From NCBI GenBank assembly GCA_018296165.2, contig JACKQL020000181.1, positions 1 through 64,000 on the forward strand: 64,000 nt of DNA. The letters run 5' to 3'. This document shows positions 1 through 64,000 of this stretch, in pieces; the stretch's first letter is position 1; each line of letters starts with the position of its first letter. Source of the stretch: Termitomyces sp. T153. Its lineage: Eukaryota > Basidiomycota > Agaricomycetes > Agaricales > Lyophyllaceae. The translations under genes were made by a program, and so were the position numbers. The notes under the pieces are model-generated. The model searched no databases. It was not told the origin of the DNA and saw only the letters and a program-made list of their open reading frames with translations.

Positions 1-970
1 GACGGGGGCTCAGTACACTGGTGAGTCCTTACTAGGCGGATGCGATGTCCTGCGTTTATAACCAGGCGCCCGGAGTTGGAGCGGAGGTGGGGAAAGCTTG
101 CGAGGGGTCCCTAGGGATAGCGGCCCGAGTAAGTCCTGAGTGATTCAGAGGGGTCTAAGACCAGAGGTACTGGTCGCTGACCCAGGGCGGGTGTCAGAGC
201 TAGTTAGTGGGCGCACAAGGAGATTGCGGGGTAGGCGGAGGCTTCTCGGCTGTTGGGGGGCGGGGTTGGGTTGGACAGGGGATTACCGGGGCTTGGTGGG
301 TTCCGGGGCCGAGCGGGTAGCAAGGTCCAGAGTTGTCGTTAAGAATGTTCAGGTTGTGGCGCGTGCGCGGAGTTCGTACTGACGTAGGGAGCAAGGGAAC
401 TTCAGAGGAACAAAGGAAATATGTACAGTCGAGACGAGATGGAGACGAGACGAGACTAAGAAAAGATAGATTCGAAACCTAGAAACAGAAATACAGACGA
501 GACGAGAGACGAGACATAGGATCCCGGTAAAATGTAATATCAAGACTAAAGTTCGAGGAGTTATTCTATGGCTTATATACCGACTACTGGGTGCCTCCGA
601 GGCAGCGGATATGATGGCGGGGGTCGACAGAGCTGTACTGAGTCAACGGGTGTCAGGTACAACCCAAGGTCGGGCCGCAGCTGTATTCTGATGGGATCAG
701 TTGGGGGCGCGGCCGCCCCGGGGACGTCGTGACACTCCGGGACAGGTCGGGTAAACTAGGGTAGGGGGTCGGGGACGTATGACATGGCCAGGAACGGTGG
801 GGGAAGGTTTCAAGGGGGTGTTGATGGGAGTTGCCGTCGGGGTTTGCCGGAGGAGCGTCGGAGTTGTCCAGTGTGGGCGTCGAAAGTGTGGGCGGGGTCC
901 CGGGGAGTTAAGCGGGAAATCGGGAGGGGTTGGGAGCAGTGTCTAGGGAGCTAGGGAGCAGGTTGTGACA
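1..970 (-). repeat. 3' LTR of E1 (17 bp cut off by window start)
   Basis: It aligns without gaps to 9426-10395. There are 18 differences, all transitions, 17 of them CpG versus TpG or CpA. On the minus strand it begins TGTCACAACC at 970. It contains a TATATAA at 573-579 and the AGTCTTGATATTA tract at 535-547, both read on the minus strand. Confidence 0.95.
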
Positions 971-983
971 TCACCCCCCCTTC
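971..983 (-). other. Polypurine tract of E1
   Basis: On the minus strand a GAAGGGGGGGTGA run directly abuts the 3' LTR start. E2 (before 18635) and E6 (before 40262) have the same kind of run at the same place. In the family this is the RNase H-resistant primer for plus-strand DNA synthesis. Confidence 0.8.
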
Positions 984-1183
984 AGCGTCGAGACCCTCGA
1001 GACGCGGGGAGTGGGTCGGGGACCGGTAGGGTGTGGGAATCGAAGTTGATCAATATTGATCAAACCGCAGCGAGCGGCGGCGGCGTGGGGAAGGAAGTCA
1101 AGGTGCGGCCGCCGTTCGTCAGGGGCCCCTTCTTAACTTATTAAAAGGGGTGGACGCACCCAGGAGTCCGCCAGCTTGTTGCA

Positions 1184-2879
1184 ATGTCTTCTTCAGCTTA
1201 TTCTCCCACAGCATCTAGGTCACTGTCCCTGCCTTCCCAGCTGTTGTCCTCCGAAGATTTGGAGGGTCGCCGAGATCGCCATCGGGTCGAGGCAATGTAC
1301 CGTAGTCGTGAGTGTGGCCCGTTGCATGTACCCCAGGACACTGATCGTCCCTTCGCAGAGTTGTCTGCGGCCGTGGCTGGTCCCTCGGGGCCACCGTCTG
1401 GTGTGGATGCGATGCAGCCCCCGGCGGGCGTGGTCACTTCTACGCGTTCCAAGTCTGGCATTCACCCGGGGGTGGTCCAGCTTGTCCCAGAGGATTCGAG
1501 GGTGGTCCAGGTGGAGGTGACGCCGGAGCAGTTCGCCGAGGCGGTGGGTCGGGCGAGGGGTCCCCCCACCCTCGAGTGGTGTCAGGCGGCGGCTCCGGTG
1601 AGTGGTCACTTAGCTTCATGTCTCCCGGACTAACATGCCCCTGCAGTGTGCGTCTTGTACCCGACGAGGGGAGCAGTGTGAGTTTGAGGAACCGGCATCG
1701 GGGGTACGGTGGGACACGTCGGTGTGCCTTCCGTGCCATTTGCGGCACGAGAAGTGCTCCGTCACCCTGAGTTGGCAGGCTGTTTGCGTCGCGGCGGAGC
1801 AAGGGTGGGACCAGGATTGGGTCGCAGCACAGCTGGAGGAAGGACGGAAGGGCAAGGTGTTGGGGAGGGGCTCCGGGGCTGGGGAAGGGGAACGGGTCAG
1901 CGCGCCTGTCATGAAGGTGGGCCCTCCGCAGGGTGGACGGAAGGAGGGGGCCCCTTCCAGGCAGGAGAAAGGGAAACGGAGGGCGTCCCCTTCACCCGAG
2001 GCGGGTCCCAGTAAGCAGGCGTGGGGCGAGCAGGTGATGGGGGGCCCCCCTGGTTCCGCAGTGTATTCCCCTACGTCCGGAGCCCCTGTTGAGCAGTCTG
2101 CGGACAGGTTGTGGTCAGTTGCGGAGGCCTATCTGTGGCGTCGGGTAGAGGGCTTGGAACGGTTGTTGGTCGCACGCGAGGAGGAGATTCAGGGGGTACG
2201 GGAGGAGAGGGATGGGGCTCGACGGGAGTTGGACGGGGTTTGGAGGGAGCGGGACCTGGCACGGAAAGACAAGGACGTCGCCGTCGGGACTGCCGTGGAG
2301 CGATTGTCTCGTCTGCAGGAGTTGGAGGTGCGGACAGTGCATTTGCAGGCGCGGGTGGAGGCGGCAGAGGTGGCGACACAGCAGGCAGGAGGCTCAGGGG
2401 TGTGGGAGACTCAGCAGGGTTCCAGCGCTGGGGAAGTCCGGGCGGCGGCGGAGAGGGCGCGGCGGCGGGAAGAGTGGCTCACTAACGAGGCGGCCTCGGG
2501 CCAGCGAGGAGTGCTTCGTGAGTGGTCTTCCCGCTTTCTTCTCCTAAGCGCTGATTTGGGTTCCACAGACTGGGCCCGGGAGCATCACATCCTTCTCGAC
2601 GGAGCATCGGCAGCGCTGGGGTCCATCCATGATGGGTTGGCAAGGATGCCCGGGGACCTTCTGCCGGAGTTGGGTCAAGGGGTTACGCAGATGGGGCGCC
2701 TGTTGGCAGGGCATCGGCGGAGGGCAATGGCAGACCCCGGGGCGTGGTGGGAGATAGCGACGGACGTGGGGGAACCGCTCCCCGGGCAACCCGAGGTCCT
2801 GGCGGCGGTAGTGGCACAGTTGGAGGTGTTCATGGTGGGAAGGGTAGCGGGGTTGGGGTCAGAGGAGGAGGGAGAGTGA
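1184..2879 (+). CDS. Opposite-strand Zn(II)2Cys6-like / coiled-coil gene carried by E1
   Basis: A two-exon gene on the plus strand, convergent with pol and lying between the chromodomain and the 3' LTR. Exons are 1184-1597 and 1647-2879; the 49-nt intron starts GTGAGT, has a CTAAC branch-like site and ends TGCAG, and the join is in frame for 548 residues. Exon 2 opens with six cysteines at about 139, 142, 149, 165, 168 and 175 (C-x2-C-x6-C-x15-C-x2-C-x6-C), the spacing of a fungal Zn(II)2Cys6 cluster except for a long middle loop. Residues 290-385 are charged, heptad-like and probably coiled coil; the tail is acidic. E2, E6 and a fragment at 41255 keep the gene and the intron position. DNA binding is inference only; the role in the element is unknown. 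The ATG matches the start of the E6 copy. Confidence 0.75.
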
Positions 2880-3029
2880 GGGGAATTCGGACCCCGTCGC
2901 TGACCTGTTCCCTGCCCATTTCTTGTTCGAGTATATACCTGTACACTACTTGCTCCTATACAGTCTTCGGACCTTCTGCTGAGTGTGGGGAGTTTCAGAT
3001 AGAGCGAGGAGAGGAGTAAGTGGAAACAC

Positions 3030-4618
3030 GTAGGAGAGTATTGGTGGGAGTTGAATCCCTGGTGAACCCAGAGGCGGGGGTTACGCCCACTATTGCCATC
3101 TGTGTTGGGTCAGTCCCGGGGGTTCTGGGGCTTGGCGGGATTCCGTTGGTGGAAGTCCTGGAGTTTGTTGGGGGCCCTGTCAAGGTTCTTTCGGGGTTCT
3201 CATGTATCGTCCTCAGGTCCGTAGCCCTTCCAGCGGACCAAGTACTGGAGTCGGCCGCGAACTACCCGGGAGTCAAGGATCTTGTCGACCTCGTAGTGAT
3301 ACTCGTCCTCGACTTCGACGGGGGGCGGTCAGCTGGGGCATTGGCCGGGGAAGGGGTCTGGAGCGTGCCTTTCAAGGAGTCGAACGTGGAACACAGGGTG
3401 GAGGCCCTTCAGACCCAGAGGCAGGTCAAGCTTGTAAGCGTGGGTGGAGACCTTCCGGAGGATCTTGAATGGGCCGAGGCGTTTGTGGTCGAGTTTGATA
3501 GAAGGCCTCCGGGTCTTAAGATTTCGTTGGTCGAGCCAGACCAAGGTGCCGGGGGGCCAGTCGGGGGTCGGCTGGCGACAGGTGTCGGCGTGCTTGGAGT
3601 AGGCTTGGTTGGCAGTGTCGATCTCGTCCCAGAGGAATTGGTGGAGGGATCGGAGGTCCTCGGCGACTTTGTGGGCCACGTGGGAGGGGATGTCCTTGAG
3701 GGACAGCGTGAGTCAGGGATTGTAGCCCTTGTTGGCGTAAAAGGGGGAAACTCCGGTGGCAGAGTGAGGCGTGTTGTTGTAGGTGAATTCGGTGAGGGGG
3801 AGCTCCGCGCGCCAGTTGTTCTGTAAATAGTTAACGTAGAGGCGAAGATACTGTTCTAACATCTGGTTTATGCACTCAGTTTGCCCGTCGGTTTCCGGGT
3901 GGTAGGCGACAGAGAGGCTGGTTTTGATCTCAAGTGCCTTGCACAGCGATTGCCAGAAATGAGATACGAATAGGGGTCCACGGTTGGAGACAATGTCGTC
4001 GGGGAGTCCATGTTTGGAGAATACATGTTCTAGAAATAGTTTGGCGAAATCCGGGGCGGTGTCAGTGGTGTGGCAGGGAATAAAGAGGGCTTGCTTGGTA
4101 AGGCGGCAGACGACGACGAGAATTGCGTCGAAACCTTTGGAGTCGGGGAGTTCAACGATATGATCCATCGATATTGAAGACCAGGGGCAGCGACCGACGG
4201 GGAGGGGTTTCAGTAATCCGTGGGGGCAATGGCGGGGGACTTTAGCCCGTAGGCAGGGCTCACAGGCCCTCACGTATCGCGTGATGTCCTTCTTCATTCC
4301 TGGCCAAAAATAAGTCCGGGAGATGAGTTGAAGGGTCTTACGAATTCCTGGGTGCCCCCGGAGTTTGTGATCGTGGTGCTGCCGGAGTATGTCAAGGCAA
4401 ATGGACTTGTGGTCCGGGGCGTAGATTCGTCCACTTCGGAGCAGCAGGCGGTGGTCCGGGGATAGCGAAAAGGGGTTGTCTACGCTCGACTTGTCGGGGT
4501 TGTTGCGGGGGTCGTGCTGGTTGAAGAAGGGGTCCGGGGGTGAATTCCTGATTTGCTGGAGGATTCCTTCTTCGTTTAAAATCAGCACGGCATGTAGATG
4601 TTCGGGTGGGATTACCAC
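3030..4618 (-). pseudogene. E1 integrase with C-terminal chromodomain (stops)
   Basis: It holds an HHCC zinc-binding N-terminus, then a DDE core with the first Asp in an SMDHI context and the Glu in HPETDGQTE. The second Asp reads Asn (VSNRG, codon near 3985), so the catalytic triad is incomplete. The GPF/GLY-like region and a chromodomain (about 3280-3060) follow. In-frame TGA codons occur at 3713, near 3326 and inside the chromodomain, where E2 has Trp in the WKL/WEP motif. Chromodomains of this group direct integration to modified histones. E2 shares the first two TGA positions; they most simply derive from CGA arginine codons. Confidence 0.9.
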
Positions 4619-5501
4619 TCAATGGTTGAATGCATTTCGTTCGGTTTCGAACGATTTCTTCAGATACATGTCGGGTCTCCGAGTGAGGGCGTCGGGCTTT
4701 GCGCTGAGTCGCCCGGGGCGGTAGTGAATGGTAAAGTCGTACTCCAAAAGGGTTTCGGACCATCGAGCCTGGCGGCGGCTGAGCTGTTTTGTGGTCGTGA
4801 AGTATTGCAGGTTGTTGTGATCGGAGTAGACTTGGATGCGGTGTGGGGACCCTTCGAGGTAGGCCTGCCACTGACGAAAGGCTTCGACGATCGTGAGGAG
4901 TTCCTTGTCATAAATGTCGTAGTTGAGTTCCGCTGGGATCATCGATCGGGTGTAGAAGGCGACGGGGCGGAGATCCTTGCCCTCCGAGTTCGACTGGGAG
5001 AGTATCCCAGCAATAGCGTAGTCGGAGGCGTCACATTCGAGCACGATGGGTAGGGAGGGGTCGAAATGGCGGAGGACCGGAGCGGAGGTGAAGGCCTTCT
5101 TCAGGAGGAGGAATACGCCCTGGCACTTGCTGTCCCAATCCCAAGGGGTGTCCTTCCTTGTGAGCCGGTTGAGGGGTTTGGTGATTCCGGAGTAGTTGTC
5201 GATGAAGTGGCGATAGAAGTTAGCAAACCCCAAGAATGACTGTACCTCTTTGACGTTCCGCGGGGAGGGCCAGTTGAGTATCACGTCGACCTTAGCGGGG
5301 TCCATGCGCACACTGTCGGGGGTGACGATGACCCCGAGATATTCGACTTCCGCTGTGTGGAATGAGCACTTTTCAGGTTTAGCATGAAGGTGATACTCTC
5401 GGAGTCGTTCCAGGACACGGCGGACGTGCTCCAAATGCTCCGCCGGCGAGTTCGAGTAGATCAGGATATCGTCCAAATACACGATGACAAAGACGTTGGG
5501 A
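4619..5501 (-). pseudogene. E1 RT C-terminal half and RNase H
   Basis: It begins at the RT catalytic motif YLDDILIYS (intact here, unlike in E2-E4), continues through the thumb (FLGFANFYR) and a complete Ty3-type RNase H with the conserved ECDASD, YDKELL and YSDHNNL stretches. It ends at a TGA at 4619 where E2 has CAA, which fits an ancestral CGA mutated on opposite strands. The upstream RT fingers and palm are missing because of the deletion ending at about 5501. Confidence 0.9.
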
Positions 5502-6868
5502 GCTCAATTTTGGACATGTTGTAGATCTTGCCAAACGGGGGTGAGGTGCCTTCTTTGAGGTCGATCTGGTGGTCGTAGGAGCGGTGCGGAGGGAGTTCCT
5601 TGGCACTTCCTTTGGAGAACACGTCAGCGAACTTATGATACTCCGGGGGAACTACTTCGGATAGGATCTGTTCCTCTGTCTTCTTTTCTGGCGTGGTAGT
5701 CCCTGCGCGGAGGTATTCCTCCGGTAGGGCCAGAGTGACTTGCAACTGGAAGGTGGGGGTGCCTTCTCGTAGGAGGCATGCGAAGGGGACGGCGCCGATG
5801 ATTTTAATGTCGAGGTTTCCGGAGTCAACGGGGCTGGGTCCCGTAGGTGTAGCAGTCGGATCCGGGGTGGCGTCGGGGTCCGGGATAGGCTGGAAGCAGA
5901 GGTGGATGGTGGCTGCTAAGCTCGCTTCGGGGCCGGGGAATTGCATGGTAAGGTTCTTCCAATTGATGTCGGGGTTGACGTCTCGCAGCCATGGGAGTCT
6001 GAGCACGATTGGGGTCGACGGGGGTAGTTGGGTAACAAGGAGTCGGGCCTGGAACTGCAGGTCATTATCGAGGGTGAGGGTGTTGTCGTGGTACTGCATG
6101 ATTCTTGTTGTGGCGGGGCTCCCATCGAAGAGTTGGAGCTCGAGGAGTTTGTCGAGGTTGTTGCGTTGGAGGTTGAGTTGGTTGCTGACAAAGACACCAG
6201 AGGCGCCGCTGTCTACAAGGGCGGGAAGTACCTTGAGCGAGCCGCCAAGTCGGACATAGATGACGAATGATTGCGCAGACCTAGAGCGAAGTTGCGGCGG
6301 GGTCTGGGGTTGGTTGATCGTGGCCTCGGAGCTCTCGGAGAGGGGTGGGACATGGAAGGGTACCAGTCCAGAATCGGCGGGGTTGTCCTGGTCGAGGCGT
6401 AGGGTGAGACTGGGCCAATCGACGCGGGGATTGGTGGAGCGGAGCCATGAGAACCCTAAGACGACGGGGGCGGAGGGGTGTAATTTTGTGACGAGTAGCC
6501 GGAGTTCTTGCTGTTGTCCGTCGGCGAAGGTCAGGGTCGTTTCTAGGCAATGAGTGATGTCTCCCGCTGGGGTAGAGTCTCCGTCAAAGAGTTTGAGGGG
6601 GATCGGGGCGGGAAGACGGTGGAGGGGTTGTGGGGCGAGCGCTGCCAGGGATTCGTCAACAAAGTTATTGGTGGCACCGCTGTCGACTAGTGTGGGGACA
6701 GGTTTGTCGGTGAAGGGGAGAGTGGTGCAGAGGAGGAGGTTTGTGGAGGAGTGGGAGGGGAGGTGTGCTGGGGGGTTGTCCGGGGCAAGCATCATTGCAC
6801 GGAGAAGTGTGGCTGGGGCAGAGAAGACGTTGGGATGTGGTCCGCGGTCTAGTGCGTCTTCCAGACCT
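5461..6868 (-). CDS. E1 pol start: two tandem retropepsin domains, then truncated RT
   Basis: The frame opens right after the gag TAG at 6867, in the -1 frame relative to gag; the first ATG is at 6795. Numbering from that ATG, domain 1 has LVDSGATN at 36-43 and a VVLGFSWLR motif near 112. Domain 2 has LVDSGASG at about 193-200 and IVLRLPWLR near 266. Each thus has its own catalytic Asp and its own hydrophobic-Gly-type second motif, about 157 residues apart. The KFADVF linker and the RT entry ([10 protein letters not shown]) follow, then the reading runs across the RT deletion out of frame to a stop at 5461. Retropepsins normally work as homodimers; two fused copies could fold as one pseudo-dimer. 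E2 has the same tandem pair. Confidence 0.85.
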
Positions 6869-8045
6869 AAACCGCCGACTCGTTTTCCGTGAACTGGTAG
6901 TTACAGTCTTCTCTGTCGATCGTCCACACGGTGCGTCCCATCACCTGTTGTTTAGGGCAACTGCAAATAAAATGTCCCTGCTCACCACATAGGATGCACG
7001 TGCCCTCCTTCCGTCGTTTCTCCTGCGTTTCTTCTGGCACGTCAATCCACTGACTGTCCTGGATCCTGTTTGCGCATAGGGCTTCCTGATCGTTGGCAGG
7101 GTCTGGGATGTCGTTGCGATCGTCGGGGTTGGTATCCGGAGGTACTGGGGTGTCGTGGAGGTTGGCGGCGTTGAGCTGGGCGAGTGGTCGCTGCCCCGGG
7201 GGCCGATTAGCGTTGGGGACTCCTCGGCCCGGGGGGAAGCGGGGTGCAGGGTTAGCAGGGTTAGCGGGGATGGAGGATCGGATGCCATTGGTTGCTCCGG
7301 CCTGCCAGTTGGTGTTACCAGAGGTGTTCCATGAGGTCCGGGGCGCCGTGTTTTCACTGCGATCTTCCCAATAACGTTGGTCGACCTGGGTAACGAGCGC
7401 CTTGTACCTGTCGTAGGTGGTTTGTTTGGGCGCGAGGTGAAGGACGTCCTTGATCTGTTGGTGCAGGGCACGACGGAGGGCGAACCGGAGGGCGTTGTAA
7501 TTCCAGCCGGTCTCGTAGGCCTCTCGTTTGAATCGTACGATGAAGGTCGTGAAGTGTTCGTTGTCGCGCATTCGGAGGTTGAAGAGATTTTCCTCCGCCT
7601 CTGCTATGGTGTCAAAGACGCCAAACTTACTCGAGAACTCTTGAGTGAAAGCAAGCCAATGGGAGAGTACGGGATTGTTTGGGTCGAACCGGAGTAGCGC
7701 GGTGTAGTGGTCGAAGGCGATGCCCTGTAAGTATGATGCGGCGAAGGCCACTCATGAGCTCTCAAGCTGAAAAGTGATGGGCTTAGCTTGAAACATAGTT
7801 AAACACTGGGTCAGGAAGATTCGCCACTTCCAGGGGTCGCGGCCGGTGAAGGGTTTGGGCTTCTGGATGTCGAGCTTTCCTTCCTGGGCCAGTGCGTCGT
7901 GGGTATTGTCCTGCGAATTTTGAGTTTGAGGTGGGGGTCCGGCGTTGTAGTAGTAGTAGTAGTTGTTTCCGTTTCCGCGCTGGGGGGGAAAGTTGTCCAT
8001 CGCCGGGCCCCATCCTTCCGGGGGTCCGCCATTGGGTGGTCCCCC
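6867..8045 (-). pseudogene. E1 gag: capsid-like region and zinc knuckle
   Basis: It carries a capsid-like retrotransposon gag region (helical, with an F-V-x-FKREAYETGW stretch) and a CCHC zinc knuckle, CILCGEQGHFICSC, near 6980. It is interrupted by a TGA at 7752 just before an AFAASYLQG motif typical of gag, and separated from the N-terminal gag ORF by a one-base frameshift near 8062. It ends at a TAG at 6867 that E2 also has. It packages element RNA in cytoplasmic particles in known families. Confidence 0.85.
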
Positions 8046-8059
8046 ACCGGGGTTTTGAC

Positions 8060-9376
8060 CTACACTACCCGGGGCGGGTCCTGGGGCCCATCGAGGGGGA
8101 GGGGGTCCTCCAGGATTCGGGGTCCAAAATAGTTGATGTCGTTGGGGGGGTTAGGCATCGGGGTGGGTGGGGGACAAGAGGGGTTGATGGAAAGAGGAGG
8201 TCGGGGCGCCCCGGGGCCCAGGGGCTGTCGCGGGGGAACTGGGGCATTGGGACGGGGCGGAGGGGCATTGCTACGAGGGGTGCGGAGGTTGAAGTGGGGG
8301 GGTTGGTCTTGTTGGGGCCCGTTGTGCGGGGGGTGTTCATCGGCAGGGTTGCCCAGCTTGTCGATATAGGAGAGGGTCCAGTTGTTGTCGTCGACGCATA
8401 GGGGCAGTCGTTGGGAGCGGAGTTTGGGGACGGCGGGTTGGTCCCAGGTTCGGAAGGCGCTGGGCACCAAGCTGGCCCGGGGCCGGGCGGAGAGGGCCAG
8501 GGTGTGGGCGGCGGGTTGGTCGAACAACCCCCCCGTGGGGTTGAGATTCCTCAAGATGCTGGAGGCCGCGTTGAGTTCTTCCTGCTGGCAGGGAACGGAA
8601 GATGGGGCTTCGTTTTGTGTCCCGACGGAGTCCTTGCGTTGCACGTGGAAGGAGTGGGCGGGATCCAGGGGATCTTTGAAGGGGCGGGGGTTCAGGCTAG
8701 TGTGGATTTCTTCGACCAAGGCGCGGAGCTCATTCTGTAAGTTCTTGTCAAGGCCCAGGGTGCCTCGCGTATTCTCCAGGAGGTTCCCTTGCAGGTAGCG
8801 TTCGTGGAAGTCGAGGAGTTGGTCTGCCCAGACCTCCGGGGTTGCGGAGGCGTTGGGGTAGCCTAGGCTGGTAAGGAGGGTGCAGGTACGCCTTGCAAAT
8901 TCCGCAGGGGACAGGCGGAGGAAGCGGAGGACTTCGTCGCGTTGCTGGGCGTAGGCTTCAATCCTTTGCTGCCTAGGAGAAGGAGGGGTTTGAACGGCGA
9001 ATGGTGGGCAGGGTGGGGAATAGTTATCCGTGGCTTCCGGAGGGACTGGGGCTGCAGCGGGGATTGGGTACGCATAGTAATGGGCAGGGGGAAGGTAGGC
9101 AGGGTTGGGGGGTGCTGCGGAGTATTCTCCGGGGTTGATACGGGGGTTGTTGCCATTGGCGTAGAATGCGGGAGGGCGGCGCCAGCCCGGGGGTATTCCC
9201 TGGCTGATGGAAGGGGCATAGAACACCTGGTTGGGGTCAGGGGTCCAGTGATGGGGCACGTATTGGTCCGCAAAGGGGCCCGGGTAGAATGGGGCGTAGG
9301 AATTTTCCAATATGGGCCAGCCGTAGGCATCGGTTGGGTAACCGACTGGGTTGTACGTGGGGTTAAACGCAGACAT
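8060..9376 (-). CDS. E1 gag N-terminal, proline-rich region
   Basis: An open frame of 438 residues starting 32 nt after the 5' LTR end (start codon at 9376). The first part is rich in Pro, Tyr, Asn and Ala; the middle (about 130-240) is more globular and helical; the end is a proline-rich spacer. It runs out of frame near 8062, where a shift of one base would continue into the capsid-like region. E5 opens with a similar start (MSA, then YG-P repeats), which supports this start codon. I see no motif giving a separate function. Confidence 0.75.
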   Translation of the reverse strand: MSAFNPTYNPVGYPTDAYGWPILENSYAPFYPGPFADQYVPHHWTPDPNQVFYAPSISQGIPPGWRRPPAFYANGNNPRINPGEYSAAPPNPAYLPPAHYYAYPIPAAAPVPPEATDNYSPPCPPFAVQTPPSPRQQRIEAYAQQRDEVLRFLRLSPAEFARRTCTLLTSLGYPNASATPEVWADQLLDFHERYLQGNLLENTRGTLGLDKNLQNELRALVEEIHTSLNPRPFKDPLDPAHSFHVQRKDSVGTQNEAPSSVPCQQEELNAASSILRNLNPTGGLFDQPAAHTLALSARPRASLVPSAFRTWDQPAVPKLRSQRLPLCVDDNNWTLSYIDKLGNPADEHPPHNGPQQDQPPHFNLRTPRSNAPPPRPNAPVPPRQPLGPGAPRPPLSINPSCPPPTPMPNPPNDINYFGPRILEDPLPLDGPQDPPRVV

Positions 9377-9395
9377 CGAGAACGGGGTAAGGGGG

Positions 9396-9408
9396 AGTCT
9401 TGATATTA
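9396..9408 (-). promoter_or_regulatory. Self-complementary primer-binding site of E1
   Basis: The minus strand reads TAATATCAAGACT immediately after the LTR end CCTGACA. It is the exact reverse complement of AGTCTTGATATTA inside the same LTR (9960-9972 on this strand), which lies 32 nt downstream of the TATA box. This is the Tf1/sushi arrangement in which the mRNA 5' end folds back to prime, rather than a tRNA site. Confidence 0.85.
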
Positions 9409-10395
9409 TGTCAGGTTCTGCTGACGACGGGGGCTCAGTACACTGGCGAGTCCTTACTAGGCGGACGTGATGTCCTGCGTTTATAACCAGGTGCCCGGAG
9501 TTGGAGCGGAGGTGGGGAAAGCTTGCGAGGGGTCCCTAGGGATAGCGGCCCGAGTAAGTCCTGAGTGATTCAGAGGGGTCTAAGACCAGAGGTACTGGTC
9601 GCTGACCCAGGGCGGGTGTCAGAGCTAGTTAGTGGGCGCACAAGGAGATTGCGGGGTAGGCGGAGGCTTCTCGGCTGTTGGGGGGCGGGGTTGGGTTGGA
9701 CAGGGGATTACTGGGGCTTGGTGGGTTCCGGGGCCGAGCGGGTAGCGAGGTCCGGAGTTGTCGTTAAGAATGTTCAGGTCGTGGCGCGTGCGCGGAGTTC
9801 GTACTGACGTAGGGAGCAAGGGAACTTCAGAGGAACAAAGGAAATATGTACAGTCGAGACGAGACGGAGACGAGACGAGACTAAGAAAAGATAGATTCGA
9901 AACCTAGAAACAGAAATACAGACGAGACGAGAGACGAGACATAGGATCCCGGTAAAATGTAATATCAAGACTAAAGTTCGAGGAGTTATTCTATGGCTTA
10001 TATACCGACTACTGGGTGCCTCCGAGGCAGCGGATATGATGGCGGGGGTCGACGGAGCTGTACTGAGTCGACAGGTGTCAGGTACAACCCAAGGTCGGGC
10101 CGCAGCTGTATTCTGATGGGATCAGTTGGGGGCGCGGCCGCCCCGGGGATGTCGTGACACTCTGGGACAGGTCGGGTAAACTAGGGTAGGGGGTCGGGGA
10201 CGTATGACGTGGCCAGGAACGGTGGGGGAAGGTTTCAAGGGGGTGTTGATGGGAGTTGCCGTCGGGGTTTGCCGGAGGAGCGTCGGAGTTGTCCAGTGTG
10301 GGCGTCGAAAGTGTGGGCGGGGTCCCGGGGAGTTAAGCGGGAAATTGGGAGGGGTTGGGAGCAGTGTCTAGAGAGCTAGGGAGCGGGTTGTGACA
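9409..10395 (-). repeat. 5' LTR of E1, full length 987 bp
   Basis: Bounded by TGTCACAACC..CCTGACA on the minus strand. It carries the element promoter (TATA at 9998-10004) and GACGAGACGAGA-type short repeats downstream of the predicted start. The 970 bp shared with the left LTR are about 98.1 percent identical. Confidence 0.95.
9960..10004 (-). promoter_or_regulatory. E1 core promoter: TATA box and predicted transcript start
   Basis: TATATAA at 9998-10004 and, 32 nt downstream, the AGTCTTGATATTA tract (9972 down to 9960) predicted to be the mRNA 5' end. The same spacing of 32-33 nt recurs in the E5 LTR (61627 to 61659) and the LTR-like unit at 16957-16990. Confidence 0.75.
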
Positions 10396-11727
10396 ACTAC
10401 CAGTTTATAGAAAACAAGTCAGTGGTTTAGGTCTTAAAGATGCACTAGACCATGGATCAGACACTGATGTCTTCTCTGCTCTGGCTGCACTCCTCCATGC
10501 AACAGTACTCTCCCCAGACAACCTCCCCTCCCACACCTCCTATACTCTCTTCCTCTACACCACCCTCCCATTCTCTGCCAACTCTATCCACACTCTAGTT
10601 AACAGCAGCACCACCAACAACTTCATCAACAAATCCTTGGCAGCACTTGCTCTCCAACACCTCTGACATCTCCCCACTCCAATGCTCCTCAAGTTCTTCA
10701 ATGGCAATCTCACTTCTACTGGAGACATCATGCACTGCATGGAGATGACCATGACATTTGCCAACAGACAATACTAGGACCTCCAATTAGTAGTCACCAA
10801 ACTACACATCTCTACCCCCATTGTCCTAGGTTTCTCATGGCTCCACTCCACCAATTCCCACATTGACTGGCCCAGTCTCTGCCTTAACTGGGATAGCCTG
10901 AACAACTCTGGACCAGTCCCTTTTGATGTCTCATCCCCCTCTAAAAACTCTGAAGGTACAACTGAAGCCCCTCAGACTCCCTTGCAGCTCTGCTTGAAGT
11001 CCATGCAATTGTTCATCATCAATGTCTGGCTCTCCAATAGTCCTCTCTGCCCTTATTGACAGCAGAGCCTCTAGCACCTTCATCAGCAACCAGCTCAATT
11101 TCTGCCACAATAACCTCAACAAATCCCTCAAGCTCCAGCTCTTTGATAGAAGCCCCACCTCAACCAGAATCACTCAATACCATAACAATGCCCTCATTCT
11201 TGATGACAATTCAAGGTTCTAGGTCCAGCTTCTTGTCACTTAACTCCCCCCATCAACTCCAATTGTGGTTGGACTCCTGTGGTTGCAGGATGTCAACCCC
11301 AACATCAATTGGAAGGACCTCACCATGCAATTCCTTGGCCCCCAAGCAAGCTTAGCAGCCACCATTCCCCTCCACATCCAGTCCACTTTGGACTCCAACA
11401 TCCCCAACCTCAATGCCAGCACCTCTGAAGCAACCCAAAGCCCCTCAACCCTCAAGGATGACCAAGGAAGGGAAGAAAACACACTTCTGCCCTGATCCCC
11501 CTTGAACAAAATCCAACAGCTCCCCCTCAACATCCCCTAAAATTGATACAAAGACCTGTGATACCCCAACTAACAATGCCAGACTCCTCCAGACAACTCT
11601 GTCACAACTTGCTGCTGCTCCATCACCTATCCCCATCAATCCTGAAGCCCTTGACATCAAAATCATTGGTGCCATCCCCTTCACATGCATTCTACAAGAT
11701 GGTACCCCTGCCTTCCAACTACAAATC
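10396..11727 (+). pseudogene. E2 gag end and tandem protease region
   Basis: Residual gag end with the same TAG as E1 near 10430, then pol in the -1 frame. Protease domain 1 near 10595 reads NSS in place of DSG; domain 2 near 11056 reads IDSRAS. Both are at the positions of E1's two DSG sites, so the double-protease design predates E1. Frames are broken by several stops and shifts. Confidence 0.85.
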
Positions 11728-13344
11728 ATGCCAGCCCTACCAGAAGAATACCTCCACACAAAAACCACTCTGCTGGAACAAAAAATAGAGGAACAAATCC
11801 TAAACAAAGTAGTTTCCCTGGAATATCATGAATTTGCTGATGTATTCTCTGAAGGGACTGCAAAAGAACTTCCCCCACCCTACTCCTACAATTACAAAAT
11901 TGACCTTGAAGAAGGTACCTCACTCCCATTTGGCAAAATTTACAACATGTCTGAGATCAAACTCTGGGCTCTAAAGGATTACCTTAATGATATGCTTGGC
12001 AAAGGTTTCATATGCCCATCAATCTCCACCACCAGTGCTCTGGTCCTGTTTGCCAAGAAGGATGGGTCTCTCCAACTCTGTGTTGATTATCAAGGACTCA
12101 GCAAAGTCACCAAAAAGAACCAGTATCCCTTCCTCTTGATTGGAGACCTTGTTGACTGCCTCTGCAGTGCCAAGATTTACACAAAAATAGACCTTCACTC
12201 TAGCTACAACAACATCCAGATTGCCCTGGGGCATGAATGGAAGACCACCTTTCACACCCACTATAGCCTCTTTGAGTATCTAGTGATGCTCTTTGGAATG
12301 ACTAACTCCTCCACCACTTTCCAGTACTTCATGAACAATATCTTTTATGACATGAATGACATCTTTGTTATTGTGTACTTGGACAACATTCTGATCTACT
12401 CAAATTCATTGGAGGAACATCTGGAGCATGTCCACCATATCCTAGAATGACTCTGAGAATACCACCTTCACACTACACCTGAGAAATGCTCCTTCCACAC
12501 AATGAAGATCAAATATTTCAGAGTTATTGTTATTGTTACTCCCAATGGCATACACATGGACCCAGCCAAGGCTGAAGCCATCCTCAACTGCCCTCTGCCC
12601 TGGAATGTCAAGGAGGTACAGTTTTTTTTGGGGTTTGCTAACTTTTATCACCAATTCATTGACAACTACTCCAGAATCACCAAACCTCTCAATTAACTTA
12701 TGTGGAAGGACACCTCTTGGGACTGGGACAGCAAGTGCCAAAGTGTGTTCACCCTCCTCAAAAAGGCCTCAACCTCTGCTCTGATCCTCCACCATTTTGA
12801 CCCCTTCCTACCAATCATGCTTGAATGCAATGCCTCCAACTATACCATTGCCAGAATACTCTTCCAATTGGACTCCAGAGGAAAGGATCTCTGCCCCATC
12901 ACCTTCTACACCTGCTCAATGATCCCTGCAGAGCTCAACTATGACATCTACAACAAAGGACTCCTCACCATTGTTGAAGCCTTCCACCAGTGGAGGGCCT
13001 ACTTTGAGAGATCTCCACACCACATTCAAGTCTACTCTGACCATAACAACTTACAATACTTCATGACCATAAAGCAGCTCAGCTGCCACCAAGCTTGTTG
13101 GTCCAAAACCCTCTTGTTGTATGACTTCACCATCCACTATTGCCCCAAACAACTTGGTGCAAAGCCCAATGCCCTTACCCAGAGGCCTGATGTGTACTCA
13201 AAGAAGTCATTTGAGGCTGAGTGGAATGTGTTCAACCATCAAGTGGAAATCCCCCCTGAGCATTTGCATGCCATGCTGATTATGAATGAAGAAGGAATCT
13301 TCCACCAAATTAGAAATGCACCTCTGGACTCTTTTTTCACTTAG
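11728..13344 (+). pseudogene. E2 reverse transcriptase and RNase H
   Basis: It contains the complete RT: the FGKIYNMS entry, FAKKDGSLQLCVDY, KIDLHSSYN, an LFGMTNSSTTFQ palm stretch and YLDNILIYS, where the second catalytic Asp is Asn. The thumb and an RNase H with YSDHNNL follow, with a TGA at 12448 and a TAA at about 12694. The YLDN change comes from loss of the CpG that spans GAC-GAC. The 12360 region aligns directly to the E1 deletion junction. Confidence 0.9.
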
Positions 13345-14760
13345 TATGACCCCCACAACAACACTGTCAATGAGTCAGCCACTGACAACCCTTTCATGCT
13401 ATTTCCAGACCACCACCTCCTACTCTGGAGTGAATGCATCTATGCTCTAGACCACAAGTCCATTTGCTTCAACATACTCTGGCAGCATCATGACTACAAA
13501 CTCCAGAGGCACCCTGCAATTTGTAAGACTCTCCAACTTATTTCCAGGACTTACCTTTGGCCAGGAATGAAGAAGGACATCACACAATATGTAAGGGCCT
13601 GCAAACCATGTCTCCAGGCCAAAGTATCCTGCCACCATCCTTACAGCCTGCTGAAATCCCTCTCTGTTGGCCAATGCCCTTGGTCCTCAATATCAATAAA
13701 CCACATTGTCAAACTCCCCCACTCCAAAGGCTTTGATGCAATACTCATAGTTGTCTGCCACCTCACCAAAAAAGCCCCCTTCATCCCCTGCCATACCACT
13801 GACAATGCCCCATAGTTTGCCAAGCTATTCTTCAAACATGTCTTCTCCAAACACAGACTTCCAGACAACATTGTCTCTGACTACAGCCCTCTCTTTGTCC
13901 CCCACTTTTGGCAGTCACCTCTGCAAAGCCCTCAAGATTAAGACCAACCTATCAACTGCCTATCATCTGGAGACTAACAGACAAACAGAACAAGTAAACC
14001 AGACCTTGGAACAGTATCTCCACCTCTCCATTAACTATTTACAGAACAACTGGCATGCAGAACTTCCTCTCGCTGAGTTTACTACAACAACACACCTCAC
14101 TCCACCACTGGAGTTTTCCCTTTCTATGCCAACAAAGGCTATAACCCCTGACTCACTTTATCCCTCAAGGATATTCCCTCCTATGTGGCCCACAAAGTTG
14201 CAAAGAACCTCCACTCCCTCCACCAGTTCCTCCAGGATGAAATCAACACCACCAATTGAGCCTACTCCAAACATACCAATGCTTGACACAACCCCACTTC
14301 CAACTGGTCCCCCAGCACTCTGGTCTGGCTCAATTGATAAAATCTCAAGACTCAGAGGCCCTCCATCAAGCTCAATCACAAGCAACTTAGCCCCTTCAAG
14401 ATCCTCTGGAAGGTCTTGACATATGCCTACAAACTCAACCTACTCCTAGGCCTGAGGGGCCTCCACTCCATCTTTCATGTCTGCCTCCTTGAAAAACATG
14501 CCCCAGACCCCTTCCCTGGACAATGCCCCAGTTGACTGCCCCCCATTAAGGTCAAAGATGAATATCACTATGAGGTCAATTAAATCCTTGACTCCTGCTT
14601 GGTCCACAGTAGACCCCACTACCTGGTCTATTAAAAGGGCTATAGACCCAAGGACAACACTTGGAAGCTCTGCAAGAACCTCACCAGAGCCCCTGCCATG
14701 CTCCAGAACTTCCATCAATGGCATCCCAACAAGCCCTGGGACCCCTGAGACTAGTGAATA
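13345..14760 (+). pseudogene. E2 integrase and chromodomain
   Basis: HHCC region near 13490-13620, DDE core with IVSDYS retaining the second Asp that E1 lost, then a degenerate tail. The chromodomain (about 14545-14720) keeps the tryptophan in the TWKL motif. Stops include TGA codons at the same two linker positions as in E1. Confidence 0.88.
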
Positions 14761-16641
14761 CAGACAGCATTAGTGGGCATAACCCCTGCCTCCAGATTGA
14801 TTAGGGATTCAACTCCTGCAAGTGATCCCCTGTGTGTTTTCATTTTCTCATCCTCCTTACACAAATCTGAAAAGTTAATTAATCAGGACAGAAGTTCAAG
14901 AAAATTGTATGGACAAACTACAAACTACATGATGTTACAAAAAGAAGAAATATGAATGGCACTGACATAGGAAGGACAAGAGAACAAGGTCCAGGGTCCC
15001 CCCCTACTCCCCCCCTTCCTCTGGAGCAGGCCCCACTACTCTCCCCACCAAGTCTACCTCCATCTGAGCCACAACCATGGCCAGGATTTCTGGGTACTCT
15101 GGAAGAGGCTCCTCCATATCCATGGCCAACTCCCACCACAGCCTAGGCTCCACCATGTTCCTCTGTCTATGGCCCACCAGCAACCTCCTCATTCAATCCA
15201 TGCCCTGCCCTAACTCTATAGAGTGATTCCCTGGCATTTATGCCAGCCCATTCTGAATTGATGTGAATGTGGCTGAGGTTCTGTCAAGCAGAATTCTGTG
15301 CTCACAAATCCAGTCTATGGGAATATATCAGTAGGGCTAGAGCAGAGATGGGGGGGAAACTCACATATAACTCCTCTTTGCTCTGAGACTGCCTTATTGG
15401 CAAGCCACTCCTCTTGTCTCTGGACAACCTCCAATGCCACAGAAGACACCCTGGCCTCCAGAGCACCCTGCCTTGCCCTTGCCTCCTGCCCTGCCTATGC
15501 CCCCTGGTCCAGTCACTTCCACAGCTCCTGTACCTCCAGCAACTGCTCTGTGGCCATCCACAGGGTGATCACTTGATCTCTCTATACCACATCTTAATCC
15601 CTCCACACCCCATCTTGCTCTCTCTGCATCTTGTCCCAGTCCTCCTCCTTGCAGGTTGCTAGCAACTTCTGCTATTGCTCTATCTGACAATGCAGAAGCA
15701 CCTCAGAGACTGACCAGAATGTCTCCACAGACTATCCTACTGGGGTCTCCAACTCAGGAGAGTACAACTGGGGGCCAGGCAGCCCCACCATCTAACTCTC
15801 ACCTCAGACCCTCTTGCTGGGCCCCACTTCCAGTGACAGGAATGCCCTCCATTTCCCCTTATTGTGCAATGCCTGAACTTCCTCTCTCTGCCCACCCTAC
15901 AGAGGCCCACCCTACTACAGAGGCCCACCTTCATCATGGACTGCCCCCCACTTCCCCCACCCTCCACTCCAGACCTCCAGCTTGACACTCTACCCTTGTG
16001 CTTCTTGCCCATCTGCTCTGCAATCCATGCCAAGTCTCACTCTTGCTCTGCCAACATGCAGGCTGCATGCCAGCTCAACAAGATCAAGCACTTCTCATGC
16101 CATGCTCAACAAAGAAGATATACTGACATGTCATAACAGGAGCCTAGTGCTAGTGCCTCAAACTCACACCTCTTCTCATGATGAGCACAGAGGGTGCACT
16201 ACACAAACAATCTGCTGGAACATAGAAAAGAGCCCACCAACCTAATGGAGCTTCCTCCTGATACCACTCAAGGGTCAGGAGACCCCACACCTGCCCCATC
16301 ACCTCTGTGAACTTTTCCAGAGTCATGTCCACCTATGCTATAGTACTAGGTTAGAGTAATACTGATAGTTCTGGGGCTTTCTTGAAGACTTAGGCAGTCT
16401 ACTCTAATTCCACACTGATGTCTTGATAAATGCTTGAAGTTGAAGGGGTTTACTTCCAAAATATTTCTATTCTGAATGCAGAGGTGTCATGACCCATTCC
16501 ATTCCCCCTTCCCTTCACCATTATCCAACCTCAGATTCTACACAGTCCCTCTCTAGATCTCAGCCACACCCCCAGATCTTAGCCACAGTCCTGTTTCAGC
16601 CACATCCAGGTTTTAGCCACCTCTAGGACCGCTTTTCCTGT

Positions 16642-16855
16642 TCCAGATCATTCCCACAGGCACAGATCACTTCCACAGGTTCCAGATCACTTCCACAGGT
16701 TCCAGATCACTTCCACAGATTCCAGATCACTTCCACAGGTTCCAGATCACTTCCACAGGTTCCAGATCACTTCCACAGGTTCCAGATCACTTCCACCCAT
16801 TCCAGATCACTTCCACCCATTCCAGATCACTTCCACCTGTTCAAGATCACTTCCA
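16642..16855 (+). repeat. 20-bp minisatellite in the LTR-like unit
   Basis: About ten near-identical copies of TTCCAGATCACTTCCACAGG in direct tandem, the last few diverging to CCCAT and CTGTT ends. It lies about 100-300 bp upstream of the TATA box at 16957, that is, in the U3 position. Confidence 0.9.
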
Positions 16856-17459
16856 GGATTGCTTCCCTTGTTCCAGATTGCTTTCTCATGACTTAGATCA
16901 CTTCCTGTTATGACTTAGATCACTTCCATCTTCTCCTTTTGGCAGTGTCCTACAGCTATATAAGGTCCCTTAGTCTGTAGCTACACCCCAGCCTTGACAT
17001 TACCTGATATCTTGTTTGTGTTCTATTGTTATCTGATCTTCTCTCCATTCATTACTCGCTCTCATTTCTTAGTTTCTTAGTTTCTTTCCCTATTTACATA
17101 CTTGCTGTTGGCATCACCTCCCTAAGGTGGTTTTGGCTCCTGTAAGAGTCCTCCTCCAGGACTGTGGTCCTGACAAGAGGGGTCTCAACAAACTCCAGTC
17201 TAAGTGATTCACTCCCTGGGAACCACCGAGCCTTTGCCTATTAATTGCCTGTCCATTTGCTACTCTACTTGGGCTATTTATACCTCTTTCTACAGTGCAC
17301 AGACCACCCCCTACATGTGACTTTTGGTTCCATACTTTCCAGCCCCTTATTCATAACTGTTATTCTAATTCCCCCTTTTGGCATGCCTGTTTCAGTGCCA
17401 CAGGCCAGTTCCTGGTTCCATCATTCCTCCTTTGCATTCTTAGCTTCCATTTGCCCCAT

Positions 17460-17765
17460 TTATCTCTTCCTCCTTTGTATTTCTTCCATTCATATTCTTC
17501 CTCATTCAGGTTCTTTCCCATTCAGGTTCTTCCATTCATCTGTTCCCTCCTATTCATTCCATTCATCTTCCTTTTATTCATTTCATATTCTTCCCCATTC
17601 AGGTTCTTTCCATTCATCTGTTCCCTCCTATTCATTCCATTCATCTTCCTTTATTCATTTCATATTCTTCCTTTCCCTTCCCTTCATTCCATTCTTTCTC
17701 CTTCATTCTATTCATCTTCCTTTCCCTTCCCTTCATTCCATTCTTTCTCATTCATTCCATCTATT
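17460..17765 (+). repeat. Pyrimidine-rich direct repeats
   Basis: Nested direct repeats built from CATTCATCTTCC, CATTCAGGTTCTT and CCTTTCCCTTCCCTTCATT blocks; a block of about 85 bp and a shorter one of about 50 bp each occur twice. An open frame of 221 codons across it is a consequence of this composition, not a gene. Confidence 0.8.
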
Positions 17766-18634
17766 ACCTCCTTTCAGTCAACATTCCAATCTGGTTATTC
17801 TTAGATCCAATCTAGATCTTGCCAGAATTGATGCCACTCAGGTGCTTTTGCCAGTCCCATGCTTCCCCTCCCACTACAGTGATTGGACTATTATTGAGTG
17901 TATAGTCTAGTATAGCCCTTGTCCTATCCTGTCCTGTATTTCTTCTGATGTATTTTAAAGGGATAATGTTGCTAGAACTTGTTTTACTAGGAGGCTTATG
18001 GTTTTCAGCCTTAATAAATGTTTGTTTTAACTTCTGGTGTTTTATTATATTCCCAATGGTGTGACAACATTGTATCAACACAACACATAGTGACTCTAGA
18101 ATGACCATCACCACTCCCAGCTCAAAATTCAGCTTGGAAGAATGTACTGGGGCCAACCATGTCAAATCCCCACCTTGAACAGACAGACTCACCACTGCTA
18201 CAGACAGCTCTGCCAATGCTTGATCAGCAACTCTGGAACTCAATAAAACCAGACTCATAACTCTGATACATCAATTGCACCTTCTTGTAGTCCCACCAAT
18301 GATTGTACTCAGCATGGCAGGCCTCATACTCCACCCACATGTCAACATGGTTCTTATCAGAGGGTGGGAGGCTCAGAAAATCAACAGACAACAAGGCTGG
18401 TTCAGATACTAAGAAAGACATTGGAAGAATGGGAGAAGCACTGGGGTATGTCTGAACTTTTTAATTGATTGAAGAGAGCCCCCTGATAAATAGTGGCCAT
18501 GCTTCAACTTCATTCCCCATGCTTCTGCCACTTGCTACAGTTTGATCAATATTACTTGGCTTTGGTTCCCATATCCTGCTGATCCCTGACCCATGCCCCA
18601 CACTTTAAGGGTCTTGACACTGAAGGGGGAGTGA

Positions 18635-19722
18635 TGTCATGACCCACTTTGAAACTCTGAACCTTCTCCCAGAGCTTCCCACCTCTCTGGAGCCTTCTCC
18701 AACACTTCTCCCAACTCATTCTAGCCTTTATTAATCCACAGTGCCCATCCCAGCTAACTCTGACACTTCTTTAGCAAACCCCAATGATCTCCTGGCAAGC
18801 TCCAGTACATTTCCTATGGGCCTCCTCAGCTCCCCTCAACTCCCCCCTTCTCACTTATGAGGCCTCCAAGCCTCTCCAACACTTCCCTTGACCCAAGTGT
18901 ACATCATTAAACTACCCTTTCAACCCCTCTGAAGTTCTCTGATGACTGCAGAATGGATCACATTCTCATCAAATCCTATCAGAATGTCACTGTGGCCTGC
19001 CCTCTGATCAGAGCCAACACCTGTCAACTCTGCATGGCTCCAACAAACCCCACTGTCATGCCCTCAGTCCCCAGAAGAAGTCCAGTAGTTAGTATATAAG
19101 ATGTAGAGTAGCATCCATTACCTTAGCCTTGATATTACCTGTGTTACTTAGTTTTTTGTATCTCATGTTTCTTTCTGTTACATTTCTCTGTCTTGTCTCT
19201 ATTTCTATTTTTAGTCTCAAATCTATTTCTCTTCTCAGTTCCATCTTGTCTTGCCTTTGTCTCATCTCAACTGTCTCTGTTCTCTTTGTTGTTCCTAAGT
19301 TCCTATCATCTCTGACATCATTACAAACTCTGCACACACACTACAAACCTTCAAACTTTCTTACAACAACTCTGGACCTTGCCCTATGCTTGGCCCAGGA
19401 ACCCAACACTCTTGATTGATCCCCTGTCAAACTCTGGCTCTGCTCCCATCACTTGCAAAGCCTCTGCTTACCCTGCAGCCTATACACTTGCTCACAGACT
19501 TGTACCGAACACCTGCCCAAGCCCAACACTCAATATATTTTTGGTCTTAGACTTCCTCAGACCACCCTAGACTTGCTTGGACTGCTCCTCCAAGCCTCCC
19601 CTTGCAAGTACCTGAAGTCTGCACCATCCCTGAAGCACTAGATTATAAGTGCAGGACATTGTGTCTGCATAGTAAGGACTTGCCCAGTGTAGCTGAGCTC
19701 CTGTGGTCAGTGGAACCTGATA
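18635..19722 (+). repeat. 3' LTR of E2
   Basis: Preceded by the polypurine tract GAAGGGGGAGTGA. It begins TGTCATGACCC and ends CCTGATA, a one-base decay of CCTGACA. It keeps the TATA box and a CCTTGATATTACC tract near 19125. CpG is almost absent. Confidence 0.9.
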
Positions 19723-20200
19723 GGTCCCCTCTAGGCAGAGATATTTACAACTCTGCTAGGGTCAGCTCCATGACCAGCCAAATAGTGCAGTCTCTCAAGT
19801 CTGGAGCCATATAGAAGGAGATCCAATGGAACTCCTGAAGAAGGAGAGTGGCATGAATCTGCTCCTTCATCATAACCTTCAATCTGCCTTTTCAAATGAG
19901 CTTCAGAATCAGCTGAATCTGCTCAAAATTCATGGGCATTCTTTGGGGAGCCCATCAGTATAGTAATTCATAGTGCAGGGATATGTGAGATATCCTCACC
20001 ATCTCAGTGGAGCAGGCAAAGACTGCTTTGTTACCAACAAAGACTGCATTGGTTGTTGGCAACCAGTAGAAGTTGGGGTGAAAAATACCCTGGAGTTGTT
20101 CTGGTGCTCAAAGCACCCATGAACCAATATGGTCTCTCAGCTGTCTGGTAGGCAGCTGGGCACTGTATTGTTCAGATGCTTGAGGTCCAGCTTAGACTTC
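19723..20200 (-). pseudogene. Continuation of the E4 3' accessory ORF left of E3
   Basis: Joining this piece to 27506 across E3 (duplication acttc removed) restores an open minus-strand frame for about 20 codons, and then, with stops, for about 80 more. The first two stops are TGA codons of the type made from CGA. No function recognised. Its left end abuts the E2 LTR, so E2 probably inserted here; the E2 target duplication cannot be checked because the other end is outside the window. Confidence 0.6.
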
Positions 20201-20416
20201 TGTAACAGAGTGCCTGTTACTTGTGTTACCTTTCTATATTAGTTCTATTATTATGTAATTATATGGATAGCATCATGTGATGCTATTCCTAAAAGTACTA
20301 TACATCTACTTATGTAAGGCAGTGCCTTACTTCATACTTCATAGACAGAACTAACAACTGGTTTTGACTTATAAAGTGTGAACTGTAAGCTGTATGAACT
20401 GTAACAGAAACATTAT
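20201..20416 (+). repeat. 5' LTR of E3
   Basis: About 216 bp. It contains two palindromes: GATAGCATCA-TG-TGATGCTATt at 20266-20287 and TAAGGCA-G-TGCCTTA at 20315-20329. Both positions are also palindromic, with some changes, in the LTRs at 27285 and 37922. Confidence 0.9.
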
Positions 20417-20550
20417 GTTTTTTTAAATCAAACAAGTGTTAACTTGTTTGCAAAGCAGAAACCTGAACTTCTGTGAAAGAAGTACACTGCCACTAGTTAC
20501 AATTGGCATGTTAAAATTTTTAATGTGCACCTTCCACAATGGGCACCATG

Positions 20551-22130
20551 ATGGAAGGTCAGGTGCTCAGGCCTAAGTCCAATACAGAGTTTGATGGAGC
20601 ATTGAAGAGTGTTCCACATGAGATGTTGAAATTTGCAATGTCACACCATAATGGAAACAGGGAGAGTGCTGCTGTGATGCCAGGAGGACTGCTAGCAGTT
20701 ACTCTAGTATGACCACCTGCAGGTGGTTGGGAGAGTGTCACAGCAGAGGGCTCTTAAGGGCCCTCTACTTGACTGTATCCAACAGCAGAGCCAGGAGGCA
20801 CCATGGCATCAGCAGACAAGGGGAAAACCCCTTTGTATGCACCCACAGTGCTCAGGCTGAAAGGACTCTAATTCTTTCCAGTTGCCATGGGAGGTCAGAT
20901 CAACTCCTTGATAGTGGGCACACCTCTGAGGAGTGAAGCAGACTCCTCATATAGGGCTCATGGTCTTGTACAATTATGAGCTGTGCCTATACTATGTATG
21001 CAATTATCAGCTCCAGCAGCATTCATCAAGACAATACCAGAGGATGTCAGAGACACCTCTGATACAGACAGTGAGGCTGATGCAGACAACATCCTTTGTA
21101 GAAGGGTGATGGCATTCTGGCAGAATTATGCTGAGGTCCCTAAGACCTCAACTCAGCAATGTTTAGCTGCTAGAGTAGCTAAACACATTGCAATTCAGAG
21201 ATCATTGGGAGTTAACATCATCCCAACAGATTCAGTGAGATATATAGATATTTACATGATCTTCTTAGCACAGAAAGTAATGGATTACCTTCAGTGCAAG
21301 AAGCTGCAGAGATTGCAGGCATCATTTGTGATGTCATCACCATATCTTGGTGGAGCCTATATGCCTCCACTATCCCCAGTCAATGAAGCATTGACTCTGT
21401 TGCAAGCATTGCAACAGCCTGGTAAAATGCTGCATGATTATGCAGCTAGACAGGCTGCTGTGGACCATCAACAATGGACCACATTGGGCACAATCATAGC
21501 ACCAGACTTAGACACCATAGGCTGCCCAGTGCTGCCAGCATGAGACAAAAAATGTCTCATCACTTGGGTAGAAGTGAATGGCCACTGAGTATGGACACTG
21601 TGGGACTCATAGAGCACTACTCCCATAATCACACCATTGTTTGTTCATGTGGCTGGAATACAGGTGGCACCATTGGCCACCCCCATCACTCTGCAGCTGG
21701 GAACAATTGGAAGTTGTTCCATAGTAAACTATGGTGCCAGAGTTACCATAAAGGTCCTGGCCAACATTTGCAATGTCTATGTAGACATTGCAAACTTTGA
21801 TCACTACAATATAATTATAGGGACACCATTCATGAGGACCCATAAGGTCCTCCTTGATTTTGCAAATGACCAAGTGGTCATTGATGGAAAGGCAACTCCA
21901 GCTCACAAGTTGGAGCTGGAGGATGCCAATGGCCATACACAACACTTTTGCACTGTGGAAAAGTGGCATGATGAGCAGTCCTGATTTCCTGGTGGACTCA
22001 AGTGGCCCACCATAGAGGAGGTAGCAGATGAGGATGAAGTTTGGGTAACTGAGAGTCTACCCAGTGACTGCTCATTGCTGTTGATCTCCAAAGAAGAGTA
22101 TCAAAGGAGTACTCTTCAAAAGGGGAGGAG
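20551..22130 (+). pseudogene. E3 gag (internally deleted) and protease
   Basis: Gag begins at an ATG at 20551 that aligns with the E4 gag start at 37781. A longer open stretch at 20983-21543 includes a well-kept FWQNYAEVPKTSTQQCLAARVAKH segment shared with E4. It then jumps directly to the protease region; the active-site DSG seen in E4 reads DS-stop here (near 21607), and the flanking GTPFMRTHKVLLDFANDQ retropepsin-like stretch is preserved. The deletion removes capsid and nucleocapsid. Confidence 0.8.
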
Positions 22131-22559
22131 AGTATGCCAGAAGAATTGACTTGACCCTTTGAAGGCAAGGGAAAGGAAGATTTGGGACAGACCAATTCCA
22201 AAGCCTACCCTTGAATGGACATATAATCCACACATGCCACAAGAGTGGAATCAGGTCATAGCTGACTTATGCAGCAGGAAGGGGTAAGACTAACTCCTAA
22301 TGATGAAATATATAGAATGGCTATGGAGGATGAAATATCCAAGCCTAGCAAGTTTGAATACTTGTGGATAGAAGTGAGAGGCAGGACACCTCATGGTTCT
22401 GCTCAGCTGAACATACCAGACAAATCTGTAATAGGTATGCAAAGCCTGTACCACCAGCAAAATTGACCAAGAAAGAGTGTTGCTCTTCACCAAGAGTAGA
22501 TGGGGGGAAAGCACAACCTTCCAAGCTAACAGAAGGCAACATTCCATGCCTTTGACAGC

Positions 22560-23950
22560 AGTGGTACAATGAGTTCCAAGACATTGTCAATGGAACAAAG
22601 AAAGAACTTCCTTCTTGGTAAGAAGTGGATCATGAGATAAATCTCATTGATGAGACCAAACAGTACTCAGACTTCATACCAAGGTGTCCCAAATCACTTC
22701 AGCAGCAATTGCAGGATAAAATTGACTGCTATGTGTGGGCTAAGTGGTGGGAACCATGTGTGGCCAATCAGGCTGCACCACTATTATGCATTCCTAAGAA
22801 GGATGGATCCCTGTGGATAACATTAAATGCATGTCAGCATAATGACAATACTGTTAAGGATGTAATGCTCTTACTAGACCAGGAAGTCATTAGGGAGGAT
22901 GTTGCTCATGCACCAGTGAGGTCAAGAATTGACCTCACCAATGTGTATGAGCAAGTGAGGATACATATATTGGACATACCTAAGTCTGCATTTATGACCA
23001 TTATTGGAATGTATTGCAGTAATATCATGCAGATTGGCAACTGTAATGTGCCAGCCACATTCCAACATCTGATGATGTCCATCTTTAGGGACATCATCAG
23101 CAAGTGGATGCATGTGTACTTAGACAATATATTGTCTTTTCAGATTCCATTGAGGAGCACAAGCAGCACCTCAGAGTAGTCTTTGAAAGACTATGCAAAA
23201 ACAAGCTCTACCTCAAATAGAAGAAGTGCAAGCTATATGCTGAGTGCATAGAATGTCTCAGCCATATAATTGACTTGCAGGGTATACATGCTGATATGAA
23301 GAAGTTGAATAGGATCCAGGAGTGGTGCACTCCCAAAACCTATAACAACATCCAATGGTTTGTCAGATTGGTGAACTACATCAGGAAATTTCTGTCTGAT
23401 GTTTCTGCATACACTGGGCAATTAATGGCCATGACACAGAACAGGTTGCCATTTCACTGGTGACCTATTCACCACTGGTGCTTTGACATAATCAAGAGAA
23501 TCTGTGCCAAAACTCCAGTAATACACCCAATTGATCCTTGATACAAGGATCCCATCTGGCTGATCTGTGATGCCTCAAAGACAAGCATTGGAGTGATGTA
23601 TGGACAAGGTCCAAGCTGGCAGAAATGTTAGCCAGCTGAATTCATGTCTAAAGAATTCACCAATGCACAGTAAAATTATGCTGTGCATGAGCTAGAAACC
23701 TTGGCTATCCTAGAAGCCCTCCTCAAGTGGGAGGATAAGCTTCTGGAGTACAAGATCCATGTGAGAATGGATTATAAGGCTCTTGAGTTCTTCAATACTC
23801 AACAGAATTTGTCATCACATCAATGACAGTGGACAGACTATATGTCAAGGTTCAATTTTGACATCACATATGTAAAAGGAGAGCTCAATAAGGTAGTGGA
23901 CTGTTTATCCCACTACTTTGAGAGTGACTCTCCTCAAGATATGCAGATGC
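22560..23950 (+). pseudogene. E3 reverse transcriptase and RNase H
   Basis: RT motifs in order: PLLCIPKKDGSLW, SRIDLTNVYEQVRI, a degraded palm helix and MHVYLDNI, with the second Asp as Asn. Then a thumb (FVRLVNYIRKFL), an RNase H start (ICDASK) and an AVHELETLAILEALLKWED stretch. Stop codons are scattered, mostly TGA and TAG. Confidence 0.85.
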
Positions 23951-24399
23951 CCGTATTGACTCAGAGGGGGATGATCTGCCCCCTATGTGCATACAGGAAA
24001 TGGAAGCACAACTGGATCAGATATGAGCTCTCCATGATGGACCTAACCATAGAAGTAGGCAAGTGCACAATTGTCACAAGGTTTGTGATAAGGAAGCACA
24101 AGTGCTGGCTGCCAGTAATGACAGCAAGGGAAATTCAGCCCAAGCTCAACATGGATCTGATATTGAGAGGGACAAGGTTGATATGCCTCTTGGAGAGGCC
24201 ATCCTAGGGATGGTCCAGTCTACATAACCCCAAGACAGGACAGACAGGAAATTCCTCCATCAAATTCAATTCCTGTACAGCAAAGACAAGCTCTTTGCTG
24301 AGATCATGACTTGACCACAGGACTATAAGTCCTTCCACCTACAGGATAAACTCATCTGGACTACCAATCTCTTGGGCCATGAGGTACTTTATATACCTT

Positions 24400-25552
24400 G
24401 TAATTGAGAATTAGTAAACACTGTGTTTGAGCAAGCACACAATGTAATGGGACATTTTGGCACCTAGAGAACAATAGAATACATTTGTTGTTGGTATTGG
24501 TGGCTGACAGTGGTCACAGATGCTCACAGGTGCTGTACCACTTGTCAACTGTGTCAGTAGGCAAAAAGGAGCAAGCATCTTCCTTCAGGAGAAAGTTACA
24601 TTCCCTGCCCATGCTAGTCAAACCCTAAGATTTAATAGGAATGGACTTTATAGGTCCATTCCCTGAGTTGAAAGGGTATGACTACCTATGGGTAGTTATA
24701 TGTCAGATGACAAGCATGATGCACCTTATCCTGGTGCACACTATTATGACAGCATCACAGCTGTCCTGGATTTACATGTGTGAGATTGTGAGGCTACATG
24801 GCCTCCCAAGCTCAATCATCAGCAATCAAGACTTGAAGTTCATATCCAAATGGTGGCATGAACTGCATAAGCTGTTAGGAGCAAAGCTCCTAATGTCTAC
24901 ATTGTTTCATCCACAGATGGATGGTCAGACTGAATGTGCCAATAGGAACATTGGTCAGATCCTTTATATGGTAGTATGACCAGACCAAGAAGACCAGTTA
25001 AGTCAAATAGACTTAACAGAGTTCACAATAAATGTGAGTATCTCTGAGATGATGCACTTTGCACCATTTGAGTTGAATGGTGGATACATGCCATCTATGA
25101 TATGAGAAATCAGGTCAGACACTGTGATTCCAAGAGGAATCCAGCAGTTTTCCCACCAAGCTCTAGAGAACTTGGCAGCAGCTCATGACACAATTATTGA
25201 GGTGCATGTCTTTCAGATATGCAGGGCCAACTTGCATCCCAGGCCTGATCCAGACCTCAAGAAAGGTGCATTTGTGTACCTTTCAACAAAGAATTTCAAC
25301 CTTTCTAAGGGCAGAGCAAGAAAGCTCTGTCCAAAGTGGGTTGGGCCATATAGAATTTTGGAGGCCTACAATGAGACCTCCAACTATGTATTGGAGTTGC
25401 CTATGGCACTCCAGAAATATAGGATACATTCTAAGTTCCATGTGTCACTGCTGCACCCATATAAAGCCAGCAATGACATGCTGTTTCCCAACAGGGCAAT
25501 GCCAGAGCCTTATAACTTTGGTGCCCCAGATGACCAAGAATGGTTACTATGC
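24400..25552 (+). pseudogene. E3 integrase and C-terminal domain
   Basis: HHCC-like region near 24430-24570 (CTTCQLCQ), DDE core beginning MDFIGPFPELKG, the second acidic site in an ISNQDLKF context, and the Glu in DGQTECANR. A C-terminal region with WVGPYRILEAY and KFHVSLLHPYK follows. It is cut at 25552 by the minus-oriented LTR piece, so the chromodomain present in E4 is absent. Confidence 0.88.
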
Positions 25553-26403
25553 TGTCAGGTTCCACTAACTATGGGGGCTCAGCTACACTAGGCAAGTCCT
25601 TACTAGGCAGACACAATGTTCTGTGCTTATAACCTAGCACTCCAGGGATGGTGCAGAATGCAGGGGCTTGTGAGGGGAGATCTGGGGGATTGGTCTGAGC
25701 AAGTCTGGAGTGGTCCAGGGAAGTCTAAGACCAAGTATATTAAACATTAGGCTTGAGCAAGCATCAACAACAAGTTTTTAGGCACACAAATGGACAGTAG
25801 ATTAGGCAGAGGCTTTGCAAGTGATGGAAGCAGAGCTGGAGTTTGATGGGGGATCAATCAAGACTGCTAGGTTCTGGGTCCAAGCAAAGGGTGAGGTCTG
25901 GAGTTATTGTAAGAATGTTTGAAGGTCATAGTGTGTGCATGGAGTTTGTAATGATGTCAGAGGCCAAGGGGGCTTAGGAAAGATAAAGGAAACAGAGACA
26001 GTTGAGAAGAGACAGAGACAAAACAAGATGGAACTGAGAAAAGAAATAGATTCAAGGCTGAAAATGGAAACAGAGAGGAAACAGAGAGAAATACAAAACA
26101 CAAGTAACCAGTTAATGCAATATCAAGACTAAGGTAACCAATGCTACTCTATGTCTTTATATACTGATTACTGGACCTTCTCTGGGGGTTGAGGTTATGA
26201 CAGTGGAACTTGTCAGAGCCATGCAAAGTGGATGGGTGTTAGTTCTGATTGGAGGGTGGGCCACAGTGATATTCTGATGTGGATGTGGCCTGTCCTGCAG
26301 TTGTTGGAGAACTCCAGAGTGGTTGTGTGAGTTGCAGGGGTGGCCAAATGAGGTGTGTCTAAGTCAGGGAAAGTGTTGGAGGGGCTCAGGAGCCTCATAA
26401 GCA
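25553..26403 (-). repeat. Truncated family A LTR, minus orientation
   Basis: Starts with TGTCAGGTTCC on the plus strand, i.e. the 3' end of a minus LTR, and retains the tract complementary to AGTCTTGATATTG and the TATA region (near 26110-26165). The last 240-300 bp expected at its other end (U3) are missing. It abuts the next piece head to head. Confidence 0.8.
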
Positions 26404-27254
26404 AGAGGGACAATGACTCCAGAATGGCCCATGTCCTCAACTGATCCCATCAGAATATCATCATGGCCCATCCCCTAATCACAACAATACCTGCTGACTC
26501 TGCACAACTCTGTCAAGCCCTGCCACCACACCCACTGTCTCTTAAGGCTCTCCAGTAGTCAGTATATAAGTTGTAGAGTAGCTCCTCATACTTTAGTCTT
26601 GATATTACCTACCTGCCTTACCTGATATGTTTCTAATTGTTTCTGTCTCATGTTTTGTGTTCTGTGTTACATTTCCTTTTATCTCCATCTCCTGGTCTTG
26701 TCTTGTCTCTATTTCCATTATCATTCTCTTTGTTGTTTTGTATCTCCACTTGAATCTATTTTTGTTCTCATCTCAATCTTGTCTCAACTCCATCTTGTCT
26801 TGTTTGACTCTATTTCCATTATTGTGTTCAAGTCCTTTCAACCCTAACACCTTTACAAACTCTGTGCTTATAATTACAAACCTCAAACATTCTTTAAACC
26901 AACTCTGGACCTTGCTATTCTCTTGGCTCCAAGAACCATCAACTTCTGTTGATCCCCCATCAAACTCTAGCCCTGCTCCCATCACTCATGTAGCCTCTAC
27001 TTGCCCTGCACCTCTAGTACTCACTTCCGGACTTGTACCTGGCACCCCATCAAGCCCAACCCCTTCTCCACAACTCATCCTAGACCTCTCCAGACTACCC
27101 CAGACTTGTTTGGATCACTCCTCATTACTTATCCTCACAAGTCCCCAACATCTAGACCTCCTCCAAATGCTCAGTTATCAGTGTGGGACATCATGTCTGC
27201 CTAGTAAGGATTTGCTCAGTGTAGCTGAGCCCCCATGGTTAGCGGAACCTGACA
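26404..27254 (+). repeat. Truncated family A LTR, plus orientation
   Basis: A mirror partner of the previous piece, about 850 bp long, with TATATAA near 26565, AGTCTTGATATTACC near 26595 and the terminal GGAACCTGACA at 27254. Its U3 start is missing to about the same extent. The junction position is approximate (plus or minus about 15 bp). Confidence 0.8.
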
Positions 27255-27284
27255 GAGTCCATTGACAGACTCAAAAGGGGAGTA

Positions 27285-27500
27285 TGTAATGGAGCACCCA
27301 TTACTTGCATTACCTTCTATATTAGTTCTATTATTATGTAATCATACAGATAGTGTCATGTGTTGCTATCCCTAAAAGTACTATACATCTACTTACATAA
27401 GGCAGTGCCTTACTTCATACTTCATAGACAGAAATAACAACTGGTTTTGACTTACAGAGTGTGAACCATAAGCTGCACAAACTGTAATGGAAACATTACA
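27285..27500 (+). repeat. 3' LTR of E3
   Basis: Bounded by TGTAATG..CATTACA, an exact inverted terminal repeat, right after the AAAAGGGGAGTA purine run and followed by the target duplication acttc. Confidence 0.92.
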
Positions 27501-27505
27501 ACTTC

Positions 27506-29320
27506 TCAGCATCAATGGCCAACAGCTGTCTGGCATTAGCATTGTGCCACTCCTTGCAATGATGCTCAGCAGTGTCATCATCAGAATCACTGTCCAAGAT
27601 ATGTTGTTTAGACATAGGGACATCATCATCATCATCACTACCTGAGTCAGATGCTGCTGGGGCACCCATCATTGCTTGGGCAGCTGGCTGCTGAGTGACA
27701 AAGAATTCTTTGTCATGAGGATCCCAATTCACTGGCAGCATATACTCATGGGAGAGCACACTAGGCATAATGTAGGTCCTTAATTTGAGGACCTCAATCA
27801 TGCCAGCTTCTGCTCCTTGCAGAAAATTTGCCAGAAAAGCAATTGGAGTGGCAACAACTATAGAGTTGTCTGCCTCTATTGACACTATAGCTGGCTTTGC
27901 AGTGCCAGCCCATTTTATGGAGGGCCTTGATGATCCCTCCCTGGTTGCTGCTGGTTTTGGCAGCTTCACTTGAGCTGCCACTGGCTTTGATAGCCCAGCA
28001 GTGGATGACACTGCCTTAAAATCAGGGTGCTCATCCATCCTTTGGTCATTACTAGCAGGCACCACATTATAGGGCATGAGTAGTTCCCTCTGAGTCAAGG
28101 ATCCCTCAACAAATACAGAAGGCTCAGTGCAAGCCTTCTTTGCTTTTGGAGGATTAGGAGGGGAGGCTACATGCTTCCCCTTCCCCAATACTGAACAGAA
28201 GAGGTCTGCCTGAGCCTCATCCCTTTGATTTCAAACAATGTCAAGTTCATTCAGAACTTGAGCTAGTGCTAGCTGCACTATAGGATTTTCAACAATGTCA
28301 GCACTGACATTTTCTGGGACTCTGGCTTTATGAAGCTGCTGGAGCAGGTGAGCAATCTGCTCATCCACAGCAGTTGAAAAGCTCAGGCTCTTTTGCTTTG
28401 CCCTTGCCCTTCTCCTTTGCAGAGAAGCATCACTCAACCATCTTCCAGGCAGTCAACAAGGGAGTGCTACTCTCCTGTGCCAGCACAAATGGTGACATTG
28501 CAGTTGCCTTGCCTTTTTCTTTGCTAGTTGAGGTGGCCTCTAGTTGCCCTGACACACTTGATAATGAAGAAGGCATGTCTGAAGGACATGCCACTATAGG
28601 CAATAGCAGATACAACCACTTAGGAGGTGCCAATGACTGCATCAGAGCAGTAATTGACTCTGGGCCTTTGTCATCAACCTCCATCACCTCTGATGAAGAT
28701 GCTGCAGGGAGCAAAATGCCTACTTGTGATGAGATAGTGGCAGGTTGTTGTTGACCTGCATGCCCATTTTATGGCCAGGACCAGCCACTAGAGGTGGGTC
28801 CACAACAAATTGTGGCATCACATACTGTTGGAACTCCTGAGACCACATTGGTTGCACAGCCACAGAGTACCCAAAGTTGAACTGAGGAAGGGCCAGTGGT
28901 CCCCCACATCCTCTACCTGCTCCCTGAGGGGCCAATGGTCCCCCACACCCTTTGCCTGCTCCACCTCATTGCAGGAGCAAGCCACATCCCCATGCTGGCA
29001 ACTGCTGCATTGCCACTGCATAGCTAGGTGGGGCCACATCTCCTGGCACTGCTGACAGTCCTTGACTTATAGGCCTCATGTTTCTTGGAGCTGGGGCTGC
29101 TCTTCTCCTTGTTGGGGGTGCTATATTTTTCAGCACCAAGCCTCCTGCCAACACAGCAAAGCCACCAAACCCAAGGAGTGAGCTGCTCCCTGGTCCCTCC
29201 CCCTCTTGAGCTCTGTCCAGAGCTCACAGAATACTCTAGCAGATCTATGTCTGCCTTGCCTGCTTGTTTCCTTTTCTTGCCCATTTGGCAAAGAGTCTCC
29301 TTGAGTACTGTTGGCACATT
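27506..29320 (-). pseudogene. E4 3' accessory ORF region, unknown function
   Basis: Downstream of the chromodomain and on the same strand as pol. Open pieces include 29317-29024 (basic start MGKKRKQAGK), 28935-28720, 28714-28430, 28437-28231 and 28188-27506, the last of about 230 codons. They are rich in Ala, Ser, Pro, Gly and Lys, with a serine/aspartate acidic tract near 27600 (DSGSDDDDD and DSDSDDDT). No catalytic motif seen. It may be one decayed gene broken by frameshifts, or sequence of another element that E4 abuts. Confidence 0.5.
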
Positions 29321-29489
29321 ACACCAATAATGTGGAAGAAGACAAAGACTAGTTGGACTTTGTGCTCAGCTAAAAAATTGGCTGACATAATTGTTGATGG
29401 CCACTATCATGGCAGCCTATCAAATTTCTGGACTAAGTCAAGTTGACTTAGTCCTTCTAGCCAACTGTGCAGGGCACTGCACACCCTGC

Positions 29490-31270
29490 AGCTCCAAGTG
29501 CCTGTCAAGGGTTGCCAGGTCCTTGCAGGTCACAAAGGACTCCCAAGTGGCATCCCCCAGACTCCAACAAACCCTGAATTTGAGGTTCTTACCATCCCAA
29601 CAATGACCTACTAGATCATCAACAAACTATTTCTGGTTGTCTGGGGCACCAAAGTCATAAGGCTCTGGCATCACCCTGTTGGGAAACAGCACATTTTCAC
29701 TGGCCTTATACAGGCACAGCAGCAACACATAGAACTTAAGATGTATCCTTTGTTCCTAAAGTGCCATAGGCAATTCCAACACATAATTGGAGGTCTCACT
29801 ATAGGCCTCCAGAATTTTGTATGGCCCAACCCACTTTGGGCAGAGCTTCCTTGCTCTGCCTTTAGAAAGGTTGAGGTTCTTTGTCAAAAGGTACACCAAC
29901 ACACCTTTCTCCAACTTGGGATCAGGCTTGCAATGCAAGTTGGCCAAGTGCATCTGGAAGACATGTGCCTCAATAATTGCATTGTGAGCCACTGCCAAGT
30001 TTTCTAGAGCTTGGCAGGCAAACTGCTGAAATCCCCTTGAAATTGCAGTATCCAACCTAATTTCCTGTATCATTGATGGCATGTATCCACTGTTCAACTC
30101 AAAAGGTGCAAAGTGCATTGTCTCAGAATACTTCTATTTATTGCAAACTCCATTAAGTCTGTTTGACTTAACCAGTCTTTCTGATCTGGTCATACCACAG
30201 TACACAGGATCTGACCAACAATCCTATTGGCACATTCAGTTTGACCATCTGTCTGCAGATGAAACAATCTAGACATTTGGAGCTTCACTCCTAATAACTT
30301 GTGCAGTTCACACCACCATTTAGACATGAACTTAGAGTCTTGATTGCTGACAATTGAGCTTGGAAGGCCATGTAACCTCACAATCTTGTGCATGTAAATC
30401 CAGGACAGCTGCAATGCTGTCATTGTAGTATGCACCAGAATCAGGTGCACCATGCTCATCATCCAATATAACTATCCAAAGGTAGTTATATCCTTTCAAT
30501 TCAGGGAACAGGCCTATCAAGTCCATCCCTATTGAATCCCAGGGCTTAATGGGCATGGGCAGGGAATGTAACTTCCCTGAAGGGAGATGATTGCTCCCTT
30601 TTGCCTGCTGACACAGTTGACATGTGGTACAGAACGTGCAAGCATCTGTGACCACTGTCAGCCACCAATACCAACAACAAATATATTCCATCATTCTCTA
30701 GGTGCCAAAATGTCCCACTACACTGTGTGCTTGCTCAAGCACACTTGTTACCAAATCTCAATCACAAGGTATACAAAGTACCTCATAGCCTAAGAGATTG
30801 GTAGTCCAAATGAGCTTGTCATGTAGACAGAAGGATTTATTGTCCTTCAGTCAAGTTAGAATCTCAGCAAAGAGCTTGTCTTTGCTATACAATGACCAGA
30901 TTTGACAAACAAATTCTCTGTCTGTCCTGTATCAAGGTTGTGGCAACTGGGCCATCCCTAAGATGGCCTCTCTAAGAAGCATATCAACCTTGTCACTCTC
31001 AGTCTGGAACCCACACTGAGCTTGAGCTGAATCTCCCTTGCCATCATTACTGGCAGCAAGCAAGTGTGCTTCCTCATCATGAATTTCATGACAATCCTGC
31101 ACTTGCCTGATTCTACAGCTAGGTCCATCACAGAGAGTGCATATCTGATCCAGCTATGCTTGCATCTCCTGCAAGTGGGGCAAATCATCCCCCTCTGGGC
31201 CAATACATGCATCTGCACATACATAGTCATAGACATGGTGTACATCTCAAGGAGAGTCACTCTCAAAGTA
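29490..31270 (-). pseudogene. E4 integrase with chromodomain
   Basis: HHCC remnant (CTTCQLCQQAKG near 30630), DDE core with GMDLIGLFPELKG, SNQDSKF and QTECANR, C-terminal KWVGPYKILEAYSE, then a chromodomain near 29600-29500 recognisable by FRV-W-LGDATWE and a LATLDRHLELQGV tail. The usual Asp of the second catalytic site is Asn. Stops and frame breaks throughout. Confidence 0.85.
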
Positions 31271-31299
31271 GCAGGATAAGCAGTCCACTATCTTATTGA

Positions 31300-32600
31300 G
31301 CTCTCCTTTCATGTAAGTGATGTCAAAATTGAATCTTGACATATAGTCTGTCCAGCACCATTAATGTGGTAACAGATTCTGTTGAGTTTTGAAAAACTCA
31401 AGAGCCTTATGATCCATTATCACATGGATCTTGTACTCCAGAAGCTTATCCTCCCACTTTAGGAGGGCTTCTAGGATAGCCAAAGTTTCTAGCCCATGCA
31501 TGGCATAATTTTGCTGTGCATTGATGAACTTTTTAGACATGAATCTAGCTGGCCAACATTTCTGCCAGATTGGACCCTGTCCATACATAGCTCCAACACC
31601 TGTCTTTGAGGCATCACAAATCAGCCAGATAGGATCCTTGTGCTGAGGATCAATTGGGCATATTACTGGAGTTTTGGCACAGATTCTCTTGATCATGTCA
31701 AAGCACCAGTGGTGAATAGGTCACCAGTGAAATGGCAACCTGTTCTGTGTTATGGCCATTAATGGCCCTGTATATGCAGATACATCAGGCAAAAAATTCC
31801 TGATGTAGTTCACCAATCCTACAAACTACTGGATGTTGTTGTACATTCTAGGAGTGTGCCACTCTTGGATCCTATTCAACTTATCCATATCAGAGTGTAT
31901 ACCCTGCAAATCAATTACATGGCCAAGGCACTCTACACACTTGGCATATAGCTCACACTTCTTCCATTTGAGGTAGAGCTTGTTCTTGTGTAGTCTTTCA
32001 AAGACTACTCTGAGGTGCTGCTTATGTTCCTCAATGGAATCTGAAAAGACAAATATATTGTCCAAGTACACATGCATCCACTTGCCAATGATGTCCCTAA
32101 AGATGGACATCATCAAATGTTGGAACATGGCTGTGCATTACAGTTGCCAATCTGCATGATATTACTGTTATATGTTCCAGTAATGGTTATAAATGCAGTC
32201 TTTGGTACATCTGATGTACATATCCTCACTTGCTCATATGCATCTGTGAAGTCAATTTTTGACCTCACTGGTGTATGAGCTACATCCTCCCTAATGACCT
32301 CTTGGTCTGGTAAGGGCATTACATCCTTAATGGTATTGTCATTGCATTGGCACATGTCTAATGCCATCTGCAGGGACCCATCCTTTTTAGGGATGCACAA
32401 TAGTGGTGCAGCCTGGTCAGCTGCACAAGGTTCCCACTACTTAGCATACACATAGCAGTCAATTTTATCTTGCAATTGCTGCTGAAGTGACTTAGGACAC
32501 CTTGGCATGAAGTATGAGTACCATTTGGTCTTATCAATGAGATTTATCTCATGATCCACTTCTCACCAAGAAGGAAGTTCCTCCTTTGTTCCATTGACAA
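31300..32600 (-). pseudogene. E4 reverse transcriptase and RNase H
   Basis: LLCIPKKDGSLQMALD, SKIDFTDAYEQVRI and MHVYLDNIFVFSDS identify the RT, with Asn replacing the second catalytic Asp. A thumb, RNase H start (ICDASKTGVGAMYGQG), YAMHGLETLAILEALL and VIMDHKALEFF follow. A frame break near 32125 separates palm from fingers. Confidence 0.87.
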
Positions 32601-33199
32601 TGTCTTAGAACTTATTTAACCACTGCTATTGAAGGCAAGGAATATTGCCTTCTGTTAGCTTGGAATGCCATGCCTTCCTCCCATCTACTCTCAGTGAAGT
32701 GTGACACTCTTCCTTGACAGATTTCACTGGTGGCACAGACCTTGCATACTTGTCATGCAAGGCCATCAAGCAAATCTCTGATTTGTCTGGTATGTTCAAC
32801 TAGGCAGAACAATAGGTTGTCCTACCTCTCACTTCTGCCCACAAGTATTCAAATGTTCTAGGCTCAGATATTTCATCCTCCATAGCCATTCTGTATATTT
32901 CACCAGCAGGAGTCAGTCTTCTTACCCCTTCCTGCCACATCAGGTCAGCTATGACCTGATTCCACTCCTGCAGCATCCATGGGTCATACACCCATTCAAG
33001 GGTAGGCTTTGGGATTGGTCTATCCCAAATCTTCTGTTCCCTTGCCATCAAAATGTCAACTCAATCCTTCTGGCATACTCTCCCCCCCCCTCCTGAAGAG
33101 TACTTCTTTGTACTCTTCCTCCAAGATCAGTAGCAATGGGTGGTCCTTGGGTAAGCTTTTGGTTACCCAAATCTCATCCTCATCTGCTACCTCCTTAAT

Positions 33200-33700
33200 G
33201 GTGGGCTGCTTGAGTCTACTAGGAAGTCAGGGTTGCTCATCACACCACTTTTCCACAGTGTGAAAGCATTGTGCATGGCCATTGGCATCCTCCAGCTCCA
33301 ACTTGTGAGCTGGAGTTGCCTTTCTATTAATGACCACTTGGTCATTTGCAAAATCAAGAAGGACCTTATAGGTCCTCATGAATGGTGTCCCTATGATCAT
33401 GTTGTAGCAATCAAAGTTTTCAATGTTCATATAGACATTGCAAATATTGGCCAGGACCTTCATGGTAACCCTGGCACTATAATTTACTATAAAATGACTT
33501 CTAATTATTCTCAGCTGCAGGGTGATGGGGGTGGCCAATGGTGTCACCTGTATCCCAGCCACATGAGCAAACAATGGTGTGATTCTGAAAGTAGTACTTC
33601 CTGAGTCCCACAGTGTCCATGCTCAGTGGCCATTCACTTCTACCCAAGTGATGAGACATTCTTTGTCTCATGCTGGCAGTACAAAGCAGTCTGTGGTGTC
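33200..33700 (-). pseudogene. E4 protease
   Basis: The active-site region near 33605 reads WDSGSTT, preserving the DSG that E3 lost. Downstream the frame gives a IIGTPFMRTYKVLLDFANDQ stretch shared with E3. A premature TGA lies just before, at a position compatible with an ancestral CGA. Confidence 0.75.
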
Positions 33701-33724
33701 TTTAGATGCCACAAGCTGCACTTT

Positions 33725-34199
33725 TCATATGTGAACCTTATTGCTAGGTTCTCTCTCCCTATGTTCACCTATAGGGACCTCTATGAGGGCAAACAGTCCC
33801 TCACTATCACTACTATGAGTATAGTACTCATTGTTGTATGTTTCCAATTCAATGTACTCTTCCCCATGCTCCTGAGTCCTGTTGGACTCAAATGCATCAT
33901 CAACATGGGCCTCAGCAGGCTCTTCATCCTGCTCATCATTGGCCTCTCCCACATCTGACAGAGCAGCCATATGAGCTGCCCACACAAATACTTGGAGAGC
34001 TGGCTCAGCCAGCTCCCTGCATTTGCACACAAAATGCCCAGAATTCCCACACTTACAACAGTTAGTGGACTGCCCAGCATCCTTGCCTAGTTGGCCTAAT
34101 GCTATGGCCACTACATTCTTCCCTGCAGTGAGATGTTTTCTCACTGCCTGCACTGCAGCCACAAGTTGGGAAGGCCCTGCCCATACTACCTCTTAGCTG
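33725..34199 (-). pseudogene. E4 nucleocapsid with zinc knuckle
   Basis: A 145-codon open frame containing CCKCGNSGHFVCKC (CX2CX4HX4C) near 34050-34010, followed by an acidic spacer before protease. It is continuous with the capsid part across the solo LTR once one copy of catag is removed. Confidence 0.85.
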
Positions 34200-34204
34200 C
34201 ATAG

Positions 34205-35369
34205 TGTCAGGTTCTGCTGACCATGGGGGCTCAGCTGCACTGGGTGAATCCTTACTAGGTGGACATGATTCCTTGCACTGATGACTGGGCATTCGGGGAA
34301 GTCCTAAACACAGGAGGCTTGTGAGGATAAGGGGTAGGAAGTAATCCAAGCAAGTCTGAGGTGGTCCAGAGGAGTGGAGGATGGGTTGTGGGAAAAGGGC
34401 TGGACTTGGCAGGGCACCAGATACAAGTCCATAAGCAAGTTTTGTAGGTGCAGAGGAAGTGGAGGCTACACAAGTGATGGGAGCAGAGCCAGAGCTTGAT
34501 GGAGAATCAATGGAAGTTGGTGGAGTTCAGAGCCAAACATGTAGCAAGGTCCAGAGTTGGTTAAAAGAATGTGTTGATGTTCACAATCATAAGCATGGGA
34601 TTTGTAAAGGTGTTAGGGTTGGAAAAGACTTGAACACAATAGGCAGAATGGATCAAACAAGACAAGACAGAGCTGAACAGAAGGAAATGGAGTCAAGATG
34701 AGATTGAGACGAGAATAAAAATAGATTCAGGCAGAGATATATAACAATAACAAAAACAATGATGGAATAGAGACAAAAACAAGACTGGGAGACTGAGATA
34801 AAGAGAAATGTAACACAGAACATGAAACACAAGAGAGAAGCAATCAGACCATAGGTAACTTTAAGCAAATGGTAATATCAAGACCGGAGTACAAAGAGCT
34901 ACTCTATGACTTATATACTGACTACTGGGGAGCTCTGGGAGACATTGGCTGTGGCAGCAGGACTTGGTGGAGCTCAGCAGAGTCAACAGGTGTTAGTTGT
35001 GATCAGGGGGTGGGCCACATTGGTATATTGATGGGATCAATTGGGAATGCAGGCTGTCCTGAGGTTGTTGTGATACTTTGGAGTGGGTCTGAGAAACCAG
35101 AGTGGTGAGTCGATGACATGTGATGGAGTCAGGAATGGTGGGGGGATGGTTCCAGGGCTCAGGAGATCCAGAGAAAGCATTGGCAGCTGTGGGGAAGATG
35201 TTAGAGTTGGCCAGGGGGCTGTCAGAGTTAGCCAGAGAGGCATTGGAGTTAGCCAGAATGGGCATGGAGGGTAGGCAATGGTTGGGGAAGTTTGATGGGG
35301 CATCAGAGGCTCTGGAGGAGCAGGAGGGTTGGAAGTGATGTGCAGGGGTCCAGGGAACAGGTCATGACA
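34205..35369 (-). repeat. Solo family A LTR in E4 gag
   Basis: 1165 bp, flanked by a perfect 5-bp duplication catag (34200-34204 and 35370-35374). Minus orientation. Carries the TAATATCAAGAC tract near 34870 and a TATATAAG on the minus strand near 34910. A solo LTR arises by recombination between the LTRs of a full insertion, so a family A element once stood here. Confidence 0.95.
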
Positions 35370-35374
35370 CATAG

Positions 35375-37781
35375 GTCTTGAGGCCACATGTATAGCAGGC
35401 CTCTTAGCTGACCTAAATAGCTGTGACTGACTATGTTGTCTAGTCACCTCTGTCTGCTTAGCCATTGCAGTCCCAATCGCTGGAGACTGCACTGCTGCTA
35501 GTGACATCTGCTGTTGTGACTAACTTTTCTTGCTGCACTCTAAGTAGTGCACAGCAGTTTTAATGCTATTCTTGTAGGTCTTAGCCTCCAAGACAAACTC
35601 CTTGACTGTGTCCACTTTGGGAGCCAGTCTGCCATCACATATTAGTGCCACAAGCATGTCAGAGGGTATTCCCCCCAAAAACTGCTCATGAATAGTGAAT
35701 TTGTTGGAGAACATGGCCATGTTTTGAGCATGGTCAAGCAAGGCATCATAAAAGCCTTGCACCCCCTCTTTTACTGCATATACCACATTGTGCAAAGCTT
35801 CTCATGCATCTTGCATTGTTGAAGGCTGTACAAATCAATTGTACAGTCCAAGGATCACATCTTCAAACCTCCAGTGGGACTGGGCCCTATTGACATGTAT
35901 TACATGTCATAGATATCCACAGCTAGAAAGTCCATCAAAATCAGGACTTTCTTATGATTGTGCTCATCTCCACTATACTGAGCTATGGCATAGAACACAC
36001 AGATGCTCATTAGCCAGTCTTCAAGTTTGCTGAACTTGGCAGACCCTGCATAGGGAGTGATTGTTTTTGATGGATCACTCCATCTTGGCTTCAGTCCTTC
36101 TGGTATTGCCAGTTGTACTGCAAGCAACTGCATCATCACTGCCCTCAGACAATCATGCATTGTCTGGAAGTGATATTTGTGGGCTTCAAGCATCTACAGT
36201 GTTGTGGCAGCATTGAAAATTCCAATGGCTGTCTCTCTGAGAGGACTGTAGTCCTCCTTCTTACAGCTCTGCATCCCACACCATTCTTCTTGCCAGAGGA
36301 GCCATTATCTGGTCCTCCTGGGTCAAGCAGACCCCTCCTAGGAGTGGCAGTGGTCCATGACCAGGGAAAGGTGGTCCTCTTCCTAGACCTCCACCTCCTC
36401 CTCCTGGACCCTGGAGTCCACAGTGTGGCATAAAGGGTAGAGAGGACACAGGATTGCTATCTGGTGGTCCCTGTCCAGGTTCTCCTCCACCCACAATTCT
36501 TTTCCCAAACCAGTTCAAAGGAGCATTTGCTACTTGACCTGCATGTCTCTGGAAATCTGTGGAGCTCTGTCCAGTCCCAGCATGTTTGTCTCTGAGAGGG
36601 GAGTGAGACTCTTGCTCCTCCTTCTTAATTGGCCTGGTTTATTCCAGTAGAATGTACTCCTCTGGCCATGCATCATAGGTGGTATTCCTCTGGAACACCA
36701 CCCCTTAATCATCCACATAGGACTGTTGATTCAATCTCCCCAAGTCAGCACCCTCCATGTAGACTCACCAGGTCTATGCTGCACCATGAGTTGTTCTACT
36801 ATAATCACCAACCCCACATCAGTAGATGCTAAGTCTGGTGCTATGATCATACCCAATGTGGCCCATCATTGACAGTCCACTGCAGCCTGCCTAGCCATGT
36901 AATCACATAGTATTTCACCAGGCTGTTATGGTGCTTGCAACAGAGTCAATGCTTTGTTGACTAGGGATAATTGGGGCACATAATTCCCACCAAGATATTG
37001 TGATGGCATCATGAACAATGCCTGTAATCCCCATAGCTTTTTATGCTGGAGGTAATCTGCTACCTCCTGTGCTAAGAAGAACATGTAAATATCCATGTAC
37101 TTCACTAAATCTGTTGGGATCATGTCATCTCCCAATGACCTCTGAATCACAATATGTTTAGCTACTTTAGCAGCTAAACATTGCTGGATTGAGGTCTTGG
37201 GAACCTCAACATGGTTTTGCCAGAACACTATCACTCTTCTATGAAGAATGTTGTCTGGGTGAGCCTCACTGTCTATATCAGAGATGTCTCTGTCTGGTAT
37301 TGTCTTGATGAATGCTGCTGGGGCTGCTGATCACATACCCAGCACGGAACCAATTCACAATTGTACAGGGCTGTGGGCCCTGTAAGATAAGTCCTCTTCA
37401 CTCCTCATCAATGTACTCACCATTGAAGAGTCAAGCTGACCTCCTGTGGCATCTGGGAAGGATCAAAAGTCCCTCCAACCTCAGTGCTGTGAGCACATAC
37501 ACAGGAGTTTTCCTCTTTTCTGCAGACACCATGGCACCTCCTGGCTCTGCTGTTGGGTATAGTCAGGTAGAGGGCTCTTGAGAGCCTGCCACTATGACAC
37601 CCTCCCAACCACCCACAGGCAGTCATACTGGAGTAACTGCTGGCAGCCCAACTGGCATCATAGCACTCTCCCTGCCCCCATCATGGTATGATGTGGCAAA
37701 TTCCAACATCCCCTGTGGAGCACTCTTCAATGCTCCATCAAACTCTGTCTTGGACCTAGGCCCAAGCACCTGATCTTCCAT
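35375..37781 (-). pseudogene. E4 gag, N-terminal and capsid regions
   Basis: Starts at an ATG at 37781 (MEDQVL) matching E3's start. Includes the conserved FWQNHVEVPKTSIQQCLAAK segment near 37220, a proline/glycine-rich stretch near 36400 (GPGGGGGGLGRGPPFPG) and a capsid-like end at 35795-35520 with FYDALLDHA and FLGGIPSDML. Interrupted by many stops. Confidence 0.78.
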
Positions 37782-37921
37782 GGTCACCACAGTGCCCATT
37801 GGGGAAGGTGCATGTCAAATTTTTTTGATGTGCTGATTGTAACTAGTGGCAGTGAACTTCTTTTACAAAAGTTTGAGTTCTTGCTTTGCAAACAAGTTAA
37901 TGCTCATTTGACTTAGAAAAA

Positions 37922-38133
37922 TGTAACATTTCTGTTATAGGTCATGCAGCTTACTGTTCACACTCCATAAGTCAACAGTTGTTTGTTCTGTCTATGAAGT
38001 ATGAAGTAAGGCACTGCCTTATATAAGTAAAAGTGCAGTGGTTTTAGGGATAGCATTATATGATGCTATCCATATAGTTAAATAATTAATATCAATAATA
38101 CAAAGTAAAGATAGTAATAGCCACTCCATTACA
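37922..38133 (-). repeat. 5' LTR of E4
   Basis: 212 bp, bounded by TGTAATGG and TGTTACA on the minus strand. It has a TATATAA just upstream of the TAAGGCA palindrome. The internal sequence following it matches E3 after its 5' LTR (a GTTAACTTGTTTGCAAAGC-like stretch). Confidence 0.88.
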
Positions 38134-38278
38134 TTTATCCCCTCATACAATTTAAAACTCAATTAATCAGGGTAGAGGTCCAAAAAATGTCATATAGGCA
38201 TGCTACAAATACAGAATGTTACAAATTTATGAGGCACCAACACAAGAAGAACAAGAAAACTATGAAGACCAACCCCCT

Positions 38279-40045
38279 CTACTCATCCTCCTCCTCTGGA
38301 GCAGGCCCTGCTTCCCTCCCCACCAAGTCCACCTCCATCTGGGTCACAACTATGGCCAGAGTCTTTGGGTACTCCAGAAGAGGCTCTCCCATATCTGTGG
38401 CCAACTCCTACCATGATCTGGGCACCACATTCCTGCACCTGTGGCCTGCCAGCAGCTCCCCATTTGACCCATGCCCTGCCCCAACTCTGTGGGATGATCC
38501 CCTGGCATCCATGCCCGCCTGTCCTGAATCAATGCAAATGTGGCTAAGGCCCTATTGAGCAGAATCCTGTGCTTGTAAATCCAGTCTGCAAGAACATGTC
38601 AGTAGGGCCAGAGCAGAAAGGAGGCAAACTCATGCATAACACCTCTCTTCCCTGAGGCTGCCTTATTGGCAAGCCACTCCTCTTGCTTCTGCACAGCCTC
38701 AAACACCACAGGGGACACCTCAGCCTCAGGAGTGCCCTGCCTTGCCTCCACCCCCTGCCCTACCCATGCCTCCTCCTGGCCTAGTAGCTCCTATAGTCCC
38801 TGCACCTCCAATGACCTCTCCATGGCCATCTGCAGAGTGATCTCCTGATCCCTCTGTGCTGCATCTCTATCCCTCTATGCCACATCTTGCTCTCTCTATG
38901 CTGCATCTCTGTCTCTCCATGCCACATCTTGCTCCCTCTGTGCTGCATCTCTGTCCCTCCATGCCACATCTTGCTCCCTCTGCATCTTGTCCTGGTCCTC
39001 CCTAATCCTCCAGATCTCCTCCTTACAGGTTGCCAGCAACCCCTGCAACCCCTCTACCTGACAATGCAGGAGCACCTTGGAGACTGACTAGGGCACTTCT
39101 ACAGACTACCCCATGGGGGCCTCTAATCCAGGAGAGTACACCTGGGGGCCCAATAGACCTGCCATTGACCCCTTGCCTTAAGCCCTCTTGCTAGGGCTGG
39201 CCTCTGGTAGCAGAGACACCCTCCACTTCCCCTTGTTGCATGATGCCTGAGACCCCTCTCTCCACCCACTCTGTAGAGGCCCCATCTTCATTGCAGACCA
39301 CCCCCACTTCCTCCACCCTTTACTCTGGACCCCTGGCCTGACACCCAACCCCTGCACCCCTCACTCATCTGCTCTGCAACCCACATCAAGTCCCACCCCT
39401 GCTCTGCTAACACACAGGCTGCATGCCAGCTTAACAAAGTAGGGCACTTCTTATACCATGCCTAACGGGGAAGACACACCGACATGTCATGACAGGAGCC
39501 TGACACCAGCACCTCAAACTTGCATCTCTCCCCACATCAAGTGCAGAGGGCTCACTACTCAAACAATCAGCCAGAGCACAGAAGAAAGTCCACTGACCTA
39601 CCAGAGCCTCCTCCTGACACCACTCAAGGGTTGGAGGACCCTGTGCTTGCCCCAACCCCTCTGCAAATTCCTTTGGAATCATGTCTGCCTGCACAACACA
39701 CAACAACTCCAGAACTACCATTACTACCTCCAGCTCAAAGTTTGGCCTGGAAGAACACACCAGAGCTGACTATGTCAAACCCCCACTTCAAGACAGAACC
39801 CAGAAGTACCCACCACTGCTATGGATAGCTCTGTCAAAGCTCAATCAGCAACTCCAGAACTCAAGAAAGTTGGACTTATGACTGCAATACATTGACTGCA
39901 CCTTCTTGCAATCCTGCCAATGATTGTACTCTGCATGGCAGCCCTTGTACTCAGCTCACACATCAATGCAATTCTTGTTAGAAAGTGGGGGAGTCAGGGA
40001 TGCAACTGACAATGATGCTGCTGAAGGGGAGGCAGAGGAAGACAT
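38279..40045 (-). pseudogene. E6 copy of the opposite-strand cluster/coiled-coil gene
   Basis: Start ATG at 40045 (MSSSASPS, like the E1 start) and stop at 38279 after an acidic tail (PEEEDE). Exon 1 ends near 39600; the intron reads GTAGGT..GAGTAG; the cluster region follows with four of six cysteines still legible. The coiled-coil part carries a 42-bp tandem expansion. Several stops, one of them replacing the first cysteine. Confidence 0.8.
38870..38992 (-). repeat. 42-bp tandem repeat inside the coiled-coil region
   Basis: Three copies of a 42-bp unit. In the gene frame each encodes a 14-residue block of the form QREQDVAWRDRDAA, i.e. two heptads, so repeat gain or loss keeps both frame and heptad phase. 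Confidence 0.8.
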
Positions 40046-40261
40046 GGAAGAAAAGTTTTAGGAACCCTGGAGTATGTCTGATCCTTTTTAATTGATTGGG
40101 AGGAACTCCCTGACAAATGGTGGCCATGCTTCAACTTCATTCTCTACACTGCTGCTGCTGCTGCAGTTTGATCAATATTGCTTACACTTCAATTCCTACA
40201 CCCCCACTAATCCCTGACTCATACTCTGTGCCTTGAGGGCCTTGACACTGAAGGGGGGTGA

Positions 40262-41242
40262 TGTCATAACCTGTCCTCAGACCTCCAGACTTCCCTCCAG
40301 GTCATCCTGCTCCTCCAGAGCCTCCCCCAACACTCCCCCCCCTAACTCACCCCAGCCTTCACTCAACCATGGCACCCACCCTGGCTAACTCTGATGCTTC
40401 CTTGGCAAACTCCAACAACCTCCTGGCAAACCCCTGTGCATCTACACAACCACTCCAGAGCTCCCTGATGACTATGGGACAGACCACATTCCCATCAGAT
40501 CCCATTAGAATGTCACTGTGGCCCATCCTCCAATCAGAACTGACACCTGCTGACCCTGCATGGCTCCAATGAGCCCTGCCATTGCACCCTCAGCCCTTGG
40601 AGAAAGTCCAGCAGTTAGTATATAAGATGTAGAGTAGCATCTGTTACCTTAGTCTTGATATCACTTTACTTGGTTTCCTGTGTTTTGTGTTTCTTTTCTA
40701 TTACATCGCTTGGTCTCATCTCTATTTCTATTTTTAGTCTCAAATCTATTTCCTTTCTCAATTTGATCTCATCTTAACTTCATCTTGTCTCATTCATCTC
40801 TGTTTCCTCATCATTCCTAAGTTCCTTTCAACTCTGACATCATTACAAACTCTGTGCATGTGCTATCCCCCTTTGAACATTCTTACAATAACTCCAGACC
40901 TCGCCCTACACTCAGCCCTGGAACCCATCACTCTTGATTGATCCCCCATCAAACTCTGGCTCCACTCCCATCACTTGCAAAGCCTCTGCTTACCCCACAG
41001 CCCATACTCTTGCTTACAGACTTGTACCTGATGCCCACCCAAGCCCAACATTTAATATACTTAGTCTTAGACTTCTTCAGACCACCCCAGACTTGCTCAG
41101 ACCACTGTTCTTAGCTTCTCCTTGCAAGTATCTGAAGTCTGCACCCTCTCCAGAGTGCTAGGTTATAAGCACAGGACATTGTATCCACCTAGTAAGGACT
41201 TGCCCAGTTAAGCTGAGCCCCCATGGTCAGCAGAACCTGACA
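40262..41242 (+). repeat. 3' LTR of E6
   Basis: 981 bp from TGTCATAACC to GAACCTGACA, preceded by GAAGGGGGGTGA. TATATAA near 40619 and AGTCTTGATATCAC near 40650. Confidence 0.9.
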
Positions 41243-41254
41243 GATCCCCCAACT

Positions 41255-41703
41255 CTTAAATAGCGCCAAGCAGAGGCTCTGGTAGACCAGTGAATCCTTT
41301 ACCATGTTCTGACTGACTGTTTGCTCAGTGCACCCTCTATGCTTAATGCAGGAAGCAGTATAAATTTGAGGCACTGGTACAAAGTTTTTGCTGGGACATG
41401 TTAGTGTGTCTCTCCTGCTGAACAAGACACAAGAAGTGTTCTGTCTCATTGGTGGCATATGGACTACATTGCTACAAAGCAAGGATGGGACCAGGACTGG
41501 GTGGTGGCACAGTTGGGTGAGGAGTGGAGGGGTAAGGTGTCAGGTTGGGGATCCAGAGTGGATCATAGGAGAAGTGCGGGGCAGCTGGCAGTGAAGGTTG
41601 GACCCCCATAGAGTGGATAGAGAGAAGGAGCCCCAGCAGCATGCAACAAAGGCAACTGGAGGGCTTTTCCATTGCCAGAGGCAGAACCTAGCAAGACCTT
41701 ATC
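41255..41703 (+). pseudogene. Fragment of a fourth copy of the cluster/coiled-coil gene (E7)
   Basis: Plus strand, so from an element oriented opposite to E6. It carries the end of exon 1 (CTCTG), an intron GTAGAC..GCTCAG and the cysteine-cluster start of exon 2 (TGCACCCTCTATGC), then matches E1 1640-2020 up to a proline/serine-rich stretch. Homology and CpG depletion both end at about 41703, where host sequence begins. Confidence 0.75.
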
Positions 41704-42221
41704 AACCGCCGAAGCCGAAGCACCACTGATATGTGTGTATCCTGAGGCGGTGTTGAGTTCTTGGTTTGCCTATAGATACGAAGATTCGATTCTATGCAGC
41801 TAGGATTACTGCAGGACACAACGAGATACATGACAACTTCTTCCAGACATTACATAGCAAAGAAACACAACGTGGAACGATAATCCAAGGCTGGATCAAA
41901 ACCGATACTTCATTCTGTGGTTCGTTAGTACACATCAAAAAAAAAATACGTGAAACAGAGCACGTACCATAATAAAAGTTTCGAACGTTTTCAAAAGGCA
42001 CGCACGAGTGCTATCATACCACCAGAAATCCCACCCAACGCCATTACACCTGCGCACAAACTCTCCATCTTTGACACAAATACACAGACTAAACTCTCCA
42101 CTACAGCCCTCACTCCACCCCAAGAGCGAAGTTGCAATCCTGCGCTTTCCCCCGCACCCCTACCCCCCGCCCCACCCGGCGTGACCTGACTGGATGGGGC
42201 TCCGAAGAGCCAACAAAACCG
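41704..42221. other. Intergenic host sequence, nothing assigned
   Basis: CpG-normal sequence between the TE block and the eRF1 stop codon. It would hold the eRF1 3' UTR. I see no ORF with support and no RNA gene; the longest ORFs are short and unsupported. Confidence 0.6.
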
Positions 42222-43812
42222 TCAGACGGCCTCTTCATCAGAGTCGAAGAACTCGTCTTCGTCATCGTCAGCGGATCCAAGTGTCTGGAAGTCAACCTTG
42301 TATCGGAGAAGACCGCCGATACCACCAAAACCTTTGACAAACTGAGCACCTTCCTGCGAGCGGTTGGTCACGAACTCGAGGTTTGCGCCGAACTCCTTGT
42401 ACTTTTCGGCGAACCATTCGAGAAGAGAGAGAGGTTCCGCAGATTGTTCCATCTCTGTACCGGTCGATTTGTCTATAAACTTCTCGCGATCCTTTTCCTG
42501 CTCCTTGTTGACATGAACAATGATTTCCTCTGAAAATGACGTAGATTGAGAGGACATTCAATATAAAAACTCTCAATGGGACTCACCTCCTGCCGCATTT
42601 CGGAGAGTATAACGAGTAATGTCAAGGTTCTCCCAAACGATGAGTGTCTCAACAGCACCGAGTTCAAGTGCCTTCAAAGTGTCATCGATACCGAAGCAGT
42701 ACCGGCTGGTGTCTTGACTAATCTCATCGAAGTACTTCTGAATAAGCTTCTTCTCCTGAACAAATTTGACATTGGCCAACGATTCAGCCGCAAGTTCGAT
42801 AGCCTAACCACGAAATATGTATCAAGTTCAGCAAAATGGTAGAAGAATATGTACCTGGTTAAACCCGTTTTCACCTCCGTAGCTGACATCAACGATCTTG
42901 ATGACCTTCGCGGCCAACCTCTGATCGAACATGTCACTCTGGCCAAGTTCAGTCTTGAAATCGGCACTGCCAGCAAGCACGAGGCCAGACACGTTGACCT
43001 TGTCGTTGGTGATGAAATGCTGAACAGCAAGTTCAGCGACCTTGCGAACGTAGTTGTGCCTTTTCTCATCACGCAGACGAGAGAAACGCAGGGCAGATTG
43101 TCCACCACGACCATGCTTCTTCGGGAGATCGACGGTGAACTTGTGAATAACCTCGCGTGTGTTTCCAGCGAGTGTACCGAACAAAGTGCCGTTACCATCC
43201 ATAACGATGAAACCGAATCTGGAGTCCGATTCTAGAAGTTCAGATAGGGCCTCGGTATGGAATTTGTTGTCACAGAGGTACAATGATCTGTTCATTTGTT
43301 GTAAGCGCAATCTTAGGCAATCATGATAGGTTCTACGAACGTATTAATGGGCTTATGAGGTTCGAAATCGAAGGAAACTTTTTTCTCCTTCCCCTCATCG
43401 GTCAAAATAGTTCCGACGAAGAGGACAAGACCATTTGGTGGGACACGATTGTAGAGTTTGAGCCTCTGCTGAGTACTAGTAATCGCAGCAAGCACAGAGA
43501 GACGATTGACTCGCGACTTGATGTTGGAAGCGGTTCCATACTCCTGCGTCAACATAGCGGACACACGAGAAATTTGATCCTAGTAAAATTACGATCAGAG
43601 AAAATCGGGTAATATACCTGCTTATCGGGACAGACCTTGGGAGGTATGATGAGACTGATCATGGATGTTCCAGCCCTGCACAGTATTCAGAAATCGGACA
43701 TACGATGAAAGTAAAAGGAGGAGGTGAAGTACCCTCTGGCGGAGTCAAGGCTCTTGATGAGCTTTTTGACCTTCCACATTTGAATGTTCTGCTCCGCAAC
43801 ATCCTGGCTCAT
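42222..43812 (-). CDS. SUP45: Eukaryotic peptide chain release factor subunit 1 (eRF1)
   Basis: Recognises all three stop codons in the ribosomal A site and triggers peptidyl-tRNA hydrolysis together with eRF3. Six exons: 43812-43733, 43675-43636, 43579-43341, 43287-42855, 42803-42587 and 42529-42222, with introns of 51-57 nt, giving 438 residues, the usual family length. Motifs: NIKS at 59-62, YLCDNKF (YxCxxxF) at 123-129 and GGQ at 181-183 in a KKHGRGGQS context, with an acidic C-terminus [13 protein letters not shown]. All exon joins restore conserved eRF1 sequence. Intron 2 has a GTCTGT donor; an alternative GTATAT donor 18 nt downstream stays in frame. Essential single-copy gene in other fungi; it marks this block as genuine host chromosome. 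Confidence 0.97.
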
Positions 43813-43992
43813 GCTGGGCAACGACAAACACGCTGTCTAGAGGGACTAGAAAGACGCAGCTGACGTGGAGAAGTAGAGGATGGTGGCTGTTAGAAGAGGT
43901 ATTGCACGTTGATTTGGGACTATTTATGGTCGGTTACAATTTTCTCTCGCTCCCGCCCGATCAACCTTGCTATCAATATCTGACTGATAGGC
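43813..43992. promoter_or_regulatory. Shared divergent promoter region of eRF1 and POP7
   Basis: Only 180 bp separate the two start codons. No TATA box stands out; pyrimidine-rich stretches (TTTTCTCTCGCTCCCGCCCG near 43945) face POP7. Co-regulation of a translation factor and an RNase P/MRP subunit is an inference from the layout. Confidence 0.5.
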
Positions 43993-44836
43993 ATGGCACA
44001 GAAACGCAAAACTGACGAAGGCACGGCTGATTGCAGAAAGCGGCCAAGGTTGGCGTCTACTTCACAAAAACAACCCGCTCAACATATGACTCCCGTTACG
44101 AAACGGCCTGTTACAACTTCAGAAATTCCGACTCAAATTCTCGACAGAAATACTTCCGCGACATTGGAAACACAAACGATGCGTTCTGACTCACGGCCGC
44201 AGAAAAGGCGTCGAATAAATAAACTTGCTCCGCCGAGACCATTCCCAACGGTACCGACTTCCGTATCTGCGACGGGTCCACGTTCAGCGCATAAGGAGGG
44301 GAAAAATCTCATCTGTATCACGCGTAAAACCGCGCTAGGCGCGTATTTACGACGATGTAAAGACGTGGTTCTCAAAGACGGGTGCGTACACAGCAGTCCG
44401 AGTCTAATTAACCTATTTACCAAGTCTTAGTTACAAGACATTGCACTTCAGCGCCATGGGAGCCGCTATACCTCATCTTCTTCAACTTGTCGTGGCCCTT
44501 CCATCAATTCTTCCTTTCGCTGCTGATGAGATAAAAACCCAAGTTACGACAGGAACCGTAGAAATTCAGGATGAAGTTATCCCGGATGATGACGAGGAAG
44601 ATTTCACCTATGAGACACGAGGTAAATCCTCTTTGAACGTAGTATTCAAAATTGGCGATGGTGAATTCGAAGGAGATAAAAGCGGCGTCGTCAAGAAGAA
44701 CGGCAAACGTCGAGCGGGCACTAATGGTGGACAAGGGGCAAAAAATACTGGCAACCGAGATCATGGGAGAGGAGCACAAGACTCTGCGGATATTGTACTT
44801 CAAGAACCGGAACAAGAAGAAATAGAAATGCTTTGA
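43993..44836 (+). CDS. POP7: RNase P/MRP subunit POP7 (Rpp20, Alba-like)
   Basis: Protein subunit of RNase P and RNase MRP, which mature tRNA and rRNA in the nucleus and nucleolus. Two exons, 43993-44381 and 44431-44836, with a 49-nt intron (GTGCGT..TCTTAG), total 264 residues. The Alba-like core (about 105-210) has ITRKTALGAYLRR, an HFSAMGAAIPHLLQL helix and a TTGTVEIQDE strand matching the Rpp20 pattern of TSTVELVDE. It is longer than the roughly 140-residue human or yeast proteins, by a basic, low-complexity N-terminus of about 100 residues and a mixed-charge C-terminus. Divergent from eRF1. Confidence 0.85.
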
Positions 44837-45255
44837 TCGTGGTCACTGCATAACCGTCATACTTCAGCTGCTAGTATGTCCCAACAAACAGCATTTTCAG
44901 TGTCAAACCGAACTGATCCTTTCGCAGCTTGCTTTTCTCCCATGTATATTACACATATCCTTATTGGACAACTATGTTCATATATTGACTTTTCATCTGT
45001 ATCGAATGTATGCCATGATTTTGGATGTTTCAGCCATCTATCAATGTCATCATCTACAACGTTCCCAGGTCTCCAACTCGTATTTCCTTATATTTGTCAG
45101 AATGCATGATAAGTCGTCCATCAGAAGCCGCTCACCCACTGTCTTTGGAGCTTCTCATTCTGTCAGCTTCTTGATCGCAACCACCTTCCAGCCAATGGCC
45201 ATTTAAATATCACATTTGCTAGTTATCAAGTAACCACTAATCGTTATCTTTTATC
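44837..45255. other. Intergenic region, nothing assigned
   Basis: About 420 bp between POP7 and the dioxygenase gene. Short frames only; no repeat or RNA gene seen. It should contain the dioxygenase promoter. Confidence 0.5.
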
Positions 45256-46657
45256 ATGAATTCTGTGACCGCGAAAGCTGTGTTTCGACAGCCCGATATT
45301 GAATATCATCCTGACGAGGGCAAGTATCGTGCACGTTCCATGAGACTCTTCACCGAGAATCCAGATCGCGCCAATGTCCCCCTTCCAGAAGGATTCCCAG
45401 TTCAAGTTGATGGTCCAATCGTATGGGAGGGGAAAAATTGGACAAATGAAGACCGGTGGATATACAGACTTAATGCTGAGCAGCTGGAGGAGATCAACGA
45501 TGCTTTAGGCTACTTCAAAAGTATATCATCTCTTGTGTGCAATAATCCTTGTTGATTAACCAAGCATCTACTAGATTTGAACAAGCCGATGGGGTATTTG
45601 AGTAAGGAAACGTTCCCTCTCCCCACTCTGAGTACAACCCTCAGAGGTCTGGCGCATGAACTGTATTCTGGTCGCGGGTTCTTCGTCCTTCGCACTCTGC
45701 CCATTGACACATATACTAAAGCCGACATCGCTATTGTCTTTGCTGGTACGCTGATCATCCGTGCCATAGTTCGGCCTGCCCACGTTATCCTAGGTATTTC
45801 CTCCCATGTAGGATCTGCACGTGGCAAACAAGACGCTACCGGCGCCGTTATTTCACACATCAAAGATCTCAGTGTCAGTCATGCCCATGAAAAAGGGGGT
45901 ATTGGCAATGCAGCATATACAACCGACAAGCAGGTCTTCCATACTGATATCGGTGACCTCATTGCCTTAATGGCACTGCAGACTGCTGCAGAAGGCGGCA
46001 CGTCACGTATCAGTAGTGGCGGTCGCATCTACAATGAACTAGTAGCTACCCGACCTGATATTATCAGAACATTATCCGTACCATGGCCACTGGATAGGTC
46101 AGCATGAACCCTTCCCCATAGTCAACCTTTCACTTCATGTAAATCTGTCACACTAGTTTTGGTGGAAACCCAGGATATACTATGCGTCCACTGCTGTACC
46201 ACGAGGACGGACACGCTATCATACAGTATTCCCGCCGTCACTTCACCGGGTATTCCACGCAAAAACGTAGTCCACATATTCCTCCAATCACTGAAGAACA
46301 GGCAGAGGCGCTCGATGTGGTCCACTTTCTGGCTGAGAAATACTCGCTCTGTCTGAACTTCCAAAAAGGAGATATTCAGTATATCAATAGTATGGGACTT
46401 CTTCATGCACGCGATGCATTCAAAAATGATGCAGAGCATACGTAGGACGCTGTTCATTACAAAGGCTAACTGGATTGACGAAATTTTGACTTAGGCGTCA
46501 TTTGGTTCGACTGTGGCTGCGAAACAACGAGCTGGCATGGAAAACCCCGGGGCCACTACTACACATCTGGACCAGGCTATATTCTGTTGCTCCGGACGAT
46601 CAAAGATTTCCTTTGGAGCCTGAAATCCGAAGGAAGGAAAACGGAACTACCAAGTAG
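45256..46657 (+). CDS. TauD/TfdA-like Fe(II)/2-oxoglutarate-dependent dioxygenase
   Basis: Five exons: 45256-45520, 45575-45745, 45794-46097, 46157-46441 and 46495-46657, introns 48-59 nt, 395 residues. The Fe-binding H-x-D is in FHTDIGD near residue 193; the distal His is probably in GLLHARDAF near 330, followed by a HTRHLVRLWLRN stretch with candidate 2-oxoglutarate-binding Arg. All five exon joins restore family-like sequence, for example DSFGGNPG and HTRHLVRLW. Fungal members of this clade are often secondary-metabolism or sulfonate-like oxygenases; the substrate cannot be told. It starts at the first ATG with an acidic, soluble N-terminus; no signal peptide. Confidence 0.82.
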
Positions 46658-47006
46658 GACAACAGGAAGTTCAATTTGCTGTACATAGATATGTTGTCCA
46701 TTTGATTAATATCAGCCTCAGGCAAGAATAGATGTCCATCAGAACTGGTAAGATGAAAAACGGTGATCAAATACAAATTTTATTAACAGTATTGTTTGCG
46801 GTTTCTTCAAGATCTCCACATAGAACATCAGTCAAAATCAAACACTGCCATCATTCTCGAACATAGTACTTTGGTAGCTAGTGCACGGACGCTCATTATA
46901 CTACCGACAGCATTAACACGACCCTCTAACGTTACTCTCGAAAACCTGAACATCGTCATTCTTTTTTCTTTGCAAACGAAAAAATTCACCTTGCTTGCCT
47001 TATAAG
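46658..47006. other. Intergenic gap between convergent genes
   Basis: 350 bp of AT-rich sequence holding the 3' ends of the dioxygenase (plus) and the HNH-family gene (minus). AAATACAAATTTTATTAA near 46768 may serve polyadenylation. Nothing else seen. Confidence 0.4.
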
Positions 47007-48601
47007 TTAGTTGATACCAAGATTAATGTCTGGCGCTCCCTCAAAGGTCTCACTCAAAACCTTGGATATCCATTCCTTAACATATACTATCTTAGAGGTG
47101 CCTCCACAAGGAGGTTCATCAAGACCGATAAGAGTTTTGCTGTCGAGCGATACACCATCAGCGACTCTTTTCGTGCTCCCGCGGCGTGACCGTCGACGTG
47201 GCCGGCTATCGTCATCATCTTCATTCAGAGAGTGCTCAAGGTACCGCTTATTCAGTCGAAGCCGTTTTGTTACACTGCTTTGAGCGTGACTTGTATCGTT
47301 ATCATCCTCGTTGTCGTTGTCGTTGTTGTCGTCGTCACCTTCATCACCAGGGTCAGCTTCAGCGAGAGGTTGAGGGTTGACCCATTCTTGATATATCTTT
47401 ACGATGTCATATAACGTGGACGCGTACTGGCCATTATTCGGGATGTAGTCTCGAAGACCAAGGGCTTGTTTGGTCACTTGGTGGCCAACATGAGAGATAA
47501 TGAAATGAGGTATGAGGTTTGACGTGAGACGTGATGAGGGGGAAAGTTGTGAAATGGATAAACAAAAGTTTCTACAATACCGGCTTCAAGATCCAACATC
47601 TGGAGGATCTGCCGGAACGAGGTCGTTGAGGCGAAATATTGGAAAATGAATCATCTCCTTTGATGCAATCAAGCGGTAGCGGTAGGTGGGTTCCTAGACA
47701 AAGATAGAGGTTAATAGGAGGCAAGATTCTATATACACGAACGGTCTTACCGTTACATACTCTTGTATAGGCTTAGTGAGCTTCTCTTTGAATATGTCGA
47801 CAACCCGCTGCTCAGGAATGAGAAGCCACCTTCCCCTGTCAAACATTCTGTGCATGTCTGCACTGACTGAAAGCAAATGCGTCGTCTGCGTCAGTAAACG
47901 TCTTCGTAGCTGGTCTAGCTCGTCAACTTACGATGGAAGATGTTAAACCTGGAGTCAACGTTTAAAGTGTTATTGGTCATGTTCCAGGATACTTCCAGGT
48001 TTGTGATCTGTCATTGTCGTCTCAAGTTAGTACATACTCGAAGATCGATTAAGTGGTAGTTGGTCTGACCACTGAATATTTGGAGGCACGAGGAAGAACG
48101 TGTGCATATTCCACAGCATAAATATGTTCGGTGTTGTGGACAACACATCTTTGTCCTGTGAGGTTCTCCGTTGCATTGTCAACACGTCCTTTCACTGCTT
48201 CGGTTCTTGTGATGCGCAATGCTCTCGTAGACGGAGTTTCGTTTACATCGAGAGGAGCTGTAGTGTCATTGGGTGGAGTAGCACGATTGTGAGTGATATT
48301 GTCGTCATTATGGGAAGTCTCTGATTTGGGAGATGTCTCTTGTGAATAAGTGTCTCCGCCGGAAGACATGATCAAACTCTGAATGGCTAATAAGCGAACC
48401 TTCGTGTAGGAGTATTTCTAGGTCGGAGTTTGTTATTCTAACCCACCCTGTCATAGAACACTGGCATCCCTCATTATCGATCCAGTGTTTATCGATCAAA
48501 TGAGCCATTTTCATGAGTATCCAATGCAAGATACCAATTTCAGGAAACGGCAGTGTGGGACACTTGAACGGAGGCCAGATTGAGCGATTACGGGAGTACA
48601 T
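47007..48601 (-). CDS. HNH-type nuclease-like family protein A (possibly degenerate)
   Basis: Recognisable exons: 48375-48070, 48007-47932, 47866-47751 and from 47693, with introns of 57-65 nt; the joins give the fungal HNH_2-like pattern CVVHNT..VEYAHVLPR, LEVSWNM..TLNVDSRFNIFH, LSADMHRMFDRGRWLLIPE, EPTYRYRLIA. The conserved His in AHVLPR, Asn in LNVD and His in MHRMFD fit an HNH fold. A TGA at 47586 follows exon 4, and a last 156-codon frame (47477-47007; acidic tract, then RPRRRSRRG) is homologous to the end of gene B, so an exon join is missing or broken. Upstream, a 4-nt difference from copy A' puts the N-terminal frame (48601-48308) out of register. Function unknown; such families are large in Agaricomycetes. 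Confidence 0.6.
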
Positions 48602-48884
48602 TTGATTTCAAAACTATAGCATGATCATGACATCGGTAGAAAGGACAACGGATCTTCTCGTGAATCGAGATAGTAGAGCGACAATTTATGGAAACTTACG
48701 AAGGAACTCAGTACCTCTCGATGATCGTGTTCACAAAAAGTAGTCATGAGCACTTATGGAAACATTAGAAGGTAGGCATCCGAACAAGCAAAAATCTTAC
48801 TTCATCAGGGGAATCGTAGTCGTCCAACGGTGAGAGCGCCTCTTTAGAGGCTTGGATAATCCAGTCTTTGAAAAATTCTTTTCT

Positions 48885-50024
48885 TCATGTGCTAGGAGTT
48901 TCGTCCCCTTCGAGAATGAGCAGTGTTTTTCTATCAAGACGGATACCATCTTGCAAACCATCACCATGAGAACGTTGTTTACGATGGCGTCGTGCAATTG
49001 ATTGCTTCTGATATTTCTTTTGGGCACGTTTGAATGGCTTAGGGTGCAAGCGGCGAGGAATTGTTTTCAGGCTCTTTTTGCTGTCGTTATCGCTTGTAGC
49101 GCCGATATCGTTGTAAGGCCCAGGAGATAGAATTCGGAAAAAGCGTGAGCGAGAAGGTATATCTTTGACCCATGTTTCAAATGTATTGATCATAGCATCC
49201 GTTATTGATTGGTTACATAGGTTCCCTCTCATCGAATAGCTTATGAGATGTCGAATGTTGACTTGTTTGACAAGGACGCCATAATAGCAGATGACAAAAC
49301 GTGGGTGAATGTGGGAGATCAAGGGGGGGAGAGATCCAAAAGGATACGTAAACGTCCTAGTTGTACCACAGACATCGGACATCAGACATATCGATATATC
49401 GCGCATCGGGTTTGATATTTCGGGTTCTGGGTCGGCAGCAATAAGAGTGTAGTTGTAACATGGTTCCTACGTTGTTTTGTCTATAACACCGACAATTGAA
49501 GGAGAGGTGGAGTAATGCTTACATCGATAATTTCCCAAGGGTCCTGGAGGTATGTGTCCAATATCCTTTTTTCAGGCGCGAGTAACCAATGACCTCCATC
49601 AAAGAGCGCTCGCATGTCGGGATGAACTGGTAAAAACATTCGCTCAGATGGTATGGAGTCATTCTGGTACTTAACTTACGACACATGATGTTGGAACTAG
49701 TATCAACGTTCAAAGTCCCCCAAGGCATTTTCCATGAGTATTCTAATCTTGAAAGCTAGGAGATGATGAGAAAAACAGTGCAGCGGAGAAAAGAAGGCAA
49801 GAGCTCACCAAGTCATCGCTTACATCTCGAGGCAAGAGGTGAGTGTACATCACAGGCTGGTTGTCCATTGGTTCTGAGGGAGTACTCGTAAGCAGCAGTG
49901 GCACGGCTCTGAGAGATTGCAGTTGGGTAAGACTGCCGACTGCCAGATCGACGCGCTGTTGGTCATCTTCAGAGAATTTTTTATTCTCGAGATCCGTCAT
50001 GTAGGATCTGTATTGATAGAGCAT
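48885..50024 (-). CDS. HNH-like family protein B
   Basis: Four exons: 50024-49809, 49755-49680, 49626-49523 and 49466-48885, introns 53-56 nt, 325 residues to a TGA. Blocks parallel gene A: YTHLLPRDVSDDL, LEYSWKMPWGTLNVDTSSNIMC, LHPDMRALFDGGHWLLAPEKR, EPCYNYTLIAADP. The first cysteine motif of gene A is replaced by a non-cysteine stretch and the downstream His (MHR) is Arg, so a working metal site is doubtful. The basic tail has RRLHPKPFKRAQKKY and ARRHRKQR clusters, possibly nuclear. Copy C has TGG where B has the TGA at 48885; beyond it the frame continues to a GTAAG donor near 48804, so B may be truncated by one mutation. Confidence 0.65.
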
Positions 50025-50559
50025 GGCCTGTTTGCAAAGCTAGTGCTTACAGTAAGTTATGGTTTCTGCGAAAACACGAAACCTGGACAATTTCACTGTC
50101 ACATGACCCGTGGCAAGTGTCTCCCACGTTCCAGACCTTGGCCCCCATCGCAGCTCCGGACCAACCCTGCAGGGACACGAGCAGGAACTTCGAACCTCCA
50201 CCTAACAAAATGTAACCTGGTTTTGTGAGGTCAATCTCATCCCACTAAACTCATCGATTTTCTCTGTTAATGGTGCGCGTGCGCCAAGTACTTGTCTTCA
50301 CGTCATATCCGATGTTCGAGTCAGGAACCTTTGCACCCCATCCAAATGCTCAATGGTCCATCCTGGCAAATGGCGAGTTATCATGACTAAAAACATTTTC
50401 AAGTCATTGAATTAAGATTGATTCGCACAACATATACAAAGCATGTACAGTTCGTTTGGCATTCCTGCATGTCAATTTGGTATTTTACTTCTTGAAAATA
50501 GTTACAAACGTGCGGTCTCCATCATTAAACGCGTTCGTGGCCAGTATATATAGCTCGTC

Positions 50560-51090
50560 AACTCACGATGGAAGATGTTATACCTGGTATCAGTGTTCAG
50601 AGTCCTTTTCAATCAAATTCCAAGAGATTTCCAGGTTCGCAAGCCGTTATTGTTGTGATGAAGTGATAGTCGGTCTGACCAGTGAATCGTTGGAGGCGCG
50701 AGGAAGAACGTGGGCATATTCCACAGCATAAATATGCTCGGTGTTATGTACAATGCATCTTCGCTGCGCGAGGTCCTCAGTTGCAATGTCAACACATTCT
50801 TTCACTGCTTCGGTTCTTGCGATACGCAATGCCCTCGTTGACGGAATTTCATTTACATCAAGAGCAACTGTAATATCGTTCGGTGGGGTAGCACAATCGT
50901 GGTTCTTGTCATCATCATGGGAAATCTCTGAGCTGGTAGATGTTTCCTCTAAGTATCTTCGCCGGAAGTCATGGTCAAACTCGAGACGCGTGTCGAACTC
51001 GCGAGATGTATTTCTAGGGTCGAGTATTCTAGTCCACGCTGTCGTATTTTCGAACAATGGCGATCTCATGGCGACCTCATTATCGATCTA
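50560..51090 (-). pseudogene. HNH-family copy A', truncated
   Basis: The counterpart of gene A in duplication unit 1. It keeps the N-terminal region and the CIVHNT..VEYAHVLPRAS exon (51069-50683), then a second exon with an indel before the LNTDTRYNIFH-like stretch, and ends at the donor after it, where the duplication stops near 50560. No LSADMHR exon is present, so it cannot encode the full domain. Confidence 0.75.
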
Positions 51091-51428
51091 CTGTTAATCG
51101 ATTAAACGAGTCTGAGCTGTTCTGATATTCAGGGACGGATGTAAAACAATGATATCAGTGTAGTATCTACCAGAACAAAGCCCGAGTTGATCAGTCTCGA
51201 TACATAGCATATCATGACATCGGTAGAAGGGACAACGGTTTTCATGTGGATTGAGATAGCACATGACAAAACTATGGAAACTTACAAAGGAGCTCAGTAC
51301 CTCTCGGAGATCGTGATCCGCGTCCACAAAATCTAGTCATAAGAACTCATGAAAACATTAGAAGATAGGTATAATCCGAACAACTCAAGATGTCACTTAC
51401 TCATTAGGGGGATCAGAATCAAAATTGT

Positions 51429-52669
51429 TTACCGACGAGAATGCCTCTTGGCATACTTGGGAATCCAGCTTTTCAAAAATGCTTTTCGCCATGCGTTGGG
51501 AGTTTCGTCCCCTTCGATGATGCGTAGTGCTTTTCTATCAAGACGGATGCCACTTTGTAAACCATCAGTATGAACAGGACGTTGTTTCTTGCGATGGCGT
51601 CGTGCAGTCAATCGGTCTCGATATTTCTTTTGGGCGCGTATGAATGACTTCGGGTGCAAGCGACGAGGAATCGTTTTCAGGCTCTGTCGGCTGCTGTTAT
51701 TGCTTTTGACATCGCTGTTGTGAGGTCCAGCCGATGGAGCTCGGAAAAAGCGTGAGCGAGAAGGTATATCCTTGATCCAAGTGTCATATATATCGAGCAT
51801 AGCATCGGTGATTGGCTGGTAAGACAAGTTGTCCCTCATCGAAAAGTCCAGAAGATGTCGAATATTGATATGTTCGACAAGGACACTATAATAGCAGATG
51901 ACAAAGCGAGGTGAATATGGGAGATTAAGGAGGGGAGAGATCCAAAAGGATACGCGAACGTCTCGCTTCCGGTAAGTGATGTATTATGATGCCGCACAAA
52001 CATTTGAAAGAAGACGTATATGGATATCGCCCATCGGGTTTGGTGTTTCGGGTGCTGGGTCGGCGGCAATAAGAGTGTAGTGGTAAAATGATTCCTATCG
52101 CTTTGTCTATGACAGCTGTGAAATCATAGAGCTTGAGTAATGCTTACATCAATCGTTGCACAAGGATCCTGGAGGTACATATCTAATATCCTTTTTTCAG
52201 GCGTGAGTAACCAATGACCTTTATCAAAGAGTGCTCGCATGTCGGCACTGACTGGTAAAACATTCGGTCATATGGTACGGAGACGTTTTCATACTACTAA
52301 CTCACGGCACATGATATTGGAGCTAGTATTGACGTTCAAAGTCCCCCAAGGCATTTTCCATGAATATTCTAATCTTGAAAGCTATGTCATAATGAACAAA
52401 CAGTGCAGCGTACTTTGAAAAACACAGAGAGAGCTCACCAAATCATCGTTTACATAGTGAGGTAAGAGGTGAGTGTACGTTACAGGCCCGTTGTCCATTG
52501 GTTCTGAAGGAGTACCTGTGGGCAGTAGTGGCACGGCTCTGAGAGGTTGTAGTTGAGTGAGACTGCCTACTGCCAGATCGACACGCTGTTTATCATCTTC
52601 AGAGAACGAGTCATACTCAAATGACTCATTCTCGAGATCCCCAAGATAGCATCTGTATTGATAGAGCAT
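51429..52669 (-). pseudogene. HNH-family copy C, frameshifted
   Basis: Counterpart of gene B in unit 1. Exons 52669-52439, 52381-52306 and 52251-52148 are intact and in frame (LSADMRALFDKGHWLLTPEKR). Exon 4 (from about 52100) acquires a TAA after NVCAAS, and single-base indels follow near 51930 and 51455, though a 136-codon open stretch (51839-51429) preserves the basic tail. It has the Trp codon that is a stop in B. Confidence 0.7.
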
Positions 52670-53175
52670 GATCTCTTTGCAAAGTAGTTCCCGCTACTTG
52701 TTAGTGGGTTGCGGATACTTAATCACGTGTACCGTGTCGTTTTTTCCCATGTAACTACGCGTCCCTTCTGAGAAAGGCAGGACAGTCGCAAAATTTGGAC
52801 AATCTGACTTCAGGACTCAGGACACGAAAATACGTCGAAAAAATACACCTTCGCGATTTTTCCCACGAACTATTGAGGTTTTGGCAAAACTGATAACTAA
52901 TTAGGTACTTGTTTTTCACGTCATATCTGATGTTTAAGTCAGATACCTTTGCACCCCCTCAATGGTCCGTCCTGACGAGCGGCGAGACATCATGGCTGTA
53001 CTCAAAAACATTCAAGTCCTTGAATTATTTCACACAACATATACCAGGCATGTACAGTTCGTTTGGCATTCCTGACATCCTGCATATCAATTTGGTATTT
53101 CACTTCCTGAAAATCGTCGCCAAGGTGGTTCCCTTGTGTCTAGACAAAACTGATTCAGAATCGAAAGTCAAATTA

Positions 53176-53727
53176 CTATCGCAATAGAGCCCACCCAAAG
53201 AATGCACGTCCGGGATCAATGAAGGTACTTGACGTCATGGTCTGTCAGCCGTCATGCGTTTCTGATTCAAAAGGAGCACCCACATATATCCACGATCCCC
53301 TGGAATGCCGAGTTTCTCCTTGAAGAAATCAAAGAAAGCCTTGCTATAGGTCTCATTTGCCTGTTCGTTAAGGTTATCCAAGCTGAACTATATTGAAATC
53401 AGCGTGTTTGCAGATCGCATAAAGTTCGATGCTACATACGACAGTCATCGTAAAAGCAGGATCCAAGGTTCCTTGGAAAGTGAGAATCTCATTGTAGGTG
53501 TACTTGACGGTGATGTAAAGTTCGGGCTTTTTCAAGGTTTCCGCGCTGAACTGCAAATGACTTGATCAAGCGCCCCAGTTGATATGATGATATTTCATCA
53601 ACCTTCGAAAATTCGAGCGCGAACTTCTTGGGATCAGTGATCTGGATAGTCTTCAAAATGAAGATACGTCAATCGAGACGGACACGGAGCAGACCTTAAC
53701 GTTTGTCGACAGTTCAAGGATGGGCAT
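53176..53727 (-). CDS. Macrophage migration inhibitory factor (MIF) family protein
   Basis: Five exons: 53727-53695, 53650-53603, 53550-53440, 53387-53284 and 53227-53176, introns 44-56 nt, giving 115 residues, the exact size of MIF/D-dopachrome tautomerase. It starts MPILELSTN, supplying the N-terminal catalytic Pro after Met removal; KKPELYITVKY contains the position of the catalytic Lys region; GDRGYITFIDP and FFGWALL match the C-terminal strand and the conserved Gly-Trp. Family members form trimers with tautomerase activity on phenylpyruvate or dopachrome-like substrates; whether this one is enzymatic is inference. The exon joins are phase-consistent. Intron 1 is short (44 nt). Confidence 0.88.
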
Positions 53728-54077
53728 GGTGGGAAGTGGGAAGTCCTGGCGAGCCGGGTTCCGACACTTTCTGCATTTAACGTCAGGGAAGCTCTTCGAA
53801 AAGTCCGCTTCTTTCCCGCAAGGTGTATGTATACAAGATCACATCTTGATATATTTATAACGTAAATACATACGTAGTTCGAGAAAACAAGTAGCAATGT
53901 AGATAAAAATGATTCGATAGTTACATCAATGGTAGCGTAAAAAAGGGTACAGTTGGAATGATACACTTATATTCTGATACAGAGATACGTAGTATCGTAG
54001 TCATGCGGGTCGTGAGCGTGGTGGACCTTTATAAATTTGAGACGCGGAGTCAAGTCCATCCTGCTTCCACGCACACC
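53728..54077. other. Intergenic region, nothing assigned
   Basis: AT-rich gap between the MIF-family gene start and the end of the next minus-strand ORF. It should contain the MIF gene promoter; no motif stands out. Confidence 0.4.
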
Positions 54078-55016
54078 TTAAAACATATGGTCGATATTGC
54101 CGTCGCCATTCTTGGGGTTCGTATCATCCCACAGTCCCAACGCAGCCATTTCCGCACGCATTTTATCGATGAACTGAAGTTGTACCCTTCCCATGGCCGT
54201 GTCGGCACGCGAGGTTTCCTCCAGCTCTTCACAGAATACCTTGAGAGCTGCATATCTCGCACGATCGGATTCAGAGATTTCGTTGGCAGGATGTTGAATC
54301 TCCGTAGCCCCATCTTCGTCAGTTTGCTCATTGTCAAACCAGCAACTACGTTTCTCTATGCCGCAGGTGGTACCCTGATATCCGTTGTGTTGAACCTTGC
54401 AATCGCCTTCGCCTTCGTTGCCACCGTTATCATCCGAGTCCTCGTCGTAGTTGTTGCCGGCGTCCCTATCTTTATTATTATGCCAATCGTTCAACCTGTT
54501 TTCATCGATACCATAGTCCTCCGCATTATGAGCAAAAGCAGCACGTGAGGGGGGATAGACCTCTTGTTCTCCGCTCGGGAAAGTGATGATTACATTCCCG
54601 CCAAAAGGATCCGTAAACAAGGGAGAAAGAGGGTTGTCCGGGCCGGTAGCAGAAGAGTAGAAGGGAAAGGCAAATTCTTCGTGGTCGCGAGGAGCACTTT
54701 CTTGCGAGTAGACGGAGGCAGAATCAACAGATTTGGGTGAATCAGGGGGCAAGAATAGCAGCTCCGTGCCGTTCAACTGGATGGGTGAGTAACATTCCAA
54801 GGTCTCCTCCTGATGCTGGGCTTGCATCAGGACAATGAGTGGGTATGTATTTCCGTGATCAAGGAGCTCCCGCGCGGTAGCCGATGTATAGCGATTTTGA
54901 GCTCGAAAACCATCTTTCGGAAGGGAGTTATGAAGTTCAACGAAACGCTTGACGAAACGCTCCTTGAGCTTCTCAATAGTCAGAACCGCTTCGGAGGGTA
55001 GATCTAGAGAACACAA
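54078..55016 (-). CDS. Unassigned acidic ORF (possible 3' part of the next gene)
   Basis: About 312 codons, open from a TTG at 55016 to a TAA-type end at 54078, but with no ATG in its first 50 codons. It overlaps the end of the upstream ORF by 13 nt in another frame. Composition: Asp/Asn/Gly-rich tract (DEDSDDNGGNEGEGD), a PLSPLFTDPFGGNVIITFPSG stretch before it, and a helical C-terminal region (ISESDRARYAALKVFCEELEE). It may be the last exon of the upstream gene: a GTTACA..CTCTAG segment of 80 nt (ending 55003) would join the two in frame. A plus-strand ORF at 53958-54548 is its shadow. Confidence 0.5.
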   Translation of the reverse strand: MCSLDLPSEAVLTIEKLKERFVKRFVELHNSLPKDGFRAQNRYTSATARELLDHGNTYPLIVLMQAQHQEETLECYSPIQLNGTELLFLPPDSPKSVDSASVYSQESAPRDHEEFAFPFYSSATGPDNPLSPLFTDPFGGNVIITFPSGEQEVYPPSRAAFAHNAEDYGIDENRLNDWHNNKDRDAGNNYDEDSDDNGGNEGEGDCKVQHNGYQGTTCGIEKRSCWFDNEQTDEDGATEIQHPANEISESDRARYAALKVFCEELEETSRADTAMGRVQLQFIDKMRAEMAALGLWDDTNPKNGDGNIDHMF

Positions 55017-55812
55017 CGTACATATTCAGGCAAAACATTCCACTCGTGTTGAGAAAGCAGTTGATCGGTTTTGACAATGTAACAGTCTCCCATATATCTG
55101 TAGAAAGGACCGTCCACAATGTCTGGGATGTCAGGAACTTGGAGGAAAACGCGGACGGCATGATCGCAGAAGAATTCATGGTCGGGGGCTCGCGGGATAG
55201 CCATCACGCCCCTCGACGAAACATGACGTTCAATTTGGTCTACACAAAAGTCATAGTAGATCGCAGCATCGCGCTTGTACACCAAATGTTCACTGCCGGC
55301 GATATCCGTGTACCTGATAAGAAGGGGGGGAATGATCTCGGACTCCTGGAATAAGTAAAATCAGAAGCAGGATTGAACAGATAGAAAATGAATCGTACAT
55401 CAGAGAATATATCCTCCAATGAGAATAAGTCAACGGGCTTCATCGTTTCGATGATACTCAATGTCAAGTCCGGCTCTCCGAGAGTTGTGAGGTCTGACCC
55501 CTCTGCATACGTAGGCACAAGAGTAGCTTCTTCAGTATCAAGGTCTCCAGGCGCCAGTGGGAAGGTAAAGTTGGCAAGGTATTCTTCCCCAGGAGTAGCA
55601 CGAACAGCAGCTTTGAAAGCATCGACTTGGAACTTCTGTTCGATATTTACATCATATCGAGCAAGATGAAACCTGTCCCGATCGTAGCGATTGAGCTCGT
55701 GCGCCAGCGCACGGTGATCTAGCAAACGGGTAGGCTCGACGTCTTCGTTGTCAGATAGACCATAGCGAAGAGGTTCGCGAAAATTGAGCCATTTTTTGAT
55801 GGCAGCAAACAT
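55004..55812 (-). CDS. Unassigned fungal protein, two exons
   Basis: Exon 1 55812-55399, intron of 53 nt (GTACGA..TTCCAG), exon 2 55345-55004, total 251 residues if it stops at the TAG at 55004. It starts MFAAIKKWLNFREPLRYGL; exon 2 contains a YTDIAGSEHLVYKRDAAIYY stretch and a hydrophobic VRVFLQVPDIPDIVDG segment. No signal peptide or transmembrane segment. I do not recognise the family. Confidence 0.55.
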
Positions 55813-55864
55813 CGAGCAGGGCAGATTAGGTAGAGAGAAGATATGGCGAAAACGTCCCGGGTCT

Positions 55865-56233
55865 TTAATAGATGTTCAGAGTCTGCCGCCACTCTAGAGT
55901 AGAAGAACTTGGCCAAAGCCTAAGCTGAGAGTCATCCAAGCGTCCAACCTTAAAAAAGTAGGTGCATTGTTCGAGTGGAAAAAAGAAATTCGGATATAAC
56001 GAGGGGATCTGGACCGTTTTCGCTCGTTCAAATTCGAGGAGATCGTAGGACTGTCGTGGGCTACTGCCATTCGAGACAATATCATCAAAAGATTGAACAT
56101 GAAGTGGACGGGTGTCGATGATGTAGTGCAAAGCGCGCCTGGCCAGGCGTCGGACATTGAGACAGTGAAGAGCCAAAGAGGATAGAACGTGACATGCACC
56201 ATACGCGTGTTCAATGATCACGTGAAGGATCAT
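55865..56233 (-). CDS. Small hypothetical ORF
   Basis: 122 codons, starting MILHVIIEHAYGACHVLSSL and ending 52 nt before the previous gene's ATG. A hydrophobic start and LALHCLNVRRLARRAL helix are visible. No splice signal links it to its neighbour. It may be a separate gene, an upstream ORF, or chance. Confidence 0.3.
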   Translation of the reverse strand: MILHVIIEHAYGACHVLSSLALHCLNVRRLARRALHYIIDTRPLHVQSFDDIVSNGSSPRQSYDLLEFERAKTVQIPSLYPNFFFPLEQCTYFFKVGRLDDSQLRLWPSSSTLEWRQTLNIY

Positions 56234-56868
56234 GGTCGCGTCGCCTCAGGCGTGTTGGGAAGGATCGGAGTTTTGAGAGCTTGAAGCTTTGGCAAACTAG
56301 ACCATTCTGTATCTTATTGGCTGTTCGACCCTTGGAGATACTTAGTAGCTGTGCCTTCTCATCCTGGACTTTTGTAAGTACATAAGATAAGTCTATAATA
56401 TATGCGACGACTCCTGGGAAAGTGGCTGTGCGCTCAATATATGCGACGACTTTGGATTGTGCTGACTAAAATTTGTCAGCTGCTGACCAAGAACCTTCCT
56501 TTTTGGGCAGCTTGGCTGTTTTTCGCACTTGGAACAGGTTTTTTCCAAAAAAAATTATAGTAGACAACTTTACTGAATATATACTATCTTTTGACTATGT
56601 GTGAAACATGCCAAATAGCCTGCACGTGTGAAACAGGCCAAACACAATTTAGTGGACACTGTTTTTCACGCCTCGCGTGTTTTTTGACACAACATGACCA
56701 AACAATGGGCATTTCCGAAGTTGTGGAAAGGAGGCCACATGACAAAGTATGTTTCGTCACATCTATTGATTGATTGATGTTGACTAACAAGCTTATTAGT
56801 AACTCCTTAACCACATTGAGCTATTGATACATCAAATATCACATCATGCAAGTTAATTTTAATGGTTT
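56234..56868. other. Non-coding interval before the Helitron
   Basis: AT-rich, CpG-moderate. Holds two similar blocks, TGTGAAACATGCCAAA (56600) and TGTGAAACAGGCCAAA (56627), and further GTTTTTCACGCC/GTGTTTTTTGACAC stretches. The 5' Helitron end (TC) was not located. Confidence 0.4.
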
Positions 56869-56890
56869 TTGACTGTTAAATTGCTTAACA

Positions 56891-58052
56891 ATGGATGTTA
56901 TAGGCAACCACCTACTACTCCTGAAAGCCAAAGGCAACAAGCTAGGAATCAAAGGAGACTTGAACAGTTACAAATGACAGATCCTGACAATTGTCAAGCA
57001 AATAGAAACAATAGATCTTTGGAACAGATCAATACTGTGGTTGTTCCACCACTTTAATTTGGGCCTGGGGTATGGGAACTGGTTGTATTAATCAATCTAT
57101 GGGATCTGGGGGTATGGGATCTGAGGGTTTGAGGCTTAATCACCAAGCTATAGCCACCACTTCTAGCTCATCAGGAGGACCTATTAGGCAGCCAGCTGCT
57201 GCTGCTGATCCATTTTCTATAGTGATCCCTGAAACTGTTTTGCCTGATGGATGGGATGCTCCTTTATAGAATCCCATTCCTAGAATGCCTCCTCCACCTG
57301 CTCCTCCACTTAAAAGAGTGAGAAAAGTTCCTATGGAGAATTCTATGCCCATCATGATGCTATCTCTATCTGCTGTACATGGAAGGGACAATAGGCTCAA
57401 TCAGCCCACTATTGCTCAACCTACAGTGATCATTTCTCAAACTATTTTGCCTGAAGGATGGAATGCTCCTTTACAGCATCCTATACCCAGAATAGTGCCT
57501 CTTCTACCTGCTCCTGCACTTAGAAGAATCAGACCTGCTCCACCTCCTCCTGCTCCTAATGTTGCTCAGGAGATGGCAAACTACCAGATCAGACATGAAC
57601 AAGCATTGGCTGTATTAGAAGAGCAACAAAGGCTGAGACAAGAGCAGGACAGGCAGCAGGCATTAGCTATTTTGAGCCAGGAAAGACAGGAAAGAGCAAG
57701 ACAGGAAGAATCAGAGCAGAAATCAGTTCAAGTCTACTTCAAGATGCTACTTTAATTAACAAAGTTTAATAGCATATTGATCTGAATCCTGAACATAGGC
57801 CTTTGAATGCAGCTATGGCTCAAAGAATCTTTCAAGGTTGGGAACAGCAACATGAAGCTGATCTAGAAGAGGATTTCAATGATTTGGGTTCTCAGAATGA
57901 TATATCTTCTGAGAATGACTTGGAGTATGTTGATCCTGCTCAACATCAACTAGCAGAGCAATTGAATCCTCCCTTTGATGATCCATTGGGTCCTCAGGAT
58001 GACATGTCTTCTGATGATGGCTTGGAATATGTTGATCCTGCTCAACAGAGAC
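56891..58052 (+). pseudogene. Helitron Rep upstream region with internal repeats
   Basis: Open stretches 56891-57056, 57072-57269, 57285-57755 and 57815-58052, broken by single stops. Two internal duplications: a block with ETVLPDGWDAPL then NPIPRMPPPPAP (57230) recurs as QTILPEGWNAPL then HPIPRIVPLLPAP (57435), and SENDLEYVDPAQHQLAEQ (57920) recurs as SDDGLEYVDPAQQRL (58015). A glutamine/arginine-rich coiled-coil-like stretch lies at 57590-57740. It continues across the solo LTR into the Rep ORF at 59195. Confidence 0.7.
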
Positions 58053-59189
58053 TGTCAGATTCTGCTGACCACAGGGGCTCAGCTACACTGGGTGAGTCCT
58101 TACTAAGCAAACGTGATTCCCTGCACTGACAACTAAGCACTTGGGGGTGTTCCAAGCACTGGGGACTTGTGAGGATAGCTAGGGGAGATTGATCTGAGCA
58201 AGTCCAGGGAGGTCCAGAGGAGTAGAGGACAAGTTGCGGGGGAGGGGGGCGGACCTGGCAGGGTTCAGGCATAAATCTGTGTGTGAGTATTGCGGATGCA
58301 GAGGAGGCAGAGGCTATGCGGATGACAGGAGTGGAGCCAGAGTTCTGATGGGGGATCAACAGGGATTGATAGGGTTCAGAGCTGAGTGTATAGCAGGGTC
58401 CAGGGGTGGTAACAAGCATCAGAGGTTCGTAATTGTAATTGCAGAGTTTGTGAGTATGTTATGGTCAGGAGGACTGGAACACAATAGATAGAATCAAACA
58501 GAGTGATATGGAGTCAAACAAAATGAGACAAAGACAAGATGAGAACAAGAATAGATTCAGGCAGAGACACAGAACAATAACGAAAGGACAATGGAACAGA
58601 AACAAGATAAGACCAAGAGACTGAGAGTAAGGAAAACGAGACACGGGACACAAAACATGAGAAGAAACAATCAGAAACACATCAGAAAGGTAGGTAGATC
58701 AGTAATCTCAAGACTAGAGTACGAGGAGCTACTCTATATCTTATATACTGACTACTGAAGAGTTCTGGGGATGTCGGCTGGGGTGGCAGGGCTTGGCAGA
58801 GCTCGACAGAGTCGATGGGTGTTGGTTACAATCAGAGGGCAGGCTACATTGATATGTTGATGGGATCAATTGCGACGCGGTCCATTCCGAGGCTGTAATG
58901 ATACTCCAGGGTGAGTCGGAGAAGCCAGGGTGTCAAGTTGATGATGTGTAATGGAGTCAGGCATAGCAGAGGAGTGGTCCCAGGGGCTTAGGAAGTCCAG
59001 GGGAAGTGCCAGCAGCTGCAGGGAAGACGTCAGAGTTGGCCAGGGGGCCATCAGAGTTAACTGAGAAGGTGCCGGAGTTAGCCGGAGTAGGCACGGAGTG
59101 CTGGGGAAGTTTGATGAAGTGTCAGGGGGTTCCAGGGGAGCGGGGGTTTGTCAGGCGGTGTTCAGGGCTTCAGGGAACGGGTCGTGACA
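58053..59189 (-). repeat. Solo family A LTR in the Helitron
   Basis: 1137 bp with a perfect duplication gagac (58048-58052 and 59190-59194). Minus orientation; TAATCTCAAGACT near 58700 is the decayed primer tract. It retains more CpG than the surrounding Helitron, so it is younger than that. Confidence 0.95.
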
Positions 59190-59194
59190 GAGAC

Positions 59195-61190
59195 CTGTAG
59201 AAGACTTGGACCCTGCCCTACCCAATGATCCACTACAACCAGAAAATCCTGCTGAAAATATACCAGCAGAAGAACCAGAGCCTCCCCTTGGACTTCCTAT
59301 TCCACCACAGCTTGGTCCTATTCAGCCTGTTCCAAGAGGAAGGCAACCTTACTTGATTGAATACCACTCACACTATTTCGGTCCTATGACTGTCATATGT
59401 CCACACTGCTAAGCTTTACATTTTGATGCTGAAAAGCTCACCAAGTCTACTAGAAACAGCCCAAAGTTTGGCATGTGCTGCTTACAAGGCTAAGTAAATT
59501 TGCCCAGGCTTCAAGATGCTCCAGCAGATTTACTGAACCTGCTCCATGAGCATCATCCTCTCTCTGACACTTTTAAAACATCAATCCATCAATACAATGC
59601 AGCCTTTGCATTCACATCTCTGGGAGTCAAAATTGACCATGCTATTACCAATGCACCTGGACCATATAGCTTTAGGATTAATGGAGAACTACATCATTTG
59701 ACAGGTGCCTTGCTTCCTATTGAAGGCAATCTGCCTGTATATGCACAGCTCTACTTTTATGATCACAATCAGCAATTGGCTTTTCATTAACAGAACAATC
59801 CCAGGTTTGATCCTCAGATAATGGCCTCTTTGCAGGATATGCTTGCTAGAGTCAATCCCTTCATTGACTTATACAAGCAGGCCAGGCAGATTATGGGAGA
59901 AGTTCCAGAAGGCCAACCACAAAGACTTTCTGTCAAGCTTACAGCTGACTTTGGAGATCCTCAACACTATAATGACCCTAATGAACAGGAGGTAGTTGCA
60001 GCTGTAATTCCAGAAGATGGCTCAGAAGAGTGATCAAATGATTGTGATATAGTCTTGCACTTGCATGGAGGTCAATTAAAGCAGATCAGTCACTTGCATC
60101 CATATTACACTCCATTGCATTATACCATCATCTTTCCCACTGAACAGCCTGGATTTCACACCAACATTCACTCTCATTTTGGACCCCAGAATCAACAAAG
60201 ATCATCAAAGGTCACCCAAACAGCATATTATGCATACAGGCTGCAGCAAAGGACTTTAGAATTCAATGCACCATTACTCTGGAGTGGGAGGCTATTTCAA
60301 CAATATGTTGTGGATGCCTGGGCTTCTACAGAATAAAACAAGTTGAATTGGATTTGACACAATTAGAAAAAGATCAGAGCTGAAGTTTATCAGGGAATAG
60401 TGGATGCTACTGCTGGAGATGAACAAGTCACCCCACAAAGCCAACATGTTATCCTCCCATCCTCACATACTGGAAGTGATCAACAGATGCAGCAATTATT
60501 CCAGGACTCTATAGCTATCTGCAGGAATTTTGGAAAACTTGACCTCTCCTTGACTATGACTGCCAATCCAAAGTGGTCAGAAATTGAAGAAGCTCTCTTG
60601 AAGGAACCTGCAGTCAATGGGAAAAGGCAAACAGCTGCTGATCGACCTGATATTGTTGCCAGAGTTTTTGAACTCAAGAAAAATGCTGTAGTAAAGGAGA
60701 TCAAGGAAGGTCTCTTTGGCAGCTGTGTGGCTTATGTTCATACCATTGAATTCCAAAAGAGAGGACTTCCACATATGCACATCTTGATCTTTTTCTATCG
60801 CCATCACAGGATCAAGGATGCACCTGATGTGGATTCCATTGTCTCTGCTCAGATTCCAGATCCAGTCACTCAGCCTCAATTGTATCAGGTATTGGCTTTG
60901 TTTGAATCCTGAATTCAGTTACTTATCTTTGTTGTCAGGTTGTTACTGCCAACATGGTCCATGGTCCATGTGGAGCTGCCAAACCCAATGCTAAGTGCAT
61001 GGTAGATGGCAAATGTTCCAAGAAATACCCAAAGGAATTCCAAGAGGCTACTCAGTATGGAGACAATGGCTATCCTCAATATGCCAGACCTGACAATGGA
61101 CGCTTCTTTGAAAAGAATGGTCATCGTTATGACAATCGAGATGTTGTTCCATATAATCCTTATCTCTCAGCCAAGTACAAATGTCACATC
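59195..61190 (+). pseudogene. Helitron Rep (HUH) N-terminal part
   Basis: Starts with a VICPHC zinc-type motif and ALHFDAEKL, FGMCCLQG, then YNAAFAFTSLGVKIDHAI and GPYSFRINGELHH, the standard Helitron-like N-terminal order. The HUH site is GLPHMHILI, with His-x-His at 60772-60780, after an ECQR-like FGSCVAYVHTIEFQKR. A 50-nt intron (60889-60938, GTATTG..TTGTCAG) precedes VVTANMVHGPCG and a C-rich KCMVDGKCSKKYPKEF. Stops at 59410, 59491, 59788, 60031 and 60334 disable it. It is cut off at 61190, before the catalytic Tyr region. Confidence 0.88.
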
Positions 61191-62317
61191 TGTCACGACC
61201 CATTCCCCGAAACCCCGCACATCGTTCATCAAACCCCCGAACCCCCAAAAGGACCCCCAACGCTCCACCGAACTTCCGCCCATGCCCCGCGCCTACTTCG
61301 GCTAACTCTGACGCCTCCCCGGCTAACTCCGACGGCCCCCTGGCCAACTTCAGTGCCTGCTCCGCAGCCACTGACACTTACCCTGGGCTTCCCGAACCCC
61401 GAGAACCACCCCCGCTATTCCTGATCTTTGCCACCCATCATTAACTCAACACCCTGCTTCCTCCGACCTATTCCGGAGTATCACAACAACCTCGGGACAA
61501 CCCACGATCCCATCAACGTATTAGTGTGGCACAATCTTCGATCACAACCAATACCCGCCCACTCCGTCAAGCCCCGCCAAGCCCCGCCGCCACAGCCGAC
61601 ATACCCCGAAGTCCTCCGGTAGTCAGTATATAAGTCATCGAGTAGCTCTTCATACTCCAGTCTTGATATTGCTTAACGTTACCTATGGTCTGATTGTTTC
61701 CTTTTCGTGTTTCGTGTTTCGTATCCCAGTTTCCCAGTCTTATCTCAGTCTCCCGGTCTTATCTCAGTCTCCCGGTCTTGTCTTGTCCCCATTTTGTTAT
61801 CGTTCTTGTTACCGTCTCGTATCTCCACTCGAATCTACTCCTGTTCCATATTGTCTCGTCCGACGCTGTCTCGGTGACTCCGTCAGACCATTGTGCCCAA
61901 GTCTTCGTCAACCCTAACAACCTCACAAACTCCGCGATCACGATTACAAACCCCAACATTCCTTTACCAGGTCCGAACCTCACTCTTCGCTCGGTCCCGG
62001 ACTCCATCAGCTCCAAATGATCTCCCATCAAACCCTGGCTCCATCCCCCTCGATCACACAGCCACCTACTCCCTTGCTTCCGCAAATCTCCCGTACGGCC
62101 TTCTGCCTGAACCCCGCCAAGACCGTCTCGCTTCCCCACCACCCGACTTCTCCAGACCTCCTCGGATCTGTCTGGATCACATCTCCCCAACTACCCGCGC
62201 AACCCACCCGGACCCGGAACGTCTTTGAGTGTTTGGTTATCAATGCAGGGGAATCACACTCGCCTAGTAAGGACTCGCCCAGTGCAGCTGAGCCCCCGAG
62301 GTCAGCGGACCCTGACA
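61191..62317 (+). repeat. 5' LTR of E5
   Basis: 1127 bp from TGTCACGACCC to GACCCTGACA. TATATAA at 61627-61633, AGTCTTGATATTG at 61659-61671. Confidence 0.92.
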
Positions 62318-62330
62318 TAATATCAAGACT
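62318..62330 (+). promoter_or_regulatory. Primer-binding site of E5
   Basis: TAATATCAAGACT directly after the LTR, identical to the E1 site. It pairs with 12 of 13 positions of the transcript start tract at 61659-61671. Confidence 0.8.
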
Positions 62331-62349
62331 CTACCTTACCCCGCCTGTG

Positions 62350-64000
62350 ATGTCCGCATTATCTCCGCACACACGATCAAATGACTCCGATGTCTACGGT
62401 CTACCCGTGCCGGGGAACCCTTATAATTCATACGGCCCCGCCCAATTTGCCAAGGCCCATTGAATCAGGGATCCGACACCCAATGTCCCCTCTGCTCCGG
62501 TTACATCCATACAACGGCTCCCTCCCATGGACACCCTCCCAACTCACACCCAACTCCCAACCCCTCGCGCAAACCGTCAAATCGTCGTCCACCTCACTCT
62601 TACACTCTCCACCAACTCCGCTCTCTCACGCAAAATTGACCCCGACATCACCCAAAGAATAACATCCTAAAGCCTGGCGACCCTCCAATCAAATGAGCAA
62701 CAACGTCTCCGGCACCGCGCCAACCCTCCGACCAACAATAATGCCAACCCGCCACGGAACAGTCACCGACTGCACAAGGATCGCCAACCACGAAGAGACC
62801 ACTGAGAACATGCTTCCCTGGAAGCCCGCCTGTGGATCCACCAACCCACCAGCAACCAAGAACCTCAGACCTAGGCTAGGCTCCAACCCTGACCTGCTTC
62901 CGGACCTCGATCGATCAGCCGTCACCTCCGCCCAACAAACAAAGGGGCCCCGACTCCCCCAACCCGACCCCAACAACCCCGGAACAAGACCAAAACACCC
63001 CTGAGCCTCTAGACATTAATAAGGAGAACCACGGCACCCCACTCCCGACAAGGGACAACTCCAGACCACGCCGCTAGTTCACCACCCCCCCCCCCCACAC
63101 GATCCGGAGCCCCCGACAATGGGGACCCTGGACGCCAAAACCCCCCCGCATGCCACCCCCGAGCTTAAACTCCACCACCAGACTACGCTACCTCCCACAA
63201 AGGAAATCCCCAGCATAGGAGCCACCCCAAACTAACTCTAGGGAAAAGGACCCTATATGAAGTAGTTCCCTAAGTACTCCAAATTCGCTGACATGTTCGT
63301 ATAAGGGAGGGAGAAGCCCCACCATTATCCAGAAAATGACGATGGGCCGTTTAAGCGACCCGACGGCCCAAAGGGCGCGCGCTCCAATATCCTCAAAGGA
63401 CCTCCCCCACCTGGCTCGACAACCCAAACAACCCCGCGCCAGCCCAAAACTGTCCCACTCAGGCCCTCCGAACCCTTCAACACAGCTCCGGACCCTGGCG
63501 ACACGGCTCCAGGGCCTCCGCTCCGACCACAACATTTGACCAAAAAAACTCATGGCGCCAGCTCGACAATGATGCCCTGGTAGCCCCAACCCCGCGACAA
63601 AAATCACCACCCACCCCAAATCCCGTCCCTACACCAGAATATGTCCGCCGAACAGGGACCACATCATCGGAGCCTCCAGAAAAGCGGGCAGTGCCTCTCC
63701 CCACTGCCACCCCCACACTTACAACAATCTCCAGGCCGCTCTGGAACATGAATGAAGAGCGGCCTCGACCCTGCCGCATCTCCCGGGGAACCCTACTCCA
63801 GTGCCTCCCCGCGGCCGACCTCCCCGCCGCCCCAACAACCGTGAACGACCAACAAATCCCCACCGAGTGACCCTTGTGTCGACTCCGGGACCACCCACTT
63901 CCTCCCCGATGAAGGAACTACCGACCCCCGGACCTCCAAACTCGAGGAAGTATTAGAACTACGTAAGACCCCCTTTGTCCGTCTCGGGCTTACCTTTGGT
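62350..64000 (+). pseudogene. E5 gag/protease region, degenerate
   Basis: ATG at 62350 (MSALSPH) then DVYGLPVPGNPYNSYGPAQF resembling the E1 gag start, stopping at 62461. Further short frames in the same direction; a KYSKFADMF stretch near 63275 resembles the E1 linker before RT, and a VDSGTTHFLPDE protease-like active site lies near 63871. Their order differs from E1, where the linker follows the protease. C-rich, with a homopolymer C run near 63080. Confidence 0.5.

What the first reader, a model, noticed from the sequence alone, without database searches (positions are those of the whole stretch)
1184..2879. A spliced Zn(II)2Cys6-like / coiled-coil gene on the opposite strand of an LTR retrotransposon
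Between chromodomain and 3' LTR, convergent to pol, E1 has a 548-residue two-exon gene. The intron (GTGAGT..TGCAG, CTAAC branch-like site) can be kept because the element's genomic RNA is the other strand. The six-cysteine spacing followed by a coiled coil is the layout of Gal4-type regulators. The gene recurs in E2, E6 and at 41255. A retroelement-borne regulator of its own LTR or of host genes is a testable inference.
Basis: partly seen in the sequence, partly recalled or inferred. Interest (0 to 1): 0.9.

Follow-up and report, generated by a model that had tools for sequence, protein, structure and literature searches.

The report
Mushroom retrotransposon's hidden antisense nuclear gene
A jumping element found in about a hundred copies in the genome of what is likely a termite-farmed mushroom carries on its opposite strand a gene with three predicted introns, which selection has preserved only somewhat less strictly than the element's own copying enzymes; its protein, with eight conserved cysteines and a predicted coiled coil, would enter the nucleus and likely tunes the element's own expression.

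Summary
The gene is real, but its structure differs from the finding. In a Ty3/Gypsy element (3' LTR 1-970, 5' LTR 9426-10395) a plus-strand gene lies between pol and the 3' LTR. The best model has four exons (514 aa), not two (548 aa): two further 51-nt introns keep the frame and were missed. Across 48 full-length copies introns vary like four-fold sites while exons are constrained. Without CpG sites, shared changes are 21 nonsynonymous to 48 synonymous (46.8 nonsynonymous expected; omega about 0.21); in 21 copies pol gives 0.11, the gene 0.22. Listed reverse transcriptase hits within 7 kb are antisense in 86 of 86 cases. All 182 homologues found are Termitomyces. The protein has an eight-cysteine domain containing a Zn2Cys6-like hexad, which scores below Pfam's Zn_clus cut-off with its halves in swapped order, then a bipartite basic stretch, a predicted coiled coil and a helical tail. 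Antisense accessory genes at this place are known in plants and Botrytis (brtn): this is a new variant. Regulation of its own LTR is inferred; there is no RNA or binding evidence.

The parts
1..970 (-). 3' LTR of element E1 (cut off by the contig start); pol runs on the minus strand
   Evidence: 98.1% identical over 970 nt to 9426-10395
971..983 (-). purine tract next to the 3' LTR (polypurine-tract-like)
   Evidence: read from sequence; near-invariant in 49 copies
1046..1063 (.). perfect 18-nt palindrome TTGATCAATATTGATCAA, ending 120 nt before the ATG; candidate site, function unknown
   Evidence: exact in 46 of 49 copies, one mismatch in 3; 167 sites with at most 1 mismatch in the genome, 0 for the reversed control; only the right half kept in two older copies
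1105..1112 (.). GCGGCCGC upstream of the gene; the same 8-mer is in both LTRs (709-716, 10134-10141); candidate cis site (post hoc)
   Evidence: 3 sites in E1, none elsewhere in the window; 0.21 expected for one LTR plus the internal region, P(>=2)=0.023; 9-mer GCGGCCGCC upstream in 44 of 49 copies, but in the LTR of only 1 of 49; the 8-mer in the LTR of 39 of 49
1140..1146 (+). ATTAAAA, TATA-like, 37 nt before the ATG
   Evidence: present in the two older window copies; promoter role inferred
1184..1307 (+). exon 1
   Evidence: GTGAGT 43/48 (ATGAGT in 5), AG 48/48; 15 of 39 non-CpG sites variable
1359..1597 (+). exon 2
   Evidence: GTGAGT..GCAG in 48 of 48 copies; 12 of 45 non-CpG sites variable
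1647..2517 (+). exon 3
   Evidence: GTGAGT 44/48 (others GTAAGT 1, ATGAGT 3), AG 48/48; 16 of 42 non-CpG sites variable
2569..2879 (+). exon 4 with stop codon
1544..1835 (+). eight-cysteine domain W-C-x5-C-x2-C-x6-C-x15-C-x2-C-x6-C-x9-C (aa 104-184; split by intron B)
   Evidence: all eight Cys in 42 of 45 near-complete homologous domains
1968..2024 (+). bipartite basic (NLS-like) stretch, aa 229-247 (second half altered in this copy)
   Evidence: strict pattern in 39 of 182 homologues vs 3 of 3640 shuffles; 30 of 48 copies
2088..2390 (+). predicted long coiled-coil helix, aa 269-369
   Evidence: AlphaFold on homologue P0001, block pLDDT 68-93 over residues 271-370
2424..2849 (+). predicted helical C-terminal region (aa 381-505, across intron C)
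3203..3292 (-). chromodomain-like stretch at the end of pol (stop after it in this copy)
   Evidence: read by eye from the translation, motif recalled
3716..4618 (-). integrase
   Evidence: Integrase_H2C2 6e-23
4622..5482 (-). reverse transcriptase / RNase H
   Evidence: RT_RNaseH 2.2e-34, RVT_1 3e-12
5464..6795 (-). protease region
   Evidence: Asp_protease_2 2e-8
6870..7751 (-). gag
   Evidence: Retrotrans_gag 4.2e-8
9426..10395 (-). 5' LTR
14534..16334 (-). older copy of the gene next to a second pol (on + at 10397-14529): antisense, convergent
38274..40258 (-). older decayed copy of gene plus upstream region beside an LTR remnant

Best explanation
This is an accessory gene of a Ty3/Gypsy retrotransposon, lying antisense between pol and the 3' LTR, with three predicted introns and a coding frame under purifying selection, whose protein, with eight conserved cysteines and a predicted coiled coil, likely works as a nuclear DNA-binding regulator of the element. 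Shown: place, orientation, linkage with pol, conserved splice signals, intron-like and exon-like variation, selection on the protein, homologues in five other Termitomyces isolates and the conserved cysteine spacing. Predicted: splicing itself, the coiled coil, nuclear entry and zinc binding. Inferred mechanism: a promoter next to the 3' LTR makes an mRNA opposite to the genomic RNA; because the genomic RNA is the other strand, these splice sites do not exist on it and reverse transcription carries the introns on; the protein would dimerise through the coiled coil, bind DNA through the cysteine domain (candidate site GCGGCCGC, found in the LTR and in the gene's own upstream region) and hold down or tune LTR transcription, in the way HBZ does for HTLV-1.
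For: Linkage: 86 of 102 gene hits have a listed RT hit within 7 kb downstream, 86 of 86 on the opposite strand, most often 2975 nt from the start of exon 3 (from the truncated lists). Selection: 48 copies, non-CpG changes shared by two or more copies 21N:48S vs 46.8 N expected, omega about 0.21, none of 20,000 simulations as low; exons 1+2 alone 1N:7S, P=0.003; CpG sites neutral (174N:100S, omega 0.98). Same 21 copies: gene 18N:39S (0.22), pol from RT to the integrase end 13N:52S (0.11). Two of four fetched copies of the next-nearest group differ in exon length by 6 and 9 nt, in frame. Structure: non-CpG variable sites 43/126 in introns, 181/1150 in exons (Fisher P=1.8e-6), 58/196 at four-fold sites; splice ends kept; 514 aa equals annotated P0001. 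Homologues: 182 proteins in three searches, all Termitomyces, P0001 and P0111 34% identical, with the eight cysteines in 42 of 45 near-complete domains. Architecture: basic stretch, coiled coil. HBZ comparison: passages of PMC10186651.
Against: No transcript, binding or localisation data. Zn_clus is below Pfam's cut-off in E1 and in P0001, P0088 and P0103, and absent from P0107, P0111 and P0113. Introns A and C are multiples of three and nearly stop-free in these copies (0 and 1 stops), so retention is possible; by my patterns 9 annotated homologues read through A (14 skip it) and 22 do not show the intron-C junction (36 do), the rest of 117 not classable. In two older copies intron C is 52 nt while exon 3 is also frame-shifted, so their unspliced frame is net in register. 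A minus-strand frame also shows mild apparent constraint (omega 0.75, P=0.014), explained here by shared wobble positions. One of 49 full-length copies (L003) has a 1-nt insertion, and 15 of 48 have one to three stops in the four-exon frame. The 18-nt palindrome is only half kept in older copies. The GCGGCCGC idea is post hoc and its longer 9-mer form is in the LTR of the window's copy alone (1 of 49). The cysteine domain is poorly modelled for P0001 (block pLDDT 36-42) and moderately for P0111 (62-87 over residues 51-140).
Confidence: 0.55

Rival explanations
1. The protein is a nuclear accessory factor that acts on the element's DNA or particle (targeting of integration, nuclear import of the pre-integration complex, or binding of the cDNA) and not on transcription.
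For: Basic stretch and predicted coiled coil; constraint within a factor of two of that of pol; nuclear antisense proteins of unknown role are known in plant elements (passages of PMC7264820).
Against: The chromodomain-like end of pol could already serve targeting (by eye); the Gal4-like order of modules favours a transcription role. No direct evidence decides.
Confidence: 0.22
2. The protein counters host silencing (small RNA, cytosine methylation), protecting a high-copy element from the CpG mutation process that decays its copies.
For: Copies carry a heavy load of neutral CpG changes (274 shared biallelic CpG sites), so host methylation of the element is plausible; convergent transcription would make double-stranded RNA (inference).
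Against: The Pfam scans show no domain that I know as a silencing suppressor (one search lists 25 of 61 families); CpG decay goes on in spite of the gene.
Confidence: 0.13
3. The antisense RNA itself is the functional product and the frame is incidental.
For: Antisense RNAs are proposed regulators in other elements (passages of PMC7264820).
Against: Codon-level selection (omega about 0.21) and an eight-cysteine domain held between lineages 34-48% identical.
Confidence: 0.03
4. A host Zn-cluster gene caught once by the element, a passenger with no role for it.
For: Introns in an antisense insert look like a captured genomic gene; Zn_clus is the commonest weak Pfam match (21 of 81 members at E<=1).
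Against: Constraint while the element replicates; present in several lineages of the genus. A host paralogue outside transposons was not looked for separately.
Confidence: 0.05

Closest known systems
Antisense additional ORFs between pol and 3' LTR (aORF-3R): Grande gene23, RIRE2, Retand (TRP28), PvRetro13
   Same: Same place and orientation in LTR retrotransposons, kept in most copies, nuclear or DNA-binding role suggested (passages of PMC7264820, and its section 5; passages of PMC11963269)
   Different: Plants, other domains; the word 'intron' occurs in neither main text; no TRP28 match in E1
brtn of Boty-like elements (Botrytis cinerea; Zhao et al. 2011, known here only through citing papers)
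   Same: Additional antisense gene of a fungal LTR retrotransposon
   Different: Sequence not available to me; homology, introns and domain not compared
HBZ / APH proteins of HTLV-1 to -4
   Same: Antisense, from the 3' LTR side, spliced; HBZ is nuclear, lowers 5' LTR transcription and has a bZIP (passages of PMC10186651)
   Different: No bZIP match in E1, cysteine domain instead; three short predicted introns inside the coding region; a transposon of a fungus
Fungal Zn2Cys6 regulators (Pfam PF00172, Gal4 type)
   Same: Two C-x2-C-x6-C triplets, then basic linker and coiled coil (order recalled for Gal4)
   Different: Loop of 15, triplets match the profile in swapped order, two extra conserved Cys, score below the cut-off

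Membership tests
Zn(2)-Cys(6) binuclear cluster (PF00172) | Score at or above Pfam's curated cut-off (21 bits) | tested here: not met
   E1 19.2 bits, E 0.0013; P0001 11.1, P0088 10.3, P0103 17.1; P0107, P0111 and P0113 no Zn_clus hit
Zn(2)-Cys(6) binuclear cluster (PF00172) | Six cysteines as C-x2-C-x6-C, loop, C-x2-C-x6-C | tested here: met
   41 of 117 homologues, loop always 15; 0 of 5850 shuffles. The usual loop of 5-12 is recalled, not taken from a call; by that rule 15 is too long
Zn(2)-Cys(6) binuclear cluster (PF00172) | First and second triplet match the profile in order | tested here: not met
   Best stretches: first triplet to profile 13-35 in E1, 13-33 in P0088, 13-32 in P0103; second triplet to 2-14 in P0001. 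All weak matches
Zn(2)-Cys(6) binuclear cluster (PF00172) | Fold of the cluster | tested here: inconclusive
   Foldseek found nothing at E<=0.001; rows cover the helical part; the cysteine domain was not folded alone
Zn(2)-Cys(6) binuclear cluster (PF00172) | Binds two zinc ions and CGG-type DNA sites | not testable with these tools
   needs protein
Ty3/Gypsy chromodomain retrotransposon | gag, protease, RT/RNase H, integrase in order between LTRs | tested here: met
   Pfam matches and LTR pair; rve core just below its cut-off (31.4 vs 32.6). Chromodomain by eye only
aORF-3R (antisense additional ORF, pol to 3' LTR) | Between pol and 3' LTR, antisense | tested here: met
aORF-3R (antisense additional ORF, pol to 3' LTR) | Conserved in most copies like other element proteins | tested here: met
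   omega 0.22 vs 0.11 for pol in 21 copies; 86 of 136 listed RT hits have a listed gene hit (lists are truncated)
Retand TRP28 (PF04195) | TRP28 domain | tested here: not met
   only Zn_clus reported for E1 at E<=10
Boty brtn | Sequence homology to BRTN | not tested
   no BRTN sequence at hand
HBZ-type antisense regulator | bZIP domain | tested here: not met
   no bZIP match for E1; bZIP_Maf weakly (best E 0.076) in 2 of 81 homologues
HBZ-type antisense regulator | Antisense transcription and splicing from the 3' LTR side | not testable with these tools
   signals conserved, no RNA data

The most novel reading that the evidence does not exclude
Mushroom retrotransposons have evolved their own HBZ: a multi-intron antisense gene that keeps its introns because they are invisible on the genomic RNA, encoding a nuclear factor of a new eight-cysteine class (halves of a fungal zinc cluster in swapped order) that recognises a site shared by the LTR and its own promoter and sets how fast the element multiplies; several lineages carrying it multiplied in the genus Termitomyces.
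Probability: 0.35. Interest if true: 0.82.

Novelty: new variant of a known kind. Interest (0 to 1): 0.62.

Why it matters
Antisense accessory genes of LTR retrotransposons have been described for years without a known function (PMC7264820, passages). Here is one with codon-level evidence of selection measured beside pol in the same copies, an intron structure that shows how such a gene could keep introns through retrotransposition, and a compact, testable cysteine domain. Genes annotated 'hypothetical protein' in Termitomyces (182 found) would mostly be explained as parts of the element and not as host genes. If the regulator role holds, it is a case outside retroviruses of an element steering its own LTR from the antisense strand.

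Tried and rejected

Rows dropped before counts: 58 loci gave 50 distinct copies; L010 (match begins at nt 215) and L003 (one extra base) were left out, leaving 48; sites with three or more bases were skipped. In one search only listed hits were used: 16 of 102 gene hits had no listed RT nearby, and 50 of 136 RT hits had no listed gene hit (9 of these have a listed palindrome site nearby); the one of these 50 fetched (C21:49622, L065) matches E1 only from 1937 on, that is, holds a cut gene. In one search, 45 of 127 aligned domains were near complete. One search counts the window's copy twice (50 rows for 49 copies).

Full report
What is there. The window is the first 64,000 bases of contig C181 of an unnamed 72.4 Mb genome. 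All 182 homologues of the gene found in three database searches come from Termitomyces, so the host is likely a Termitomyces or a close relative (inference). Element E1 is a Ty3/Gypsy retrotransposon read on the minus strand: 5' LTR 9426-10395, gag 6870-7751, protease, RT/RNase H and integrase down to about 3716 (Pfam matches), a chromodomain-like stretch near 3292-3203 recognised by eye, and the 3' LTR 1-970, cut by the contig start. The LTRs are 98.1% identical. E1's own pol frame is broken, while other copies show open frames of 1394 codons around RT.

The gene. On the plus strand between pol and the 3' LTR lies a gene from 1184 to 2879. Two further introns of 51 nt each, A (1308-1358) and C (2518-2568), do not shift the frame and were missed. 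Removing all three gives 514 aa, the length of the annotated J132_02857 (P0001). Over 48 full-length copies the splice ends are mostly kept: GTGAGT in 43, 48 and 44 of 48 for A, B and C, and AG in 48 of 48 for each; 8 of the 9 exceptions are ATGAGT. Outside CpG, 15 of 39, 12 of 45 and 16 of 42 intron sites vary, against 8/92, 24/173, 106/640 and 43/245 in exons 1-4. Pooled this is 43/126 against 181/1150 (Fisher P=1.8e-6), and 58/196 at four-fold degenerate sites: the introns vary about as much as the four-fold sites. Thirty-three of 48 copies have no stop in the four-exon frame, 15 have one to three.

Results against three introns. In these copies the unspliced frame meets almost no stops in introns A and C (0 and 1). 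By my patterns, 9 annotated homologues read through A (14 skip it) and 22 lack the intron-C junction (36 have it), out of 117, the rest not classable. In two older copies (L063, L064) intron C is 52 nt and exon 3 is also frame-shifted, so the unspliced frame is net in register. These were picked as long single-frame hits, which favours such cases, but isoforms that retain intron A or C cannot be excluded without RNA. Of the other four copies fetched with them, two have exon lengths 6 and 9 nt off, both in frame, and one has a stop.

Selection. Biallelic sites were classed without polarising them, and the null places the same change types in the same CpG class at random on the window's copy. 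Shared non-CpG changes: 21 nonsynonymous to 48 synonymous, 46.8 nonsynonymous expected, omega about 0.21, none of 20,000 simulations as low. Exons 1+2 alone: 1N:7S, P=0.003. Non-CpG singletons, mostly changes after insertion, are closer to neutral (62N:43S, omega 0.65, P=0.02). CpG changes are neutral (174N:100S shared, omega 0.98). In 21 copies where pol could be aligned (RT to the end of the integrase frame, 3331-5480), pol gives 13N:52S (omega 0.11) and the gene 18N:39S (0.22). So the protein has been kept by selection while the element replicated, about half as strictly as pol by this measure. In a first pass on the two-exon frame one minus-strand frame also gave omega 0.75 (P=0.014), as expected where wobble positions of two frames coincide.

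Linkage. Of 102 scored hits of the exon 3-4 frame in the genome (of 2,418 candidates), 86 have a listed RT hit (136 listed) within 7 kb downstream, all 86 on the opposite strand, most often 2,975 nt away. In the window, a second, older arrangement repeats this (pol 10397-14529 on +, gene 16334-14534 on -), and two further decayed copies lie at 40258-38274 and 41351-41695.

The protein. Homologues fall into several lineages: E1-like (J132, T112, Mn162 and this genome), P0088-like (T159_Od127), and P0103-like and P0111-like (both T32_za158). P0001 is 34% identical to P0111. They share W-C-x5-C-x2-C-x6-C-x15-C-x2-C-x6-C-x9-C, all eight cysteines in 42 of 45 near-complete domains. The inner six resemble a Zn2Cys6 cluster, and Zn_clus is the commonest weak Pfam match (21 of 81 members at E<=1). 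But E1 stays under the cut-off (19.2 of 21 bits), so do P0001, P0088 and P0103, and P0107, P0111 and P0113 have no Zn_clus hit. The first triplet matches the second half of the profile (13-35 in E1, 13-33 in P0088, 13-32 in P0103) and the second triplet the first half (2-14 in P0001); these are weak matches. It is therefore a cluster-like domain with halves apparently in swapped order and two more conserved cysteines, not a tested member of the family. A bipartite basic stretch follows (39 of 182 homologues, 3 of 3,640 shuffles; 30 of 48 copies), then a predicted coiled coil (P0001 269-369; P0111 228-298, block pLDDT 80-93 over residues 231-300) and a helical tail. Fold searches gave nothing at E<=0.001; the cysteine domain alone was not tested.

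Upstream DNA. A TATA-like ATTAAAA lies 37 nt before the ATG and is present in two older copies. A perfect 18-nt palindrome (1046-1063) is exact in 46 of 49 copies, and within one mismatch it occurs at 167 places genome-wide against 0 for the reversed control; of the first 50 listed, 33 lie 300-900 nt from a listed gene hit. Older copies keep only its right half. GCGGCCGC occurs three times in the window: in each LTR and starting 79 nt before the ATG. Upstream, the 9-mer GCGGCCGCC is in 44 of 49 copies, but in the LTR that 9-mer is in the window's copy alone (1 of 49); the 8-mer is in the LTR of 39 of 49 copies. This was noticed after the fact (P about 0.02) and is a lead only.

How it likely works. 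Transcription from a promoter beside the 3' LTR would make an mRNA opposite to the genomic RNA. Splice sites on that strand are meaningless on the genomic RNA, so the introns survive each round of reverse transcription; a sense-strand gene would tend to lose them (established logic of retrotransposition). The protein is predicted to enter the nucleus and dimerise, and likely binds DNA, acting on LTR transcription. Steps shown: place, orientation, linkage, selection, conserved signals and motif. Steps predicted or inferred: splicing, nuclear entry, zinc, DNA binding, regulation.

Known context. [quoted passage not shown] passages of PMC11963269; of PMC8365987; of PMC5987419). HTLV-1 HBZ is an antisense, nuclear bZIP factor with a spliced form that lowers 5' LTR transcription (passages of PMC10186651). 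The layout is thus a known kind; the intron-bearing gene, the eight-cysteine domain and the measured selection make this a new variant. That I know of no publication rests only on the ten searches named under Tried and rejected, in an open-licence library, and on the rows they listed.

Noticed in passing
window 1-970; contigs C10, C109, C112, C241, C289: On several contigs the gene starts near base 1,150-1,200, as in this window, so these contigs seem to begin inside this element's 3' LTR (by position; not checked by sequence): assembly breaks fall at this repeat.
   Followed up: no
window 1184-2879 and its 47 aligned copies: Strong CpG decay: 274 shared biallelic CpG sites in the coding region, neutral in codon pattern, as expected if the host methylates the element.
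   Followed up: partly
window 16623-16895: Tandem array of a 20-nt unit (CAGATCACTTCCACAGGTTC-like) just upstream of the gene copy of the second element.
   Followed up: no
window 1046-1063: Perfect 18-nt palindrome with 167 sites at up to one mismatch in the genome and none for the reversed control; 17 of the first 50 listed sites have no listed gene hit beside them.
   Followed up: partly
Termitomyces gene models P0001-P0182: Termitomyces genes annotated as hypothetical proteins are likely this transposon gene (their DNA context was not seen); models such as P0013 and P0014 seem to run on into the antisense of pol (by eye).
   Followed up: partly
window 23119-23910 and 32071-31274: Other LTR-element remnants with RT about 30-32% identical to E1; no match to this gene was reported beside them.
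   Followed up: no
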